In this document: positions 1 to 64,000 of the stretch, piece by piece
Position numbering within the stretch: the first letter of the stretch is position 1
Layout of the letters: each line of letters begins with the position of its first letter
Source of the DNA: Mycobacterium sp.
Lineage (GTDB): Bacteria > Actinomycetota > Actinomycetes > Mycobacteriales > Mycobacteriaceae
Direction: 5' to 3'
Length of the DNA: 64,000 bases
NCBI GenBank assembly: GCA_020438845.1
Contig: JAGQTV010000017.1
Location: 1-64,000, forward strand
Notes under the pieces: model-generated
What the model saw: only the letters and a program-made list of their open reading frames with translations
Told to the model about the DNA's origin: nothing
The model's database searches: none
Position numbers and translations under genes: made by a program

Positions 1-459
1 GCGCCAGCCGCGGGATTCGACGAGTGCGCGGGTCCAGTCCAAAGTGAAACGAATCTTGTCCACCTCAAGGCGTTGGCGCGGCTTCACATCGACAACCGTG
101 GGAACGGTGCCGGTGAACAATAGGAAGTCGGGCACGTGTCTGCGCATCCGGCGATCCACTCTGGCGCGCAACAGAAACGGCTGTGCAATCACGTGCCGCA
201 CCGTGGTGTCGTAGTCGGCCAGCATCAGCCGCGCCAACTCCAGGCGCGATTCATAGATCACGTGGTCACGATTAGTCGCCGACCAGTACGTACCGGAATA
301 GTGCCGCTGACCATCACGCGACCGGAAGCTCCGCCACGGCACCGCGCGGCTCAGGAAATCGGTTGTTGCACAAACCCATGGGGTCGCACCCTCGGACAGA
401 GTTTCCCTGTCCCGGATCTCCGCGACGGCGTGGCTAGGGTCCACCAAGAGGCCGGCCAA
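1..459 (-). CDS. TnsA-like transposase endonuclease subunit (5' part only)
   Basis: Reading the minus strand gives a protein with a TnsA-type PD-(D/E)xK nuclease core: YESRLELARL (catalytic Glu), then RRHVPDFLL (catalytic Asp), then VVDVKP (Asp and Lys). In Tn7 the TnsA subunit cuts the 5' ends of the transposon while TnsB, a DDE transposase, cuts the 3' ends, which permits cut-and-paste movement. The N-terminal part includes WRSFRSRDGQRHYSGTYW, the kind of lead-in seen in actinobacterial TnsA-like proteins. The reading frame is open upstream only to a stop at 514-516. I chose TTG at 457-459 because a GGGGTGA stretch lies about 9 bases upstream; GTG at 442-444 is the alternative. The C-terminus runs off the window. 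Confidence 0.8.
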   Translation of the reverse strand, partial: MAGLLVDPSHAVAEIRDRETLSEGATPWVCATTDFLSRAVPWRSFRSRDGQRHYSGTYWSATNRDHVIYESRLELARLMLADYDTTVRHVIAQPFLLRARVDRRMRRHVPDFLLFTGTVPTVVDVKPRQRLEVDKIRFTLDWTRALVESRGWR

Positions 460-500
460 ATCACCACGGTCACCCCAATCCGTGCAAATGCAACCGGTCG

Positions 501-517
501 TCCCGATTTCGTTTCAT
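501..517 (-). repeat. Transposon end repeat, inverted copy
   Basis: On the minus strand this reads ATGAAACGAAATCGGGA, matching the two direct copies at 531-548 and 551-568 apart from a 1-base gap and a few substitutions. It lies just upstream of the tnsA-like gene, so it may be both a transposase-binding site and part of that gene's promoter. Confidence 0.65.
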
Positions 518-530
518 AAATGAAGCGCGT

Positions 531-568
531 ATGAAACCAAAACTGGGATTATGAAGTCAAAATCGGGA
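531..568 (+). repeat. Two direct transposon end repeats
   Basis: ATGAAACCAAAACTGGGA at 531-548 and ATGAAGTCAAAATCGGGA at 551-568 match at 14 of 18 positions and are spaced exactly 20 bp apart. Closely spaced repeats at an element tip next to tnsA are the layout of TnsB-binding sites in Tn7-like right ends. That they bind a transposase is inference. Confidence 0.65.
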
Positions 569-602
569 ACCTACAACCTCCTCCTCCCACCTTATTAATT
601 GG

Positions 603-2414
603 CTACTGCCGGGCCATGTTCGTGAACCGCGACAAATGCAGTTGGTGCGCAACGGTAATCGTCTTGGTCGGACCATTGCGGTGCTTGGCCAGAATCAGGT
701 CCGCCTCTCCCCCGCGCGGATCGTCGCGCTCAAACGCATCCGGCCGGTGTAACAGGATCACCATGTCGGCGTCCTGCTCGATCGCACCGGACTCACGCAG
801 GTCGGCCAGCATAGGCTTCTTGTCGGTGCGCTGCTCCGGACCACGGTTCAGCTGACTCATTGCCACCACCGGAACCTCAAGCTCCTTGGCCAAAAGCTTG
901 AGATGGCGCGAGAATTCGGACACTTCCTGCTGACGGGACTCCACTTTCTTGCCCGAGGTCATCAGCTGCAGGTAATCGATGACCACCAATCGCAGGTCGT
1001 ACTTTTGCTTCAGCCGGCGCGCCTTGGCGCGGATCTCCATCATGGTCAGGTTCGGAGAGTCGTCGATGTAGAGCGGCGCCTCACTGATCTCACTCATCCG
1101 CCGGGCCAACCGCGTCCAGTCGTCATCGCTCATCCGACCCGAACGCATATCGGCAAGTTTGATTTTCGCCTCCGCAGAAAGGAGGCGCATGACGATCTCG
1201 GACTTGCTCATCTCCAGCGAGAACACCACGCTCGACAGACGGTTCTTGATGGAGCACGAGCGCAAAAAGTCCAGGCCCAACGTTGAATTGTGCGTGGGGA
1301 TCATGGCATGGCCAGCGAGATAGAGGTGATCCTCGTTGTCGACCTCGACACATCGAACCGGCACGCTCGGGATCGAACGCACGTCGGTGATGCCGAATTC
1401 CCGGGACAGCTCCGCTGCAACGCCGACGCCGACGAGCCGGCGCGCACCGACCGCCGACACTATGTCGGCACCGATCTTCAACTCTGCCGTAGTCACGATT
1501 CCACGAAACGTCGGCCACTGATGATCCGCATCGGCAACGATGACCGAACCGTCCGAGAATTCGACCTCGTAACAGGGCCTGCCCAGCATGACGTCAGTAG
1601 CCGCCACCACACGGGTAGGAAAACCGTCGGCACCGATCAGGAGGTCGCCGACGGCAACCTCACCCATCGTCGTCCATCCGGTGGGTGTCGGCAGCGGGGT
1701 ATCCAGTTTCAGGGCCTTCCCCATACCCGGCCTGGCCGCCACCACGATCATCTGACCCGGATGCAAACCATTGGTCACCTCATCGAGTTCGGTGAACCCA
1801 GTCGGGACTCCCCGGGAGATTCCGCCTTGCGATGCAATGGCATCGATCTCATCCATGGTCGGCTGCAGCAGCGCCTCCAACGGAACGAAATCCTCGGCGG
1901 TCCTGCGCTCGGTGACGTCGTAAATTTCCGCCTGAGCACGGTCGACGATCTCGTTGACGTCGGCTCCCTCGGCACCGGCGTAGCCGTACTGCACCACCCG
2001 GGTACCGGCCTCGACCAACCGGCGCAGCAGGGCCTTCTCGGCCACGATGCCCGCGTAATAGCCGGCGTTAGCCGCGGTAGGCACCGTCGAGATCAGCGTG
2101 TGCAGGTACGGCGCACCGCCGATACGCCGAAGCAGACTTCTACGGTCGAGTTCAGCCGCCACGGTGACGGCGTCAGCCGGTTCACCGCGACCATAGAGGT
2201 CCAGGATCGCGTCATAGACGTTCTGATGCGCCGGCCGATAGAAGTCCCCGGGGCGTAGGCGCTCGAGCACGTCGGCAATGGCGTCCTTGCTCAGCAGCAT
2301 TCCGCCGAGTACGGACTGTTCCGCAGCGAGATCCTGCGGAGGCTGACGACCGAAGTCCTCCGCAGGAGGCGGCGAGTCCGCTCCGGGCTGTCCGAGATCG
2401 TTGACGACGGCCAT
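603..2414 (-). CDS. dnaB: Replicative DNA helicase DnaB with an in-frame intein
   Basis: DnaB is the hexameric helicase that unwinds the replication fork. The 603-residue precursor has the DnaB N-terminal domain (about residues 20-130), then the RecA-like ATPase domain. Walker A reads ARPGMGK|ST and is split by a 143-residue intein; Walker B is in LRLVVIDYLQLM. Removing the intein leaves about 460 residues, the usual mycobacterial DnaB length. The start at 2412-2414 (MAVVNDL) matches the M. tuberculosis start and has GGAGG just upstream; a longer open frame to 2534 lacks family support. It is separated from rplI by about 490 bp, so it is probably transcribed on its own. The Tn7-like end lies immediately downstream. 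Confidence 0.97.
   Translation of the reverse strand: MAVVNDLGQPGADSPPPAEDFGRQPPQDLAAEQSVLGGMLLSKDAIADVLERLRPGDFYRPAHQNVYDAILDLYGRGEPADAVTVAAELDRRSLLRRIGGAPYLHTLISTVPTAANAGYYAGIVAEKALLRRLVEAGTRVVQYGYAGAEGADVNEIVDRAQAEIYDVTERRTAEDFVPLEALLQPTMDEIDAIASQGGISRGVPTGFTELDEVTNGLHPGQMIVVAARPGMGKALKLDTPLPTPTGWTTMGEVAVGDLLIGADGFPTRVVAATDVMLGRPCYEVEFSDGSVIVADADHQWPTFRGIVTTAELKIGADIVSAVGARRLVGVGVAAELSREFGITDVRSIPSVPVRCVEVDNEDHLYLAGHAMIPTHNSTLGLDFLRSCSIKNRLSSVVFSLEMSKSEIVMRLLSAEAKIKLADMRSGRMSDDDWTRLARRMSEISEAPLYIDDSPNLTMMEIRAKARRLKQKYDLRLVVIDYLQLMTSGKKVESRQQEVSEFSRHLKLLAKELEVPVVAMSQLNRGPEQRTDKKPMLADLRESGAIEQDADMVILLHRPDAFERDDPRGGEADLILAKHRNGPTKTITVAHQLHLSRFTNMARQ
1287..1715 (-). other. Class-3 mini-intein in the DnaB P-loop
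   Basis: The 143-residue insert lies between Lys and Ser of the Walker A motif. It begins with Ala instead of Cys or Ser and ends with THN followed by Ser. It carries the three residues that define class-3 inteins: Trp67 in block B (DADHQW), Cys122 in block F (VRCVEV) and Thr141 in block G (IPTHN). In this class the block F Cys starts splicing in place of residue 1. There is no room for a homing endonuclease, so it is a mini-intein. Inteins of this class at this P-loop site are known in mycobacterial and mycobacteriophage DnaB proteins. Confidence 0.93.
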
Positions 2415-2606
2415 CGGCTGACCTCCAACTCCTCTCGACACACTCCCGACATCTGTCGAACGTGGGTTCGATCGCACAGCTGTCACGGTAGGCCGAGGCA
2501 CCGACAAAGTGCATTGGCCTGACCGCTGGCGCATAGCGCCGAATGGAACGGTAGAGGTTGCTGAAGCTGTCGCAAACTGGCACTGTTCATCAACTTGTTA
2601 GTGGTC

Positions 2607-2724
2607 TGTGGACAGCCACTCACAAGCATGTTGGCGGGTTGTGGAAAACTTGTGAATCATTCCGCCTTCGTAGATCGTTTTCGCACTTAGATAGCGGTTT
2701 CAGTGGTTGCGAATCTGTGGATGA
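2607..2724 (-). promoter_or_regulatory. Three DnaA-box-like sites upstream of dnaB
   Basis: On the minus strand, CTGTCCACA (2607-2615), TTTTCCACA (2640-2648) and TCATCCACA (2716-2724) each differ by one base from TTGTCCACA or TTATCCACA. All three have the same orientation and lie 190-310 bp upstream of the dnaB start. DnaA control of dnaB is inferred from this arrangement only. Confidence 0.45.
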
Positions 2725-2854
2725 AAAGTCGTGCGGCGTGTCGAGCGGAGACGCTGTTCCGGGCGTGTCCGACCGATTTTGAATCGCACTGACGACGACG
2801 GCCGGCATAGTAGCCGGAGGAAATTCGCACCCGCACCGGGGTCCTTGGAACCAA

Positions 2855-2893
2855 GAATCCCCGGGTGCACCTAAGGCCGCTACCCGGGGATTC
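2855..2893 (-). terminator. Hairpin terminator after rplI
   Basis: A perfect 12-bp stem (2855-2866 with 2882-2893) around a 15-base loop starts 13 bp beyond the rplI stop. No clear U-tract follows, which is common for actinobacterial terminators. Confidence 0.65.
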
Positions 2894-2905
2894 CCTGAAC
2901 CGCGT

Positions 2906-3364
2906 CTAGCTCTGGGCGACGATCTCCAAAGTCACCTCGGCGTCCACCTGCGGGTGCAGATGCACTGCGATGCGGTGGCTCCCGGTCTCCTTGATGTGCG
3001 CCTTCGGCAAACGAACCGAGCGCTTGTCCAGATTCGGGCCGCCGGCCTTCTTGATGGCCACCACGACGTCGTTGGCAGTCACCGAACCGAACAGCTTCCC
3101 GGAATCCCCGGCCACCTTCATCGGCAGCGAAACCGCGCCCAGAGCGGCGATCGCCGCCTTGATCTCATTTGCATGGTCACGATCGTGCACCCGCTTGGCT
3201 TCACGCCCCCGCCGGATGTCATCGGCTTGCTTCTGGGCACCGCGCGTGGCGGGAATGGCCAGCCCGCGCGGCAGAAGGTAGTTGCGTCCGTACCCGTCCT
3301 TGACCTCGACGGTGTCGCCGGTGGTACCCAGGTGGTCAACCTCAGCGGTCAGAATCAGCTTCAT
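2906..3364 (-). CDS. rplI: 50S ribosomal protein L9
   Basis: L9 binds 23S rRNA and helps keep reading frame in the large subunit. The 152-residue protein has the conserved N-terminal RNA-binding domain (MKLILTAEV, then [18 protein letters not shown]), a long charged central helix and a C-terminal domain. It is the last gene of the rpsF-ssb-rpsR-rplI operon, 11 bp after rpsR, and is followed by a strong hairpin. GGAGG lies just before the ATG. Length and order match mycobacterial L9. Confidence 0.98.
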
Positions 3365-3375
3365 TGTCGGTCCTC

Positions 3376-3633
3376 CTATCGCGTCGCCGACGTGAACGGC
3401 AGCAAGGCGACCTCACGTGCGTTCTTGACGGCGATCGCGATGTCGCGCTGGTGTTGCACGCAGTTCCCGGTGACTCGACGAGCGCGAATCTTGCCCCGCT
3501 CACTGATATAGGTGCGCAGCAGTGCTGTGTCCTTGTAATCGATGTTCTGGCCCTTCTTAGAGCAGAACACGCACTTGCGAGTCTTGATCGGCTTGTCCGG
3601 TGCGGGACGCCGCTTGGTGGATTTGGCCTTCAT
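3376..3633 (-). CDS. rpsR: 30S ribosomal protein S18
   Basis: S18 forms a heterodimer with S6 on the small-subunit platform. The 85-residue protein contains [24 protein letters not shown] and the conserved [11 protein letters not shown], and keeps the cysteines of a zinc-binding (C+) form. I chose ATG at 3631-3633 (MKAKSTKRR); a TTG two codons upstream is possible but the GAAAGAG ribosome site fits the ATG better. It lies between ssb and rplI as in other mycobacteria. Confidence 0.96.
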
Positions 3634-3663
3634 TGTCAATCTCTTTCGTCGATATCTAAGTTG

Positions 3664-4191
3664 TTAGAAGGGCGGTTCGTCATCGCCGCCGCCGAACGAA
3701 CCGGCTCCCGGGGCACTGCCCCACGGATCGTCATGGGTCTCGCCCCCGCCTTGTTGACGCGAGGCACCGCCCCCTGATCCGCCTCCGGATCCGGCGCCGA
3801 ATCCGCCACCGCCGCCGCCCCCGCCACGGCCGGCCTTGTTCACCTTCGCGGTCGCGTAGCGCAGCGACGGGCCGATCTCCTCGACCTCAACCTCAACAAC
3901 GGTGCGCTTCTCGCCCTCGCGGGTTTCAAAGGACCGCTGCTTGAGCCGACCGGTGACAATGACCCGGGCACCTCGGGTCAAGCTCTCGGCGACATTCTCG
4001 GCAGCCTCACGCCAGATGTTGCACCGCAGGAACAGCGCTTCGCCGTCCTTCCAGTCACCGCTCTGGCGGTCGTAGATCCGCGGGGTGGACGCCACCGTGA
4101 AGTTGGCGACGGCCGCACCGGATGGGGTGAACCGCAGTTCGGGGTCGGCGGTCAGGTTTCCGACGACGGTGATGGTCGTGTCACCGGCCAC
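3664..4191 (-). CDS. ssb: Single-stranded DNA-binding protein
   Basis: SSB coats single-stranded DNA during replication and repair and recruits partner proteins through its acidic tip. Residues 1-115 form the OB fold ([20 protein letters not shown], later [13 protein letters not shown]). A Gly-rich disordered linker with a run of eight glycines follows, and the protein ends in DDEPPF, the partner-binding tail. At 175 residues it has the size of the main mycobacterial SSB. It lies in the ribosomal operon between rpsF (94 bp upstream) and rpsR. Confidence 0.97.
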
Positions 4192-4285
4192 AAGGTCCTC
4201 CTGGGGTTGGCGGGCGGAAGTACCGCGAGCCTACGTAAGGGGTCTGACGAAAAGGGGAGTCAGCTGATTTCCCGAACGGGAGAAA

Positions 4286-4576
4286 TCAGTGCTTGTCGAC
4301 GCGCATCACCTTTGTTCGCAGCACCGACTCGTTCAGATTCAGCTGACGGTCGAGCTCGGAAACGGTGGCCGGCATGGCTTTGACGTCGACGACGGCATAA
4401 ATGCCTTCGGCGTGTTTCGCAATTTCGTAGGCCAACCGGCGGCGGCCCCAGATATCGACCTTATCGACCGAACCGCCGTCACTGCGGATCACGTTCAAAA
4501 ACGTGTCCAGGGACGGGGCCACGGTGCGCTCGTCGAGAGTCGGGTCAAGAATGACCATGATTTCGTATGGACGCAT
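4286..4576 (-). CDS. rpsF: 30S ribosomal protein S6
   Basis: S6 pairs with S18 in the small subunit. The 96-residue protein starts [19 protein letters not shown] and contains [12 protein letters not shown], typical of the family. The ATG at 4574-4576 is preceded by a strong AGGAGGTGATGAGG stretch; the open frame runs 25 codons further upstream but without family similarity. It is the first gene of the rpsF-ssb-rpsR-rplI operon and has a leader hairpin just upstream of its ribosome site. Confidence 0.97.
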
Positions 4577-4607
4577 GAGAACCTCATCACCTCCTATGGT
4601 CGTCACG

Positions 4608-4628
4608 GCCACACCCTTTTGGCGTGGC
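4608..4628 (-). promoter_or_regulatory. Hairpin in the rpsF leader
   Basis: An 8-bp stem with one G-U pair (GCCACGCC with GGTGTGGC, minus strand) closes a 5-base loop about 32 nt upstream of the rpsF ATG. S6:S18-responsive leaders are known in several bacterial groups, so this could be an autoregulatory element; I cannot identify the conserved binding motif. Confidence 0.35.
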
Positions 4629-4706
4629 AGGAGGGTCGCCTGCGTCGGCAACCCGGCAAGGTTACCGCAGGGCCGCCTGATCAGCGAAATCAGCTGGCCC
4701 AGAGGT

Positions 4707-5345
4707 TCAGCGGCGCAGGCTGAAGTACTCCAGAGCCAGCAGTCGGGTGCGTTCGGACGCCTTGGCCAGTGAACCCGAGTCGAACGGCGGCTGCGGGTCG
4801 TACTCGATCATCAACTGGCTGGCCTCGGCTGCCTGTTGGTCGACGAGAAGCTCGACCAACCGCAGCGCCATGTCGATGCCGCTGGACACCCCAGCAGCGG
4901 TGATGATCCGCTCCGGAAGATTCTCGACGACGCGTTTCTGGCTGTACCGAGCCCCCATCGATTCCAACAACTCGGTAGTCGCCCAATGCGTCGTGGCGTC
5001 AAGGCCGTCGAGCAGCCCCGCGGCGGCCAACACGAGGCTGCCGGTGCACACCGAGGTGGTGAACACCGAATGGCGATGTGCCTCACGCACCCAATCGAGC
5101 ACCACCTCGTCGGTGATCAGCGTGCGGGTTCCTACCCCGCCTGGCACCAGCACCACATCGGGCCGGGAAACCTCATCGAAAGTGGCGTCGCACGTGAGCC
5201 CCAGCATGCCGTTGTCGGTGCGGACTTCCCCTCGGCGATGCCCCACGAACACGACGTCGATGCTCGGGATCCGCTGCAGCACCTCGTAAGGACCGACGGA
5301 GTCAAGCGCAGTATTTCCCGGGAACAGTGCGATGGCGACCTGCAT
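4707..5345 (-). CDS. DJ-1/PfpI (GATase1-like) family protein
   Basis: A 212-residue alpha/beta protein of the DJ-1/PfpI superfamily, close to the isonitrile hydratase and GlxA-N-terminal type. It has the nucleophile elbow [20 protein letters not shown] with the expected Cys, followed by TTHW with the partner His, and an N-terminal [21 protein letters not shown] segment. It corresponds to Rv0052 in M. tuberculosis. I chose the ATG at 5343-5345, 5 bp after the stop of the glycosyltransferase gene; a longer open frame overlaps that gene and lacks similarity. The substrate is unknown. Confidence 0.85.
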
Positions 5346-5350
5346 GCGAT

Positions 5351-7111
5351 TCAGTGTTGCTCCGATCCCGCGGCCACGGAGCGGCTTTCGGGCTGAAAGT
5401 CGAGCCGAACACGCACTGGGCGCCAACTCCTGCGAGAGGGACGAAGCCACTGCGGCCAGCGCGGCGGAAACGCGTCGGGAGCGCCGTCGAAGACGCCACC
5501 GGATGGGTCGTCAATCCGCCCACCCCAGCGCACCAGGTCTTCCCCTGGCCGATAGATCTGCCGCACGACCAGGAAGATCAACCCGAGAACGGCAATGTCG
5601 CGCACCAATACCGTTGCGGTGAACCACTCTTGGGGTAATCCCTTGTTCTGTTCACCGTAGAGGTAGAGCATGCGTGGCACCCAGACCAGCGCATCGACGG
5701 TCATCCACACAAGCAAGATCCGTCGGTGCGGCAACGCCAGAACCGCCAATGGGATCAGCCAAATCGAGAATTGCGGGCTCCACACCTTGTTGACCAACAG
5801 GAAAGAGGCCACCAGCAGGAATGCCAGCTGCGCTACCCGGGGCCGCTGCGGGGCGGTCAAAGTCACGTAACCGATAGCCGCACAACACAACAGCAAGAGC
5901 AGGGTTACCACCGTGTTGAGCACCAATGGCGGCTGCCAGAACCCCAGATCAGGATCGAATCCCCGCCAGCCGGTGAACGACTTGATCACGTTGTAGAGCG
6001 AGTCCATGTCCTCGGTGCGGCGACTGTTGAGGCGGAAGAACTCCGACCAACCGCGCGGGTAGAACAGCATCACCGGCACGTTGATGGCGAACCAACTCAG
6101 TCCGGCAACCACGGTCGTGCGCACGGCATCACCCAGTCGCCCGGTTCGCACGCCCAGAAGTAACAGGGGCAGAAGCAGCAGGGCAGGATACAGCTTGGCC
6201 GCCACCCCCATCCCGATCAATAGTCCGGCCAGCACCGGCCGTCGACGCGCCCACGCCAGCAGGCCACCGGTCGCCAATGCCGTTGCCAGGGCATCGAAAT
6301 TGGTGAAGGCCTGGAATATCAAGATCGGTGACCCGGCTACCAATGCGGCATCCCAGATTCGGCGTCCGGCCAGGGATGCGGCTGCCCATACTGTGGCCAG
6401 CCATGCCAGTGCCAGCCCGAACGCCGCGATGTTGAAGAACATCACCACCTCGGCGACGTTGGACAACGGAGCCCACTTCACCGCTTTCGCCACCGCAGTG
6501 TAGGTCTTGGCCAGCGCCATCGACACGTACTGGTACAGCCCGGTCAACACCGGGTATTCCATGTATCGCACCGCGGTGCTGCCATCGAACTGGGTCCGAG
6601 GCCGACCGGCTGCATCAAGCTCCAACCAACTGGATTTGTACGGAAACTTGCCCTGGCTCAACAGCTCTGCGCCGTACAGCGGCACGGTGTCGGAGTAGCA
6701 GAGTTCGTAGTACGCCCGTTGGTTCTGCCAATTGGCCACGCGTTGGTCCGGCGGCCCGGTGCCCGTGGTCTGCAGGCACGGCGATTTCGTCGTCCAACCC
6801 AACGCCAACAAGACCAGCGCGATCAGAAACATCACCCGAAGCGGGGTCAGCAAACGGGAACGGCCGACCAGAGCGTGGCGGCCCACCGGGCCACCGACCA
6901 TCTCGGAGAGTCCGGCAACCAGAACATCGTTGCGGCTCGGCAGGTCGCGGTCGTCGGCGCTGCGCCGATCCTTCGCCAGCGGCGCTGGTGACTCGGTGGG
7001 CCGAAACTCGGGGGGCCGAAACTCGGGGGGCCGACCCTCAGGCGGCCGACCCTCAGGGGGCCCAAACTCCTCGCTCAACTGCCCAAAACCGGCCGAGTGA
7101 CCGTCGGTCAC
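5351..7111 (-). CDS. GT87-type (DUF2029) membrane glycosyltransferase
   Basis: A 586-residue polytopic membrane protein of the GT-C fold, homologous to Rv0051. Such enzymes use polyprenyl-phosphate sugars, usually mannose, on the outer face of the membrane; the substrate here is not known. After a ~90-residue hydrophilic N-terminus come about ten hydrophobic segments. The stretch after the first one (RAYYELCYSDTVPLYGAELL) is the extracytoplasmic loop that carries the catalytic Asp in this family. The N-terminus contains a repeated five-residue unit (PEGRP, PEFRP). Its start overlaps the ponA1 stop by 4 bp, so it is co-translated with that cell-wall synthase. Confidence 0.85.
   Translation of the reverse strand: MTDGHSAGFGQLSEEFGPPEGRPPEGRPPEFRPPEFRPTESPAPLAKDRRSADDRDLPSRNDVLVAGLSEMVGGPVGRHALVGRSRLLTPLRVMFLIALVLLALGWTTKSPCLQTTGTGPPDQRVANWQNQRAYYELCYSDTVPLYGAELLSQGKFPYKSSWLELDAAGRPRTQFDGSTAVRYMEYPVLTGLYQYVSMALAKTYTAVAKAVKWAPLSNVAEVVMFFNIAAFGLALAWLATVWAAASLAGRRIWDAALVAGSPILIFQAFTNFDALATALATGGLLAWARRRPVLAGLLIGMGVAAKLYPALLLLPLLLLGVRTGRLGDAVRTTVVAGLSWFAINVPVMLFYPRGWSEFFRLNSRRTEDMDSLYNVIKSFTGWRGFDPDLGFWQPPLVLNTVVTLLLLLCCAAIGYVTLTAPQRPRVAQLAFLLVASFLLVNKVWSPQFSIWLIPLAVLALPHRRILLVWMTVDALVWVPRMLYLYGEQNKGLPQEWFTATVLVRDIAVLGLIFLVVRQIYRPGEDLVRWGGRIDDPSGGVFDGAPDAFPPRWPQWLRPSRRSWRPVRVRLDFQPESRSVAAGSEQH
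6999..7070 (-). repeat. 15-bp tandem repeat inside the glycosyltransferase gene
   Basis: Four full 15-bp units and a partial fifth start at 6999, 7014, 7029, 7044 and 7059. Units 1 and 2 are identical; 3 and 4 differ by one base. They encode a Pro-rich pentapeptide repeat near the cytoplasmic N-terminus. The copy number is likely to vary between strains. Confidence 0.9.
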
Positions 7112-9603
7112 GGGGCAGGCGGCGGTCCGGGCGGCGGCGCATTCTGGTCGACCGGGGGCGGAGCCGCATCGGGAATCGGGGCCGGGGCCGGCTCGGGCGC
7201 GGGCGGCGGCAACTGATCTGGAGGCGGCGCCGGATTGGCCGGCGGCGGAAGCGGAATCGTGATACCTGGCAGTACCTCAATGCCGTTCAGCGGCGGAGGC
7301 GGCGGGGGGATGCTGGACGCCGGCGTCTGGACCGGTTGCACCGGTGGTGGCGGGGCCGGAACCCCCGCGTAACCACCCACCTCCGCCGGAGTCGGGAAAG
7401 ACTCGAAGTCGGTGTTCTGCAGAGCACCGTCCATGGTGGCCTTCCAGATGTCGGCGGGCAGGCCTGCGCCGTAGACCGCGCCGCCCCAACTGTTGACCAG
7501 AGGTATGTCGCCCTTGACTGTGCCGACCCACACCGCGGTGGACAACTGCGGTGTGAATCCCACCATCCAGGCATCGCGGTTGGCCCCGGTGTCACCAAGC
7601 TGATGGGTACCGGTCTTCGCCGCCGACGGCCGGCCACCTGCCAGGGTATGGCCATTGGAGTAGCCCGCAATGGGCTCCATGGCCGCGATGACGTTGTCGG
7701 CAACGGCCTTCTCGATGCGCTGCTCGCCGGGGTTCTCCTCGGCGCTCTTGTCGAAGAGCACCTCGCCCTGGGCATTCACCACTTTCTGGACGAAGTGCGG
7801 CCGGTGGTAAACGCCGGAATCCGCGATGGTGGCGTAGGCCGACGCCATGTCGATTACCCGCGTCTCGTACTGCCCCAGCACGATCCCGGCTGACGGGGGG
7901 CCACCCATGCCGTCCTCGGAGAGGGTGTGTTCCACACCGGGGAAACTCTCCGCCACGCCCGCACGGTGCGCGGCGTCGGCGACGTCCTCAGGTCCATTGC
8001 GAAGCTTGAGCATCAACCGGTAATAGCTCGTGTTCAGTGAGCGCTTCAACGCCTCGGCGATGGAACAGGTACCGCAGCTTTCGCCCTCGGAGTTGTTGAT
8101 GGTCAGCTTGTCGTCGATCTTCAACGGCGAGCTGTCGACCTGGTAGCCCAAGCCCATGCCTTGTTCCAACGCCGCGATCAACGCGAAGACCTTGAACGAG
8201 GAGCCGGTGGGCAAACCGGCCTGGGCGAAGTCGAAGCCCGCGGCGTCAGAGCCGCCGTAGTACGCCTTCACCCCGCCCGTGCGCGGATCGATGGACACCA
8301 CCGCAGCCCGCATCTCCGGCATCTGCCCATCCAGGTAGGTGGCGACCGCGTCGTCGGCGGCCTTCTGAGCCTGCATATCAATCGTCGTGGTGATCTCCAG
8401 GCCCTGCGTGTTGAGCGACTGCTGGTCGATGTTGAACAGGTCGAGCAGTTCCTTGATGACCTGGCGCTCGATCAGCCCGTTGGGGCCGGTGGTCAGATTC
8501 TCGTTCCGGGCCAGGTCCGGAGACACGGTCTGGGGGAAGACCTGTTGACTGCGCTCTTCTTTCGACAGCGCACCGGTGGTCACCATTCCGTCCAGCACCC
8601 AGTTCCATCGCGCGGTGGCGGCTTCGAGGTTCTTCGCCGGGTCCAGGGTCGAGGGCCGTTGGATCAGAGCGGCCAGCAGCGCACCCTCGGAGATGGTGAG
8701 TTGGTCCACGGGCTTGGCGAAGTAGGCGTTCGACGCCGCGGAGATCCCGTAGGCGCTGCGACCGAAATAGATGATGTTGAGATAGGCCTGCAACACCTCG
8801 TCCTTGGACCACTCCTGGGACATCTTGGTCGAGATCACCAGTTCCTTGGCCTTGCGGATCAGGCCGCCGAGACCGGACCGCTGGTCGCCGACGAGGGCGT
8901 TCTTGACGTACTGCTGGGTGATCGTGGACCCGCCCTGGAGGTCACCGCCGAAGAGGTTGTTGCGCACGGCGCGGGCGAATCCGGTGATGGAGAAACCGGG
9001 GTTGGTGTAGAAATCGCGATCCTCGGCCGCAAGAACCGCACTGCGCACATGCACCGGGACCTGGTTGAGGTCGACGTCTTCGCGGTTACCTTCCGGCGGA
9101 ACGATTTTCGCCAGCTCAGAGCCATCGCTGGCATAGATCGTGGACACCTGGTTGGTCCTGATGTCACCCGGCTTGGGCACGCTGACCAGTAGATAAGACA
9201 ACCCGAACGTCAGGATCGGCAGAACGAAGAGCACAATGGCCGCCGCCGCAAGCCACTGACGCGCACCCCACCCGCGAAGTCGGTGTGAGAATCCAGACTC
9301 TGCGACGGCCCTGTGCTCGGGCTCTGAACGCTGGTCCGGGGGTTGGGGCGGGGCGGACGGCGGCGGGGCGGACGGCGGCGGGGGGGACGGCGGCGTCCGC
9401 CTCGGGGCCGGCTTGGCGTCCAAAGCGGCCTTGACGGCCTCGACCGGATCGCGCAGCGACGGATCGTCGCGCACCGGCGCAATGATCGCCGTCAGCCGGT
9501 CGTCCGGCCGGAGCTCACGCTGCCCGGATCCGGCCGCGGTCGTCTTATCGTCCGACGCACTGGGGACGCGGTGCCGTCCTTGCGTCTCTTCCCCGTTACT
9601 CAC
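7108..9603 (-). CDS. ponA1: Bifunctional penicillin-binding protein PonA1
   Basis: A class A PBP that polymerises glycan strands and cross-links peptides during polar growth. The 831-residue protein has a Pro-rich cytoplasmic tail (1-110), one membrane segment (about 117-140), a GT51 domain with the catalytic AAEDRDFY (Glu194) and GGSTITQQYVKN motifs, then a transpeptidase domain with SSFK (Ser468 and Lys471), SLN and KTGT. The C-terminus is a long Pro-rich tail. The GTG start overlaps the upstream DUF5318 gene by 8 bp and the stop overlaps the glycosyltransferase start by 4 bp. Confidence 0.97.
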   Translation of the reverse strand: MSNGEETQGRHRVPSASDDKTTAAGSGQRELRPDDRLTAIIAPVRDDPSLRDPVEAVKAALDAKPAPRRTPPSPPPPSAPPPSAPPQPPDQRSEPEHRAVAESGFSHRLRGWGARQWLAAAAIVLFVLPILTFGLSYLLVSVPKPGDIRTNQVSTIYASDGSELAKIVPPEGNREDVDLNQVPVHVRSAVLAAEDRDFYTNPGFSITGFARAVRNNLFGGDLQGGSTITQQYVKNALVGDQRSGLGGLIRKAKELVISTKMSQEWSKDEVLQAYLNIIYFGRSAYGISAASNAYFAKPVDQLTISEGALLAALIQRPSTLDPAKNLEAATARWNWVLDGMVTTGALSKEERSQQVFPQTVSPDLARNENLTTGPNGLIERQVIKELLDLFNIDQQSLNTQGLEITTTIDMQAQKAADDAVATYLDGQMPEMRAAVVSIDPRTGGVKAYYGGSDAAGFDFAQAGLPTGSSFKVFALIAALEQGMGLGYQVDSSPLKIDDKLTINNSEGESCGTCSIAEALKRSLNTSYYRLMLKLRNGPEDVADAAHRAGVAESFPGVEHTLSEDGMGGPPSAGIVLGQYETRVIDMASAYATIADSGVYHRPHFVQKVVNAQGEVLFDKSAEENPGEQRIEKAVADNVIAAMEPIAGYSNGHTLAGGRPSAAKTGTHQLGDTGANRDAWMVGFTPQLSTAVWVGTVKGDIPLVNSWGGAVYGAGLPADIWKATMDGALQNTDFESFPTPAEVGGYAGVPAPPPPVQPVQTPASSIPPPPPPLNGIEVLPGITIPLPPPANPAPPPDQLPPPAPEPAPAPIPDAAPPPVDQNAPPPGPPPAP

Positions 9604-10033
9604 TCGCAGTCCGAGCGCCCGAGGGTGCCGTCGTCCGAGTACCGCGGGAGCCCTTCGCGGGTTTCACCGGCCGTGGCGCACCCAGGACGTAGGACTTGAC
9701 CAGATGGTTCCAACTGCAGGTCCGGCACACCTCCACCACATGCACGGCGAATTCATCGAAGCGAGCCGCCAAAAGCACCAGCTCCTCGGCTGTGCGTGCC
9801 GACCCGGACACCGCACCCAGGTGGTCGCCGAAAACCCAGGACACCAAGGTGAGTTGCTCCTTGCGACAGATGGGGCACATCACCGAACATTGCTTGCCGT
9901 GAAATTTTGCAGCTCGCAACAGGTAGGGATTGGCATCGCACACTTCGGTGACGCCCGTTCGGCCGGAATACACCTCGGCCAACAGGGAACGCCGCCGGAG
10001 CGCGTAGTCCACCACCTGTCGCTGCAGTCGCAC
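9596..10033 (-). CDS. DUF5318 zinc-ribbon-like protein
   Basis: A 145-residue cytoplasmic protein, homolog of Rv0049, of unknown function. Cysteine pairs (CPIC and, about 50 residues later, CRTC) suggest a bound metal. The C-terminus is basic and disordered. The GTG start gives MRLQRQVVDYALRRRSLL, identical to the start of the M. tuberculosis protein. It heads the operon with ponA1, overlapping it by 8 bp, a linkage that suggests a role near PonA1. No enzymatic motif is visible. Confidence 0.88.
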   Translation of the reverse strand: MRLQRQVVDYALRRRSLLAEVYSGRTGVTEVCDANPYLLRAAKFHGKQCSVMCPICRKEQLTLVSWVFGDHLGAVSGSARTAEELVLLAARFDEFAVHVVEVCRTCSWNHLVKSYVLGAPRPVKPAKGSRGTRTTAPSGARTASE

Positions 10034-10089
10034 AATGAACAGACTACGTCGGAGACCAGGTGCCGGGGCCGTGACTGACCAGTAACTCC

Positions 10090-10095
10090 TACGAT
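10090..10095 (+). promoter_or_regulatory. -10 element of a probable leaderless transcript (DUF1707 gene)
   Basis: TACGAT fits the TANNNT -10 consensus and ends 6 bases before the ATG at 10102, with no ribosome site between them. Confidence 0.55.
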
Positions 10096-10101
10096 CGTCA
10101 C

Positions 10102-10950
10102 ATGGCGACGGGTCAAACGACGAGCACGCGTGCCAAAGACAGCGACCGTAATGACACTTGCCAGATCCTGGATACGGCGATGGCCGAGGGCCAACTGTCG
10201 ATGGCCGAACACGAGCAACGGGTCAAGGCCGCGACCAACGCCGCGACCCTGGGCGACTTGCGTTCCCTGGTCAGCGATCTGCAAACGACCAACGCCCCGG
10301 TGCAACTTCCGTCGCTGCGGGCGCCCCGCATTCCCGGATCGCGGTCAGGTTGGGGAATCCGGGCGGCCGTCGCGGCGGTGCTGGTGCTACTGGGCATCGG
10401 GATCGGCTGGGGGTTGTACGGCAACACCAGTTCGCCGTTGAACTTCACCTCCGACCCCGGGGCCAAGCCCGACGGGGTAGCGCCGGTGGTGCTGACCCCG
10501 CCCCGCCAGTTGCAGTCCCTGGGTGGTCTGACCGGGCTGTTCGAGCAGATGAAGAAGAAGTTCGGCGACACGGTTGGCTACCGACTGGTGATCTACCCGG
10601 ACTACGCGGTGCTGGACAGAGTCGACCCCAACGATGAACGCCGCGAACTCGACTACACCTACCGGGGCGGCTGGGGCGACCCCAGCACCTCGGCCAAAAG
10701 CAAGGATGCAGCCCCCGTCGACCTCGCGAAGTTCGACGCCAAGGCGGTCGTCGGAGTCCTGCGCGGAGCGCCAGAGACTTTGAACATCAAGCCAAACGAG
10801 GTCAGGTCCACATACTTGATCATCGAACCGAGCGGCGACGTGACCGCCCCTGGAACGGTGTCCATCTCCATTCATGTGTCCAGCGAGTTCGGTGGCGGTT
10901 ACATCCAACTCGATCCCGACGGTGCGGTGAAACGCATCAACTACCCCTGA
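10102..10950 (+). CDS. DUF1707 domain membrane protein
   Basis: A 282-residue protein, homolog of Rv0048c. Residues 1-60 form a DUF1707 domain (DTAMAEGQLSMAEHEQRV then LGDLRSLVSDLQ), which often sits at the N-terminus of actinobacterial membrane proteins. One membrane segment follows at about 85-105, then an extracytoplasmic domain of roughly 170 residues rich in beta structure. It is transcribed divergently from the DUF5318-ponA1 operon with only 68 bp between them. Its function is unknown. Confidence 0.85.
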   Translation: MATGQTTSTRAKDSDRNDTCQILDTAMAEGQLSMAEHEQRVKAATNAATLGDLRSLVSDLQTTNAPVQLPSLRAPRIPGSRSGWGIRAAVAAVLVLLGIGIGWGLYGNTSSPLNFTSDPGAKPDGVAPVVLTPPRQLQSLGGLTGLFEQMKKKFGDTVGYRLVIYPDYAVLDRVDPNDERRELDYTYRGGWGDPSTSAKSKDAAPVDLAKFDAKAVVGVLRGAPETLNIKPNEVRSTYLIIEPSGDVTAPGTVSISIHVSSEFGGGYIQLDPDGAVKRINYP

Positions 10951-11000
10951 TCGCACCGCGTCTAATCCGGCTTCTTCGGTTTGCCGCGTATATATCGCTC

Positions 11001-11028
11001 CGATACTATTGCGAGAGACGTCGTATCG
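11001..11028. promoter_or_regulatory. Inverted repeat in the padR promoter region
   Basis: CGATAC (11001-11006) and GTATCG (11023-11028) form an inverted repeat 29 bp before the PadR start, next to an A/T-rich TATATAT stretch. PadR proteins commonly repress their own operon, so this is a candidate operator. Confidence 0.4.
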
Positions 11029-11056
11029 TCGTAGCGGAAGATCAGGAGGTGACTCA

Positions 11057-11602
11057 GTGCTGGAATTGGCCATCCTGGGTCTCCTACTTGAGTCTCCGAT
11101 GCACGGCTACGAACTGCGTAAGCGGCTGACCGGTTTGCTTGGCGCCTTCCGCGCGTTCTCATACGGCTCGCTGTACCCGGCACTGCGTCGGATGCAGGCC
11201 GACGGGCTGATCGTGGAGGACGCCGCCCCAGAGGGCACGACCGTCCTGCGCCGGGCCCGCCGGGTCTATCAACTGAGCGACGCCGGCCGGCAACGCTTCG
11301 CCGAATTGGTGGCCGACACCGGACCGCAGAACTACACCGACGACGGATTCGGCGTACACCTCGCGTTCTTCAACCGGACCCCGGCCGAAGCGCGCATGCG
11401 CATCCTGGAGGGCCGTCGGCGGCAGGTGGAGGAGCGGCGCGAAGGCCTGCGCGACGCCGTCGCCCGGGCCAGCAGCTCGTTCGACCGCTACACCCGCCAG
11501 CTGCATCAGCTCGGTCTGGAGTCCAGCGAACGAGAGGTCAAGTGGCTGAACGACCTGATCGCCGCCGAGCGGGTAGCCCAAAGCCGACCCGATCAAAGCT
11601 AA
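11057..11602 (+). CDS. PadR-family transcriptional regulator
   Basis: A 181-residue regulator homologous to Rv0047c. The N-terminal winged helix is clear ([19 protein letters not shown], then [17 protein letters not shown], then [10 protein letters not shown]), followed by the PadR C-terminal dimerisation helices. The open frame begins at 11009, but the GTG at 11057 has AGGAGG 7 bases upstream and matches the M. tuberculosis start. It lies 65 bp before ino1 on the same strand and may control inositol synthesis; the effector is unknown. Confidence 0.93.
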
Positions 11603-11667
11603 GCACTGCACCCCAAAAAACGAACACAGCAGTACGAACAAAGAAGTATGAAGAAGGAGACACGTCC

Positions 11668-12762
<1,095 letters not shown>

Positions 12763-12805
12763 TCCACCGGCCTCGACATCTCAACGATCAGGGCGCCTGA
12801 GCCGT

Positions 12806-12811
12806 TAGACT
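12806..12811 (+). promoter_or_regulatory. -10 element of a probable leaderless transcript (marR gene)
   Basis: TAGACT is followed after 8 bases by the ATG at 12820, and no Shine-Dalgarno sequence is present. Confidence 0.55.
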
Positions 12812-12819
12812 GTCAAACC

Positions 12820-13275
12820 ATGTCAGGAACGGCCCCGGAGGTCACGGAGTTGGCCGCCGACCTGCAACAGGTGTTGTCGAAGTTGTTCACGGTCCTGCGC
12901 CGGGGTGACCCGAACCGCGGCTCGCACCCCGATCTGACGCTGGCGCAGCTGTCGATCCTGCTGACCCTGCTGGACAGCGGGCCGATTCGGATGACCGAAC
13001 TGGCAGCCCGCGAGCGGGTACGTACACCGACCACGACTGTTGCCATCCGCCGACTCGAGAAGCTGGGCCTGGTCAAGCGGTCGCGGGATCCTTCCGACAT
13101 GCGGGCCGTCCTGGTCGAGGTGACTCCGGAGGGGCTGGTTCAGCACCGTGAGGCCCTCGCGACTCGACGCGCCCATCTCGCCGCGATGCTGGGCAAGCTG
13201 ACCATCGACGAGAGGGACAGCGTGCACCGGGCACTGCAACCCCTGCGACGGCTCGCTGACGCAGAGGAATCCTGA
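12820..13275 (+). CDS. MarR-family transcriptional regulator
   Basis: A 151-residue winged-helix regulator, homolog of Rv0042c. It has the MarR core: LTLAQLSILLTLLDSGPIRMTELA, a recognition helix region (RTPTTTVAIRRLEKLGLV) and the wing motif SRDPSDMRAVLVEVT. It converges on the glucosylglycerate hydrolase gene. Neither ligand nor target is visible. The ATG is supported by the -10 element directly upstream. Confidence 0.92.
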   Translation: MSGTAPEVTELAADLQQVLSKLFTVLRRGDPNRGSHPDLTLAQLSILLTLLDSGPIRMTELAARERVRTPTTTVAIRRLEKLGLVKRSRDPSDMRAVLVEVTPEGLVQHREALATRRAHLAAMLGKLTIDERDSVHRALQPLRRLADAEES

Positions 13276-13308
13276 AGCGATCAGAGGACTCCTGACGCGA
13301 TCAGGCGA
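13271..13308. repeat. Direct repeat between convergent stops
   Basis: An 18-bp unit occurs at 13271-13288 and 13291-13308, sharing CCTGA, GCGATCAG and the 20-bp spacing. The second copy contains CCTGA-N5-TCAGG, able to form a short hairpin between the convergent MarR and hydrolase genes. Confidence 0.6.
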
Positions 13309-14632
13309 GCCAGTCAAGCACCACCGCTGCGGTCCAGGATTGCTCCGGGCTGCCCAGCGGTTCTCCGGTGAACGGTTCGTAGTACTCAGCGAATGTGCCC
13401 TCCCACACCTGTCGCAACCCCTCGCGCCGAAGGATCCCCGCCCGCTCCGGCCAACCGCGACGTTCCAGTGCCCAGAAGAACAACCAATTCAGCACCGGCC
13501 ACACCGGACCCCGCCAGTACTCCCGGGGCCGAAAGTCCTTCGATAGCGGCGAGGTTGACGGAGGCAGGGCGAACTTCAGGTCGGGATGGCCGCAAAAAGC
13601 CGGTCCGTCGAGCAGTGCCAGTAGGGTCCGCTCCCGCGCATCCGGCAGGCCGCCGCAGAGTAGCGGTGCGAACTGGGCGGCGGTGTCCGTGATGATCCAC
13701 GATCCGGCGCGAACATCGAAATCCCTTGCTGCGCCGGTACGCTGATCCGTCATGCCGAGCAGACCGGCTCGGAATCGGTCGGCCCAAGAACTCAGATCGC
13801 GAACATCGACCGCAGGGCGGCCCAACTCGTCGCCGATATCGGCGAGCACCTCGCAGGCAACCGCGAAGACTGCGGTGAAGAAACCGTCCTGGACCGCGAA
13901 ACTCATCGCCTGCGGCAGTCGGTCGTCGGCATAACGCACGGACTTCATCTCCTCGACCAGCCAGAGATAGCGCTCGTACTCGTCAGCGGACGGCCGTTGG
14001 CGGTGATCGATGATTCGGTTGTCTGAACGCTGGTAAGCCGGCATCGGACCGGCGGTCACGTTCGCGTAGGCGCTGTCCCACCGCGGCGAGTTGTCCATCC
14101 CGGACTCCCACCCGTGGTAGAGGGTGACCCGACCGCATTCAGTTGGGTCGCGGGTCTCAGCCAGCCACCGGTGCCAGCGCACCAGGTCCGGCCAGCGGCG
14201 GTCGACGAACTGCTCAGCCACGACCCGGTCGGATCGACTACCCGCCCGAGCGCGGTCGAGGATGCGCTGTACTGCGACCGCATGAACGGGGGGTTGGGTG
14301 ATACCCGAGGTGTGCCGGCCGGTTGGAGCCGCCGCAGCCAGCTCGCGACACGCCCAGCGGTCCGGGCCGGGGAAATATCCCTCGACTCCGTCGGCGAAGA
14401 CGATATGCGGAATCATGCCGTTGGCCCACTGCGCCGAGAACAGGGTGTCCAGCTCCATGACCGCACGCGGAACACTCTGCGACGCCAGGCCGATCGCGAT
14501 GAACGCCGCGTCCCAACTCCACATGTGCGGATAGAGCAGCGACGACGCCCTCGTCATGCATCCGAGGTCGTTGTCAGCCAGCAGTTTCGCAGCCCGGGCG
14601 GCTAGCACGTCGGGATCAGCGCCGGTTGCCAC
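13301..14632 (-). CDS. Glucosylglycerate hydrolase (GH63 family)
   Basis: A 443-residue (alpha/alpha)6-barrel hydrolase very like the mycobacterial GgH recalled from Mycobacterium hassiacum (446 residues), which hydrolyses glucosylglycerate, a compatible solute and precursor of methylglucose lipopolysaccharide, and releases it during recovery from nitrogen starvation. Conserved stretches include LLYPHMWSWDAAFIAIGL, GMIPHIVFADGVEGYFPGP, YHGWESGMDNSPRWDSAY and FRPREYWRGPVWPVLNWLF. I chose GTG at 14630-14632 because family similarity starts there; a CAGAAT sequence 6 bases upstream could be a -10 of a leaderless mRNA. The longer frame overlaps the divergent SDR gene. Confidence 0.88.
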   Translation of the reverse strand: MATGADPDVLAARAAKLLADNDLGCMTRASSLLYPHMWSWDAAFIAIGLASQSVPRAVMELDTLFSAQWANGMIPHIVFADGVEGYFPGPDRWACRELAAAAPTGRHTSGITQPPVHAVAVQRILDRARAGSRSDRVVAEQFVDRRWPDLVRWHRWLAETRDPTECGRVTLYHGWESGMDNSPRWDSAYANVTAGPMPAYQRSDNRIIDHRQRPSADEYERYLWLVEEMKSVRYADDRLPQAMSFAVQDGFFTAVFAVACEVLADIGDELGRPAVDVRDLSSWADRFRAGLLGMTDQRTGAARDFDVRAGSWIITDTAAQFAPLLCGGLPDARERTLLALLDGPAFCGHPDLKFALPPSTSPLSKDFRPREYWRGPVWPVLNWLFFWALERRGWPERAGILRREGLRQVWEGTFAEYYEPFTGEPLGSPEQSWTAAVVLDWLA

Positions 14633-14672
14633 GGGTCCATTCTGCGGTGCTCGCGTGCTCCTTCGGAATCGG

Positions 14673-14678
14673 TAGGGT
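14673..14678 (+). promoter_or_regulatory. -10 element of a probable leaderless transcript (SDR gene)
   Basis: TAGGGT lies 8 bases before the ATG at 14687; no ribosome site intervenes. Confidence 0.5.
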
Positions 14679-14686
14679 GATTCGAC

Positions 14687-15376
14687 ATGCCAGGCCGACC
14701 GACGATGCCCACTGCACTGATTACCGGAGCCGCTGGGGGACTCGGCGCGGCAATCGCCGACGCATTGGCCCCCACCCACGCCCTGCTGTTGGCGAGCCGG
14801 CCCTCACCGCGGCTGGACTTCCTGGCCGAGCGCCTCGGCGCCACCACCTGGCCGATGGATCTGACCCATCTCGACGGGATCGAAGCGGCTGCAGATGTTC
14901 TCGACGAACTCGACGTTCTGGTTCACAACGCCGGGGTGGCCTACCCCGGCCGGGTTGGCGAATCCACCCCCGAACAGTGGCGCGCTGCCTTCGAGGTCAA
15001 CGTCACTGGCGCCGTCGCGCTCACCCTCGCGCTGCTTCCGGCACTCCGCGCGGCGCGGGGCCAGGTGGTGTTCATCAATTCCGGATCGGGTCTTAACGTC
15101 TCACCCGGGCTCGCCGCCTACTCGGCGAGCAAGTTTGCCCTGCGAGCATTTGCCGACTCCTTGCGTGCCGACGAACCTCTGTTGCGCGTCACCAGCATTC
15201 ATCCCGGCCGGATTGACACCGAGATGCAGCGTGAACTCGTCGCCTACGAGGGCGGCGATTACGACCCGGCCAGATTCCTCACTGCCGAAACCGTGGCAGC
15301 AGTTGTCGCCCAGGTGCTGGCCACCCCGGCGGACGCACATACCCACCAGGTCGTGATCCGCCCCCGCGGTAAGTAA
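14687..15376 (+). CDS. Short-chain dehydrogenase/reductase
   Basis: A 229-residue classical SDR. The cofactor site ITGAAGGLG, the NAG motif (LVHNAGVAYPG) and the catalytic INSGSGLNVSPGLAAYSASKFA segment (Ser, Tyr, Lys) are all present. NADP or NAD preference and substrate cannot be read from the sequence. It is divergent from the glucosylglycerate hydrolase gene (54 bp apart), suggesting a shared promoter region, and converges on leuS. Confidence 0.92.
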   Translation: MPGRPTMPTALITGAAGGLGAAIADALAPTHALLLASRPSPRLDFLAERLGATTWPMDLTHLDGIEAAADVLDELDVLVHNAGVAYPGRVGESTPEQWRAAFEVNVTGAVALTLALLPALRAARGQVVFINSGSGLNVSPGLAAYSASKFALRAFADSLRADEPLLRVTSIHPGRIDTEMQRELVAYEGGDYDPARFLTAETVAAVVAQVLATPADAHTHQVVIRPRGK

Positions 15377-15380
15377 CCGC

Positions 15381-15445
15381 TTCGTCGAAGTCGACGAAAT
15401 GGCGGCATTCACTCGGACTCTCGCGCCCGTTTGTGGGTTTGGGCG
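15381..15445. terminator. Two hairpins between SDR gene and leuS
   Basis: TTCGTCG/CGACGAA (15381-15398, 4-base loop) and CGCCC/GGGCG (15424-15445) lie between the two convergent stops and could end transcription from both sides. Confidence 0.5.
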
Positions 15446-15448
15446 GGA

Positions 15449-18316
15449 TTAGACGACGAGGTTGACCAACCGGCCGGGCACCACGATCACCTTCTTGGGC
15501 GAAGCCCCCGCAAGGAACGCTGCCACCTTCTCGTCGGCGAGCGCCGCGGATTCGATTGCTGTGCGGTCCGCATCGGTGGCAACGGTCACATGACCGCGTA
15601 CCTTTCCGTTGACCTGGACCGGGTACTCGACCGTGTCGGCCAAGAGATAGCGCGGGTCTGCCTGCGGGAAGGGTCCGTGGGCTAGCGACGATTCGTGACC
15701 TAGTCGGGCCCAAAGTTCCTCTGCCAGATGCGGGGCCAATGGGGCGACCATGAGGACAAGCGGTTCCAGAGCTCCCCGGGCAGTGACGCCGGCTTTGGTG
15801 AGGTGGTTGGTGTACTCGATGAGTTTGGCCGCGGCGGTGTTATTCCGCAGTGCGACATAGTCTTCCGAGACACCGGCGATGGTGCGATGCAGCACCCGCA
15901 GGGTGTCTTCATCAACCGGGTCATCCGACGTCCTTGTGGCTCCGCTGTTTTCGTCGACGACGAGCCGCCAAACCCGCTGCAGAAAGCGGTGCGCTCCGAC
16001 AACGTCCTTAGTGGCCCACGGGCGGGAGGCTTCCAGCGGCCCCATCGACATCTCGTAAACGCGCAGGGTGTCCGCGCCGTAGGAGTCGCATATCTCATCA
16101 GGAGAGATCGAGTTCTTCAGGCTCTTGCCGATCTTCCCGAACTCCTGGAAAACTTCGACCTCACCATCAGGTCCCGGCAAGAAGAACTTGCCCTCCCGTT
16201 CAACGACATCCGCAGCCGGAACGTAGGCGCCCCGCGAGTCGGTGTAGGCGAACGCCTGGATATAGCCCTGATTGACCAGCCGACGATAGGGCTCCCGCGA
16301 ACTCACATGACCAAGGTCGTAGAGGACCTTATGCCAGAAACGCGAATAGAGCAGATGCAGCACGGCGTGCTCGACACCGCCGACGTAGAGGTCCACTCCC
16401 CCGGGATCGCGCGGCCCGTGTTCATCAGGACGCGGACCCATCCAGTAGGCCTCGTTTTCCTTGGCGCAGAACTGATCCGGGTTATGCGGGTCTGCATAAC
16501 GCAATTCGTACCAGGAACTACCCGCCCACTGAGGCATGACATTGGTGTCCCGGCGGTAGGTCTGCAATCCATCGCCGAGGTCGAGTTCAAGATCGACCCA
16601 TTCCCCTGCCTTGTTCAGCGGTGGCGAAGGTTCACTGTCGGGATCATCCTGGTCGAACAACACCGGCGAGTAATCTGCGATATCTGGCAATTCGACCGGC
16701 AGCATCGAGTCAGGCAATGGGTGCGGGCGCCCGTCTTCGTCGTAAACGATGGGGAAGGGCTCACCCCAATAACGTTGACGCGCGAAAAGCCAGTCCCGCA
16801 GTTTGTACTCGATCCTGCCGCGCCCACGGCCGTCAGCCTCCAATCGCGCCGTGATCGCCTTCTTGGCCTCCGATACGTCGAGGCCGTTCAGGTAGTCGGA
16901 GTTCACCAAGACGCCGTCGCCGGTGTAAGCCTCCTGCGACACGTCGCCGCCGGCAATCACCTCGAGCACCGGCAGCCCGAACTCCGCCGCGAATTCCCAG
17001 TCCCGCTGGTCGTGTGCCGGCACCGCCATGATGGCACCGGTGCCGTAGCCGAGCAGGACATAGTCGGCGATAAAGATCGGAACCTGCTGGCCGCCAGCCG
17101 GATTCGTGGCGTAGCTACCCAGGAATACACCGGTCTTCGTCTTGCTCTCCTGGCGCTCCAGATCCGATTTCGCTGCGATGGAACGCCGATAGGAATCGAC
17201 GGCCTCCGCCGGGGTGGCCGCACCACCGGTCCAGCGCGGATCGACCCCATCAGGCCATTGCTGCGCGGTCAGTCGGCCAACCAGGTCGTGTTCGGGGGCA
17301 AGTACCAGATAGGTCGCGCCGAACAAGGTGTCCGGGCGGGTGGTGAAAACCTCCACGTCCGTTCCGCCCGCCCCATCGGGGACGGAGAACAACGCCGCCG
17401 CGCCGGTTGATCGACCGATCCAGTTTCGCTGCATGGCCTTGACCTTGTCCGGCCAGTCCAGCACATCGAGATCCTCGAGCAATCGTTCGGAATAGGCGGT
17501 GATACGCATCATCCACTGCCGCAACCTCTTCCGGAACACCGGGAAGTTACCGCGTTCACTGCGTCCGTCGGCGGTCACTTCCTCGTTGGCCAACACCGTG
17601 CCCAGCCCCGGGCACCAGTTCACCAGCGACTCGGCGCTATAAACCAGCCGATGGCCGTCGACCAAGTCGGATCGCTCGCCGGTCGACAATTCCGACCAGG
17701 CCCTTCCATCGTCGAGAACTCTTGCACCACTCTTGAATTCGGCCACCAACTCGCTGATCGTGCGAGCCTTGTTCTGTTCGGTGTCGAACCAGGCGTTGTA
17801 GATCTGAAGAAAGATCCATTGGGTCCACTTATAGAACTCGACGTCGGTGGTGGAAAAGCTTCGGCGTTGGTCATGGCCGAGACCCAGCCGCCCCAGTTGA
17901 CGACGGAAGTTGGCGATATTGGCCTCGGTACGGGTGCGCGGATGCGTGCCGGTCTGTACCGCATACTGCTCAGCCGGCAGTCCGAAGGAGTCGAAGCCTA
18001 ACGCGTGGAGCACATTGCGTCCGGTCATCCGGAAGTACCGGGCATAGACATCGGTGGCGATGTAGCCGAGCGGATGGCCGACGTGCAAGCCCTCACCAGA
18101 GGGGTACGGGAACATGTCCTGGACGAACATCTTGTCCGCCGGGACCGGAGAACCGTCGGCAGCGGCCAGCGAGCCCACCGGGTTGGGCACGTCGAAAGTC
18201 CCCCGCTCCCGCCAGTAGTCCTGCCACTTCTGCTCGATTCCGCCCGCAAGGTCGGCGGCGTAGCGGTACCGCGGTCCGTCGCCGGCGTCAGTTTCCCCGG
18301 TGGGCGAGTCGATCAC
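15449..18316 (-). CDS. leuS: Leucyl-tRNA synthetase
   Basis: Charges tRNA-Leu with leucine. The ~955-residue protein has the class I signature [12 protein letters not shown] (HIGH-like), the CP1 editing domain ([18 protein letters not shown] is the conserved editing core), [15 protein letters not shown] (KMSKS-like) and a C-terminal anticodon-binding and tail domain. The start is uncertain: GTG at 18314-18316 agrees best with the M. tuberculosis N-terminus, and there is no clear ribosome site before it or before the nearby GTG at 18322. Confidence 0.96.
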
Positions 18317-18390
18317 GCTCACAGGGTATCGGTGCAGCGCCGCCCGCAACGGCTCGGTATCGGTTGCGTTGCAGGGCGGTCAGCGGTTGG

Positions 18391-18423
18391 TTCCAGGTCG
18401 GTCCCAGGTCGATGCCAGGTCGG
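18391..18423 (+). repeat. Three 11-bp tandem repeats
   Basis: TTCCAGGTCGG, TCCCAGGTCGA and TGCCAGGTCGG follow one another at 18391, 18402 and 18413 in the leuS-mtc28 divergent intergenic region. The shared CCAGGTCG suggests local slippage or a multi-site operator. Confidence 0.75.
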
Positions 18424-18508
18424 TTTAGGGGGGTCAATCACCCCGAGTGCCTCCCTAAAGTCGGGTACGGACATCGGGCCATCCGGGCCTGACCGTGCGA
18501 GAAGGACC

Positions 18509-18523
18509 CGTCCGGTACGGACG
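18509..18523. promoter_or_regulatory. Palindrome in the mtc28 leader
   Basis: CGTCCG-GTA-CGGACG is a perfect inverted repeat 26 bp before the mtc28 ATG. A related GTACGGAC half-site with a following CGGGCC recurs about 50 bp upstream near 18464. It could be a regulator-binding site or a leader hairpin. Confidence 0.4.
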
Positions 18524-18548
18524 TGACGGGCCCAGAAGGACTAGAGAC

Positions 18549-19616
18549 ATGAACAGGATTGCCCGTAACTGGCGGTTGCTGGCCGGTGGACTGGCTGCCG
18601 GATCGGTGGGCGTACTGGGTCTGGTCGGCACCACGGCCTCGGCTGATCCGGCCGCCCCTGAGCCCCCAGCGCCGGCACCGGTGACTGTGACGGTGACCGT
18701 CACTCCACAGGCCGCCGCGACGGCGGCCGTAGCGCCAGCCGATCCCGCGACCCCGGCCAGCGCTGCTGCACAGCCACTAGGCGTCTCGACCGCACCGTCT
18801 GCCGCTGCGGCGCCGCTGCAACCCACGCCTGCCGCGCAGCCCCTGGCCACCCCGACAGCTCCTCCTCTGGTGCCCGCGACCTCCGGCACCCTCGCGGAGT
18901 TCTTCAAGGAGAAGGGCGTGGTGTTGGAGCCGCAGAAGGCTGCCGATTTCACCGCACTGAACATCACCCTGCCGGTCCCGACGGGATGGACCGTGGTCCC
19001 TGATCCCAACGTGCCCGACGCCTTCTCGGTGATCGCCGACCGGAAGGGCGGTGACGCTCTGTACACCCCCAACGCGCAGGTGACCGTTTACAAGCTGGTC
19101 GGGGAATTCGACCCGAGGGAAGCCATCACCCACGGCTTCGTCGACAGCCAACTACTACCCGCCTGGCAACAGACCGCAGGGGAGATGGCAGAAGTCGGCG
19201 GGTTCCCGGCCTCGCAGATCTCGGGTACCTATCGAGACACTGATCTCACCCTGAATACCACCCGCCGCCACATGATCGCCACAGCGGGTTCAGACCGGTA
19301 TCTGGTGTCACTGTCCGTGACCACGGCCGCCAACCAGGTGGTCGCCACCGCCGAGGCCACCGAGGCGATCCTCGCGCGGTTCAAAGTTGCGGTCCCGGGC
19401 AGCGAGCCGGCGGCCTCGCCCGAACCCGCTGCCGCACCCGTGGTCGACGCTGCCGCACCCGCGCCGGCTGTTGCCGCACCGGCCGCTGCACCCGCGGCGC
19501 CCCCGGCGGCTGCCCCAGCTCCGGCGGCTGCTCCGGCAACCGTGACGGCACCGCTCCTGCCCGCCGTCCCAGTATTGCCCGAGGTCCCGGCACTTCCAAC
19601 GGTGCCCACGCCGTAG
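18549..19616 (+). CDS. mtc28: Proline/alanine-rich secreted antigen Mtc28 (LpqN/LpqT-type domain)
   Basis: A 355-residue secreted protein, homolog of Rv0040c. An N-terminal signal peptide (RNWRLLAGGLAAGSVGVLGL, ending near ASADP) has no lipobox Cys. A Pro/Ala/Val-rich stretch to about residue 110 is followed by the folded domain, with DITLPMP-like LNITLPVPTGW, DPNVPDAFSVIADRKGG and TLNTTRRHMIATAG, then a long Ala/Pro-rich C-terminus. The M. tuberculosis protein is an immunodominant antigen of unknown function. The ATG at 18549 begins the signal peptide; the longer frame upstream crosses a palindrome in the leader. Confidence 0.9.
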   Translation: MNRIARNWRLLAGGLAAGSVGVLGLVGTTASADPAAPEPPAPAPVTVTVTVTPQAAATAAVAPADPATPASAAAQPLGVSTAPSAAAAPLQPTPAAQPLATPTAPPLVPATSGTLAEFFKEKGVVLEPQKAADFTALNITLPVPTGWTVVPDPNVPDAFSVIADRKGGDALYTPNAQVTVYKLVGEFDPREAITHGFVDSQLLPAWQQTAGEMAEVGGFPASQISGTYRDTDLTLNTTRRHMIATAGSDRYLVSLSVTTAANQVVATAEATEAILARFKVAVPGSEPAASPEPAAAPVVDAAAPAPAVAAPAAAPAAPPAAAPAPAAAPATVTAPLLPAVPVLPEVPALPTVPTP

Positions 19617-19633
19617 CAGACTGCCCCGGCTCG

Positions 19634-19639
19634 TATTGT
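19634..19639 (+). promoter_or_regulatory. -10 element of a probable leaderless transcript (small membrane protein)
   Basis: TATTGT is followed after 6 bases by the ATG at 19646. Confidence 0.45.
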
Positions 19640-19645
19640 GGGCCC

Positions 19646-19996
19646 ATGGTTATCGGGGCAATCGTGTGCCTGGTCCTGGCGATCCTGGTCGGCGGCTCTG
19701 GTTTGTGGACCCTTCGGCGTCCTGCGGGCCCGGACGTCACCAGTCAGGTGATACGCCTGGTGGCGCCCACCCAGCTCGCGGCTGCGATCATGCTCGCCGC
19801 AGCCGGTGTCCTGGCATTGGCGGCGCCGGCCCGCCTCGGGATGATCGGTTTGATCTGCGGGATCGTCGGAGCGGTTGCCACGGTCGCCGCTGGTTCCTGG
19901 CAGGGTGCCCGCTACGCCGCACGGCGGCAGGCAGCGGCGCCAGGTTGCGGCTCCGGTGGTGGTTGCGGTGGATGTAGCCAGATCTGTGAGCGTTAG
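19646..19996 (+). CDS. Small membrane protein with a Cys/Gly-rich tail
   Basis: A 116-residue protein, homolog of Rv0039c, of unknown function. Three hydrophobic segments (about 2-22, 42-60 and 65-84) are followed by a basic patch and a tail with four cysteines in a Gly-rich context (GCGSGGGCGGCSQIC), which could bind metal. Its stop overlaps the convergent YqgE stop in a TTAG tetranucleotide. Confidence 0.8.
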   Translation: MVIGAIVCLVLAILVGGSGLWTLRRPAGPDVTSQVIRLVAPTQLAAAIMLAAAGVLALAAPARLGMIGLICGIVGAVATVAAGSWQGARYAARRQAAAPGCGSGGGCGGCSQICER

Positions 19997-20598
19997 TTTC
20001 GGCTCAGGTCGATCGGATGGGTGGCCAGCATCGACAGCGGCAGCGGCTGGCGCCGCAACACTCGGGCCCAGAGATCTACCCGGGGCGTGACAAGCACGTC
20101 AGAAGGCAAGGCCGACAGGACGATCCAGTCGTTACGCTCGATCTCACCCTCAAGTTGACCGATGGTCCAGCCGGAATATCCGGCGAAGATTCGCACACCT
20201 TCAACCGCTGCGGAAACTAGTTCCGGGTCCGCGTCGAGGTCGACCATGACAATGCGGCCAGCGACATGGCGCAGGCCGGACATGCCCTCCGGGTTCGCGC
20301 CGACCCGCAGGATGCCCAGGCACAGCGCCGAGTCTCGTTTCACCGGCCCACCGATGAACATGGTCTTGGGCTTGGCCACCAAGTCCGCCCACTGGGGCAG
20401 CACGTTGTAGACCGCCATCTCGCTGGAGCGGTTGAGCACCACGCCCAGGGTGCCGCCGTCGTTGTGTTCGACGACGTAGATCACGCTGCGGCGAAACGTC
20501 GGCTCCAACAGTTCGGTATTGGCCAGCAGCAACGTGCCCGCCCGCACTCGGTTCGCCGCGGGCGCCCGGAAATCCTCAGGGTCCTCCGGCTGAGCCAC
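19993..20598 (-). CDS. YqgE/AlgH (UPF0301) family protein
   Basis: A 201-residue member of UPF0301, homolog of Rv0038. Family landmarks are RAGTLLLANTELLEPTFRRSVIYVVEHNDGGTLG-type N-terminus, the NRSSEMAV segment and FIGGPVKRDSALCLG. The fold is known but no biochemical role is established. The GTG at 20596-20598 begins the protein; there is no obvious ribosome site. It is divergent from the MFS gene. Confidence 0.92.
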   Translation of the reverse strand: MAQPEDPEDFRAPAANRVRAGTLLLANTELLEPTFRRSVIYVVEHNDGGTLGVVLNRSSEMAVYNVLPQWADLVAKPKTMFIGGPVKRDSALCLGILRVGANPEGMSGLRHVAGRIVMVDLDADPELVSAAVEGVRIFAGYSGWTIGQLEGEIERNDWIVLSALPSDVLVTPRVDLWARVLRRQPLPLSMLATHPIDLSRN

Positions 20599-20664
20599 CC
20601 CACCATCATGGCACGGGTCGTATCGCCGAGGACGAAGGCGACGGGAACCCGACGAGGAAGTTTG

Positions 20665-20670
20665 TAGTGT
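20665..20670 (+). promoter_or_regulatory. -10 element of a probable leaderless transcript (MFS gene)
   Basis: TAGTGT ends 6 bases before the GTG start at 20677. Confidence 0.45.
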
Positions 20671-20676
20671 AGGTCG

Positions 20677-21957
20677 GTGGTCGACGCCCCCGCCTCCAGC
20701 TCGCTCTGGGAATCGGTGCGCAGCCTGGTTGATTTCTGGCGCCTACTACAGGTTCGTGCCGCGAGCCAGTTCGGTGATGGGCTTTTTCAGGCCGGACTCG
20801 CCGGCGGACTGCTGTTCAACCCGGAGCGGGCGGCGTCGCCCTGGGCGGTGGCGGGCGCATTCGCCGTGTTGTTCTTGCCGTATTCGCTATTGGGACCCTT
20901 CGCCGGCGCCCTGCTGGACCGCTGGGACCGCCGTACGGTGCTGGTCTGGGCTACTGCTGCCCGCCTTGTCCTCGCCCTCGGTGTCGCGGCCCTGCTGGCC
21001 GTGGGTGCTCGAGACCTTTTCGTGCTGATCGGTGCGCTCGCCGCCAACGGATTCAGCCGGTTCGTCACTTCCGGCCTGTCGGCGGCATTGCCCGACGTGG
21101 TGCCCCGCGAGCAAATCGTCACGATGAACTCGGTGGCTATCGCAACGGGGGCCTCCGCCACCTTTCTCGGCGCCAACGCCATGCTGCTACCCCGCTGGAT
21201 ATTCGGTGCCGGCGACGCCGGCGCGGCCAGCGTGATCGCGCTGGTCGCCTTGCCGGTCACAGTCGCCCTGATGCTGGCACTGCGCTTCCGCCCGCGAGTC
21301 CTGGGACCACACCACACAGCTGTCAGCGGATCAGCCTTCTACGCCGTGGCAACCGGCTGGGCCTATGGTGCGCGGGCCGTGCTGAACACGCCGTCCGTAG
21401 GCGCGGCGCTCGCCGGCCTGGCCGCCCACCGCGGAGTATTCGGCATCAACACGTTGCTGGTGCTGGTGATCGTCCGGCACACCGGCGGTGGTACGGGTTT
21501 CGCCGGCCTCGGAACGGCAGTGGTATTCGTCGCCGCGACCGGCAGCGGGTCGTTCCTCGCCAACCTCATCACACCCGCAGCGGTGCGAAGGTGGGGCCGC
21601 TATGCAAGCGCCAATGTCGCCCTGCTGTGTGCTTCCGTCATCCAGCTCGCAGGTGCGACTCTGCTGTTGACGGTGATGGTGGCATGCGGCTTCTTCCTGG
21701 GGATGGCCGGGCAGGTGGTCAAGCTGTGCGCCGACACCGCCATGCAGTCCGACGTCGACGACGCCCTGCGCGGCCATGTCTTCGCCGTCCAGGACGCGTT
21801 GTTCTGGATGGCCTTCATCATTGCCATCACTGCGGCGGCTGCGGTGATCCCGGCCGACGGACACTCCATCACCCTGGCAGTCGCAGGATCAGTTCTCTAT
21901 CTGGTCGGGATGGCCGCTCATGCACTCGTCGGACGGCGCATGCGCGCTGCGAACTAA
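20677..21957 (+). CDS. Major facilitator superfamily transporter
   Basis: A 426-residue membrane protein, homolog of Rv0037c, with about twelve hydrophobic segments. The MFS signature loop between segments 2 and 3 reads [21 protein letters not shown], close to the G-X3-D-R-X-G-R-R motif. The substrate is not evident. It starts divergently from yqgE and its stop codon TAA forms part of the -10 element of the next gene. Confidence 0.88.
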
Positions 21958-21960
21958 GCT
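21955..21960 (+). promoter_or_regulatory. -10 element overlapping the MFS stop codon
   Basis: TAAGCT includes the MFS stop TAA and lies 7 bases before the ATG at 21968, so the next gene can be transcribed as a leaderless mRNA from inside the end of its neighbour. Confidence 0.5.
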
Positions 21961-21967
21961 GTCCGGC

Positions 21968-22744
21968 ATGGCTGTTGCCGAAGGTGTCGTCGACGATCTC
22001 GTTGCCGAGAGCGCTGCTCTGGATGCGCTGGTTGCCCCGCTCCCGCCAGCAGATTGGACGACGGCGACGCCAGCGCCCGGGTGGACGATCGCCCACCAGA
22101 TCGCACACCTGCTGTGGACCGACCGGGTCTCGCTGATGTCGATAACCGACGAACCGGGCTTCATCGCATTCGTCGAATCGGCGAAGGACAACGTGGAGCA
22201 TTTCGTCGACGATGCCGCAGAGGAGCTGGCCACAACCCCGCCGGAGGATCTTTTGGCGGACTGGCGTGCCACCCGTGACGCCCTGCACGCTGAGTTGCGG
22301 AGGGTGCCCGCCGATCGCAAGCTCCTGTGGTTCGGGCCACCGATGAGTGCTGCCTCGATGGCGACCGCCCGATTGATGGAGACCTGGGCCCACGGACTCG
22401 ATGTCGCCGATGCGCTGGATGCACAGTTGCCCGCTTCGGATCGGTTGAAGTCCATCGCCCATCTGGGCGTGCGCACCCGCGACTTCGCGTTCGCGGTGCA
22501 TGGGCTGACGCCGCCCACGGAACCGTTCCGGGTGGAATTGACCGCCCCGGGTGGCGGGCAGTGGACGTGGGGCCCGGAAGACGCCGCCCAGCGGGTCAGC
22601 GGGTCCGCGTTGGATTTCTGCTATCTGGTGACCCAGCGCCGGCCGCAAGCTGAACTGGATGTGGTCGCCGACGGTCCCGACGCCGAGCGCTGGCTGGGTA
22701 TCGCGCAGGCGTTTGCCGGCCCGCCCGGCCCGGGCCGCGGCTAA
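21968..22744 (+). CDS. TIGR03084 / maleylpyruvate-isomerase-fold protein
   Basis: A 258-residue protein, homolog of Rv0036c. The N-terminal DinB/MDMPI four-helix domain contains [14 protein letters not shown], whose His residues are metal ligands, and [14 protein letters not shown] supplies a third His. A C-terminal SCP-like domain follows ([11 protein letters not shown]). Relatives such as the mycothiol-dependent maleylpyruvate isomerase use mycothiol, so a thiol-dependent reaction is possible. The true substrate is unknown. Confidence 0.87.
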
Positions 22745-23208
22745 GTAGGTCCCGCGGACTCCGCGCGGCCATCCCCGTCGCTATCGACCAGCTTCAGGTC
22801 CCACCGCCCGTCGCCGTCGGTGTCGACGTAACCGGCGCTGGACCGGCCGAGGCCGACCAGCGCCCGGTCAGCCAGACCGTCCCGGTCGACGTCCAACAAC
22901 CGTTCCGGCTGCCCGTCTCCGTCGACGTCGGCATGCGCATCGGTGTGCTCGACGCCGTCCAGGCCCAGCCACCGCAACGGACCCGACATACCGCCCACCG
23001 ACCAGCTGCCCGACCCGTCGTCGGTGAAGCGAGCCTCCGGCACGCCGTCGTCGTCGAGATCGAGTACCGCATGGTCGGCGAGGCCGTCATCGTCCAAGTC
23101 GGTCAGAACGTCATCGAGCAGGCCGTCGCCGTCGAGGTCGAGTTCGGGCGGGCCGGTCCAGATCGATGCGGAGCCGTCACCGGCGTCCAGGCAATAGTCC
23201 ATACCCAT
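22741..23208 (-). CDS. Acidic DxDxDG-repeat protein (DUF6802-like)
   Basis: A ~155-residue very acidic protein with no signal peptide. It is built from about seven calcium-loop motifs of the DxDxDG type (for example DLDGDG, DLDDDG twice, DVDGDG, DTDGDG, DSDGDG), like those in EF-hand, dockerin and thrombospondin type 3 repeats, and a central [21 protein letters not shown] segment. Similar proteins are sometimes labelled pullulanase in mycobacteria, without a catalytic domain to justify it. The start is uncertain: ATG at 23206-23208 or 23200-23202, or GTG at 23242-23244. Its stop overlaps that of the convergent TIGR03084 gene. Confidence 0.75.
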
Positions 23209-23357
23209 TTGGACGCCAGTGATCGCAGCGCGGTTCCCTCTCACAAAGACGTCGCGAACAATTGGCGCGCTGTCGCGGCGGCGGCGCAGTCACAGCGGGT
23301 ACCGTCCTCACCGAAGACCGCGTCAGCGAGACTGAACAGGCACGAAAGGCAACGCCG

Positions 23358-24251
23358 ATGAACAGCGCTATCCGCAAGGCCGTCATCCCCGCCGCCGGCA
23401 TCGGCTCCCGCCTGTTGCCGCTGACCAAGGCCATCCCGAAAGAGATGCTGCCGGTGGGCGACAAACCGGTGATCGAACACACCGTCCGGGAACTGGTCAA
23501 CTCCGGCATCACCGATATCACCATCGTGGTGTCCGGCGGAAAGTCGTTGATCCAGGAGCATTTCCGGCCGAATTTGGCCCTGGTGGAGCAGCTTCGCGCC
23601 GACGGTAAGGACAGCTACGCCGATGCCGTGGAAGAGGTTGGAGAGCTGTCCCACCGCGGACACATCACCTACCTCGACCAGCATGGCCCGTACGGCAACG
23701 GCACACCGGTCTTGAATGCAGCGCGCTCGTTCGGAGACGAACCGGTCCTGGTGTTGTGGCCCGACGATGTGTTCGTCGCCGAAGTCCCTCGGGCGCAACA
23801 ACTGATCCGCGCATACGAACAGACCTCCGCCCCGGTCCTCGCCCTGATGCCGATGCCGCCGGAGCAGTCACGCCGATACGGCGTACCGGTTGTCAAGGAA
23901 GACCTCGACGATGGGCTGCTGCGGATCACCGGACTGGTGGAGAAGCCCGAGCCCGACAATGCGCCCTCGGCATTCGCCGCGATCGGCGGATACGTGGTGA
24001 CCCCCGGCGTGATCGACGAGTTGCGGGAGCAGACGAAGCGCTGGTACGAACACCGGACAGGCGAGGTCTACCTCACCGACGCGATCAACGAATACGCCAA
24101 ACACCGCGCCGTGTACGGCCAGGTCATTCGGGGCAGCTGGTACGACACCGGTAATCCGGCCGACTATCTGATCGCGCAGTTCGCATCCGCTCTGGCACAC
24201 CCCGGCTACGGCGGGATGCTTCGCGAACTCGTGGAGCGCTCCAAGCCTTAG
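23358..24251 (+). CDS. galU: UTP-glucose-1-phosphate uridylyltransferase
   Basis: Makes UDP-glucose from UTP and glucose 1-phosphate for glycan, trehalose and glycolipid synthesis. The 297-residue protein carries the nucleotide-binding signature AVIPAAGIGSRLLPLTKAIPKEMLPVG, with VVSGGKS, WPDDVF, LVEKP and SWYDTGNP, all typical of bacterial GalU. I chose ATG at 23358 (MNSAIRKAVIPAAG). In M. tuberculosis the main galU (Rv0993) is elsewhere, so this copy next to pcnA may be a paralog; I cannot tell from one window. Confidence 0.92.
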   Translation: MNSAIRKAVIPAAGIGSRLLPLTKAIPKEMLPVGDKPVIEHTVRELVNSGITDITIVVSGGKSLIQEHFRPNLALVEQLRADGKDSYADAVEEVGELSHRGHITYLDQHGPYGNGTPVLNAARSFGDEPVLVLWPDDVFVAEVPRAQQLIRAYEQTSAPVLALMPMPPEQSRRYGVPVVKEDLDDGLLRITGLVEKPEPDNAPSAFAAIGGYVVTPGVIDELREQTKRWYEHRTGEVYLTDAINEYAKHRAVYGQVIRGSWYDTGNPADYLIAQFASALAHPGYGGMLRELVERSKP

Positions 24252-24278
24252 CCTCCAGGACCTTAAGCGGGGTCACGC

Positions 24279-25739
24279 TTACGAGTGATCGCCCCTCGCG
24301 TTCCACCACGCCAGCAATTCGTTCGTAGCCTCCTCGGTGGACAGCGGCCCGCGATCCAGCCTGAGTTCCTTCAAGTAGTTCCAGGCCTCACCGACCTGCG
24401 GTCCCGCCGGGATTCCCAGTAGTTGCATGATCGCGTTCCCATCGAGGTCGGGACGCACCCGAGCCAAATCCTCCTGTGCGGCGAGTTCGGCGATCCGCTG
24501 CTCCAGGCTGTCGTAACTGGCCTGCAACGCCGCCGCACGCCGCTTGTTGCGGGTGGTGCAGTCCGCTCGCACCAGCTTGTGCAACCGAGGCAGCAGCTCC
24601 CCGGCGTCGGCGACGTAGCGTCGCACCGCCGAATCGGTCCACTTGCCGTCGCCATAGCCGTGGAACCGCAGGTGCAGGTAAACCAGCTGGGATACGTCGT
24701 CGACCATCTGCTTGGAGTACTTCAGCGCCCGCATGCGCTTGCGGACCATCTTGGCGCCGACCACCTCGTGATGATGGAAGCTCACACCGCCGTCGGCCTC
24801 GTGGCGGCGGGTGGCCGGCTTTCCGATGTCGTGCAGCAGCGCCGCCCACCGCAGCACGAGATCCCGGGAACCGGGCTCTTCCAACGCGATCGCCTGCCTC
24901 AGCACGGTCAGCGAGTGCTGATAGACGTCCTTGTGCTGGTGGTGTTCGTCGATGGCCATCTGCATTCCGCCCACCTCAGGAAGCACCACCTGGCCCAGTC
25001 CGGTCTGGACCATCAACTCGATCCCGGCGACCGGGTTCGCACCGAGCAGCATCTTGTCCAGTTCCACGGCTACCCGCTCGACGGTGATCCTGGACAGCTG
25101 GGGGGCCATCGCGACAATGGCCTCGCGCACCCGTTCGGCCACCCCGAATTCCAACTGCGAAACGAACCGCGCAGCGCGCAGCATGCGCAGCGGATCATCA
25201 CCGAAGGACACCTCCGGGGCGGCTGGGGTGTCGAGAATGCGCTGCCGGATAGCAGCCAACCCTCCCAACGGGTCGCAGAACCTGCCGGGGCCGTCGCCGG
25301 TGATCCTCACCGCCATCGCGTTGACCGTGAAGTCCCGGCGCACCAAGTCGTCGTCCAAGTTGTCGCCGAATCGCACCTGCGGGTTACGCGAAACCTGGTC
25401 GTAGTTGTCGGCACGGAAGGTGGTGATCTCCAGTCGGTGTCCGGACTTGCCGGCACCGACAGTGCCGAAGTCGATGCCGGTGTCCCACATCGCGTCCGCC
25501 CAGGGTCGGACGATGTGCTGCACCTCCTCCGGCCGGGCATCGGTGGTGAAGTCCAGATCGGTGGTCAATCGGCCGGTCAATCGGCCCAGGACAGCGTCTC
25601 GGACACTGCCACCGACCAGGTACAGCTCACGACCGGCCACTGCGAACCGGCCACCGATCTCGCGAAGGAGGTGACCGTGCCGATTGAGCTCCACGGCGGC
25701 GCGCGTCAGCAGCTTCGCGTCATTGGTGGCGTCGGGCAC
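24279..25739 (-). CDS. pcnA: CCA tRNA nucleotidyltransferase
   Basis: Adds or repairs the CCA end of tRNAs; needed here because neither tRNA gene in the window encodes CCA. The 486-residue protein has the class II nucleotidyltransferase head ([26 protein letters not shown]), the [10 protein letters not shown] motif, an HD domain ([14 protein letters not shown] with [11 protein letters not shown]) and a C-terminal tRNA-binding part. GTG at 25737-25739 aligns with the M. tuberculosis start; a TTG two codons earlier is possible. It is divergent from mutT4, whose start lies about 145 bp away. Confidence 0.95.
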
Positions 25740-25871
25740 GTCCAACGAGCCTAGTGCGCCCCCCGGGATCGCTATCCTCCAGATCGCCAGTATTCCGCTG
25801 GATAGATCGGCGCAGCATGCCCGTGCCCATGATCGTCACGGGGGAAGAGCAGGCCCCACAGAGGTGCAAGC

Positions 25872-25877
25872 TACTAT
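25872..25877 (+). promoter_or_regulatory. -10 element of a probable leaderless transcript (mutT4)
   Basis: TACTAT is followed after exactly 7 bases by the GTG at 25885, the usual spacing from -10 to transcription start, and no ribosome site is present. This also fixes the choice of start. Confidence 0.65.
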
Positions 25878-25884
25878 CGCTTGG

Positions 25885-26655
25885 GTGTCGGATGGCGAGC
25901 GGGCCAAGCCACGACGCCGCCGTGGTCGGCGTCGGGGCCGCCGCGCTGCCGGTCCGCCGGTTGACTCGGCAAGCACCGATGGCACATCCGACACCGCGGC
26001 TCCCTCCGAGCAGCCCGCCCCCCAACCCGCTGCTGACGTCCGCGGCCCGCGACGGCGACCGCCGGGCCGGCTACGCACCGTTCACGAAACCTCCGCCGGT
26101 GGCCTCGTCATCGACGGACTCGACCGTCCGCGCGAGGAGCAACTGGCTGCTCTGATCGGCCGGATGGACCGCCGCGGGCGGATGCTCTGGTCATTGCCCA
26201 AAGGGCACATCGAGCAGGGTGAGACCGCCGAACAAACCGCGATGCGGGAGGTGGCCGAGGAGACCGGCATTCAGGGCGACGTACTAGCAGCGCTCGGCAG
26301 CATCGACTACTGGTTTGTCACCGAGGGCCTTCGCGTTCACAAGACCGTCCACCACTATCTGCTCCGGTTCTCCGGAGGTGAACTCTGCGACGAAGACGTT
26401 GAAGTCACCGAGGTTGCCTGGGTGCCGGTAAGCGAACTGCATCATCGGTTGGCCTATGCCGACGAGCGGAAGCTGGCCAAGGTCGCCCACGAACTCATCG
26501 AACTGTTGCAATCGGCCGGTCCGAGCGCGCTGCCGCCGCTGCCGCACAGCACACCGCGCCGACATCCCCAGACCCACTCGCATGCCCGAAGCCGTTCACC
26601 CCGAAGCGATGCGCGCCCCGACCCCCGGACGAAAGGCCGCGGTTCCGGCTCGTGA
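25885..26655 (+). CDS. mutT4: Nudix hydrolase MutT4
   Basis: A 256-residue Nudix protein, homolog of Rv3908. The Nudix box is complete: [20 protein letters not shown] then TGI. Before it lies a basic, Arg-rich disordered N-terminus (about 65 residues) and after it a His/Pro/Arg-rich tail. Nudix enzymes hydrolyse nucleoside diphosphates linked to another moiety; the exact substrate is not shown by the sequence. The stop overlaps the GTG of the DUF6049 gene by 4 bp, starting a compact rightward operon that runs to murJ. Confidence 0.92.
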
Positions 26656-29033
26656 GGGCGCTGTCGTGGGTCCGGATCACGGCCCGGATCGTGCTGGTCG
26701 TCGGGCTGATCGGTCTGTTTGTGCTGCCGGATCCGCCCGCTGCAACCGGTGAACCGGAAACCCCGGCGTTCCTGACCGTGCGGGTCGACACGGTCACCCC
26801 TGATCTGGTCACCAGCGCTAGTCCCTCCACCCTCACCGTCACCGGCACCGTGACCAACGTGGGCAACCGGCCCGTTCGAGAAGTCGTGGCCCGCCTGGAA
26901 CACGGCGCCGCCGTCACCTCCTCGGCCGGCCTGCGCACCGACTTGGACGGAACCGGTGCCCAATTCGAACCGGCAAGCGAATTCATCACCGTCACAGAGC
27001 AACTCGATCGCGGTCAAGCCGCAGGTTTCAGCATCACGGTTCCATTCCGGCCCGGTCCGCTACCCTCGCTGGGCATCGAAGAACCCGGCGTCTACCCGAT
27101 GTTGGTCAACGTCAACGGCACTCCCGAGAACGGCAACCCGGCCCGCCTCGATGACGACCGCTTCCTGCTGACGGTCACCGGGGTGCCGCCGGAAAGTCCC
27201 TCGGGCAACCTGCTGGCCGACGCTGTTGCCCCAGACACCAGCAAGCCGGTGGAGATCACCATGCTCTGGCCACTGGCCGACAAGCCGAGGCTGGCACCCG
27301 GCGTGCCCGGTGGCACCACCCCGGTCCGCCTGATGGACGACGACCTCGCGGTCTCGCTCGCGGCCGGCGGGCGGCTGGAGACCCTGCTGGCAGCGGCCGA
27401 GTTCGCCACCAGTCCGGACGCGGTGGATCCGGACACGGTGGATCCGGACACCGGAATCGACCGCGCGCTGTGCCTGGCTATCGATCCCGATCTGGTGGTC
27501 ACGGTGAACGCGATGACTGCCGGGTACGTGGTCTCCGATTCCCCCGACGGTCTCGGCGCAGCGAGCCATCCCGGTACCGGCCAGGCCGCCGCCGTGGCGT
27601 GGCTGGATCGGCTCCGCCGGCTGGCCGACCGGATGTGCGTCGTTGCCACCCCCTATGCCCAGGCCGACCTCGGCGCGCTCGACCGGGTCGGGGACGCCGG
27701 CCTCAGTGCGGCGGCAACCGTTTCCGCCGCCGACATCGTCGACAAGATCGTCGACGTCGTCTCAACACGGGGCGTGACTCTGTTCGGCGATGGCCCGCTG
27801 ACCGCCGATGCGCTTCATCTCCTCAACACCGAAGGACCCACCCTGGCCATCGCCGCTGACCAGGCCGCCGAACCAACCCCCGACCTCGCCCAGCGTCGCC
27901 TCTCGCCAGAGGTGGTTCTCGCCCCATTTGACCCCGCCGTCGGTGCCACCCTGGCCGGCGTCGGCACCGACCCCACCATCCCCAACTACCTCAGTACGGG
28001 CCTGGCTTTTCCGATAACCGGAGATTCCCCCGTGGCCAGGCGGCAGTCCGCCATCGCCGCGGTGCTGTGGCGAACCCTGCAGCCCGATCTGCTACCGCGC
28101 AGCCAAGTCCTGCTCCCACCGCTGAAGTGGAGTCTTCAGCCCGACGACGCCCGCGAGATGCTGACCGCATTGGCCAACGCCATGCGCTCCGGTCTGGCCA
28201 AGCCCAGGCCGTTGAAGGCCCTGATAGCCCAGGCAACCGGCGCTGCGCCGGTCGACGAAGACCAGCCCGATCTGCCCACCGATTTCCGCGGTCGCTTCGA
28301 CGACGACGTCGTGACCACCATCGGAACCGAAGTCCGGCGGCTGGCCGGACTGACCGAGGCGCTGACCACCGATATCCGCACCGGGCTGACTGGGCCGCAG
28401 TACACCGCGCCGCTTCGCGAGGACATGCTGCGTGCGCTGAGCCAGATCGAACCGCCGGACAGTCGCAACGAGATCGCCCGACAGCGCCTGCCCGTGGTGG
28501 GCAGAACAATCGAGGAACTGTTTCACGCGGTGTCCATAGTCAACCCCGGCGGTACCTACACACTGGCGACCGAGCGCAGCGCACTCCCGCTTGCTCTGCG
28601 CAACGATTTGGCGGTTCCGATCCGGGTCCGGCTACAAGTAGATGCTCCACCCGGCATGACGGTCACCGATCTCGGCGACCAGGAGTTACCCCCGGGCTAT
28701 CTTCCCTTGCGGGTGCCCGTGGAACTGCACGTCTCCCAGCGGGTGGCGGTGGACGTCACGCTGCGGACGCCCGAGGGACTGCGACTCGGTGATCCGGTGC
28801 GGCTGTCGGTGCATTCCAACGCCTACGGAAAGGTGCTGTTCGCGCTGACACTCGGCGGAGGACTGGTATTGGCGTTTCTGGTCGGGCGACGGCTCTACCA
28901 CCGCTTCCGCGGCCAACCGGACCGGGCCGACCTGGATAGACCCTGGCCTCCGATCATCAGTGCGGAATCGGCGGAACGGCCTGAGCCCACCAAGTCGGGG
29001 TCCACCAAGTCGGGGGGGCAGAAGGCACCGTGA
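26652..29033 (+). CDS. DUF6049 family exported membrane-anchored protein
   Basis: A 793-residue protein, homolog of Rv3909. An N-terminal hydrophobic segment (about residues 8-28) exports a large extracytoplasmic region, and a C-terminal membrane helix (about 722-743, [19 protein letters not shown]) anchors it with a short charged cytoplasmic tail. There is an Ig-like region after the signal ([17 protein letters not shown]). It is co-translated with mutT4 upstream and murJ downstream (4-bp overlaps on both sides), which suggests a role in envelope assembly. Two 15-bp direct repeats (near 27420-27449 and 28987-29017) give short amino-acid repeats. Confidence 0.87.
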
Positions 29034-32000
29034 CCCAGTCGCCGCAGACCCGCCCGCAGCGCCCCGAACTGTCCGATTCGGCGGTCGTTTCACGTTCGTG
29101 GGGAATGGCTTTGGCCACCCTGGTCAGCCGGATCACCGGTTTCATCCGCATCGTGCTGCTGGCAGCGATACTCGGCGCAGCCTTATCCAGCGCCTTCTCC
29201 GTGGCCAACCAGCTGCCCAACATGATCGCAGCCCTGGTGTTGGAGGCAACCTTCACCGCGATCTTCGTTCCTGTGCTGGCCCGCGCCGAGCGCGACGACA
29301 GCGACGGCGGGGCCGCGTTCGTCCGCCGCCTGGTAACCCTGGCCACGACGCTTCTGCTCGCCGTCACGGTTCTGGCCGTCACTTGCGCGCCACAGTTGGT
29401 ACGGCTGATGCTGGGCGCCGACCCTCAGGTAAACGCGCCATTGACAACGGCTTTCGCGTTTCTTCTGCTGCCCCAGGTGATCTTCTACGGGTTGTCCTCG
29501 GTGTTCATGGCGATCCTCAACACCCGCAACGTGTTCGGGCCGCCGGCTTGGGCGCCGGTGCTCAACAATGTCGTCGCGATCGCCGCACTCGGTCTGTATC
29601 TGATTGTTCCGGGCGAACTTTCGGTGGATCCAGTGCAGATGGGGAACGCCAAGTTGCTGGTGCTCGGCATAGGAACCACCTTGGGGGTGGCCGCACAGGC
29701 CGCCGTGCTGCTGGTCGCCATTCGCAGTCACCGGATCAGTCTGCGGCCGCTGTGGGGTATCGACGACCGTCTCAAACGTTTCGGCACCATGGCCCTGGCG
29801 ATGGTGCTCTACGTGCTGATCAGCCAGATCGGTTTCGTGGTCGGCAACCAGATCGCCAGCACCGCGGCCGCATCGGGTCCGGCGATCTACAACTACACCT
29901 GGATGGTGCTGATGCTGCCGTTCGGCATGATCGGCGTGACCATTCTGACGGTGGTGATGCCGCGTCTGAGTCGCAATGCAGCCGCCGAGGACAACACCGC
30001 CGTACTCGCCGACTTCTCGTTGGCCACCCGGCTGCAACTGGTCACTCTGATCCCCGTGGTGGCGTTCATGACCGTCGCCGGCCCGGCGATCGGTAGTGCA
30101 CTTTTCGCCTACGGCAATTTCGGCCAGGTCGACGCCAACTATCTCGGGATGGCTATCGCCCTCTCGTCATTCACCCTCATCCCCTACGCGCTGGTGCTGT
30201 TGCAACTGCGGGTCTTCTACGCACGCGAACAACCGTGGACCCCAATCCTGATCATCATGGCAATCACCGCCACCAAGATCGCGTTGTCGCTGCTGGCCCC
30301 GCACCTGACCGACGACCCCGATCTGGTCGCCGGCTATCTGGGCGCTGCCAACGGTCTCGGCTTTCTTGTCGGCGCCGTGCTGGGCCACCTGTTGCTGGGT
30401 CGGTCGTTGCGCCCACCGGGCGGGCGTCTGCTGAACACCGGGGTCCTGCGGAACGTCGTGCTGACCGCCACGGTATCAGTGTCGGCTGCCATAGTCGCCG
30501 CTGGTGTGGACCACCTCCTGGGGCTAAGTCAGCTGACCGACAATTTCGGCGGAGCAGGTTCCATGCTGCGGTTGGTGATCCTCGCCGCAGTCATGCTGCC
30601 GCTCATCGCCGCGCTGCTCGTTGCCGCCGGCGTGCCCGACGCGGTAGCAGGGTGGCGGGCTATCCAGCGTCGAGTCCTCCGGCGGACCCCGGCGCAAGCC
30701 GCCCTTCAACACGAGCAGGCGACATCCCAACCGCCCCACAGGACCACTCTCGTCACGTACCCTGAATCCGGCCAGAAGCCTGCCGATGGAGGGACCCCGG
30801 AAGGGAGAGGACCGAAACTGAGCGACCAACCTTCGGGTGTCCCGTCTGGCCAACCGTCCCAACCGGCCCGACCCGACGCACCGACGACGCAGACACCGAT
30901 CCCGGCTCCGGACGCACCGACCACCAAAACGCCCACGTCACCGGGACCGACTGGGACCCCCACCGTGTCCATTCCGGGAGCGAGTCCAGCCCCCACGCCA
31001 GGGGCAACAACAAAGATTCCTCGACAGTCTGCCGACAGCTTCCATCCCGACGTGGCCGCCGCCACTCCGTCCGCCGGAGGCACTGAGTCCTACGGTGGGC
31101 GGCATCACTCCTCCGACCCCGACGGGGAGTTGATACCCGGCGCCACTATCGTCGAGGGCCGCTACCGACTTCTGGTCTCCCACGGCGGGCCACCGGGACT
31201 GCGCTTCTGGCAGGCACTCGACACGGCTCTGGACCGCCAGGTGGCGCTGACTCTCATCGACCCCGACGGCAAGCTGCCCGCTGCCGAGCTCAACGAGATT
31301 CTTTCGCGCACACAGCAGCTGAGCCGCATCCAGAGTCCCGGCATGGCCCGGGTTCTCGACGTGACGAAGACCGGCCGCGGCGGCATCGTCGTCTCGGAAT
31401 GGATCCGTGGCGGTTCCTTGAAAGAGGTGGCCGACACCTCACCGTCCCCGCTCGGCGCTGCCCGTGCAGTCCAGTCGTTGGCAACTGCGGCTTCTGAGGC
31501 GCACTCGGCCGGAGTCGCGATGTCCCTGGATCATCCCAGCCGAATCCGGGTCAGCATCGACGGCGACGTGGCGCTGGCGTTCCCGGCCACTCTGCCGGCC
31601 GCGACCCCGGAACAGGACGTCCGCGGGATCGGCGCAGCGCTGTATGCGCTGCTGATGGACCGTTGGCCGCTGCCGGAGACCGGGGTGGCGAGCGGCCTAC
31701 GACACGCTGAGTTCGGGCCCTCCGGCGAACTGGTCGAGCCCCGCGTGGTGAACGCCGAGATTCCGTTCCAGATTTCTGCTGCCGCCGTGCGATCGGTCCA
31801 GATCGACGGCGGAATCCGCTCTGCTCCAACGCTTCTCAACCTTTTGCAACAGGCGACCGCAGCGGTCGAGCGTACCGACCTGGTGGAGCCGGTCACCTCG
31901 GCAGCTGTGCCGGCCCCCGCATCCAACCGGAAGCCCTCGCGCGACGACCCACAGGTACACGCCCAGCGTCGGCGGACCCTCATGATCGGAATCGCCGCGG

Positions 32001-32587
32001 GTTCGGTGGTTCTGATTGTGGCGGTGGTGGTCCTGGCATCCTTCCTCGGCGGGCTTTTCGGTGACGGCCAATCGGGTCTCAAGGGCGACCGGTTAGGACT
32101 GAACACCGGCAGCAGCGGAGCCAGCGCACCAGCCGGCCAGGTTGTGAAACCGACTGCGGCAACAGTGTTCTCGCCGGAAGGCGGGGCGGACGCTCCCGAT
32201 CTTGCCGGACTGGCGATCGATGGCAACCCGGCAACGGCCTGGCCGACCGACACCTATAACGATGCGGTTCCCTTCCCCGGGTTCAAGAACGGCGTCGGCT
32301 TGATGCTTCAACTGCCTGCGCCCACCGTCGTCGGCAGCGTCACCATCTCGGTATCCAGTACCGGCACCCAGGTGCAGATCCGGTCGGCGACCAGCGCCAG
32401 CCCGAATGCGCTGGAAGACACCACGGCGATGACCCAACCCACCGCGCTCAAGCCGGGTTCGAATACCATCGACGTCCCCAGCGCCAACCCGACTTCCTTC
32501 CTCCTGGTGTGGATTTCAACTCTCGGCCAGACGAACGGCAAGAGCCGGACCGACGTCTCCGAAATCACGGTGCGCGCCGCGAAATAG
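29030..32587 (+). CDS. murJ: Lipid II flippase MurJ with pseudokinase and extracytoplasmic domains
   Basis: Moves lipid II across the membrane for peptidoglycan synthesis. Residues 1 to about 540 form the MurJ (MviN) core of about fourteen membrane segments (VSRITGFIRIVLLAAILG at the start). A Pro/Thr-rich linker (about 560-690) leads to a protein-kinase-like domain (about 700-965) that lacks a proper catalytic HRD and DFG set, then a membrane helix (about 985-1005) and an extracytoplasmic C-terminal domain. The 1185-residue size equals Rv3910. In mycobacteria PknB phosphorylates the pseudokinase, which recruits FhaA; pknB is in this window. The large tail is normal for the family and not a fusion artefact. 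Confidence 0.96.
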   Translation: MTQSPQTRPQRPELSDSAVVSRSWGMALATLVSRITGFIRIVLLAAILGAALSSAFSVANQLPNMIAALVLEATFTAIFVPVLARAERDDSDGGAAFVRRLVTLATTLLLAVTVLAVTCAPQLVRLMLGADPQVNAPLTTAFAFLLLPQVIFYGLSSVFMAILNTRNVFGPPAWAPVLNNVVAIAALGLYLIVPGELSVDPVQMGNAKLLVLGIGTTLGVAAQAAVLLVAIRSHRISLRPLWGIDDRLKRFGTMALAMVLYVLISQIGFVVGNQIASTAAASGPAIYNYTWMVLMLPFGMIGVTILTVVMPRLSRNAAAEDNTAVLADFSLATRLQLVTLIPVVAFMTVAGPAIGSALFAYGNFGQVDANYLGMAIALSSFTLIPYALVLLQLRVFYAREQPWTPILIIMAITATKIALSLLAPHLTDDPDLVAGYLGAANGLGFLVGAVLGHLLLGRSLRPPGGRLLNTGVLRNVVLTATVSVSAAIVAAGVDHLLGLSQLTDNFGGAGSMLRLVILAAVMLPLIAALLVAAGVPDAVAGWRAIQRRVLRRTPAQAALQHEQATSQPPHRTTLVTYPESGQKPADGGTPEGRGPKLSDQPSGVPSGQPSQPARPDAPTTQTPIPAPDAPTTKTPTSPGPTGTPTVSIPGASPAPTPGATTKIPRQSADSFHPDVAAATPSAGGTESYGGRHHSSDPDGELIPGATIVEGRYRLLVSHGGPPGLRFWQALDTALDRQVALTLIDPDGKLPAAELNEILSRTQQLSRIQSPGMARVLDVTKTGRGGIVVSEWIRGGSLKEVADTSPSPLGAARAVQSLATAASEAHSAGVAMSLDHPSRIRVSIDGDVALAFPATLPAATPEQDVRGIGAALYALLMDRWPLPETGVASGLRHAEFGPSGELVEPRVVNAEIPFQISAAAVRSVQIDGGIRSAPTLLNLLQQATAAVERTDLVEPVTSAAVPAPASNRKPSRDDPQVHAQRRRTLMIGIAAGSVVLIVAVVVLASFLGGLFGDGQSGLKGDRLGLNTGSSGASAPAGQVVKPTAATVFSPEGGADAPDLAGLAIDGNPATAWPTDTYNDAVPFPGFKNGVGLMLQLPAPTVVGSVTISVSSTGTQVQIRSATSASPNALEDTTAMTQPTALKPGSNTIDVPSANPTSFLLVWISTLGQTNGKSRTDVSEITVRAAK

Positions 32588-32638
32588 CCCGCCACTCACA
32601 GCGGTCCCGGGTGAAGTGCTGAGAGCTCCGGGTCTTAT

Positions 32639-32644
32639 TACTGT
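32639..32644 (+). promoter_or_regulatory. -10 element of a probable leaderless transcript (sigM)
   Basis: TACTGT lies 7 bases before the GTG at 32652. This favours GTG at 32652 over the TTG- or ATG-like starts further upstream and places sigM in its own transcript. Confidence 0.5.
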
Positions 32645-32651
32645 CCGAGCC

Positions 32652-33194
32652 GTGCCCAATGTCCAGCACCACGGTCAGATTCGCAGCGACGCCGCTTTGC
32701 TCAATGCTCACATCGCCGGCGATCGATACGCGTTCGGCGAGTTGTATCTACGACACCAGGTTCAACTGCACCAGTTGGCGCGCCTCCGCAGCCAGACCGC
32801 CGAGGATGCCGAGGATGCCGTTCAAGATGCCATGCTGGCCGCGCACCGGTCCGCAGGAGCGTTTCGCCACGACTCGGCGGTCAGCAGTTGGCTACACCGC
32901 ATCGTCGTCAACGCCTGCATCGATCGGACCCGCCGAAATCGCTGGCCGACAACGGAAATCACCGAACACAGCGCGGTGATTCACGACCCCGCCAGCGAGC
33001 TCGACACCAGGGTCGAGGTTCACCGCGCTTTGTTGCGGCTGCCGTGCGATCAACGGGCCGCCCTGGTCGCCGTTGACATGGTGGGGTATTCCGTCGCCGA
33101 CGCCGCGAAGCTGTTCGGGGTCGCCGAGGGCACCGTGAAGAGCCGCCGTGCCCGTGCGCGGTCCCGGCTGGCCGGACTGCTGAATCCGAAGTGA
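32652..33194 (+). CDS. sigM: ECF sigma factor SigM
   Basis: A 180-residue extracytoplasmic-function sigma factor. Region 2 contains GDRYAFGELYLRHQVQLHQLARL, DAVQDAMLAAHRSAGAFR and the WLHRIVVNACIDRTRR -10-recognition segment; region 4 contains DQRAALVAVDMVGYSVADAAKLFGVAEGTVKSR with a helix-turn-helix for the -35. In M. tuberculosis SigM is held by the anti-sigma factor RsmA encoded next to it, and controls ESX and lipid genes. Here the neighbouring rsmA lacks its sigma-binding part. Confidence 0.95.
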   Translation: MPNVQHHGQIRSDAALLNAHIAGDRYAFGELYLRHQVQLHQLARLRSQTAEDAEDAVQDAMLAAHRSAGAFRHDSAVSSWLHRIVVNACIDRTRRNRWPTTEITEHSAVIHDPASELDTRVEVHRALLRLPCDQRAALVAVDMVGYSVADAAKLFGVAEGTVKSRRARARSRLAGLLNPK

Positions 33195-33195
33195 C

Positions 33196-33726
33196 GTGCA
33201 CACTGGTCGGGTGGAGTTTCCCGACGACCGACACCGGGTGACCGGTCTATCGAACACCCGTGCCGCCCATGCCGCGCGCCCCGGGGTGACACCGGCCCGG
33301 GCAGCGCTTGTTGTCGCGGCCCTCGCGGTGCTGGGCCTTGTTGCGAGCCTCGGAGTGGCTGTGCTGGTCCGGAACGCCGGATCTCTCACCAGCAACCCGA
33401 CCAGTGCCAAGTTCATCACCGTTTCCCCAGGCGCGCCAACCGCCTTTCCGATAGCCCGCGACGAATTGACTGCGCTGACACACCGCAGTCCCGACCTCGG
33501 CCCGCTGGCCGATCCCACCCGCCGGAGCGCCTGCCTGGCTGGCCTCGGATACCCGCCGGCGATCGCCATCCGGGGCGCGGACCAAATCGATATTGATGGT
33601 GCGCCTGCCGTCGTCTTGCTTCTGCCGGCACCGCGGCCCGCGGACCTGGTGGCCCTGGCCGTCCGTCCCGACTGCGACACAACAGCTCCCCACCTGGTTG
33701 CCGACACCACCGTCATCAGCCCCTAA
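33196..33726 (+). CDS. RsmA-like protein lacking the anti-sigma domain
   Basis: A 176-residue protein starting 1 bp after the sigM stop. Residues 36-58 form one membrane helix. The C-terminal domain ([49 protein letters not shown]) matches the extracytoplasmic part of Rv3912 (RsmA), which has about 254 residues. RsmA also has a ~75-residue cytoplasmic domain that binds SigM; here only about 30 residues precede the membrane helix, so that domain is missing. No shadow frame upstream encodes it, because sigM occupies the space. Start GTG at 33196 or in-frame GTG at 33211. Confidence 0.8.
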
Positions 33727-33809
33727 CCGCACGTCCGGGAACACCCCCGCCTACCCTGTTGTTTGACCCTTTAGTCGACGGTGTTCACCCACCGTGCAGG
33801 AAGGCTGGT

Positions 33810-34766
33810 ATGAGCGACCAAGTACACGACGTGATCGTCATCGGATCTGGCCCGGCGGGCTACACCGCAGCGATCTACACCGCTCGGGCCCAACTCAATC
33901 CCCTGGTTTTCGAGGGAACCGCGTTCGGTGGCGCTCTGATGACCACCACCGAGGTGGAGAACTACCCCGGCTTCCGGTCCGGCATCATGGGGCCCGAGTT
34001 GATGGACGAGATGCGCGAGCAAGCGCTGCGTTTCGGTGCCGACCTGCAAATGGAAGACGTCGAATCGGTGTCGCTGACCGATCCGATCAAAGAGGTGGTG
34101 ACCGCCGGCGGTGAGACGCATCGTGCCCGTGCAGTGATCCTTGCCATGGGTGCGGCACCGCGCTACCTCCTGGTCCCCGGCGAGCAAGAACTACTCGGTC
34201 GCGGTGTGAGCTCGTGCGCCACCTGTGACGGATTCTTCTTCAAGGATCAGGACATCGCCGTGGTCGGTGGTGGTGACTCGGCCATGGAAGAGGCGACCTT
34301 CCTGACCCGCTTCGCCCGCAGTGTCACGCTGGTGCACCGCCGAGACGAGTTCCGCGCCTCGAAGATCATGCTGGAACGAGCCCGTGCCAATGACAAGATC
34401 AAATTTCTGACCAACACCACCGTTGTCGCGGTCGAAGGCGATAAGACGGTCACCGGACTGCGCATCCGCAATGTTCAAACCGGCGATGAGTCAACACTGC
34501 CGGTGACCGGCGTCTTCATCGCGATCGGCCACGACCCCCGTTCGGATTTGGTCCGGGGTGCAGTAGCCGTCGACGCCGACGGCTACGTCCTGGTCAACGG
34601 CCACACCACGGCAACCTCGCTGCCTGGCGTTTTCGCCGCCGGGGACCTAGTTGACCGAACCTACCGACAGGCCATCACCGCGGCGGGTAGTGGTTGCGCG
34701 GCCGCGATCGACGCCGAACGCTGGCTGGCCGAAGTACACGAGATGATCGGAGCAAGAAGTGAGTGA
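33810..34766 (+). CDS. trxB: Thioredoxin reductase
   Basis: Reduces thioredoxin with NADPH. The 318-residue flavoprotein has the FAD site [19 protein letters not shown], the redox pair [10 protein letters not shown] (CxxC near residue 135), the NADPH site [16 protein letters not shown] and the C-terminal FAD motif [26 protein letters not shown] at 33810 has AGGAAGG upstream; the longer frame to 33759 lacks similarity. The stop overlaps trxC by 8 bp. Confidence 0.97.
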
Positions 34767-35091
34767 ATCCGCAGCAACCCTGGCCGTTTCCGACGATTCC
34801 TTCAACGACGCGGTGTTGTCCAGCGACATTCCGGTGTTGGTGGATTTCTGGGCCGCCTGGTGCGGACCGTGCCGAATGGTGGCCCCCGTCCTCGAAGAGA
34901 TCGCCAAAGAGCAGGCCGGCTCATTGACGGTCGCCAAACTCGACGTAGATGCCAACCCGCAGTCCGCAAAGGACTACCAGGTGGTCTCAATCCCCACGAT
35001 GATCCTGTTCAAGAACGGCAAACCGGTGAAGCGCATCGTCGGGGCCAAAGGTAAGGCAGCCTTGCTGCGCGAGATTGCCGACGTCGGGTGA
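34759..35091 (+). CDS. trxC: Thioredoxin
   Basis: A 110-residue cytoplasmic thioredoxin that passes electrons from TrxB to ribonucleotide reductase, peroxiredoxins and other disulphide targets. The active site [13 protein letters not shown] and the cis-proline segment [12 protein letters not shown] are intact. The GTG start at 34759 lies within the end of trxB and has AGCAAGAAG before it, so the two genes are translationally coupled. Confidence 0.97.
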
Positions 35092-35168
35092 GTAGAGACG
35101 AATTCGTGACCTGAGGTTCAGCCGAACGGGTTTCCGGAACGGAGGCCCTTTCTGCGACAATTCTTCCC

Positions 35169-36383
35169 ATGGCAGGTCTCGGCGACGACCCGGCCCGCGA
35201 TGCGCTACGCCGCGGGGTCCGCAGTGCCGCTGTCGTCGAAATTCGGACCACGCTCGCAATCCTGGGTTTGTTGGAGAATCCCGACGAGGACCTGCACACC
35301 GGACAACGCGTCGCTCCGGACGTCTTCGACGACGAGCTTGACCACGCAGTACGCGCCTTTCAGCAGCGCCGCGGCCTGCTGGTCGACGGAATCGTTGGTG
35401 AGGCGACGTACCGGGCGCTGAAGGAAGCCTCCTATCGCCTGGGGGCGCGGACGCTGGCCCACCAATTCGGGGCCCCGATGTACGGCGACGATGTCGCCGT
35501 GCTGCAGGCACGGCTGCAGGATCTCGGCTTCTACCACGCCCTGGTGGACGGCTACTTCGGTCTGCAGACCCACAACGGCCTCATGTCCTACCAGCGCGAG
35601 TACGGCTTGGCTCCCGATGGAATCTGTGGGCCGGAGACGTTGCGTTCCTTGTACTTCCTCGGTTCGCGCGTGACCGGCGGTTCGCTGCATGCGATCCGCG
35701 AGGAGGAACAAGTCCGTCGTTCCGGGCCACGGCTGTCGGGTAAACGCATCATCATCGACCCGGGCCGAGGCGGCAGCGATCCCGGATCGATCGTTGCGGG
35801 GCCGGGGGGGCCGATCAGCGAAGCCGATATCCTGTGGGACTTGGCCAGTCGCCTCGAGGGCCGCATGACGGCTATCGGCATGGAGACGTTTCTCTCGCGA
35901 TCGATCAACCGCACGCCGTCCGACGCTGAACGCGCTGCCACAGCCAACACGGTAGGTGCGGATCTGATGATCAGCCTGCGCTTCGAACGCCGAGCCAGTC
36001 CCGCGGCAAACGGCTTGGCCTGCTTCTACTTCGGCAGCTCACACGGTTCGGTGTCCACCATCGGTCGGAACCTCGCCGACTTCATACAACGAGAAGTGGT
36101 GGCGCGCACCGGATTAGTGGATTGCCGGACGCACGGGCGAAACTGGGATCTGCTCCGGCTGACCCGCATGCCGACAGTCCAAATCGACGTCGGGTACATC
36201 ACCAGTCCCCGCGACCAAGCCATGCTTGCCTCCAAAGAGTGTCGCGACGCTATCGCCGAAGGCGTGCTGGCTGCGGTGAAGCGCCTATACCTGCTCGGCA
36301 AGAACGACCGTCCGACCGGGACTTTCACGTTCGCCGAGTTGCTCGCCCACGAACAATCCGAACAGGGCCGGCCCGCCGTCTAG
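35169..36383 (+). CDS. cwlM: CwlM, amidase-like regulator of peptidoglycan synthesis
   Basis: A 404-residue protein with no signal peptide: two peptidoglycan-binding-like domains (about 20-90 and 95-170; AFQQRRGLLVDGIVG and SYQREYGLAPDGICGPET) and an N-acetylmuramoyl-alanine amidase fold (about 190-380). The first zinc ligand is lost: DPGHGG reads DPGRGG, while the Glu in ISEAD remains. Where a second His is expected the protein reads MISLRFERR. In mycobacteria CwlM is cytoplasmic, is phosphorylated by PknB and then activates MurA; the Thr-rich C-terminal motif RPTGTFTFAELL is conserved. It overlaps the convergent acetyltransferase-like gene by 4 bp. Confidence 0.93.
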   Translation: MAGLGDDPARDALRRGVRSAAVVEIRTTLAILGLLENPDEDLHTGQRVAPDVFDDELDHAVRAFQQRRGLLVDGIVGEATYRALKEASYRLGARTLAHQFGAPMYGDDVAVLQARLQDLGFYHALVDGYFGLQTHNGLMSYQREYGLAPDGICGPETLRSLYFLGSRVTGGSLHAIREEEQVRRSGPRLSGKRIIIDPGRGGSDPGSIVAGPGGPISEADILWDLASRLEGRMTAIGMETFLSRSINRTPSDAERAATANTVGADLMISLRFERRASPAANGLACFYFGSSHGSVSTIGRNLADFIQREVVARTGLVDCRTHGRNWDLLRLTRMPTVQIDVGYITSPRDQAMLASKECRDAIAEGVLAAVKRLYLLGKNDRPTGTFTFAELLAHEQSEQGRPAV

Positions 36384-37129
36384 CCTTCGGCGCTCACTTT
36401 CACGGCACCACTACCCACTGGTTGTTGCATCTGCGCACTCACGAGGAGTCGTTCGAGCGCAGCCTCTACTTCCGCCTTCCAGCCCAAGCCCTTGTCCAGT
36501 TCGAGACGCAGCCGTGGAAAGTACCGGTGCGGAGCCACCACCGTGAAGCCGACGTCCTGGAGGAAGCCGGCGTCAATCATGCAGAACTCAAAGGAGCAGT
36601 CACCGAATGCAGCGACCGCCGGCCGTAGTTCCTCGACGGTCTCGCCGTCGAGAAGTTCAGCCGCCTCAGCAGTACGCCCAAAGGCCTCCAGGGCGCGGAC
36701 GCCGCGGCGGACCAACTCGTTGACCACCTGACCGATCAACAGCGACGCCAACCCCTCGCTCTGATCCGGCTCGGTTCCCATGGACGTGAGTAGGACCGCG
36801 TCGGGACTGACCGGTCCGGTTGGAAAGCGTTGCGCCCGCGGCACCGCACCCGGTGGGGCGTACAGCACATACCCGACGCAGGTGTCCTCGTCTGCCGGGC
36901 CAGCGCCCCCGCTGTCGGCGTCGTCGGGAACCGCGACAGCAACTTGGCCGCAGGACCCCCACTCCAGCATGACCATCGACAGCCAGGCTTCCTTTTCGAA
37001 CTCGGGGTCGGACAGATGGTCGGCACCATTCAGCGTGTCAGGATCGACTTCCCAGAACACGCATCGCCGTGCGTGCTTGGGCAGCTGCTCGAAACCCTCG
37101 AGCCGCAGCGGCCTGATGCGAACGGACAC
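36380..37129 (-). CDS. GNAT-like acetyltransferase (Rv3916c family)
   Basis: A 249-residue cytoplasmic protein with the GNAT outline: VGYVLYAPPGAVPRA (central strands), then DAVLLTSMGTEPDQSEGLASLLIGQVVNELVRRGVRALEAFG, where acetyl-CoA would bind, and CSFEFCMIDAGFLQDVGFTVV near the end. It is homologous to Rv3916c; the substrate is unknown. It lies between cwlM (convergent) and parB (same direction, 224 bp away) and probably has its own promoter. Confidence 0.83.
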   Translation of the reverse strand: MSVRIRPLRLEGFEQLPKHARRCVFWEVDPDTLNGADHLSDPEFEKEAWLSMVMLEWGSCGQVAVAVPDDADSGGAGPADEDTCVGYVLYAPPGAVPRAQRFPTGPVSPDAVLLTSMGTEPDQSEGLASLLIGQVVNELVRRGVRALEAFGRTAEAAELLDGETVEELRPAVAAFGDCSFEFCMIDAGFLQDVGFTVVAPHRYFPRLRLELDKGLGWKAEVEAALERLLVSAQMQQPVGSGAVKVSAEG

Positions 37130-37353
37130 TAAACTCCCGGCTTTCCCGCGACACGGACGCCTATGACAGCCCGTAAGGACCCCTTAAGGATAAGAGAGAT
37201 GGTCCAGCCTTGGCCGGCAACCGGCAATCGGGTTACCTCAGAGACGAAAGAACTTGTGTGCCTTGCAGATTCGCGAGAGTGACCTCGTTGCGGCGAGTTG
37301 CGGAACATGTTTATGTCACAGTGACGGAACGCCTTGGTATGTCCGGTCGTGGA

Positions 37354-38357
37354 TCATCCGCTTGTTTCGGGGTCCATCAACCCGACAATTCGCTGCAAGT
37401 CGTCGACTGAGCCGAACTCAACCACGATCCTGCCTTTGCGTTTGCCGAGACTCACGGTGACGCGGGTGTCGTACGTACCCGAGAGCCGTTCGGCGACGTC
37501 TTGCAGCCCCGGCATCTGAATCGGCTTGCGACGCGGCGGTGGGGGCGGCTTGGGGCCACCACGATTGGCCAATGTCACGGCTTCCTCGGTGGCGCGAACA
37601 GACAGCCCTTCGGCCACGATTCGCGCCGCTAACTCCTCCTGCGCCTCCGCACCGGCTTCCAGCGACAGCAGCGCACGTGCGTGGCCAGCAGACAGCACCC
37701 CGGCTGCCACCCGTCGTTGCACCGCAATCGGAAGGCGCAGGAGCCTAATCATGTTGCTGATGACCGGGCGGGAACGCCCAATGCGACTCGCTAATTCTTC
37801 GTGAGTAACTGAGAATTCATCGAGCAACTGTTGATACGCGGCCGCCTCTTCGAGGGGATTCAACTGCGCTCGGTGGATGTTCTCCAGTAGTGCATCCCGG
37901 AGCAGATGATCATCTTCGGTTTCGCGGACGATAGCCGGGATCGTAGCCAGCCCAGCGCGCTGTGAAGCCCGCCACCGGCGCTCCCCCATCACCAGCTGGT
38001 AGCGACGCTCCCCCGCGCCATCACCAATCTCGCGTACGACGATCGGCTGCATCATGCCGAATTCATTGATCGAGTGCACCAGTTCGGCCAGTGCTTCCTC
38101 GTCAAAAGCCTGCCGCGGTTGACGGGGATTCGGCTCGATAGCCGCTGGGTCGATCTCCCGATACACGGCACCCACATCCGCTGCGCCGGTATGCGCAGGG
38201 CCAACACCGGCTGGCCTCACACCCGCATTGACAACGGCTCCACCGATTACGACATCCGCTGCCGCCTCCCCCATCCGCGGGCCGCCGTCTGCCGGCCCGG
38301 TAGGAATGAGAGATGCCAAACCACGGCCAAGGCCACCGCGGCGCCGAGCTGGCTGGG

Positions 38358-38361
<4 letters not shown>
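37354..38361 (-). CDS. parB: Chromosome-partitioning protein ParB
   Basis: Binds parS and spreads along DNA as a CTP-dependent clamp to segregate the origin. The 335-residue protein has the N-terminal ParA-activating region, the CTP-binding motif [15 protein letters not shown], a helix-turn-helix ([27 protein letters not shown]) and a C-terminal dimerisation domain. The ATG overlaps the parA stop by 4 bp, giving translational coupling. Two perfect parS sites lie 0.9-1.6 kb upstream. Confidence 0.97.
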
Positions 38362-40018
<1,657 letters not shown>

Positions 40019-40044
40019 CTACATGCTTGTAACTTCAGGCGGAT

Positions 40045-40602
40045 TCAGTCCTTCAGCACGACCACGCGGCGGGACGGCTCCATGCCTTCGCTCTCGCTGT
40101 GGACACCGGGGACTGCCGCGACAGCGTCGTGGACGATCTTCCGTTCAAAAGGAGTCATCGGGGCCAACTCTTCTCGGCCACCCACCTCAAGCACCCGCCG
40201 TGCCACCTTGTCACCCAAGGCAGTCAGGTCATTGCGGCGCCGGCGGCGCCAACCGGCAATATCAAGCATCAACCGACTACGTTCCCCCGTCTTCTGATGA
40301 ACGGCCAGCCGAGTGAGCTCCTGCAGGGCGTCAAGCACCTCCCCGCGGCGACCGACCAGCTTCGAGAGATCCTCTCCACCGTCAATGCTCACCACCGCAC
40401 GATCACCCTCGACGTCAAGGTCGATATCACCATCAAAGTCCAAAAGGTCGAGGAGTTCCTCGAGGTAGTCGCCGGCAATCTCGCCCTCAGCGACGAGACG
40501 CTCCTCCAGATCATTCGCCTTGCGCGTCTTCGACCTCGGTTCGGTCGCATCCTCGAGGTCGGTAGCGATCTCGACGTCCTGCTGAGCCTCGGTATCCGTC
40601 AT
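40045..40602 (-). CDS. jag: Jag/KhpB-type RNA-binding protein (KH and R3H domains)
   Basis: A 185-residue cytoplasmic RNA-binding protein, homolog of Rv3920c. An acidic N-terminus is followed by a KH domain (GGEDLSKLVGRRGEVLDALQELTRLAV) and an R3H domain (MTPFERKIVHDAVAAVPGVHSESEG with RRVVV). Such proteins pair with KhpA and affect cell division and envelope synthesis. It lies between rsmG and yidC in the conserved rpmH-rnpA-yidD-yidC-jag-rsmG order, 34 bp after yidC. Confidence 0.94.
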   Translation of the reverse strand: MTDTEAQQDVEIATDLEDATEPRSKTRKANDLEERLVAEGEIAGDYLEELLDLLDFDGDIDLDVEGDRAVVSIDGGEDLSKLVGRRGEVLDALQELTRLAVHQKTGERSRLMLDIAGWRRRRRNDLTALGDKVARRVLEVGGREELAPMTPFERKIVHDAVAAVPGVHSESEGMEPSRRVVVLKD

Positions 40603-40636
40603 GTCATCTTCCCTCTCCGTCCGGATCGGCGTCCGG

Positions 40637-41722
40637 TCAACGTTTGCGTTTCTTGGGTCGCGCTCCCGGCCGGGGCGTTCGCGACGGAGTACCCGGTCCC
40701 GTTTGCTTGCTCACTCCCCCACTCGTGCCGACTTCACCGGCGTCGGCATCCAAGGCCGCCCCCTCCTCAACGACGCCCTCCGGTGCCACGCCCTCTACCG
40801 AAGCGGTCTTCCGGGCCTTCACCGGCTTGGCGCCCGGGGCGGGCGCATTAGCGGCCCGGCGAGCGAGCGCCTCCTCTTTCTTCTCCTCCTCCTCCTTGGC
40901 GATCTTGCCGAAGACGAGGTGCTGTTGGCCGTAGGTCCAGATGTTGTTGGACACCCAGTAAATGATGATCGCGATCGGCAGGAAGGGCCCACCCACAACC
41001 ACGCCCAGCGGAAAGACGTAGAGCGCAAGCTTGTTCATCAACGCCGTCTGCGGATTGGCAGCCGCCTCCGGACTCTGTCGAGCAATGGAGGCCCGGCTGT
41101 TGAAGTACGTCGCGATGCCGGCCAGGATCATCAACGGAATCGCCACCGCCGCGACTGCCGGGCGGCTGAAGACCGTGAACGCCTCCAACCCCACGCTCTG
41201 AGTCATCGACGCCCCGATCGGTGCGCCGTGCAGATTGGCAGCAAGGAAGTTGCCCACGTCGGTCGCACTGAAGACGTAGTTGCCCAATGACCGGTTTTCG
41301 TCTACCGACAACCCCAACCGACCGAAGCCCGTCTGGGTCCGGTTGAAGGACATCAGCACGTGGTACAGACCGATGAATACCGGAATCTGGGCCAACATCG
41401 GGAGACAGCCGAGAATTGGGTTGAACCCGTGCTCCCGTTGCAGCTTCTGCATCTCCAGGGCCATGCGCTGGCGATCCTTGCCGTACTTCTTCTGCAGCGC
41501 CTTGATCTGCGGCTGCAGTTCCTGCATCTGCCGAGTGGTACGGATCTGGCGGACAAACGGCTTATAGAGCAATGCACGCAGGGTGAAGACCAGGAACATC
41601 ACCGACAGCGCCCAGGAAAAGAAGTTCGCCGGACCAAGGAACAGCCCGAAGAGCTTGTACCAGAGCCACATGATCCCGGAGACCGGATAGTAGATGTAGT
41701 CCAGACTGAACCAGTTAAACAT
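40637..41722 (-). CDS. yidC: Membrane protein insertase YidC
   Basis: Inserts and folds inner-membrane proteins, alone or with SecYEG. The 361-residue protein has five membrane segments: [21 protein letters not shown] at the N-terminus, the amphipathic and first core helix around [20 protein letters not shown], and [20 protein letters not shown]. The C-terminal tail is long and charged, ending RPKKRKR, as in ribosome-binding YidC forms. ATG at 41720-41722 has CAGGAG upstream and overlaps yidD by 8 bp. Confidence 0.96.
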
Positions 41723-41999
41723 TCGTGCTCCTGAGTTCCCGTTCGAAGCCGTCGGCGTCGGGCCGTTCCGGTATTGGGTCCCATCCTCCGCGATGCCATG
41801 GACCACACTTGGCCAGCCGCGCCAGAGACAACCAGCCGCCACGGAACACGCCATACTCTGTCACCGCTTCGACCGCATACTGACTGCACGTCGGCATGAA
41901 TCGACACGACGGTGGCCGTAGCGGCGAGATCATCTGGCGGTAAACCTCAATCAGAGCGACCACCAGCCGCCCGGGCCATGCCAACGCCCGCGAACTCAC
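41715..41999 (-). CDS. yidD: Membrane protein insertion efficiency factor YidD
   Basis: A 94-residue peripheral membrane protein that aids YidC-dependent insertion. The family signature is intact: [27 protein letters not shown], with conserved cysteines, and later [13 protein letters not shown]. The GTG overlaps rnpA by 4 bp and its end overlaps the yidC start by 8 bp. Confidence 0.96.
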
Positions 42000-42349
42000 C
42001 GCGTGCGCCCCATCAATTCCTGAGCCCTCCGCAATCCTGCGCGAACCTCCTGGTGCAGCCGGGCTGAGGCAGCCAAGCGACTGCTGGGTAACGCACGGAT
42101 CACAATCCTGTCAGCCGACTGCAACTCCCCCATCACAGTGCGCGCAGCATGCCGCAGCCGACGCGTCACTCGATGCCGTTCCACAGCGTTACCGACTGAT
42201 TTACTCACGACGAATCCGATTCGAGGCCCCACGTCACTACCATCCCGACGCACGTGCACGACGATGTCCGGTTGCACCGCTCGCACCCCGTGCTTGACGG
42301 TGGCACCGAACTCAGCAGACCGTGTCATCCGGTACTGGGCCGGCAGCAC
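41996..42349 (-). CDS. rnpA: Ribonuclease P protein component
   Basis: The protein subunit of RNase P, which matures tRNA 5' ends. The 117-residue basic protein has [21 protein letters not shown] at the start and the RNA-binding motif [20 protein letters not shown] (RNR motif). The GTG at 42347-42349 lies 12 bp after the rpmH stop. Confidence 0.96.
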
Positions 42350-42361
42350 GCGCTGGCCGCG

Positions 42362-42505
42362 TCAGGCAGTCAGATCGCGACGGCCCTTACGGCGCCGACC
42401 GGACACGATGGCCCGTCCAGCCCTAGTGCGCATCCGCAGACGGAATCCATGCACCCTTGCCCGACGCCGATTGTTCGGCTGGAAGGTCCGCTTGCCCTTG
42501 GCCAC
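42362..42505 (-). CDS. rpmH: 50S ribosomal protein L34
   Basis: A 47-residue very basic protein starting [19 protein letters not shown] and containing [23 protein letters not shown]. The GTG at 42503-42505 has GAGGAGACGAG upstream and agrees with the M. tuberculosis start. A longer open frame to 42667 has no similarity and crosses the promoter region. It heads the leftward operon divergent from dnaA. Confidence 0.97.
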
Positions 42506-42930
42506 GGCTCTCGTCTCCTCGTCACGTGTGCAGACACAGCCCCCGAAATACCGGGGCAATGCGCCTGCGTTGCTTAAGCTCCGCTGGTAACCAGCGCGGT
42601 CCCGCACTATCGCGGTCGCTGCCGTATCGCCGACATTCGGGCGATTGTTCGAGGGTACTGAGCTCACTTCTACAGGTCAAACCGCAGCCTGAACCCAAGG
42701 TCATTCAGCTCCGGTTGCAAAGGCATTTCAAAGCTGTTAACTTCTCGCCGAGCGCATTTCACTAGAAGCGATTGAACTGAAGACTGCTTACCCGGTTACC
42801 CACCGGAACCCCGCATTATGAAGCGGTGCTGGCACGGCCTAATCTGTACACAGCTGTGGATAACTCTGTGTACAGCCGACCGTCCGATCAGTAAGGACAT
42901 CGCACGGCACCGAATCAGGGGGATTTGTCG
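42506..42930. promoter_or_regulatory. rpmH-dnaA divergent promoter region
   Basis: 425 bp between divergent genes, locally AT-richer than its surroundings. It holds a perfect DnaA box with flanking inverted repeat (42844-42875), the dnaA ribosome site AGGGGGA (42917-42923) and presumably both promoters. DnaA binding to the box would autoregulate dnaA. Confidence 0.8.
42844..42875. promoter_or_regulatory. DnaA box inside a 10-bp inverted repeat, dnaA promoter
   Basis: CTGTACACAG (42844-42853) and its exact complement CTGTGTACAG (42866-42875) flank a perfect DnaA box, TTATCCACA on the minus strand (42855-42863). Confidence 0.75.
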
Positions 42931-44406
42931 TTGACTGGTGATCCGGGGCCCGATTTCGGGTCAGTGTGGAATTCAGTTATCGCAGAGCTCAACGGCGACT
43001 CCGGTTCCACCCCGTTGACGGCCCAGCAGCGCGCCTGGTTGAAACTGATCCGACCGCTGACCATCGCTGAAGGCTTTGCCTTGTTGTCGGTTCCCAACCC
43101 GTTCGTACACAGCGAGATCGAGCGTCATCTCCGTGGTCCCATCGTCGAGGCACTGAGCCGTCGGCTCGGTCAACGCATCGAGCTTGGCGTCCGGATCGAA
43201 CCGCCCCGGAATCACATCCAACCCGACGCCGACGATCTCTCGCAGAACGCCGTCGACCCCAGTTACCAACTCGACGAACCCACCGACACCATTGACTCCC
43301 CCGACGGCGGCCAAGCCAACTGGCCCGCCTATTTCCTCGAAAAGCCGCGCCAGGATTCTTCGACCGATGTACCCGGAACGAGCCTGAACCGCCGCTATAC
43401 CTTCGACACCTTCATCATCGGGGCCTCGAACCGCTTCGCCCACGCCGCAGCCCTTGCCATCGCCGAGGCTCCGGCCCGGGCCTACAACCCCCTGTTCATC
43501 TGGGGAGAATCCGGCCTGGGCAAAACCCACCTACTGCACGCAGCGGGCAACTACGCCCAGCGGTTGTTCCCGGGGATGCGGGTCAAGTACGTCTCCACCG
43601 AGGAATTCACCAACGACTTCATCAACTCATTACGCGACGACCGCAAGGTGGCATTCAAACGCAGCTACCGCGACATCGACGTGCTCTTGGTCGACGACAT
43701 CCAGTTCATCGAAGGCAAGGAAGGTATCCAGGAAGAGTTCTTCCATACCTTCAACACCCTCCACAACGCCAATAAGCAGATCGTCATCTCCTCTGATCGG
43801 CCTCCCAAGCAGCTGGCCACACTCGAAGACCGGCTTCGTACCCGGTTCGAATGGGGACTGATCACCGATGTGCAACCTCCCGAACTTGAGACCCGCATCG
43901 CCATTCTGCGGAAAAAGGCGCAAATGGAGCGCCTCGCCGTCCCCGACGACGTCCTCGAACTCATCGCCACGAGCGTCGAACGCAACATCCGCGAACTCGA
44001 GGGCGCACTCATTCGAGTCACCGCGTTCGCCTCCCTGAACCGCACCCCGATCGACACCTCCTTGGCCGAGATCGTGTTGCGTGACCTCCTGGCCGATGCC
44101 GGCACCATTCAGATCAGCGCCGCCATGATCATGGCGGCCACGGCGGAGTATTTCGACACCACCGTCGAGGAACTACGTGGTCCCGGGAAGACTCGCGCGT
44201 TGGCGCAATCGCGACAGATCGCCATGTACCTGTGCCGAGAACTCACCGATCTCTCCCTGCCCAAAATCGGCCAGGCCTTCGGGCGCGACCACACGACCGT
44301 CATGTACGCGCAGAAGAAAATCCTCAACGAGATGGCCTCCCGACGCGAGGTCTTCGATCACGTCAAGGAACTCACCACCCGTATTCGGCAGCGTTCCAAG
44401 CACTGA
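42931..44406 (+). CDS. dnaA: Chromosomal replication initiator DnaA
   Basis: Binds DnaA boxes in oriC and opens the DNA. The 491-residue protein has domain I (about 1-90), a linker, the AAA+ domain with Walker [21 protein letters not shown] and Walker [11 protein letters not shown], and the C-terminal DNA-binding domain ([22 protein letters not shown]). TTG at 42931 gives [13 protein letters not shown], in line with M. tuberculosis; an upstream TTG at 42925 is too close to the AGGGGGA ribosome site. Confidence 0.98.
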
Positions 44407-44885
44407 TCGCGGTCCCACGAAGCCTCTCGTCGAAAAAACTTTGGTCGCACTCGTATCAGTAGTCACAGCACCGATGGTGTGGACATCATGTGGACAACCT
44501 TCGGATAGATACCGAGCGACCGTGAGCCCCCCGTGGAAAACCCCGACTTCTCCACATGCCAGCTCCTGCTCATCCCCTACTGTCAACATCCCATCCACAT
44601 CCACTTACCGGCTCTACCTGCATCTCACCGGTTTAATCCACACAATTAACAGCACCTATTACTACTGCGATTTGTTATCCCAGGAACATCCTCTAGAAGA
44701 GAGGCCCTGGGGAAAAACTCTCAGTCGCGCTTCTCGACGCAGCTCAGCCGGTCTCAGCACCGGTTTGTCCCCCACGCCGAATAACCTTCAAGATGGTGAC
44801 CGACGCTCTACGGTTGTTGATCGGATGTCGCGCGACTTACGTCGCTCCCGGCCTTCCATCCGTGCAATGAAGGGACAAGTGAGAC
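44407..44885. other. oriC: Chromosomal origin of replication oriC
   Basis: The 479-bp dnaA-dnaN intergenic region. It contains one perfect DnaA box on the minus strand, TTGTCCACA (44489-44497), and near matches ATGTCCACA (44478-44486), TTTTCCACG (44532-44540), TTCTCCACA (plus, 44548-44556), CCATCCACA (44591-44599) and TAATCCACA (44634-44642). An AT-rich stretch at about 44629-44680, just beyond the boxes, is the best candidate for the unwinding element. No protein gene is seen. Confidence 0.9.
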
Positions 44886-46079
44886 GTGGCGACCACGACG
44901 GTTGGCTCCGAGTTGAGGTTCAGGCTGGTCCGGGAGGATTTCGCCGACGCCGTCGCCTGGGTTGCCCGCAGTCTGCCGACGAGGCCGACGATTCCGGTTT
45001 TGGCCGGGGTTCTGATCACCGGCTCCGAGGATGGCTTGACTATCGCCGGCTTCGACTACGACGTCTCCAGTCAGGTTGTCGTTCCAGCCGAAATCGCCTC
45101 TTTCGGAACGGTTTTGGTTTCCGGCCGGTTGTTATCGGACATCACGCGGGCGTTGCCGCCCAAGCCGGTGGAGGTCAGTGTCGACGGAAATCGGGTCCTA
45201 CTGACGTGCGGTAGCGCGAAGTTCTCGCTGCCGGCGATGCCGGCTGAGGACTACCCGACTTTGCCGACACTGCCCGGGGAGACCGGGGTCGTCGAGGCGG
45301 ATGTGTTCACCGAAGCTGTCACGCAGGTTGCCGTTGCTGCGGGCCGCGACGACACTCTGCCGATGCTGACCGGTATTCGTGTGGAAATCACCGGCGACAC
45401 GTTGGTGTTCGCGGCCACCGATCGCTTCCGCCTCGCCGTGCGGGAGCTCAGCTGGTCGACCAGTTCACCGGATATCGACGCAGCAGTGCTGGTACCGGCC
45501 AAGACATTGGCCGAGGCCGCCAAATCTGTTACCGCTGGCACCGACGTGCACCTGGCTCTCGGTACCGGAGCAGGCGTCGGTGAGGATCGGTTGCTGGGGG
45601 TCCGCAGCGCCGGAAAGCGGAGCACCACTCGCCTACTGGACACCGAATTCCCCAAGTTCCGTCAACTCCTGCCCGCTGAGCACACCGCGCTGGCGACGGT
45701 CGGTGTCGTGGAACTGACCGAGGCGATCAAGCGTGTTGCGTTGGTGGCCGACCGCGGTGCCCAGGTCCGCATGGAGTTCGCCGACGGTGTGCTGCACCTC
45801 TCTGCCGGTGGAGCTGACGGTGTCGGCCAAGCCGAAGAGGATTTGGCGGTGGATTTCGTCGGCGAGCCGTTGACGATCGCGTTCAATCCGACGTATCTCA
45901 CCGATGGCTTGAGCTCGCTGCACTCCGATCGGGTGACCTTCGGCTTCACCACCCCAAGCAAGCCCGCGGTACTTCGGCCCGCAGCCGCTGGGGAATCTTC
46001 GGTCAGCGGTCTGGGGCCGTTCCCGGCCGTCAACACCGATTACGTCTATCTGTTGATGCCGGTCCGCCTGCCGGGCTGA
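44886..46079 (+). CDS. dnaN: DNA polymerase III sliding clamp
   Basis: The beta clamp that holds polymerases on DNA. The 397-residue protein has three repeated clamp domains: [28 protein letters not shown], later [15 protein letters not shown] with [11 protein letters not shown], and the ending [15 protein letters not shown] (the MPMRL-like C-terminus). The GTG at 44886 has AAGGGACAAGTGAGA upstream. Confidence 0.98.
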
Positions 46080-46158
46080 TCTGACTAACCCGAATTCTGG
46101 AGGAACCGCGCCACGATGCAACCTGGTCGAATGGGCTTGGGATAGGTCTGGGCTGTCG

Positions 46159-47307
46159 ATGCACGTCAGACGCCTGGCTCTGCGTGATTTCCGGTCATGG
46201 TCGCACCTGGACCTCGAGCTGGCCCCGGGACGGACGGTATTTGTCGGACCGAATGGCTTCGGCAAGACGAATATCGTTGAAGCGCTGTGGTATTGCGCAA
46301 GCCTTGGATCGCATCGCGTGGCCACCGATGCTCCGTTGATCAGATCGGGTGCCGATCGGGCTGTGGTGTCGACGATCGTTGTGAACGACGGGCGTGAACT
46401 GGCGGTCGATATCGAGATCGCGGCCGGACGGGCCAACAAAGCCAGGCTGAACCGCTCGCCGGTGCGCAGTACTCGGGATGTTTTGGGTGCTGTGCGGGCG
46501 GTGTTGTTCGCGCCCGAAGACCTCTCTCTGGTTCGTGGTGATCCCGGCGAGCGACGCCGATATCTCGACGAGCTGGCGACCTTGCGCCGGCCTCGGTTGG
46601 CGGCTGTCCGAGCCGATTATGAGAGGGTGCTCAAACAGCGCACAGCACTGCTGAAATCCGCTGCCGGAAAACGCTTTCGTATCGACAGCGCGATGATGGA
46701 CACACTCGAGGTATGGGATGGCCACCTTGCTGAACACGGATCTCAATTGATGGCGGCGAGGCTGGATTTGATCGGTGAACTCGCCCCGGAGGTCGAGAAG
46801 GCCTACCAATTGCTTGCGCCGGCGTCGCGGTCGGCGGCGATCGCTTATCGAAGCAGCAGTTCCGAACTTGACGATTGCGGTTCCGAAGTCGAGTCGCTGC
46901 GTGCGGCCTTGTTGGCGGCGTTGGCCCAGCGCAGGGATGCCGAACTCGACCGTGGTGTTTGCCTGGTCGGTCCGCACCGCGACGATCTCGAACTACGGCT
47001 CGGCGAACAGCCCGCTAAAGGATTCGCCAGCCACGGTGAATCTTGGTCGCTGGCTTTGGCTTTGCGCCTGGCGGCCTATGAATTGCTCAGGGCGGAGGGA
47101 AGCGAACCGGTGTTGATCCTCGACGATGTTTTCGCTGAACTGGACAACACCCGGCGGCGTGCGCTGGCAGGAGTTGCCGCGGCTGCGGAGCAGGTTTTGG
47201 TGACGGCCGCTGTCGGGGAGGACATCCCGGCGGATTGGGACGCCGTTCGCATACCGGTATCAATGGTTGACGGCGAGACGGGCCGGGCGTCGGTGGTGCA
47301 GCGATGA
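46159..47307 (+). CDS. recF: DNA repair and recombination protein RecF
   Basis: Loads RecA at gaps in the RecFOR pathway. The 382-residue SMC-like ATPase has Walker [17 protein letters not shown], the signature [21 protein letters not shown] and Walker [14 protein letters not shown]. The ATG start at 46159 gives [14 protein letters not shown], as in other actinobacteria. Its stop overlaps the dciA start by 4 bp. Confidence 0.97.
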
Positions 47308-47867
47308 CCGGACCCGAGCAGCCATTCGGCACGCCACCAGAACATCTCAGCGAAGTGCCGGGGATGGACCTCGTGCGCCGAGCGCTCGAAGAGGCCCGAG
47401 CCACCGCACGCGGTCAAGGTAAGGAAGTCGGCCGGGGGAAAACCTCCCCCGCAGCTCGCCGAACCGCCGGCGCCGGGAGCCGACGGCGGTGGTCGGGTCC
47501 TGGTCCTGATTTGCGAGATCCGCAGCCGCTGGGACGTGCGGCTCGTGATCTGGCGAAAAGCAGGGGTTGGTCACCCCACGTCGCGGAAGGGACCGTCTTC
47601 GCGCAGTGGGCGACGGTTGTAGGCGAACAGATTGCCGAACACGCGGTGCCCACGGCGCTGCGTGACGGAGTGTTGTCGGTCTCGGCGGAGTCGACTGCCT
47701 GGGCGACCCAATTACGGATGGTGCAGGCTCAATTGCTGGCCAAGATTGCTGCTGCCGTCGGAGATGGAGTGGTGAGCGCGCTGAAGATCACCGGTCCGGC
47801 CGCCCCATCATGGCGCAAAGGCCCCCGTCATGTCCGAGGCCGGGGACCTCGCGATACCTACGGTTAG
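47304..47867 (+). CDS. dciA: DciA-like (DUF721) helicase-associated protein
   Basis: A 187-residue protein, homolog of Rv0004. The DUF721 domain lies in the C-terminal half ([47 protein letters not shown]); the N-terminal half is basic and disordered. DciA proteins load or stimulate replicative helicases in bacteria that lack DnaC, so it probably acts with the DnaB encoded in this window. Confidence 0.93.
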
Positions 47868-47965
47868 GCGGCCGGCTCGTTGGTCAGGCAGGGCCGGGCC
47901 GAATCCTCAGCAGTCTCAGCGCCACTAGAACGTCCCGGATGGTCGATTCGGTCGTCTGGGGGTAG

Positions 47966-50149
<2,184 letters not shown>

Positions 50150-50184
50150 GACCAATCGCGAAGTGAGTTAGGGAACTCGACTAG

Positions 50185-52698
<2,514 letters not shown>

Positions 52699-52732
52699 GA
52701 TCGGCCCGCGGACCGCAGATTAAGGAGCACTG

Positions 52733-53566
52733 GTGACTTCACCGAACGAGCCCGACCGCCCCGGGCCGGGCGCGCGTCCGGCGGCTACCGATGGTTCCAC
52801 CGACCTGCCGCCGTGGCAGAGTTCCGGGCGCAACCAGCCTGACAGCCGCAACCAGATGGACAGCACGGTGCAGCGCACTGCCGAGGCGATGGCGCGAGCG
52901 AGTGGAGCATCCAACAGCGCGCTCCCGGTGAGCCGGTACGTCACCGGCGTCGCTGCTCCGGACCTCTCTGGGCTCGATCCGCGGCCTGCGACGCCGGCCG
53001 CATCCGCGGTTGAGCGCACTGAGGTTGTGCCCGCTACTGCTGTCGAGGTCTACCCCAGCGAGTTGCCGGACCTATCGGGTCCGATGCCGAAACCGGCGAT
53101 GCAGCGCCCCGGGGACGTGAGCAAGCCGGCTACGGCGGCCTCGACGCAGACGGCACCCACGTCGCGGATTCAGTCGCGCCTGCAGCTTGGCAACAGGCCG
53201 CGCGGTCCGGTCCGCGCCAGCATGCAGATTCGACGCATCGACCCGTGGAGTGCCCTGAAGGTGTCGGCACTGCTCAACTGTGCCCTGTTCTTCGTGTGGA
53301 TGATCGCGGTGGCGTTCCTCTACCTCGTGCTCGGCGCGATGGGCGTGTGGGCCAAGCTCAACAGCAATGTCGGCGATCTGTTGACCAGTGGTAGCGGCGC
53401 TGGCGGCGACCTTGTGTCGGCGGGGTCCATTTTCGGCGGTGCGGCCCTGATCGGCCTGGTCAATATCGTGCTGCTGACCGCGATGGCAACCATCGGCGCG
53501 TACATCTACAACCTGAGCACCGACATCGTCGGTGGAGTTGAAGTAACCCTCGCCGATCTCGACTAG
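52733..53566 (+). CDS. DUF3566 membrane protein
   Basis: A 277-residue protein, homolog of Rv0007. A long Pro/Ser/Thr-rich cytoplasmic region (1-160) leads to the DUF3566 domain with two membrane helices (about 180-203 and 237-260) and the RRIDPWSALKVSALLNCALFF segment. It follows gyrA by 34 bp in nearly all actinobacteria. Its function is unknown; the position suggests a link to chromosome or division control. Confidence 0.9.
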   Translation: MTSPNEPDRPGPGARPAATDGSTDLPPWQSSGRNQPDSRNQMDSTVQRTAEAMARASGASNSALPVSRYVTGVAAPDLSGLDPRPATPAASAVERTEVVPATAVEVYPSELPDLSGPMPKPAMQRPGDVSKPATAASTQTAPTSRIQSRLQLGNRPRGPVRASMQIRRIDPWSALKVSALLNCALFFVWMIAVAFLYLVLGAMGVWAKLNSNVGDLLTSGSGAGGDLVSAGSIFGGAALIGLVNIVLLTAMATIGAYIYNLSTDIVGGVEVTLADLD

Positions 53567-53613
53567 TTTGAGCACTCTGGCGCCGGTGCGGTAATCTCGT
53601 CGCTCGGCAACAC

Positions 53614-53687
53614 GGGCCTATAGCTCAGGCGGTTAGAGCGCTTCGCTGATAACGAAGAGGTCGGAGGTTCGAGTCCTCCTAGGCCCA
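53614..53687 (+). tRNA. ileT: tRNA-Ile (GAT anticodon)
   Basis: A complete cloverleaf: acceptor GGGCCTA pairs with TAGGCCC, D-arm GCTC...GAGC, anticodon stem CTTCG/CGAAG around CTGATAA with GAT at 53648-53650, and TTCGAGT in the T-loop. The 3' CCA is not encoded. Confidence 0.98.
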
Positions 53688-53689
53688 CG

Positions 53690-53824
53690 ATGTCCTGGTC
53701 CACGGGAAAAGCACCAGCAGGGCTGGTCTTGCTGGTGGTTGTGTTGATCGCCGCTGTGCTCGTCGTGCAAGCGAGCCGCAGCCGCGAGGTGTGGCACCCG
53801 CTGGACCGCGGCGAGGGGCCTTAG
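53690..53824 (+). CDS. 44-residue membrane microprotein between two tRNAs (DLW-39-like)
   Basis: The ATG lies 2 bp after the tRNA-Ile end and the TAG stop (53822-53824) is inside the D-arm side of tRNA-Ala, overlapping that gene by 10 bp. The protein starts MSWSTGKAPAGL, has one hydrophobic segment (LVLLVVVLIAAVLVV, about residues 12-26), then a basic patch QASRSR and ends EVWHPLDRGEGP. Actinobacteria commonly carry a ~39-residue DLW-39 family protein at this place near gyrA and the tRNAs, with one membrane helix and a DLW-type ending. The match is by position and layout; EVW replaces DLW. Confidence 0.65.
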   Translation: MSWSTGKAPAGLVLLVVVLIAAVLVVQASRSREVWHPLDRGEGP

Positions 53825-53887
53825 CTCAGTTGGTAGAGCGCTGCCTTTGCAAGGCAGATGTCAGGAGTTCGAATCTCCTAGGCTCCA
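53815..53887 (+). tRNA. alaT: tRNA-Ala (TGC anticodon)
   Basis: A complete cloverleaf: acceptor GGGGCCT with AGGCTCC, D-arm GCTC...GAGC, anticodon stem CTGCC/GGCAG around TTTGCAA with TGC at 53848-53850, and TTCGAAT in the T-loop. CCA is not encoded. The 5' end overlaps a small membrane-protein gene. Confidence 0.98.
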
Positions 53888-53985
53888 CAGATGTGTGGCG
53901 TTGAGTGTGCGCTTCGAGCGTGTCTGGATCCCGATTGCCAGCCCTGGGCGCACGGCCAACAGCGGCCTTTGGCACACTGTCCGCT

Positions 53986-54516
53986 GTGACCACAAGCCCT
54001 ATCGCCACCGCGACTGCGACCCTGCACACCAACCGCGGCGACATCAAGATCGCGCTGTTCGGTAACCATGCCCCTAAGACCGTCGCCAACTTCGTCGGCC
54101 TGTCCCAGGGGACTAAGGACTATTCGACGCAGAACGCCACTGGCGGCAGCTCAGGCCCGTTCTACGACGGAGCGATCTTCCACCGGGTGATTGATGGCTT
54201 CATGATCCAGGGCGGCGACCCCACCGGTACGGGCCGCGGTGGCCCAGGCTACAAGTTCGCCGACGAGTTCCACCCCGAGCTCCAGTTCGACAAGCCCTAC
54301 CTGCTGGCTATGGCCAACGCTGGTCCCGGAACCAACGGTTCGCAGTTCTTCATCACCGTGGCCAAGACGCCCCACCTCAACCGCCGGCACACCATCTTCG
54401 GCGAGGTTGTCGACCCGGACTCGCAGAAGGTCGTCGACGCGATCGCCGGCACCCAGGTGGACCGCGGTGACCGTCCTACCGAGGACGTCGTCATCGAGTC
54501 GGTCACCATCTCCTGA
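53986..54516 (+). CDS. ppiA: Peptidyl-prolyl cis-trans isomerase (cyclophilin type)
   Basis: Speeds cis-trans isomerisation of proline peptide bonds. The 176-residue cytoplasmic cyclophilin has FHRVIDGFMIQGGDPTGTGRGGPGYKFADEF and MANAGPGTNGSQFFIT with the catalytic Arg, Phe, Gln and active-site residues intact. GTG at 53986 begins VTTSPIATATATLHTN, as in M. tuberculosis; CACACT 7 bases before it is a poor -10. Confidence 0.97.
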   Translation: MTTSPIATATATLHTNRGDIKIALFGNHAPKTVANFVGLSQGTKDYSTQNATGGSSGPFYDGAIFHRVIDGFMIQGGDPTGTGRGGPGYKFADEFHPELQFDKPYLLAMANAGPGTNGSQFFITVAKTPHLNRRHTIFGEVVDPDSQKVVDAIAGTQVDRGDRPTEDVVIESVTIS

Positions 54517-54539
54517 AATAGGGATCTCCTGAAATAGGG
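54508..54539 (+). repeat. 16-bp tandem duplication over the ppiA stop
   Basis: ATCTCCTGAAATAGGG occurs twice without a mismatch (54508-54523 and 54524-54539). The first copy contains the ppiA TGA, so the second lies in the 3' untranslated region. The perfect identity points to a recent duplication. Confidence 0.9.
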
Positions 54540-54559
54540 AACGGATCGACCGCTGCGTC

Positions 54560-54997
54560 TCAGCGCCCGGAAATATCGCGCCCCGCGTAGCCGGCAGCGG
54601 TCAGCGCATCCAGCACGGTCAACGGGTCGGCGCCCAGATCCCACCTGCTCAGGACGAGCAACTCCGTGCGTGTGTCGATCTCGAGCAGCCGTACTTTACG
54701 GCCCAACCGGCGGAATTCAGTGATGCGGATCCGCTCGAGGTCAGCCCGGGTCAGCGTGCGCGTCCGGAGCCAACCTCGGTAGACCAGGCCGTGCTCGGTG
54801 ACCGCCAGCCGCGGCCTGGCCCGCCACGATCCAGCGGCGAAAACCAGCAGTCCCACGGCAGCGACCCCACTGAGAAATCTGCCCGGTGGATCAACGGCAA
54901 GAGTCGCGCAACCGGCCGCCATCAGCAGTCCGACAACGCCCACCGCAGCGATCGCAGCGGGTTGCGGGCCCCAAGTGCGGGAGTTATCCACAGGCAC
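54560..54997 (-). CDS. PH-domain membrane protein (Rv0010c family)
   Basis: A 145-residue protein with two N-terminal membrane helices (about 14-34 and 40-57) followed by a bacterial PH-like domain (RARPRLAVTEHGLVYRGWLRTRTLTRADLERIRITEF and LLVLSRWDLGADPLTVLDALTAAGYAGR). Function unknown. The GTG start (54995-54997) lies in a pair of DnaA boxes. Confidence 0.85.
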   Translation of the reverse strand: MPVDNSRTWGPQPAAIAAVGVVGLLMAAGCATLAVDPPGRFLSGVAAVGLLVFAAGSWRARPRLAVTEHGLVYRGWLRTRTLTRADLERIRITEFRRLGRKVRLLEIDTRTELLVLSRWDLGADPLTVLDALTAAGYAGRDISGR

Positions 54998-55005
54998 TAT
55001 CCACA
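54984..55005 (+). promoter_or_regulatory. Pair of DnaA boxes at the PH-domain gene start
   Basis: A perfect TTATCCACA (54984-54992) and a one-mismatch CTATCCACA (54997-55005) lie in the same orientation 13 bp apart, over the first codons and just upstream of the leftward gene. They are 10 kb from oriC. Confidence 0.55.
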
Positions 55006-55058
55006 GTGGGGATGAATCACATCGATGTGATTGCTGTCACCGGGCCGGTATTTTGTGA

Positions 55059-55340
55059 TTACCGCCACCTCATCGTCAGCAGCAGACCGGTGATCATGAA
55101 CCCGAATGCAATCGCATAATTCCAGGGACCGAGGTCGCTCATCCACTGCAACGCCTCAGGGGTGTCGTAACCCGAGGCGGCCAGTTGGAACACCAACAAC
55201 CACACCAGACCGAACAGCATCAACCCGATGAATAGCGCCACGAACCAAACACTGGACGGGCCGGCCTTGACCTTGACCGGAGTACGGCTGACCGATTTGA
55301 CGGCGAAGTCATTCTTTTTGCGAACTTTTGACTTGGGCAT
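55059..55340 (-). CDS. crgA: Cell division protein CrgA
   Basis: A 93-residue septal protein that binds FtsZ, FtsQ, FtsI and CwsA and stabilises the division complex. It has the conserved basic start [14 protein letters not shown] and two membrane helices (about 31-52 and 73-91) separated by a short loop with [18 protein letters not shown] precedes the ATG. Confidence 0.96.
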
Positions 55341-55410
55341 GGCTACCTTCCAGGCACCGGCGTGTTTGCGCTCCGATCGCCTAAGAGATTAGCTCAAGCC
55401 AGCACCCAGG

Positions 55411-55416
55411 TAGCCT
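55411..55416 (+). promoter_or_regulatory. -10 element of a probable leaderless transcript (trpG)
   Basis: TAGCCT is followed after exactly 7 bases by the GTG at 55424; there is no ribosome site between them. Confidence 0.6.
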
Positions 55417-55423
55417 GTCAGGC

Positions 55424-56116
55424 GTGCAGGTCCTGGTCGTCGACAACTATGACAGCTTCGTGTTCAACCTGGTTCAATACTTGGGTCAACTCGGGGTTGA
55501 GGCTACTGTCTGGCGCAACGACGACCCCCAGCTGGCCGGGCCGGGCGAGATCGCTGCTGCGGCCACCGCGTTCGACGGCGTGCTGCTGTCCCCTGGCCCG
55601 GGCACGCCTGAGCGTGCCGGCGCCTCCATCGGCTTGGTTCGGGCTTGCGCTGCCGCACGGACCCCGTTACTGGGCGTATGCCTCGGGCACCAGGCGATCG
55701 GAGTGGCCTTCGGGGCGACAGTCGACCGTGCGCCGGAATTGCTGCACGGCAAGACCAGCACCGTGTTCCACACGAATGTGGGTGTGCTGCACGGTGTCCC
55801 CAATCCCTTCACCGCGACCCGCTACCACTCCCTGACCATCCTGCCGGAGACGGTCCCGCCTGAGTTAGAGGTCACCGCGCGTACCAGGGGCGGAGTCATC
55901 ATGGCTGCGCGTCACGTCGAACTGCCCATTCACGGAGTCCAGTTCCACCCCGAATCCATTCTCACCGAGGGTGGCCACCGGATGCTGGCCAACTGGCTCG
56001 GCTACTGCGGGATGGCACCGCAGGAGACGCTGGTGCGCCGGCTCGAGCAGGAGGTAGCCGACACCGTCCGTCACGCGACGGCAGGTATTCCGATTGGGAC
56101 TTCGGTCGAGAGTTAA
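55424..56116 (+). CDS. trpG: Anthranilate/aminodeoxychorismate synthase glutaminase subunit
   Basis: Releases ammonia from glutamine for TrpE and probably also PabB. The 230-residue class I glutamine amidotransferase has LVVDNYDSFVFNLVQYLG, the nucleophile LLGVCLGHQAIG with the catalytic Cys, and HPESI with the His-Glu pair. Homolog of Rv0013. The M. tuberculosis gene also lies beside pknB; the stops of the two genes overlap (TTAA). Confidence 0.94.
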   Translation: MQVLVVDNYDSFVFNLVQYLGQLGVEATVWRNDDPQLAGPGEIAAAATAFDGVLLSPGPGTPERAGASIGLVRACAAARTPLLGVCLGHQAIGVAFGATVDRAPELLHGKTSTVFHTNVGVLHGVPNPFTATRYHSLTILPETVPPELEVTARTRGGVIMAARHVELPIHGVQFHPESILTEGGHRMLANWLGYCGMAPQETLVRRLEQEVADTVRHATAGIPIGTSVES

Positions 56117-57987
56117 GAGGCGAACGCCAGGTTGATCGACGCGCCGTAGTTCACCCCTGCCCCGGCCGCCGGGCTCTGATTGACGACCGCGTTGGTGCGT
56201 TGACCACTGTTCTGCACGTCGGACCCCTTCACCAGGACCCCGGTCCAGCCCAGGGCCCGCAGAGTAGGTTCGGCGTCCACCCAGAACTGACCAACCAGGT
56301 TAGGCATCACGAACTGGTTGCCCTTGGAGACCTTCAGGGTGATCGGCGCGTCCACTGCCGCCGAAGTGCCCGGGGCCGGATCCACGTCGAGAACTTCACC
56401 GGATGGTTGGGGGCTGTCCACCGAATTGGTGAGGATGGTCGGGAAGCCCAGAGTGTTGAGGTTCTTGGTGGCCTGGTCGACAGTCTGGCCGGTGACGTCG
56501 GGCACATCGCGGGTAGCGGGTCCGCTACCAACCACGATGGTGATCTCGTTGGTGATCGCCGATGACTGGTTAGCCGGCGGCTGGGTACTGAGCACCTTGT
56601 CCTTCTGCTCCCGGGTGGACGGCGCCTCGGACTGTTTGAATCTGGTGAACCCGGCAGCGCTGAGCCGTTTGACCGCGTCGGCGTAACTCAATGAGGAGAC
56701 ATCGGGTACCTCGCGCTGCTCCGGGCCGGTGGAGACGTTGATGGCGATCTCATCGCCCGCCGCGACGGTCGCATCCGCGACCGGTTCGGTATTGATGACA
56801 TGGTCGGGCGCAACGGTGTTGTCCGGCTTCTGCTGGGTGCGGATCTTGAAGCCCTTGTTCTGCAACTCCGCGATAGCGTCGGCTGAAACCTTGCCCCTCA
56901 CGTCGGGCACCTGGACGGGCCTCGACTTTCCGCCAACCATGTTGATCACCAACGCCACCACCACGGTCAGGACCGCAAGAATGGCTCCGGCCACCAGCAA
57001 GCGGCCTACCCCGCCGCGCTCCCGCCGGTTGGAGAAGTCGTACGCCACCGGGACCGCCGGCCCCGACGGATCGGTCCGCGGGCCGCCACGGGACCCCATC
57101 ATCACCGTCCGCTCGGCGTGAGTCATCACCCGGGGTGCTTCGGGCTTTTCGCCGCTGTGCACGCGAACCAGATCGGCGCGCATTTCGGCGGCACTCTGGT
57201 AGCGATTGTCCGGGTTTTTCGCCAGCGCCTTGAGCACCACGGCGTCGAGCTCCGGTGAGATGCCGGGGTGACGATGCGACGGCGGCTCCGGATCCTCTCG
57301 CACGTGCTGGTAGGCAACTGCCACCGGCGTATCGCCAACGAATGGCGGCTCCCCGGTCAAGACCTCGTAGAGCACGCAGCCGAGTGAATACACGTCGGAG
57401 CGTGCGTCGACGGCGTCGCCCCGGGCCTGTTCCGGCGATAGGTACTGAGCGGTGCCGATCACTGCGGAAGTCTGTGTGACTCGGCTGCCGCCTTCGGCGA
57501 TGGCCCGGGCGATGCCGAAATCCATCACCTTCACCGCGCCGGTCTTGGTGATCATGATGTTGGCCGGCTTGACGTCTCGGTGGATGATGCCGTGCTGGTG
57601 GCTGAAGTTCAGGGCCTGGCACGCGTCGGCGATGACTTCGATGGCTCGCCGCGGCGGCATCGGGCCGTCGTGGTGGACGATGTCCCGCAGGGTGACCCCG
57701 TCGACGTATTCCATCACGATGTAAGGCAGCGGGCCGTGCGGCGTCATCGCCTCTCCGGTGTCGTACACCGCCACGATTGCCGGGTGATTGAGCGCTGCGG
57801 CATTCTGTGCTTCGCGGCGGAACCGCAGATAGAAGCTCGGATCACGAGCCAGATCGGCGCGCAGCACCTTCACGGCGACATCGCGGTGCAACCGGAGGTC
57901 CCGGCCTAGGTGTACCTCCGACATCCCGCCGAAGCCCAGGATCTCGCCCAGTTCGTAACGATCGGAAAGCTGTTGCGGTGTCGTCAT
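56113..57987 (-). CDS. pknB: Serine/threonine protein kinase PknB
   Basis: Phosphorylates peptidoglycan and division factors, including CwlM and the MurJ pseudokinase encoded here. The 624-residue protein has an N-terminal kinase domain ([13 protein letters not shown] glycine loop, VKVLR Lys, [10 protein letters not shown] and DFGIA), a juxtamembrane linker, one membrane helix (about 331-352) and four extracellular PASTA domains that bind muropeptides. ATG at 57985-57987 overlaps the pknA stop by 4 bp. Confidence 0.98.
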
Positions 57988-59222
57988 CGCGGTATCTCAT
58001 CGAATTGGGTCGGGATGATGTGCATGCCTGTCCCCGTCCAGTCGGAGGGCTGGACCGAATCCGGGGCGGGCTCGGGCGCAGGAGCGCCTGGCGTCACAGT
58101 TTCGGTCTCGGTTTGCTGGACCGGTGGGGTGTTCCGCTTGTCCCGGTCGGCCATCACGATGAGAACGGCGCTGACGATCGCCAGCAGGCCGAGCACCCCC
58201 GCTGCCCAGAGCAGAGCCCGTTGGCCGGCGGAGAACATCCGCCGGGCCGGCGGGGGCGTCCGGTGGCTGGGCGCGGAACGCGGCCGAGGGGCCACGGCGG
58301 GCCGGGTTTCGGCCACGGCGCGGGACCCGCCCCGGATCGCTGCCGGGCTGGCCTTGATGTTGGGGGCCGAATTCGGTCGCGGCGGCCGGCGTCCTGAGCG
58401 GACCGTGGCCACCGCATCAGCGAACTGGCCGCCGTTGCGGTAGCGCATGCCGGGGTTTTTCACCAGCGTGATCTCGACGAGTTCGCGCACATTGGGTGGC
58501 AGGTCGGCGGGCAGCGGCGGCGGTGTTTCCTTGATGTGTTTCATCGCCACCGTCAGCGCGCCGTCACCGGTGAACGGCCGCTTCCCCGAGAGTGCTTCGT
58601 ATCCGACGACCCCCAGCGAGTACACGTCGCTGGCGGCGGTGGCGTCCTCGCCGAGGGCCTGTTCGGGGGCGATGTACTGAGCGGTGCCCATCACCATGCC
58701 GGTCTGGGTGACCGGCGCGGCGTCGACGGCCTTCGCGATGCCGAAGTCGGTGAGCTTCACCTGGCCGGTTGGTGTGATCAGGATGTTTCCCGGCTTCACG
58801 TCGCGGTGTACCAGGCCGGCGGCGTGGGCCACTTGCAGTGCTCGGCCAGTCTGCTCGAGCATGTCCAGGGCGTGGCGCAACGACAGCCGCCCGCTTCGCT
58901 TGATGACGGAGTTCAGCGGCTCGCCGTTGACGAGTTCCATCACCAGGTAGGCCGTGCGGCCCTCGCCGTCGATGTCGGTCTCGCCATAGTCGTGCACGGC
59001 GGCGATACCGGAGTGGTTGAGCATCGCCACGGTGCGTGCCTCGGTGCGGAACCGCTCCAGGAACTCAGGGTCTGACGAGAACTCCTGCTTGAGCACCTTC
59101 ACCGCCACCCGTCGGCCCAGCCTGCTGTCCACTGCCTCCCAGACCTGGCCCATGCCACCGGTCGCGATAAGCCGCTGCAGCCGGTAACGCCCGGATAGCG
59201 TCGCGCCGACCCGCGGGCTCAT
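57984..59222 (-). CDS. pknA: Serine/threonine protein kinase PknA
   Basis: An essential kinase for cell shape and division. The 412-residue protein has a kinase domain ([36 protein letters not shown]), a Pro/Arg-rich linker and one membrane helix (about 339-360), and only a short extracellular tail without PASTA domains. An 82-bp gap separates it from pbpA, wider than the other joints in the cluster. Confidence 0.97.
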
Positions 59223-59304
59223 GCCATGCCTCCCGCTCGCTCCAGTCTTCGCGCGTCAGCCGTTGTCCGCGCTGCAATCCCCACGCGCTCCAGCTTGCCG
59301 GAGT

Positions 59305-60780
59305 TCATGAGATCCCCTGCAGTGCCGCCGCGATGGTGGCCCGGCCTATCGGAGCGGCCAATGCACCGCCGGTGGCCGAGAGCCGGTCACCACCATTCTC
59401 CACCAGCACAGCGACCGCCACCTTGGGGCTCTGCGCCGGTGCGAACGCGATGTACCACGCGTGCGGTGGAGTGTTACGCGGGTCGGTCCCGTGCTCGGCG
59501 GTGCCGGTCTTGGAGGCGATCTGAACGCCGGGAATCGCCCCGTTCTGCTGAGTGAATTTCTCGGCGCCAACCATCAAATCAGTTAGCTTAGCCGCGACCT
59601 GCGGGGAAACCGCGCGCCGCTGTTCGGTCGGTGCCGTGACTGCCAGTTCTGTGAGGTCCGGTCCTTCGAGCCGGTCGACGAGATATGGCTGCATGACCAC
59701 ACCGCCGTTGGCGATGGCCGCGGCCACCATCGCGTTCTGCAACGGTGTCACCGCCACGTCTTTCTGGCCCATGCTGGACATACCGACCGCGGCGGCATCG
59801 GCCATCGGACCAACAGTGGACTCGGTCACTGCGAGCGGAATGGGAGCCGGGGGGGCATTGAACCCGAACGCGTCGGCGGTACTGCGCAGAGCTTCGGCAC
59901 CGAGTCGGATCCCGAGTTGCACGAAGGCGGTGTTGCAGGAGCGCTCGAAGGCTTCTCGCAACGGTGCGGTCGGCTGGTCCCCGCACGGCGAACCGCCATA
60001 GTTCTCCAGTGTTGCGGTGCTGTCGGGGAGCGGAATCTGCGGGGCGGCAGTCAATTGCTCGTCCTGCCCCATACCGGCGGTCAAGGCCGCCGCGGTGGTG
60101 ATGACCTTGAACGTCGAACCCGGTGGATACCGCTCGGAGATAGCGCGGTTGGTCATCGGCGACTGCGGGTCGTCGCGCAGTCGTTGCCAGGTCTCCCCCT
60201 GCGCCTCGCTGTCGTGGGTGGCCAGTAAGTTCGGGTCATAGGACGGGGCCGAGACCATCGCCAGAATCTTCCCGGTCGACGGCTCCAGCGCCACCACCGA
60301 GCCCATGCAGGGCCCATTGCATCCCTTCTGGAGGGAGTCCCAGGCGGCCTGCTGCACCCGTGGGACGATGGTGGTGTCGACGTTGCCGCCCCGCGGGTTA
60401 CGCCCGGTGAAGAAATCGGCCAACCTTCGCCCGAAGAGACGCTCATCGGATCCGTTGAGCACCGGGTCTTCAGCTCGTTCCAGACCGGTGCTGGAGAAGC
60501 GCAGCGAGTAGAAGCCGGTCACCGGGGCGTAGGAGAACGGATCGGGATACACCCGCAGGAATCGGTAGCGGCCGTTGGTCGGCACCGAGTAGGCCAACAG
60601 CTGGCCGTTCGCGCTGATCTGGCCGCGCTGACGGGCGTACTCGTCGAGCAGGACTCGTTGGTTGCGAGGGTCGGACCGCAGACCGTCGGCTCGGAAGACT
60701 TGGGTGACCGTCGAGTTGACCAGCAACAGCACGATCAACGCCATGACCATCACCGAGATGCGACGCAAGGAGGTGTTCAT
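59305..60780 (-). CDS. pbpA: Penicillin-binding protein PbpA (class B)
   Basis: A transpeptidase that works with RodA. The 491-residue protein has one N-terminal membrane helix (about 9-30), a dimerisation region and a transpeptidase domain with SERYPPGSTFKVI (Ser, Lys), RSCNTAF (SxN) and ASKTGTAEHG (KTG). ATG at 60778-60780 overlaps the rodA stop by 4 bp; a longer frame lacks similarity. Confidence 0.97.
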   Translation of the reverse strand: MNTSLRRISVMVMALIVLLLVNSTVTQVFRADGLRSDPRNQRVLLDEYARQRGQISANGQLLAYSVPTNGRYRFLRVYPDPFSYAPVTGFYSLRFSSTGLERAEDPVLNGSDERLFGRRLADFFTGRNPRGGNVDTTIVPRVQQAAWDSLQKGCNGPCMGSVVALEPSTGKILAMVSAPSYDPNLLATHDSEAQGETWQRLRDDPQSPMTNRAISERYPPGSTFKVITTAAALTAGMGQDEQLTAAPQIPLPDSTATLENYGGSPCGDQPTAPLREAFERSCNTAFVQLGIRLGAEALRSTADAFGFNAPPAPIPLAVTESTVGPMADAAAVGMSSMGQKDVAVTPLQNAMVAAAIANGGVVMQPYLVDRLEGPDLTELAVTAPTEQRRAVSPQVAAKLTDLMVGAEKFTQQNGAIPGVQIASKTGTAEHGTDPRNTPPHAWYIAFAPAQSPKVAVAVLVENGGDRLSATGGALAAPIGRATIAAALQGIS

Positions 60781-62171
60781 GCCCGGCCGATCACCTCGGT
60801 ACGGGCGGCTGCGATAGGTGTGCGCTGGCTGGTGCGGATGGGCCTGCGGGCCGCGTGTGAGATTCGGATCAAGATCGCCAACAGCAGATAGTTGGCCACC
60901 AGGGACGACCCGCCGTAAGACAACCATGGCGTGGTCAGGCCGGTCAACGGGATCAGCCCGGTGACGCCGCCGACGACGATGAACAGCTGAATGCCCAGTG
61001 TCGCGGCCAATCCAGCGGCAAGCAGTTTGCCGAAGCTGTCGCGCACCGCGATGGCGGTGCGCAGGCCGCGGACGATCACGATGGTGTAGAGCATGAGAAC
61101 CCCGGCCAGTCCGACGAGGCCGAGTTCCTCACCGACCACGGCGATGATGAAGTCCGTCGATGCGGCCGGCACCGTTCCCGGCTGGCCGTTGCCCAGGCCG
61201 GTACCGAATACACCCCCGGTGGCAAAGCTGAACTGAGACTGGACCAGCTGATAGCCCGCACCTTCGGGGTCGGCGAAGGGGTCCAGCCAGGTCTGAACGC
61301 GGCTGCGGACATGGCCGAACAAGTGGTAGGCGACGAAACTCCCAGCGCCGAACAGGGTCAAGCCGATGACCACCCAGCTGAGACGATCGGTAGCGATATA
61401 GACCATCACCAGGAACGAGGCGTACAGCAGCAGGGAGGTCCCGAGGTCCTTCTCGAAGACCATGACCCCGACTGAGATGATCCAGGCTGCCAGCAACGGG
61501 GCCAGGTCGCGTGGTCGGGGCAAGTCCAGGCCGAGGAAGTGCTTGCCTGCGCTGGCGAACAAGTTGCGCTTGGCCACCAGCACGCCGGCGAAAAACACCA
61601 GCAGCAGGATCTTGGAGAACTCTGCCGGCTGAATACTGAAGCCGGGCAGGCGGATCCAGATTTTCGCCCCATTGGTCTCAGAAAGTTTCGTGGGCAGCAC
61701 AGCGGGAATGGCCAACAGCACTAGCCCGGTCACTCCGAAGATGTAGTCATAGCGCGCCAGTAGCCGGTGATCCTTGAGGAAGATCACCACCAGCGTGAAG
61801 CCGACCACGCCGACCAGAGTCCACAGCATCTGCTGCCCAGCCCCGGGTCCGTCTTCCGTTCCGGGAACGAGATCGAGTCGGTGTATGAGCACTAAACCAA
61901 GGCCGTTGAGCAGCGCCACCACCGGCAACAGCAGCGGGTCGGCGAAGGGGGCAAAGCGCCGGATCGCCAGGTGCGCGCAGACGAAGAGGGTCAGAAAGGC
62001 CAGGGTGTAGGTCAGTAGATCCCACCGCAGGCCCTGCTCTTGGTTGGTCTCGACGATCAACAGGGCGACGCCGGTGATCAGGGTGGCGAAGCACAGCAGG
62101 GCGAGTTCGGAGTTTCGGCGGGTGGGCAGCGGCGGGATCACGGTCACCGGCGACTGCGGCGCGGTCGTCAT
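60777..62171 (-). CDS. rodA: SEDS peptidoglycan glycosyltransferase RodA
   Basis: Polymerises lipid II, acting with PbpA. The 464-residue protein has about ten to twelve membrane helices. SEDS features include FSIQPAEFSKILLLVFFA, VFEKDLGTSLLLYASFL, GYQLVQSQFSFATGGVFGTGLGNGQPG with the following FIIAVVGEELGLVG, and STGLTTPWLSYGGSSLVAN-type C-terminal region. The ATG at 62169-62171 begins MTTAPQSPV; the upstream open frame is a GC-rich shadow of the pstP tail. Confidence 0.95.
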   Translation of the reverse strand: MTTAPQSPVTVIPPLPTRRNSELALLCFATLITGVALLIVETNQEQGLRWDLLTYTLAFLTLFVCAHLAIRRFAPFADPLLLPVVALLNGLGLVLIHRLDLVPGTEDGPGAGQQMLWTLVGVVGFTLVVIFLKDHRLLARYDYIFGVTGLVLLAIPAVLPTKLSETNGAKIWIRLPGFSIQPAEFSKILLLVFFAGVLVAKRNLFASAGKHFLGLDLPRPRDLAPLLAAWIISVGVMVFEKDLGTSLLLYASFLVMVYIATDRLSWVVIGLTLFGAGSFVAYHLFGHVRSRVQTWLDPFADPEGAGYQLVQSQFSFATGGVFGTGLGNGQPGTVPAASTDFIIAVVGEELGLVGLAGVLMLYTIVIVRGLRTAIAVRDSFGKLLAAGLAATLGIQLFIVVGGVTGLIPLTGLTTPWLSYGGSSLVANYLLLAILIRISHAARRPIRTSQRTPIAAARTEVIGRA

Positions 62172-62202
62172 CCGTCGTCGGTCCCCGGTCTCTGCCCGTA
62201 CG

Positions 62203-63732
62203 TCATGCGGCCGCCCGGCAGTCGGTTCCCGGCTTAGGCTGCGGGGCTGGCAGGGCGGTGGTCGGTGGAGTGGTGTTCGACGGGGCGGTGGTCGACGGGG
62301 CGGTGGTGGAAGACCCAGTCGGCGTACTGGGTGCGGGACCGGACGACGTGCTCGGTGCCGAACTGGTGCTCGGACTGGGCGAAGCGGGCGACCCTGACGT
62401 CCCGCTGCGGGGGGCAGGTGGGGGAACCGCGGCGCGCGACGAGGAGGCCGGAGCAGGTGCCGGCGGAGGGCACTCCGGTAGCAGCGAATTGCGGGCGAGA
62501 TTGCGAATCTGGTTGATGGCGTCGTCGAGGCTGCCGGTGGGAAGCCCAGCCTGAACCTGTGCGCGCTCGGAGGGCCGCAGATCCTGCATCCGCATCGGCG
62601 CGCAGCCTGGGTCCCCATCCCTCTGCCCATAGCTCACCTCGGACGCCTCGCCGTGCGCGTTGATGCAGACGACCAGGTAGGGCTCGTGCAGCGTCAGGCC
62701 CAGAGTCGAGCCCGGTACGCCACGCATGATCGCGACAGTGTCGTCCTGGGCGCTCACGTAGTAGTAACCGCGGACGATGTGGTACCCGATGCCTGCTCCG
62801 ACCAGGGCAAGCAGCGCAACGATCGCGGCGGCGACGAACATCGGTTTGCGAGACTTCGGCTTGGGCAGCGGTTCTGGTTCCGGCACCACTCGTTTGACCG
62901 CCGCGGGACGTGGGGCGATTGCCGACGCGCGGCCTGCAGCTGTGTTCGGCGGTGCCAGCTGGTCGTCATCCCCGGACACCGCCCCCGCCAGGATCGGCTG
63001 GGTCTGCCCGCTGTAATCCTGTTCGACCACATCGGCCACCACGACGGTGACGTTGTCCGGCCCCCCGCCCCGTAGGGCGAGTTCGATGAGGCGGTCGGCA
63101 CTGGCCGCAACGTCGGGGATTTTCAGAGCCTCGAGGATGGTCTCGTGCCGAACCGGATCGGACAGGCCATCGGAGCACAGTAGGTACCGGTCGCCTTCGC
63201 GGGCCTCCCGCATGGTCAACGTCGGATCGACTTCGTGGCCGGTCAGTGCCCGCATGATGAGCGAACGCTGGGGGTGGCTGTGCGCCTCCTCGGCCGTGAT
63301 GCGACCCTCGTCGACCAGCGTTTGCACGAAGGTGTCGTCCTTCGTGATCTGAGTCAGTTCGCCATCGCGAAGCAGGTACCCCCGTGAGTCCCCGATGTGC
63401 ACCAGGCCGAGGCGGTCTCCCGCGAACAGGATGGCGGTGAGGGTGGTTCCCATGCCGTCGAGGTCCGGATGCAGTTCCACTTGTTCGGCGATCGCTGAGT
63501 TCCCGTCGTGGACCGCGCGCCCCAGCTTGCTCAGGAGGTCTCCGCGGGGTTCGTCGTCATCGAGATGGGCCAGCGCGGCGATCACCAGTTGGGAGGCAAC
63601 CTCGCCGGCGGCGTGACCGCCCATGCCGTCGGCGAGTGCGAGCAACCGCGCGCCGGCATATACCGAATCCTCGTTGTTGGCCCGAACCAGGCCGCGATCG
63701 CTGCGGGCGGCGTAACGCAGGGTCAAGGTCAC
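62203..63732 (-). CDS. pstP: Serine/threonine protein phosphatase PstP
   Basis: The PP2C phosphatase that reverses PknA and PknB phosphorylation. The 509-residue protein has a metal-binding PP2C domain (DRGLVRANNEDS, ALADGMGGHAAGEVAS, VHIGDSRGYLL, LCSDGLSDPV and GGPDNVTVVV), a linker, one membrane helix (about 305-325) and an extracellular tail with a long Ser/Thr/Pro-rich end. GTG at 63730-63732 overlaps fhaB by 4 bp. Confidence 0.97.
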   Translation of the reverse strand: MTLTLRYAARSDRGLVRANNEDSVYAGARLLALADGMGGHAAGEVASQLVIAALAHLDDDEPRGDLLSKLGRAVHDGNSAIAEQVELHPDLDGMGTTLTAILFAGDRLGLVHIGDSRGYLLRDGELTQITKDDTFVQTLVDEGRITAEEAHSHPQRSLIMRALTGHEVDPTLTMREAREGDRYLLCSDGLSDPVRHETILEALKIPDVAASADRLIELALRGGGPDNVTVVVADVVEQDYSGQTQPILAGAVSGDDDQLAPPNTAAGRASAIAPRPAAVKRVVPEPEPLPKPKSRKPMFVAAAIVALLALVGAGIGYHIVRGYYYVSAQDDTVAIMRGVPGSTLGLTLHEPYLVVCINAHGEASEVSYGQRDGDPGCAPMRMQDLRPSERAQVQAGLPTGSLDDAINQIRNLARNSLLPECPPPAPAPASSSRAAVPPPAPRSGTSGSPASPSPSTSSAPSTSSGPAPSTPTGSSTTAPSTTAPSNTTPPTTALPAPQPKPGTDCRAAA

Positions 63733-64000
63733 GGGCGTAGCTCGATTGCCGTTTTGCCGATGTGCACCGGCATGCCGAGTGGGACGCGAACCGCCGTCGT
63801 CACTTTCGCGCGGTCCAGGTAGGTGCCATTCGTCGAGCCGAGATCCTCGACGTACCAGTCCGCGCCGCGTTGCGATAGCCGAGCGTGGCGGGTCGATGCG
63901 TAATCGTCGGTGAGCACCAGCGTGGAGTCGTCGGCTCGGCCGATCAGGACCGGCTGGGAGCCGAGAGTAATTCGCGTACCGGCCAGCGCGCCCTCGGTGA
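63729..64000 (-). CDS. fhaB: FHA-domain protein FhaB (C-terminal part)
   Basis: The visible 90 residues contain the whole FHA fold end: LGSQPVLIGRADDSTLVLTDDYASTRHARLS and EDLGSTNGTYLD, the phosphothreonine-binding Arg, Ser and Asn. The protein (FipA, Rv0019c) links phosphorylated partners such as FtsZ and FtsQ in division. It ends 4 bp inside pstP; its start lies beyond the window. Confidence 0.93.
   Translation of the reverse strand, partial: TEGALAGTRITLGSQPVLIGRADDSTLVLTDDYASTRHARLSQRGADWYVEDLGSTNGTYLDRAKVTTAVRVPLGMPVHIGKTAIELRP

Follow-up and report, generated by a model that had tools for sequence, protein, structure and literature searches.

The 64,000-nucleotide stretch of DNA analysed here (the window; Mycobacterium sp., assembly GCA_020438845.1, contig JAGQTV010000017.1) carries, just past the 3' end of its replicative helicase gene dnaB, what is very probably the decayed tnsA end of a Tn7-like transposon, lying at a dnaB attachment site that in complete relatives would be read by a TnsD-type TniQ protein. 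The element is of a known kind (Tn7-like, TnsABC plus TniQ), with an attachment gene that we did not find described; it is a relic in this genome and is established by its relatives. An earlier, sequence-only reading of the window had proposed dnaB as the attachment gene, and strong support for this proposal came from the relatives (whole tnsABC-tniQ sets, a constant end spacing, target duplications and, in one case, the gene order of an empty site), not from the window copy itself.

The transposon end and broken tnsA beside the window dnaB

Table 1. Features at the dnaB 3' end of the window
Feature	Position	Strand	Remark
dnaB (replicative helicase)	603..2534	minus	stop TAG at 603-605; presumed target at 3' coding end
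ATGGC of the conserved ...(N/D)MA dnaB tail	613..617	minus	anchor for element-end spacing
Stop-to-end spacer, 27 bp	576..602		contains AAGGT, found again beyond the right end on contig C93
tnsA-proximal transposon end	501..575	minus	terminal TGTAGG at 575
TnsB-site-like repeats in the end	549-568 and 529-548; 501-522	minus; plus	
5' part of tnsA-like gene	1..459	minus	TTG start; continues on contig C93:2-292

Window base 575 is the first base of a transposon end, TGTAGGTTCCC..., lying 27 bp past the dnaB stop and bearing three TnsB-site-like repeats; the sequence from 575 reads TGTAGGTTCCCGATTTTGACTTCATAATCCCAGTTTTGGTTTCAT, with two direct 20-bp repeats (549-568 and 529-548) and one inverted copy (501-522). 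An element on the dnaB side in Mycobacterium attenuatum (L222) matched the window at 89% over 574 bp, in an alignment starting at window 575 (L222:5818), and between the dnaB stop and base 575 the DNA of the two differs. Since two species share a matching end and have unlike DNA outside it, the end position is fixed to a single base; the end that the sequence-only reading had placed about 27 bp beyond the stop is therefore real, its boundary being set independently by this homology. The 27-bp gap is atypical, as the distance is 7-14 bp in 60 of the 73 rows of our spacing table of relatives, and the 42 bp from this element end to ATGGC is an outlier against their median of 23 bp. In M. attenuatum (L222:5795-5817), the last dnaB codons run on into GGTGAGAACCTACA, which resembles an earlier right end that has become joined to dnaB immediately ahead of the element there now. 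By eye, an apparent small intein sits at the ATP-binding loop of the window dnaB (about 1296-1712) and the 1021-aa dnaB ORF of M. attenuatum seemingly holds two; if these hold, dnaB is a host of inteins as well as of Tn7-like neighbours.

The open reading frame running from 459 to 1 matched the NCBIfam family NF033179 (TnsA_like_Actin) at 149.1 bits (cut-off 110), in agreement with the tnsA-like gene claimed beside the end repeats; the Pfam TnsA N-terminal model gave 18.2 bits, below its cut-off of 26.5, and a PDB sequence search with TnsA returned nothing useful. Its E...D...DVK core, recognised by eye in YESRLE, VPDF and VDVKP, presumably represents the TnsA catalytic residues. Contig C93 (8,513 bp) overlaps the first 127 bp of the window and bears the remainder of the gene. 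Identity to the M. attenuatum TnsA protein was 84% for the window part (153 aa) and 69% for the C93 part (88 aa), and on C93 the DNA match reaches base 298. Because the reading frame leaves that protein before the DNA match ends, tnsA is frameshifted and cut short: its family membership stood and its intactness did not, the damage lying on C93, beyond the view of the sequence-only reading. The same reading had expected the element's transposition genes to the left, an expectation that failed, as tnsA there is a pseudogene and searches for tnsB, tnsC and TniQ gave zero matches anywhere in this genome assembly (99.78% complete), with all three matched in the positive controls (G182, G172 and G072). 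The whole-genome search thus found no complete tnsABC plus tniQ, and with a broken tnsA and none of its partners the window copy is a relic which, judged by its genes, is no longer mobile by itself. A lack of tnsB, tnsC and tniQ on the left had been named in advance as evidence against a Tn7-like element; the window copy does lack them, and the evidence from relatives explains their absence as decay.

After tnsA, C93 carries serine-hydrolase-like and enolase-like ORFs (named by eye from translations), a right end at 3479 and, 4 bp on, a second left end at 3484. AAGGT is present on both sides of the C93/window stretch, but 13 bp away from the left end near dnaB. We did not accept a simple element bounded by the dnaB end and C93:3479, given this 13-bp offset, the unlike repeats (TTCAT-type on the left, TGGCGAA-type on the right) and the second, TGCAC-type left end at C93:3484. 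The stretch behind that second end (L003, C93:3484-8513) has TGCAC-type repeats and a cargo of a small ORF and a methylase-like ORF, resembling the NYN-domain and N-6 DNA methylase genes of the G172 and M. alvei plasmid elements (27-37% at the amino acid level). Elsewhere in this genome, contig C77 (L233) shows two right-end/left-end tandem junctions in one orientation with a third left end inside, and may continue the array downstream of dnaB; contig C96 (L234, C96:62000-76000) holds a second TnsA-like gene with an in-frame TAG and no ends matched by the patterns used.

Gene sets after dnaB in relatives and the proposed reader of the site

In seven same-genus genomes (G037, G078, G181, G182, G167, G172 and G072) dnaB is followed by tnsA-tnsB-tnsC-tniQ, with about 1.3 kb between dnaB and tnsA in G078 and G181, two TniQ matches in a row in G172, and a tniQ cut by the contig end in G072. 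Complete sets adjoin dnaB in mycobacteria, Streptomyces, Pseudonocardia, Actinospica and Microbacterium; the M. attenuatum element has tnsA, tnsB and tnsC frames and a TniQ match spanning residues 1-205 only. Family by family, NF033179 was over its cut-off in relatives and in the 5' part from the window, Pfam Mu-transpos_C (TnsB) was over cut-off in G037 and just under it in G182, TniB (TnsC) was over cut-off in both, with gene order tnsA-B-C, and the selector was recovered by PF06527 over cut-off and by a fold match to TnsD. The ends have the form TGT...ACA with arrays of TnsB-type repeats, and insertion is oriented and at a fixed distance from a conserved gene.

By analogy with Tn7, TnsA and TnsB of the complete relatives would cut and join the element, with TnsC as their link to the target. 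A TnsD-type TniQ (a TniQ domain with a helix-turn-helix C-terminus) would bind conserved DNA at the 3' end of the dnaB coding sequence; insertion would then take place in a single orientation, with about 23 bp between the element and the ATGGC of the NMA codons, and usually beyond the gene. The sequence-only reading had suggested a targeting protein for the dnaB 3' end; spacing and gene sets in relatives support one, and the TnsD-type TniQ is most likely this reader. It is unlikely that the dnaB region is read by another selector, be it a second TniQ, a partner protein or an RNA guide, with the long TniQ serving as adaptor only. Several elements do have two TniQ genes (G182 and G172 by Pfam, G052 and G041 by tblastn), and partner selectors such as TnsF are described for relatives of Tn7 in the portions of PMC10293859 covered here; against this, the TniQ encoded after tnsC in the first family is long (about 760-900 aa) and has predicted DNA-binding helix-turn-helix domains.

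Frequency, spacing, mobility and breadth

To the proposed reading by a TnsD-type TniQ we can add how often, and how precisely, ends lie at dnaB. The dnaB 3' side was sampled in 100 genomes including the window's own, 95 taken by likeness to the window dnaB and five (G026, G122, G091, G011 and G177) picked for a nearby TnsA. Under strict patterns, 50 of the 100 had an end no more than 40 bp past the stop (38 of the TGTAGG type and 12 of the TGTCGAGAT type), namely 46/95 of the likeness-chosen and 4/5 of the added genomes, where the motif frequency in those flanks would give about 0.11 by chance. A looser pattern over 60 bp found ends in 52 and none in 48, and degraded ends were seen by eye in several genomes failing the patterns.

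The distance from the end to ATGGC had a median of 23 bp and a median deviation of 1 over 73 rows, that is, loci from the same-genus and named-genome sets in which both an end and an ATGGC lie close to the stop, some genomes being in both sets. A longer tail after ATGGC went with a shorter end-to-stop distance (Spearman -0.54, p 8e-7, 73 rows). With each of 50 same-genus genomes counted once, the end lay within 2 bp of 23 in 36, and so small a spread arose in 0/10,000 permutations of tail length. The end position is set by the dnaB coding sequence, not by the stop codon. At the second dnaB of G030 (L236/L166), the dnaB stop and the element end TGTAG overlap, the transposon end being itself the source of the stop codon.

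A systematic search found 5-bp duplications flanking the elements of G122 (GCGGC), G026 (GGAGG) and G101 (CCAGT), 3 of 50 stretches against 0.24 expected with shuffled duplications, and the G037 element is flanked by GATTC; the remaining stretches, many too short to include the far end, had no matching 5-bp duplication. In G004, G090 and G093 the gene that lies beyond the G101 element begins 7-36 bp past the dnaB stop (49-54% identity, tblastx), which is the gene order of an empty site; the right flanks of G122, G026 and G037 contained no gene that adjoins dnaB elsewhere. Both checks proposed with the sequence-only reading, for a 5-bp target duplication and for an empty site, were thus borne out in relatives, by four duplications and one gene order.

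The TGTCGAGAT-type ends belong to elements with another gene order, which from dnaB runs tniQ, then tnsA, tnsB and tnsC, in some with a second TniQ match on the other strand. Their TnsC is only 24-26% identical to that of G037, and since they too lie at dnaB, two distant families share one site. One such element is identical over at least 11,858 bp, from its terminal base inward to the end of the stretches compared, between M. ahvazicum (L194), where it lies at dnaB, and M. triplex (L193), where it lies beside an AAA-type helicase gene; in the 40 bp outside, only 32.5% of positions agree. This second family, which uses the dnaB site, has been mobile recently. Two different Tn7-like elements (L193 and L174) each have a similar AAA_30/AAA_12 helicase gene close by, which may be a second shared site.

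When named genomes were scanned with a TniQ alignment, 79 loci were retained from 95 confirmed stretches, some from the same genomes as the same-genus set; 11 others, too short to judge, were set aside. A same-strand dnaB lay upstream in 27 of the 79 (18 mycobacterial, 3 Microbacterium, 2 Streptomyces, and one each from Pseudonocardia, Actinospica, a Streptomycetaceae MAG and an Actinomycetota MAG), with the end within 18 bp of the stop in 26 and overlapping it in L166. Related machinery occupies other sites, e.g. 7 bp after a GAPDH gene in Streptomyces olindensis. The dnaB-targeting members do not form one clade in a TniQ tree, which was built by a quick method without a mixture model, with long branches meeting, and in which "other" labels may be wrong where a contig stops before dnaB. 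Two loci labelled uncultured Acidobacteria (L149 and L152) have a TniQ near-identical to actinobacterial TniQ and are possibly mis-binned.

Plasmids were sampled through 18 of the 30 records listed (988 found), some picked for a TniQ on the record, and 17 count as plasmid copies of dnaB. In three of the 17 a clear end lay 6-11 bp past the stop (M. alvei, M. aubagnense and M. chimaera ZUERICH-2), two had degraded ends by eye (M. adipatum and M. chimaera 852) and 12 had none. Genes annotated as TnsA and as Mu-type transposase follow the plasmid dnaB in M. alvei and M. aubagnense; the annotation splits the tniQ of M. alvei in two, and that gene may be broken. The excluded record, Tsukamurella "plasmid 14" (L239, NZ_LR134456.1), has the chromosomal order rpsF-ssb-rpsR-dnaB, and its dnaB is followed by a Tn7-like element split by an IS21 element.

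A passive hotspot, in which the region after dnaB tolerates insertions and many kinds of island gather without any reading of dnaB, would accommodate the tandem or nested ends at the C93 site and the two end families at one site, yet it is very unlikely given the same-strand orientation, a spacing to the coding ATGGC fixed within 1-2 bp in most cases, and clear ends just past the stop in three of 17 plasmid dnaB copies, whose surroundings are different. That the tnsA-like gene belongs to the host, fixed or domesticated in linkage with dnaB and outside any transposon, as its standing without tnsB, tnsC and TniQ in the window genome might suggest, was rejected as extremely improbable, because no more than 78 of the 198 same-genus genomes have any match to NF033179 (66 of them over cut-off) and 48 of 100 dnaB sites have no end even under the looser pattern, contrary to a locus fixed in all relatives, and because the window copy is frameshifted and relatives have complete gene sets and target duplications. 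The DnaB C-terminus, for comparison, was found in 192/198 (E<=1e-80), and 17 distinct TnsA matches among the 105 over cut-off start within 6 kb downstream of a same-strand dnaB, counted with the dnaB positions among the matches listed plus the plasmid copy of G020.

Attachment at dnaB and known Tn7-like systems

Attachment to dnaB, most likely through a TnsD-type reader, gives a concrete, testable target site for Tn7-like elements of Actinobacteria. Benler et al. 2021 (PMC8649781), in the parts covered, report an Actinobacteria-dominated Tn7-like clade with no experimentally characterised member and mention no dnaB site; the dnaB elements probably belong to this clade. Roughly one in two of the same-genus dnaB genes examined shows the site in use, it also occurs in Streptomyces and Microbacterium, and it points to a naturally occurring means of site-specific integration in these bacteria. 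The sequence-only reading had not known dnaB as a described target, and our literature search, with supplementary tables and preprints outside its scope and an unlisted report therefore possible, likewise found no paper linking Tn7-like elements to a dnaB site: "dnaB" occurs 0 times in the main text of PMC10293859, the main text of PMC11406308 holds no such link, of the three papers found to contain both "Tn7-like" and "dnaB" (PMC10991518, PMC3332091 and PMC8987985), PMC10991518 and PMC8987985 are unrelated in the parts covered, and those of PMC12231136 contained no target site.

Large actinobacterial plasmids carry their own dnaB, so one selector could give both safe chromosomal homing and plasmid access. 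We hold at roughly even odds the broader proposal that dnaB is a landing site common to at least two distant Tn7-like lineages of Actinomycetes and that one dnaB-reading TnsD-type protein could serve chromosome homing and plasmid spread alike; it raises the question whether an attachment gene carried on plasmids makes a separate plasmid-targeting factor needless. Such a lifestyle would recall the two pathways of Tn7, but with a single target selector.

With the systems of Faure et al. 2023 (PMC10293859), whose covered sections describe TniQ/TnsD proteins with variable C-terminal extensions, dual TniQ loci and homing to conserved genes, the dnaB elements have all three features in common; the sites named there are glmS, tRNA genes and comM, in contrast to dnaB. 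Tn7 itself attaches at glmS through its TnsD pathway, whereas the elements described here attach at dnaB, use the actinobacterial TnsA family NF033179 and have a TniQ C-terminus with a LysR-like fold.
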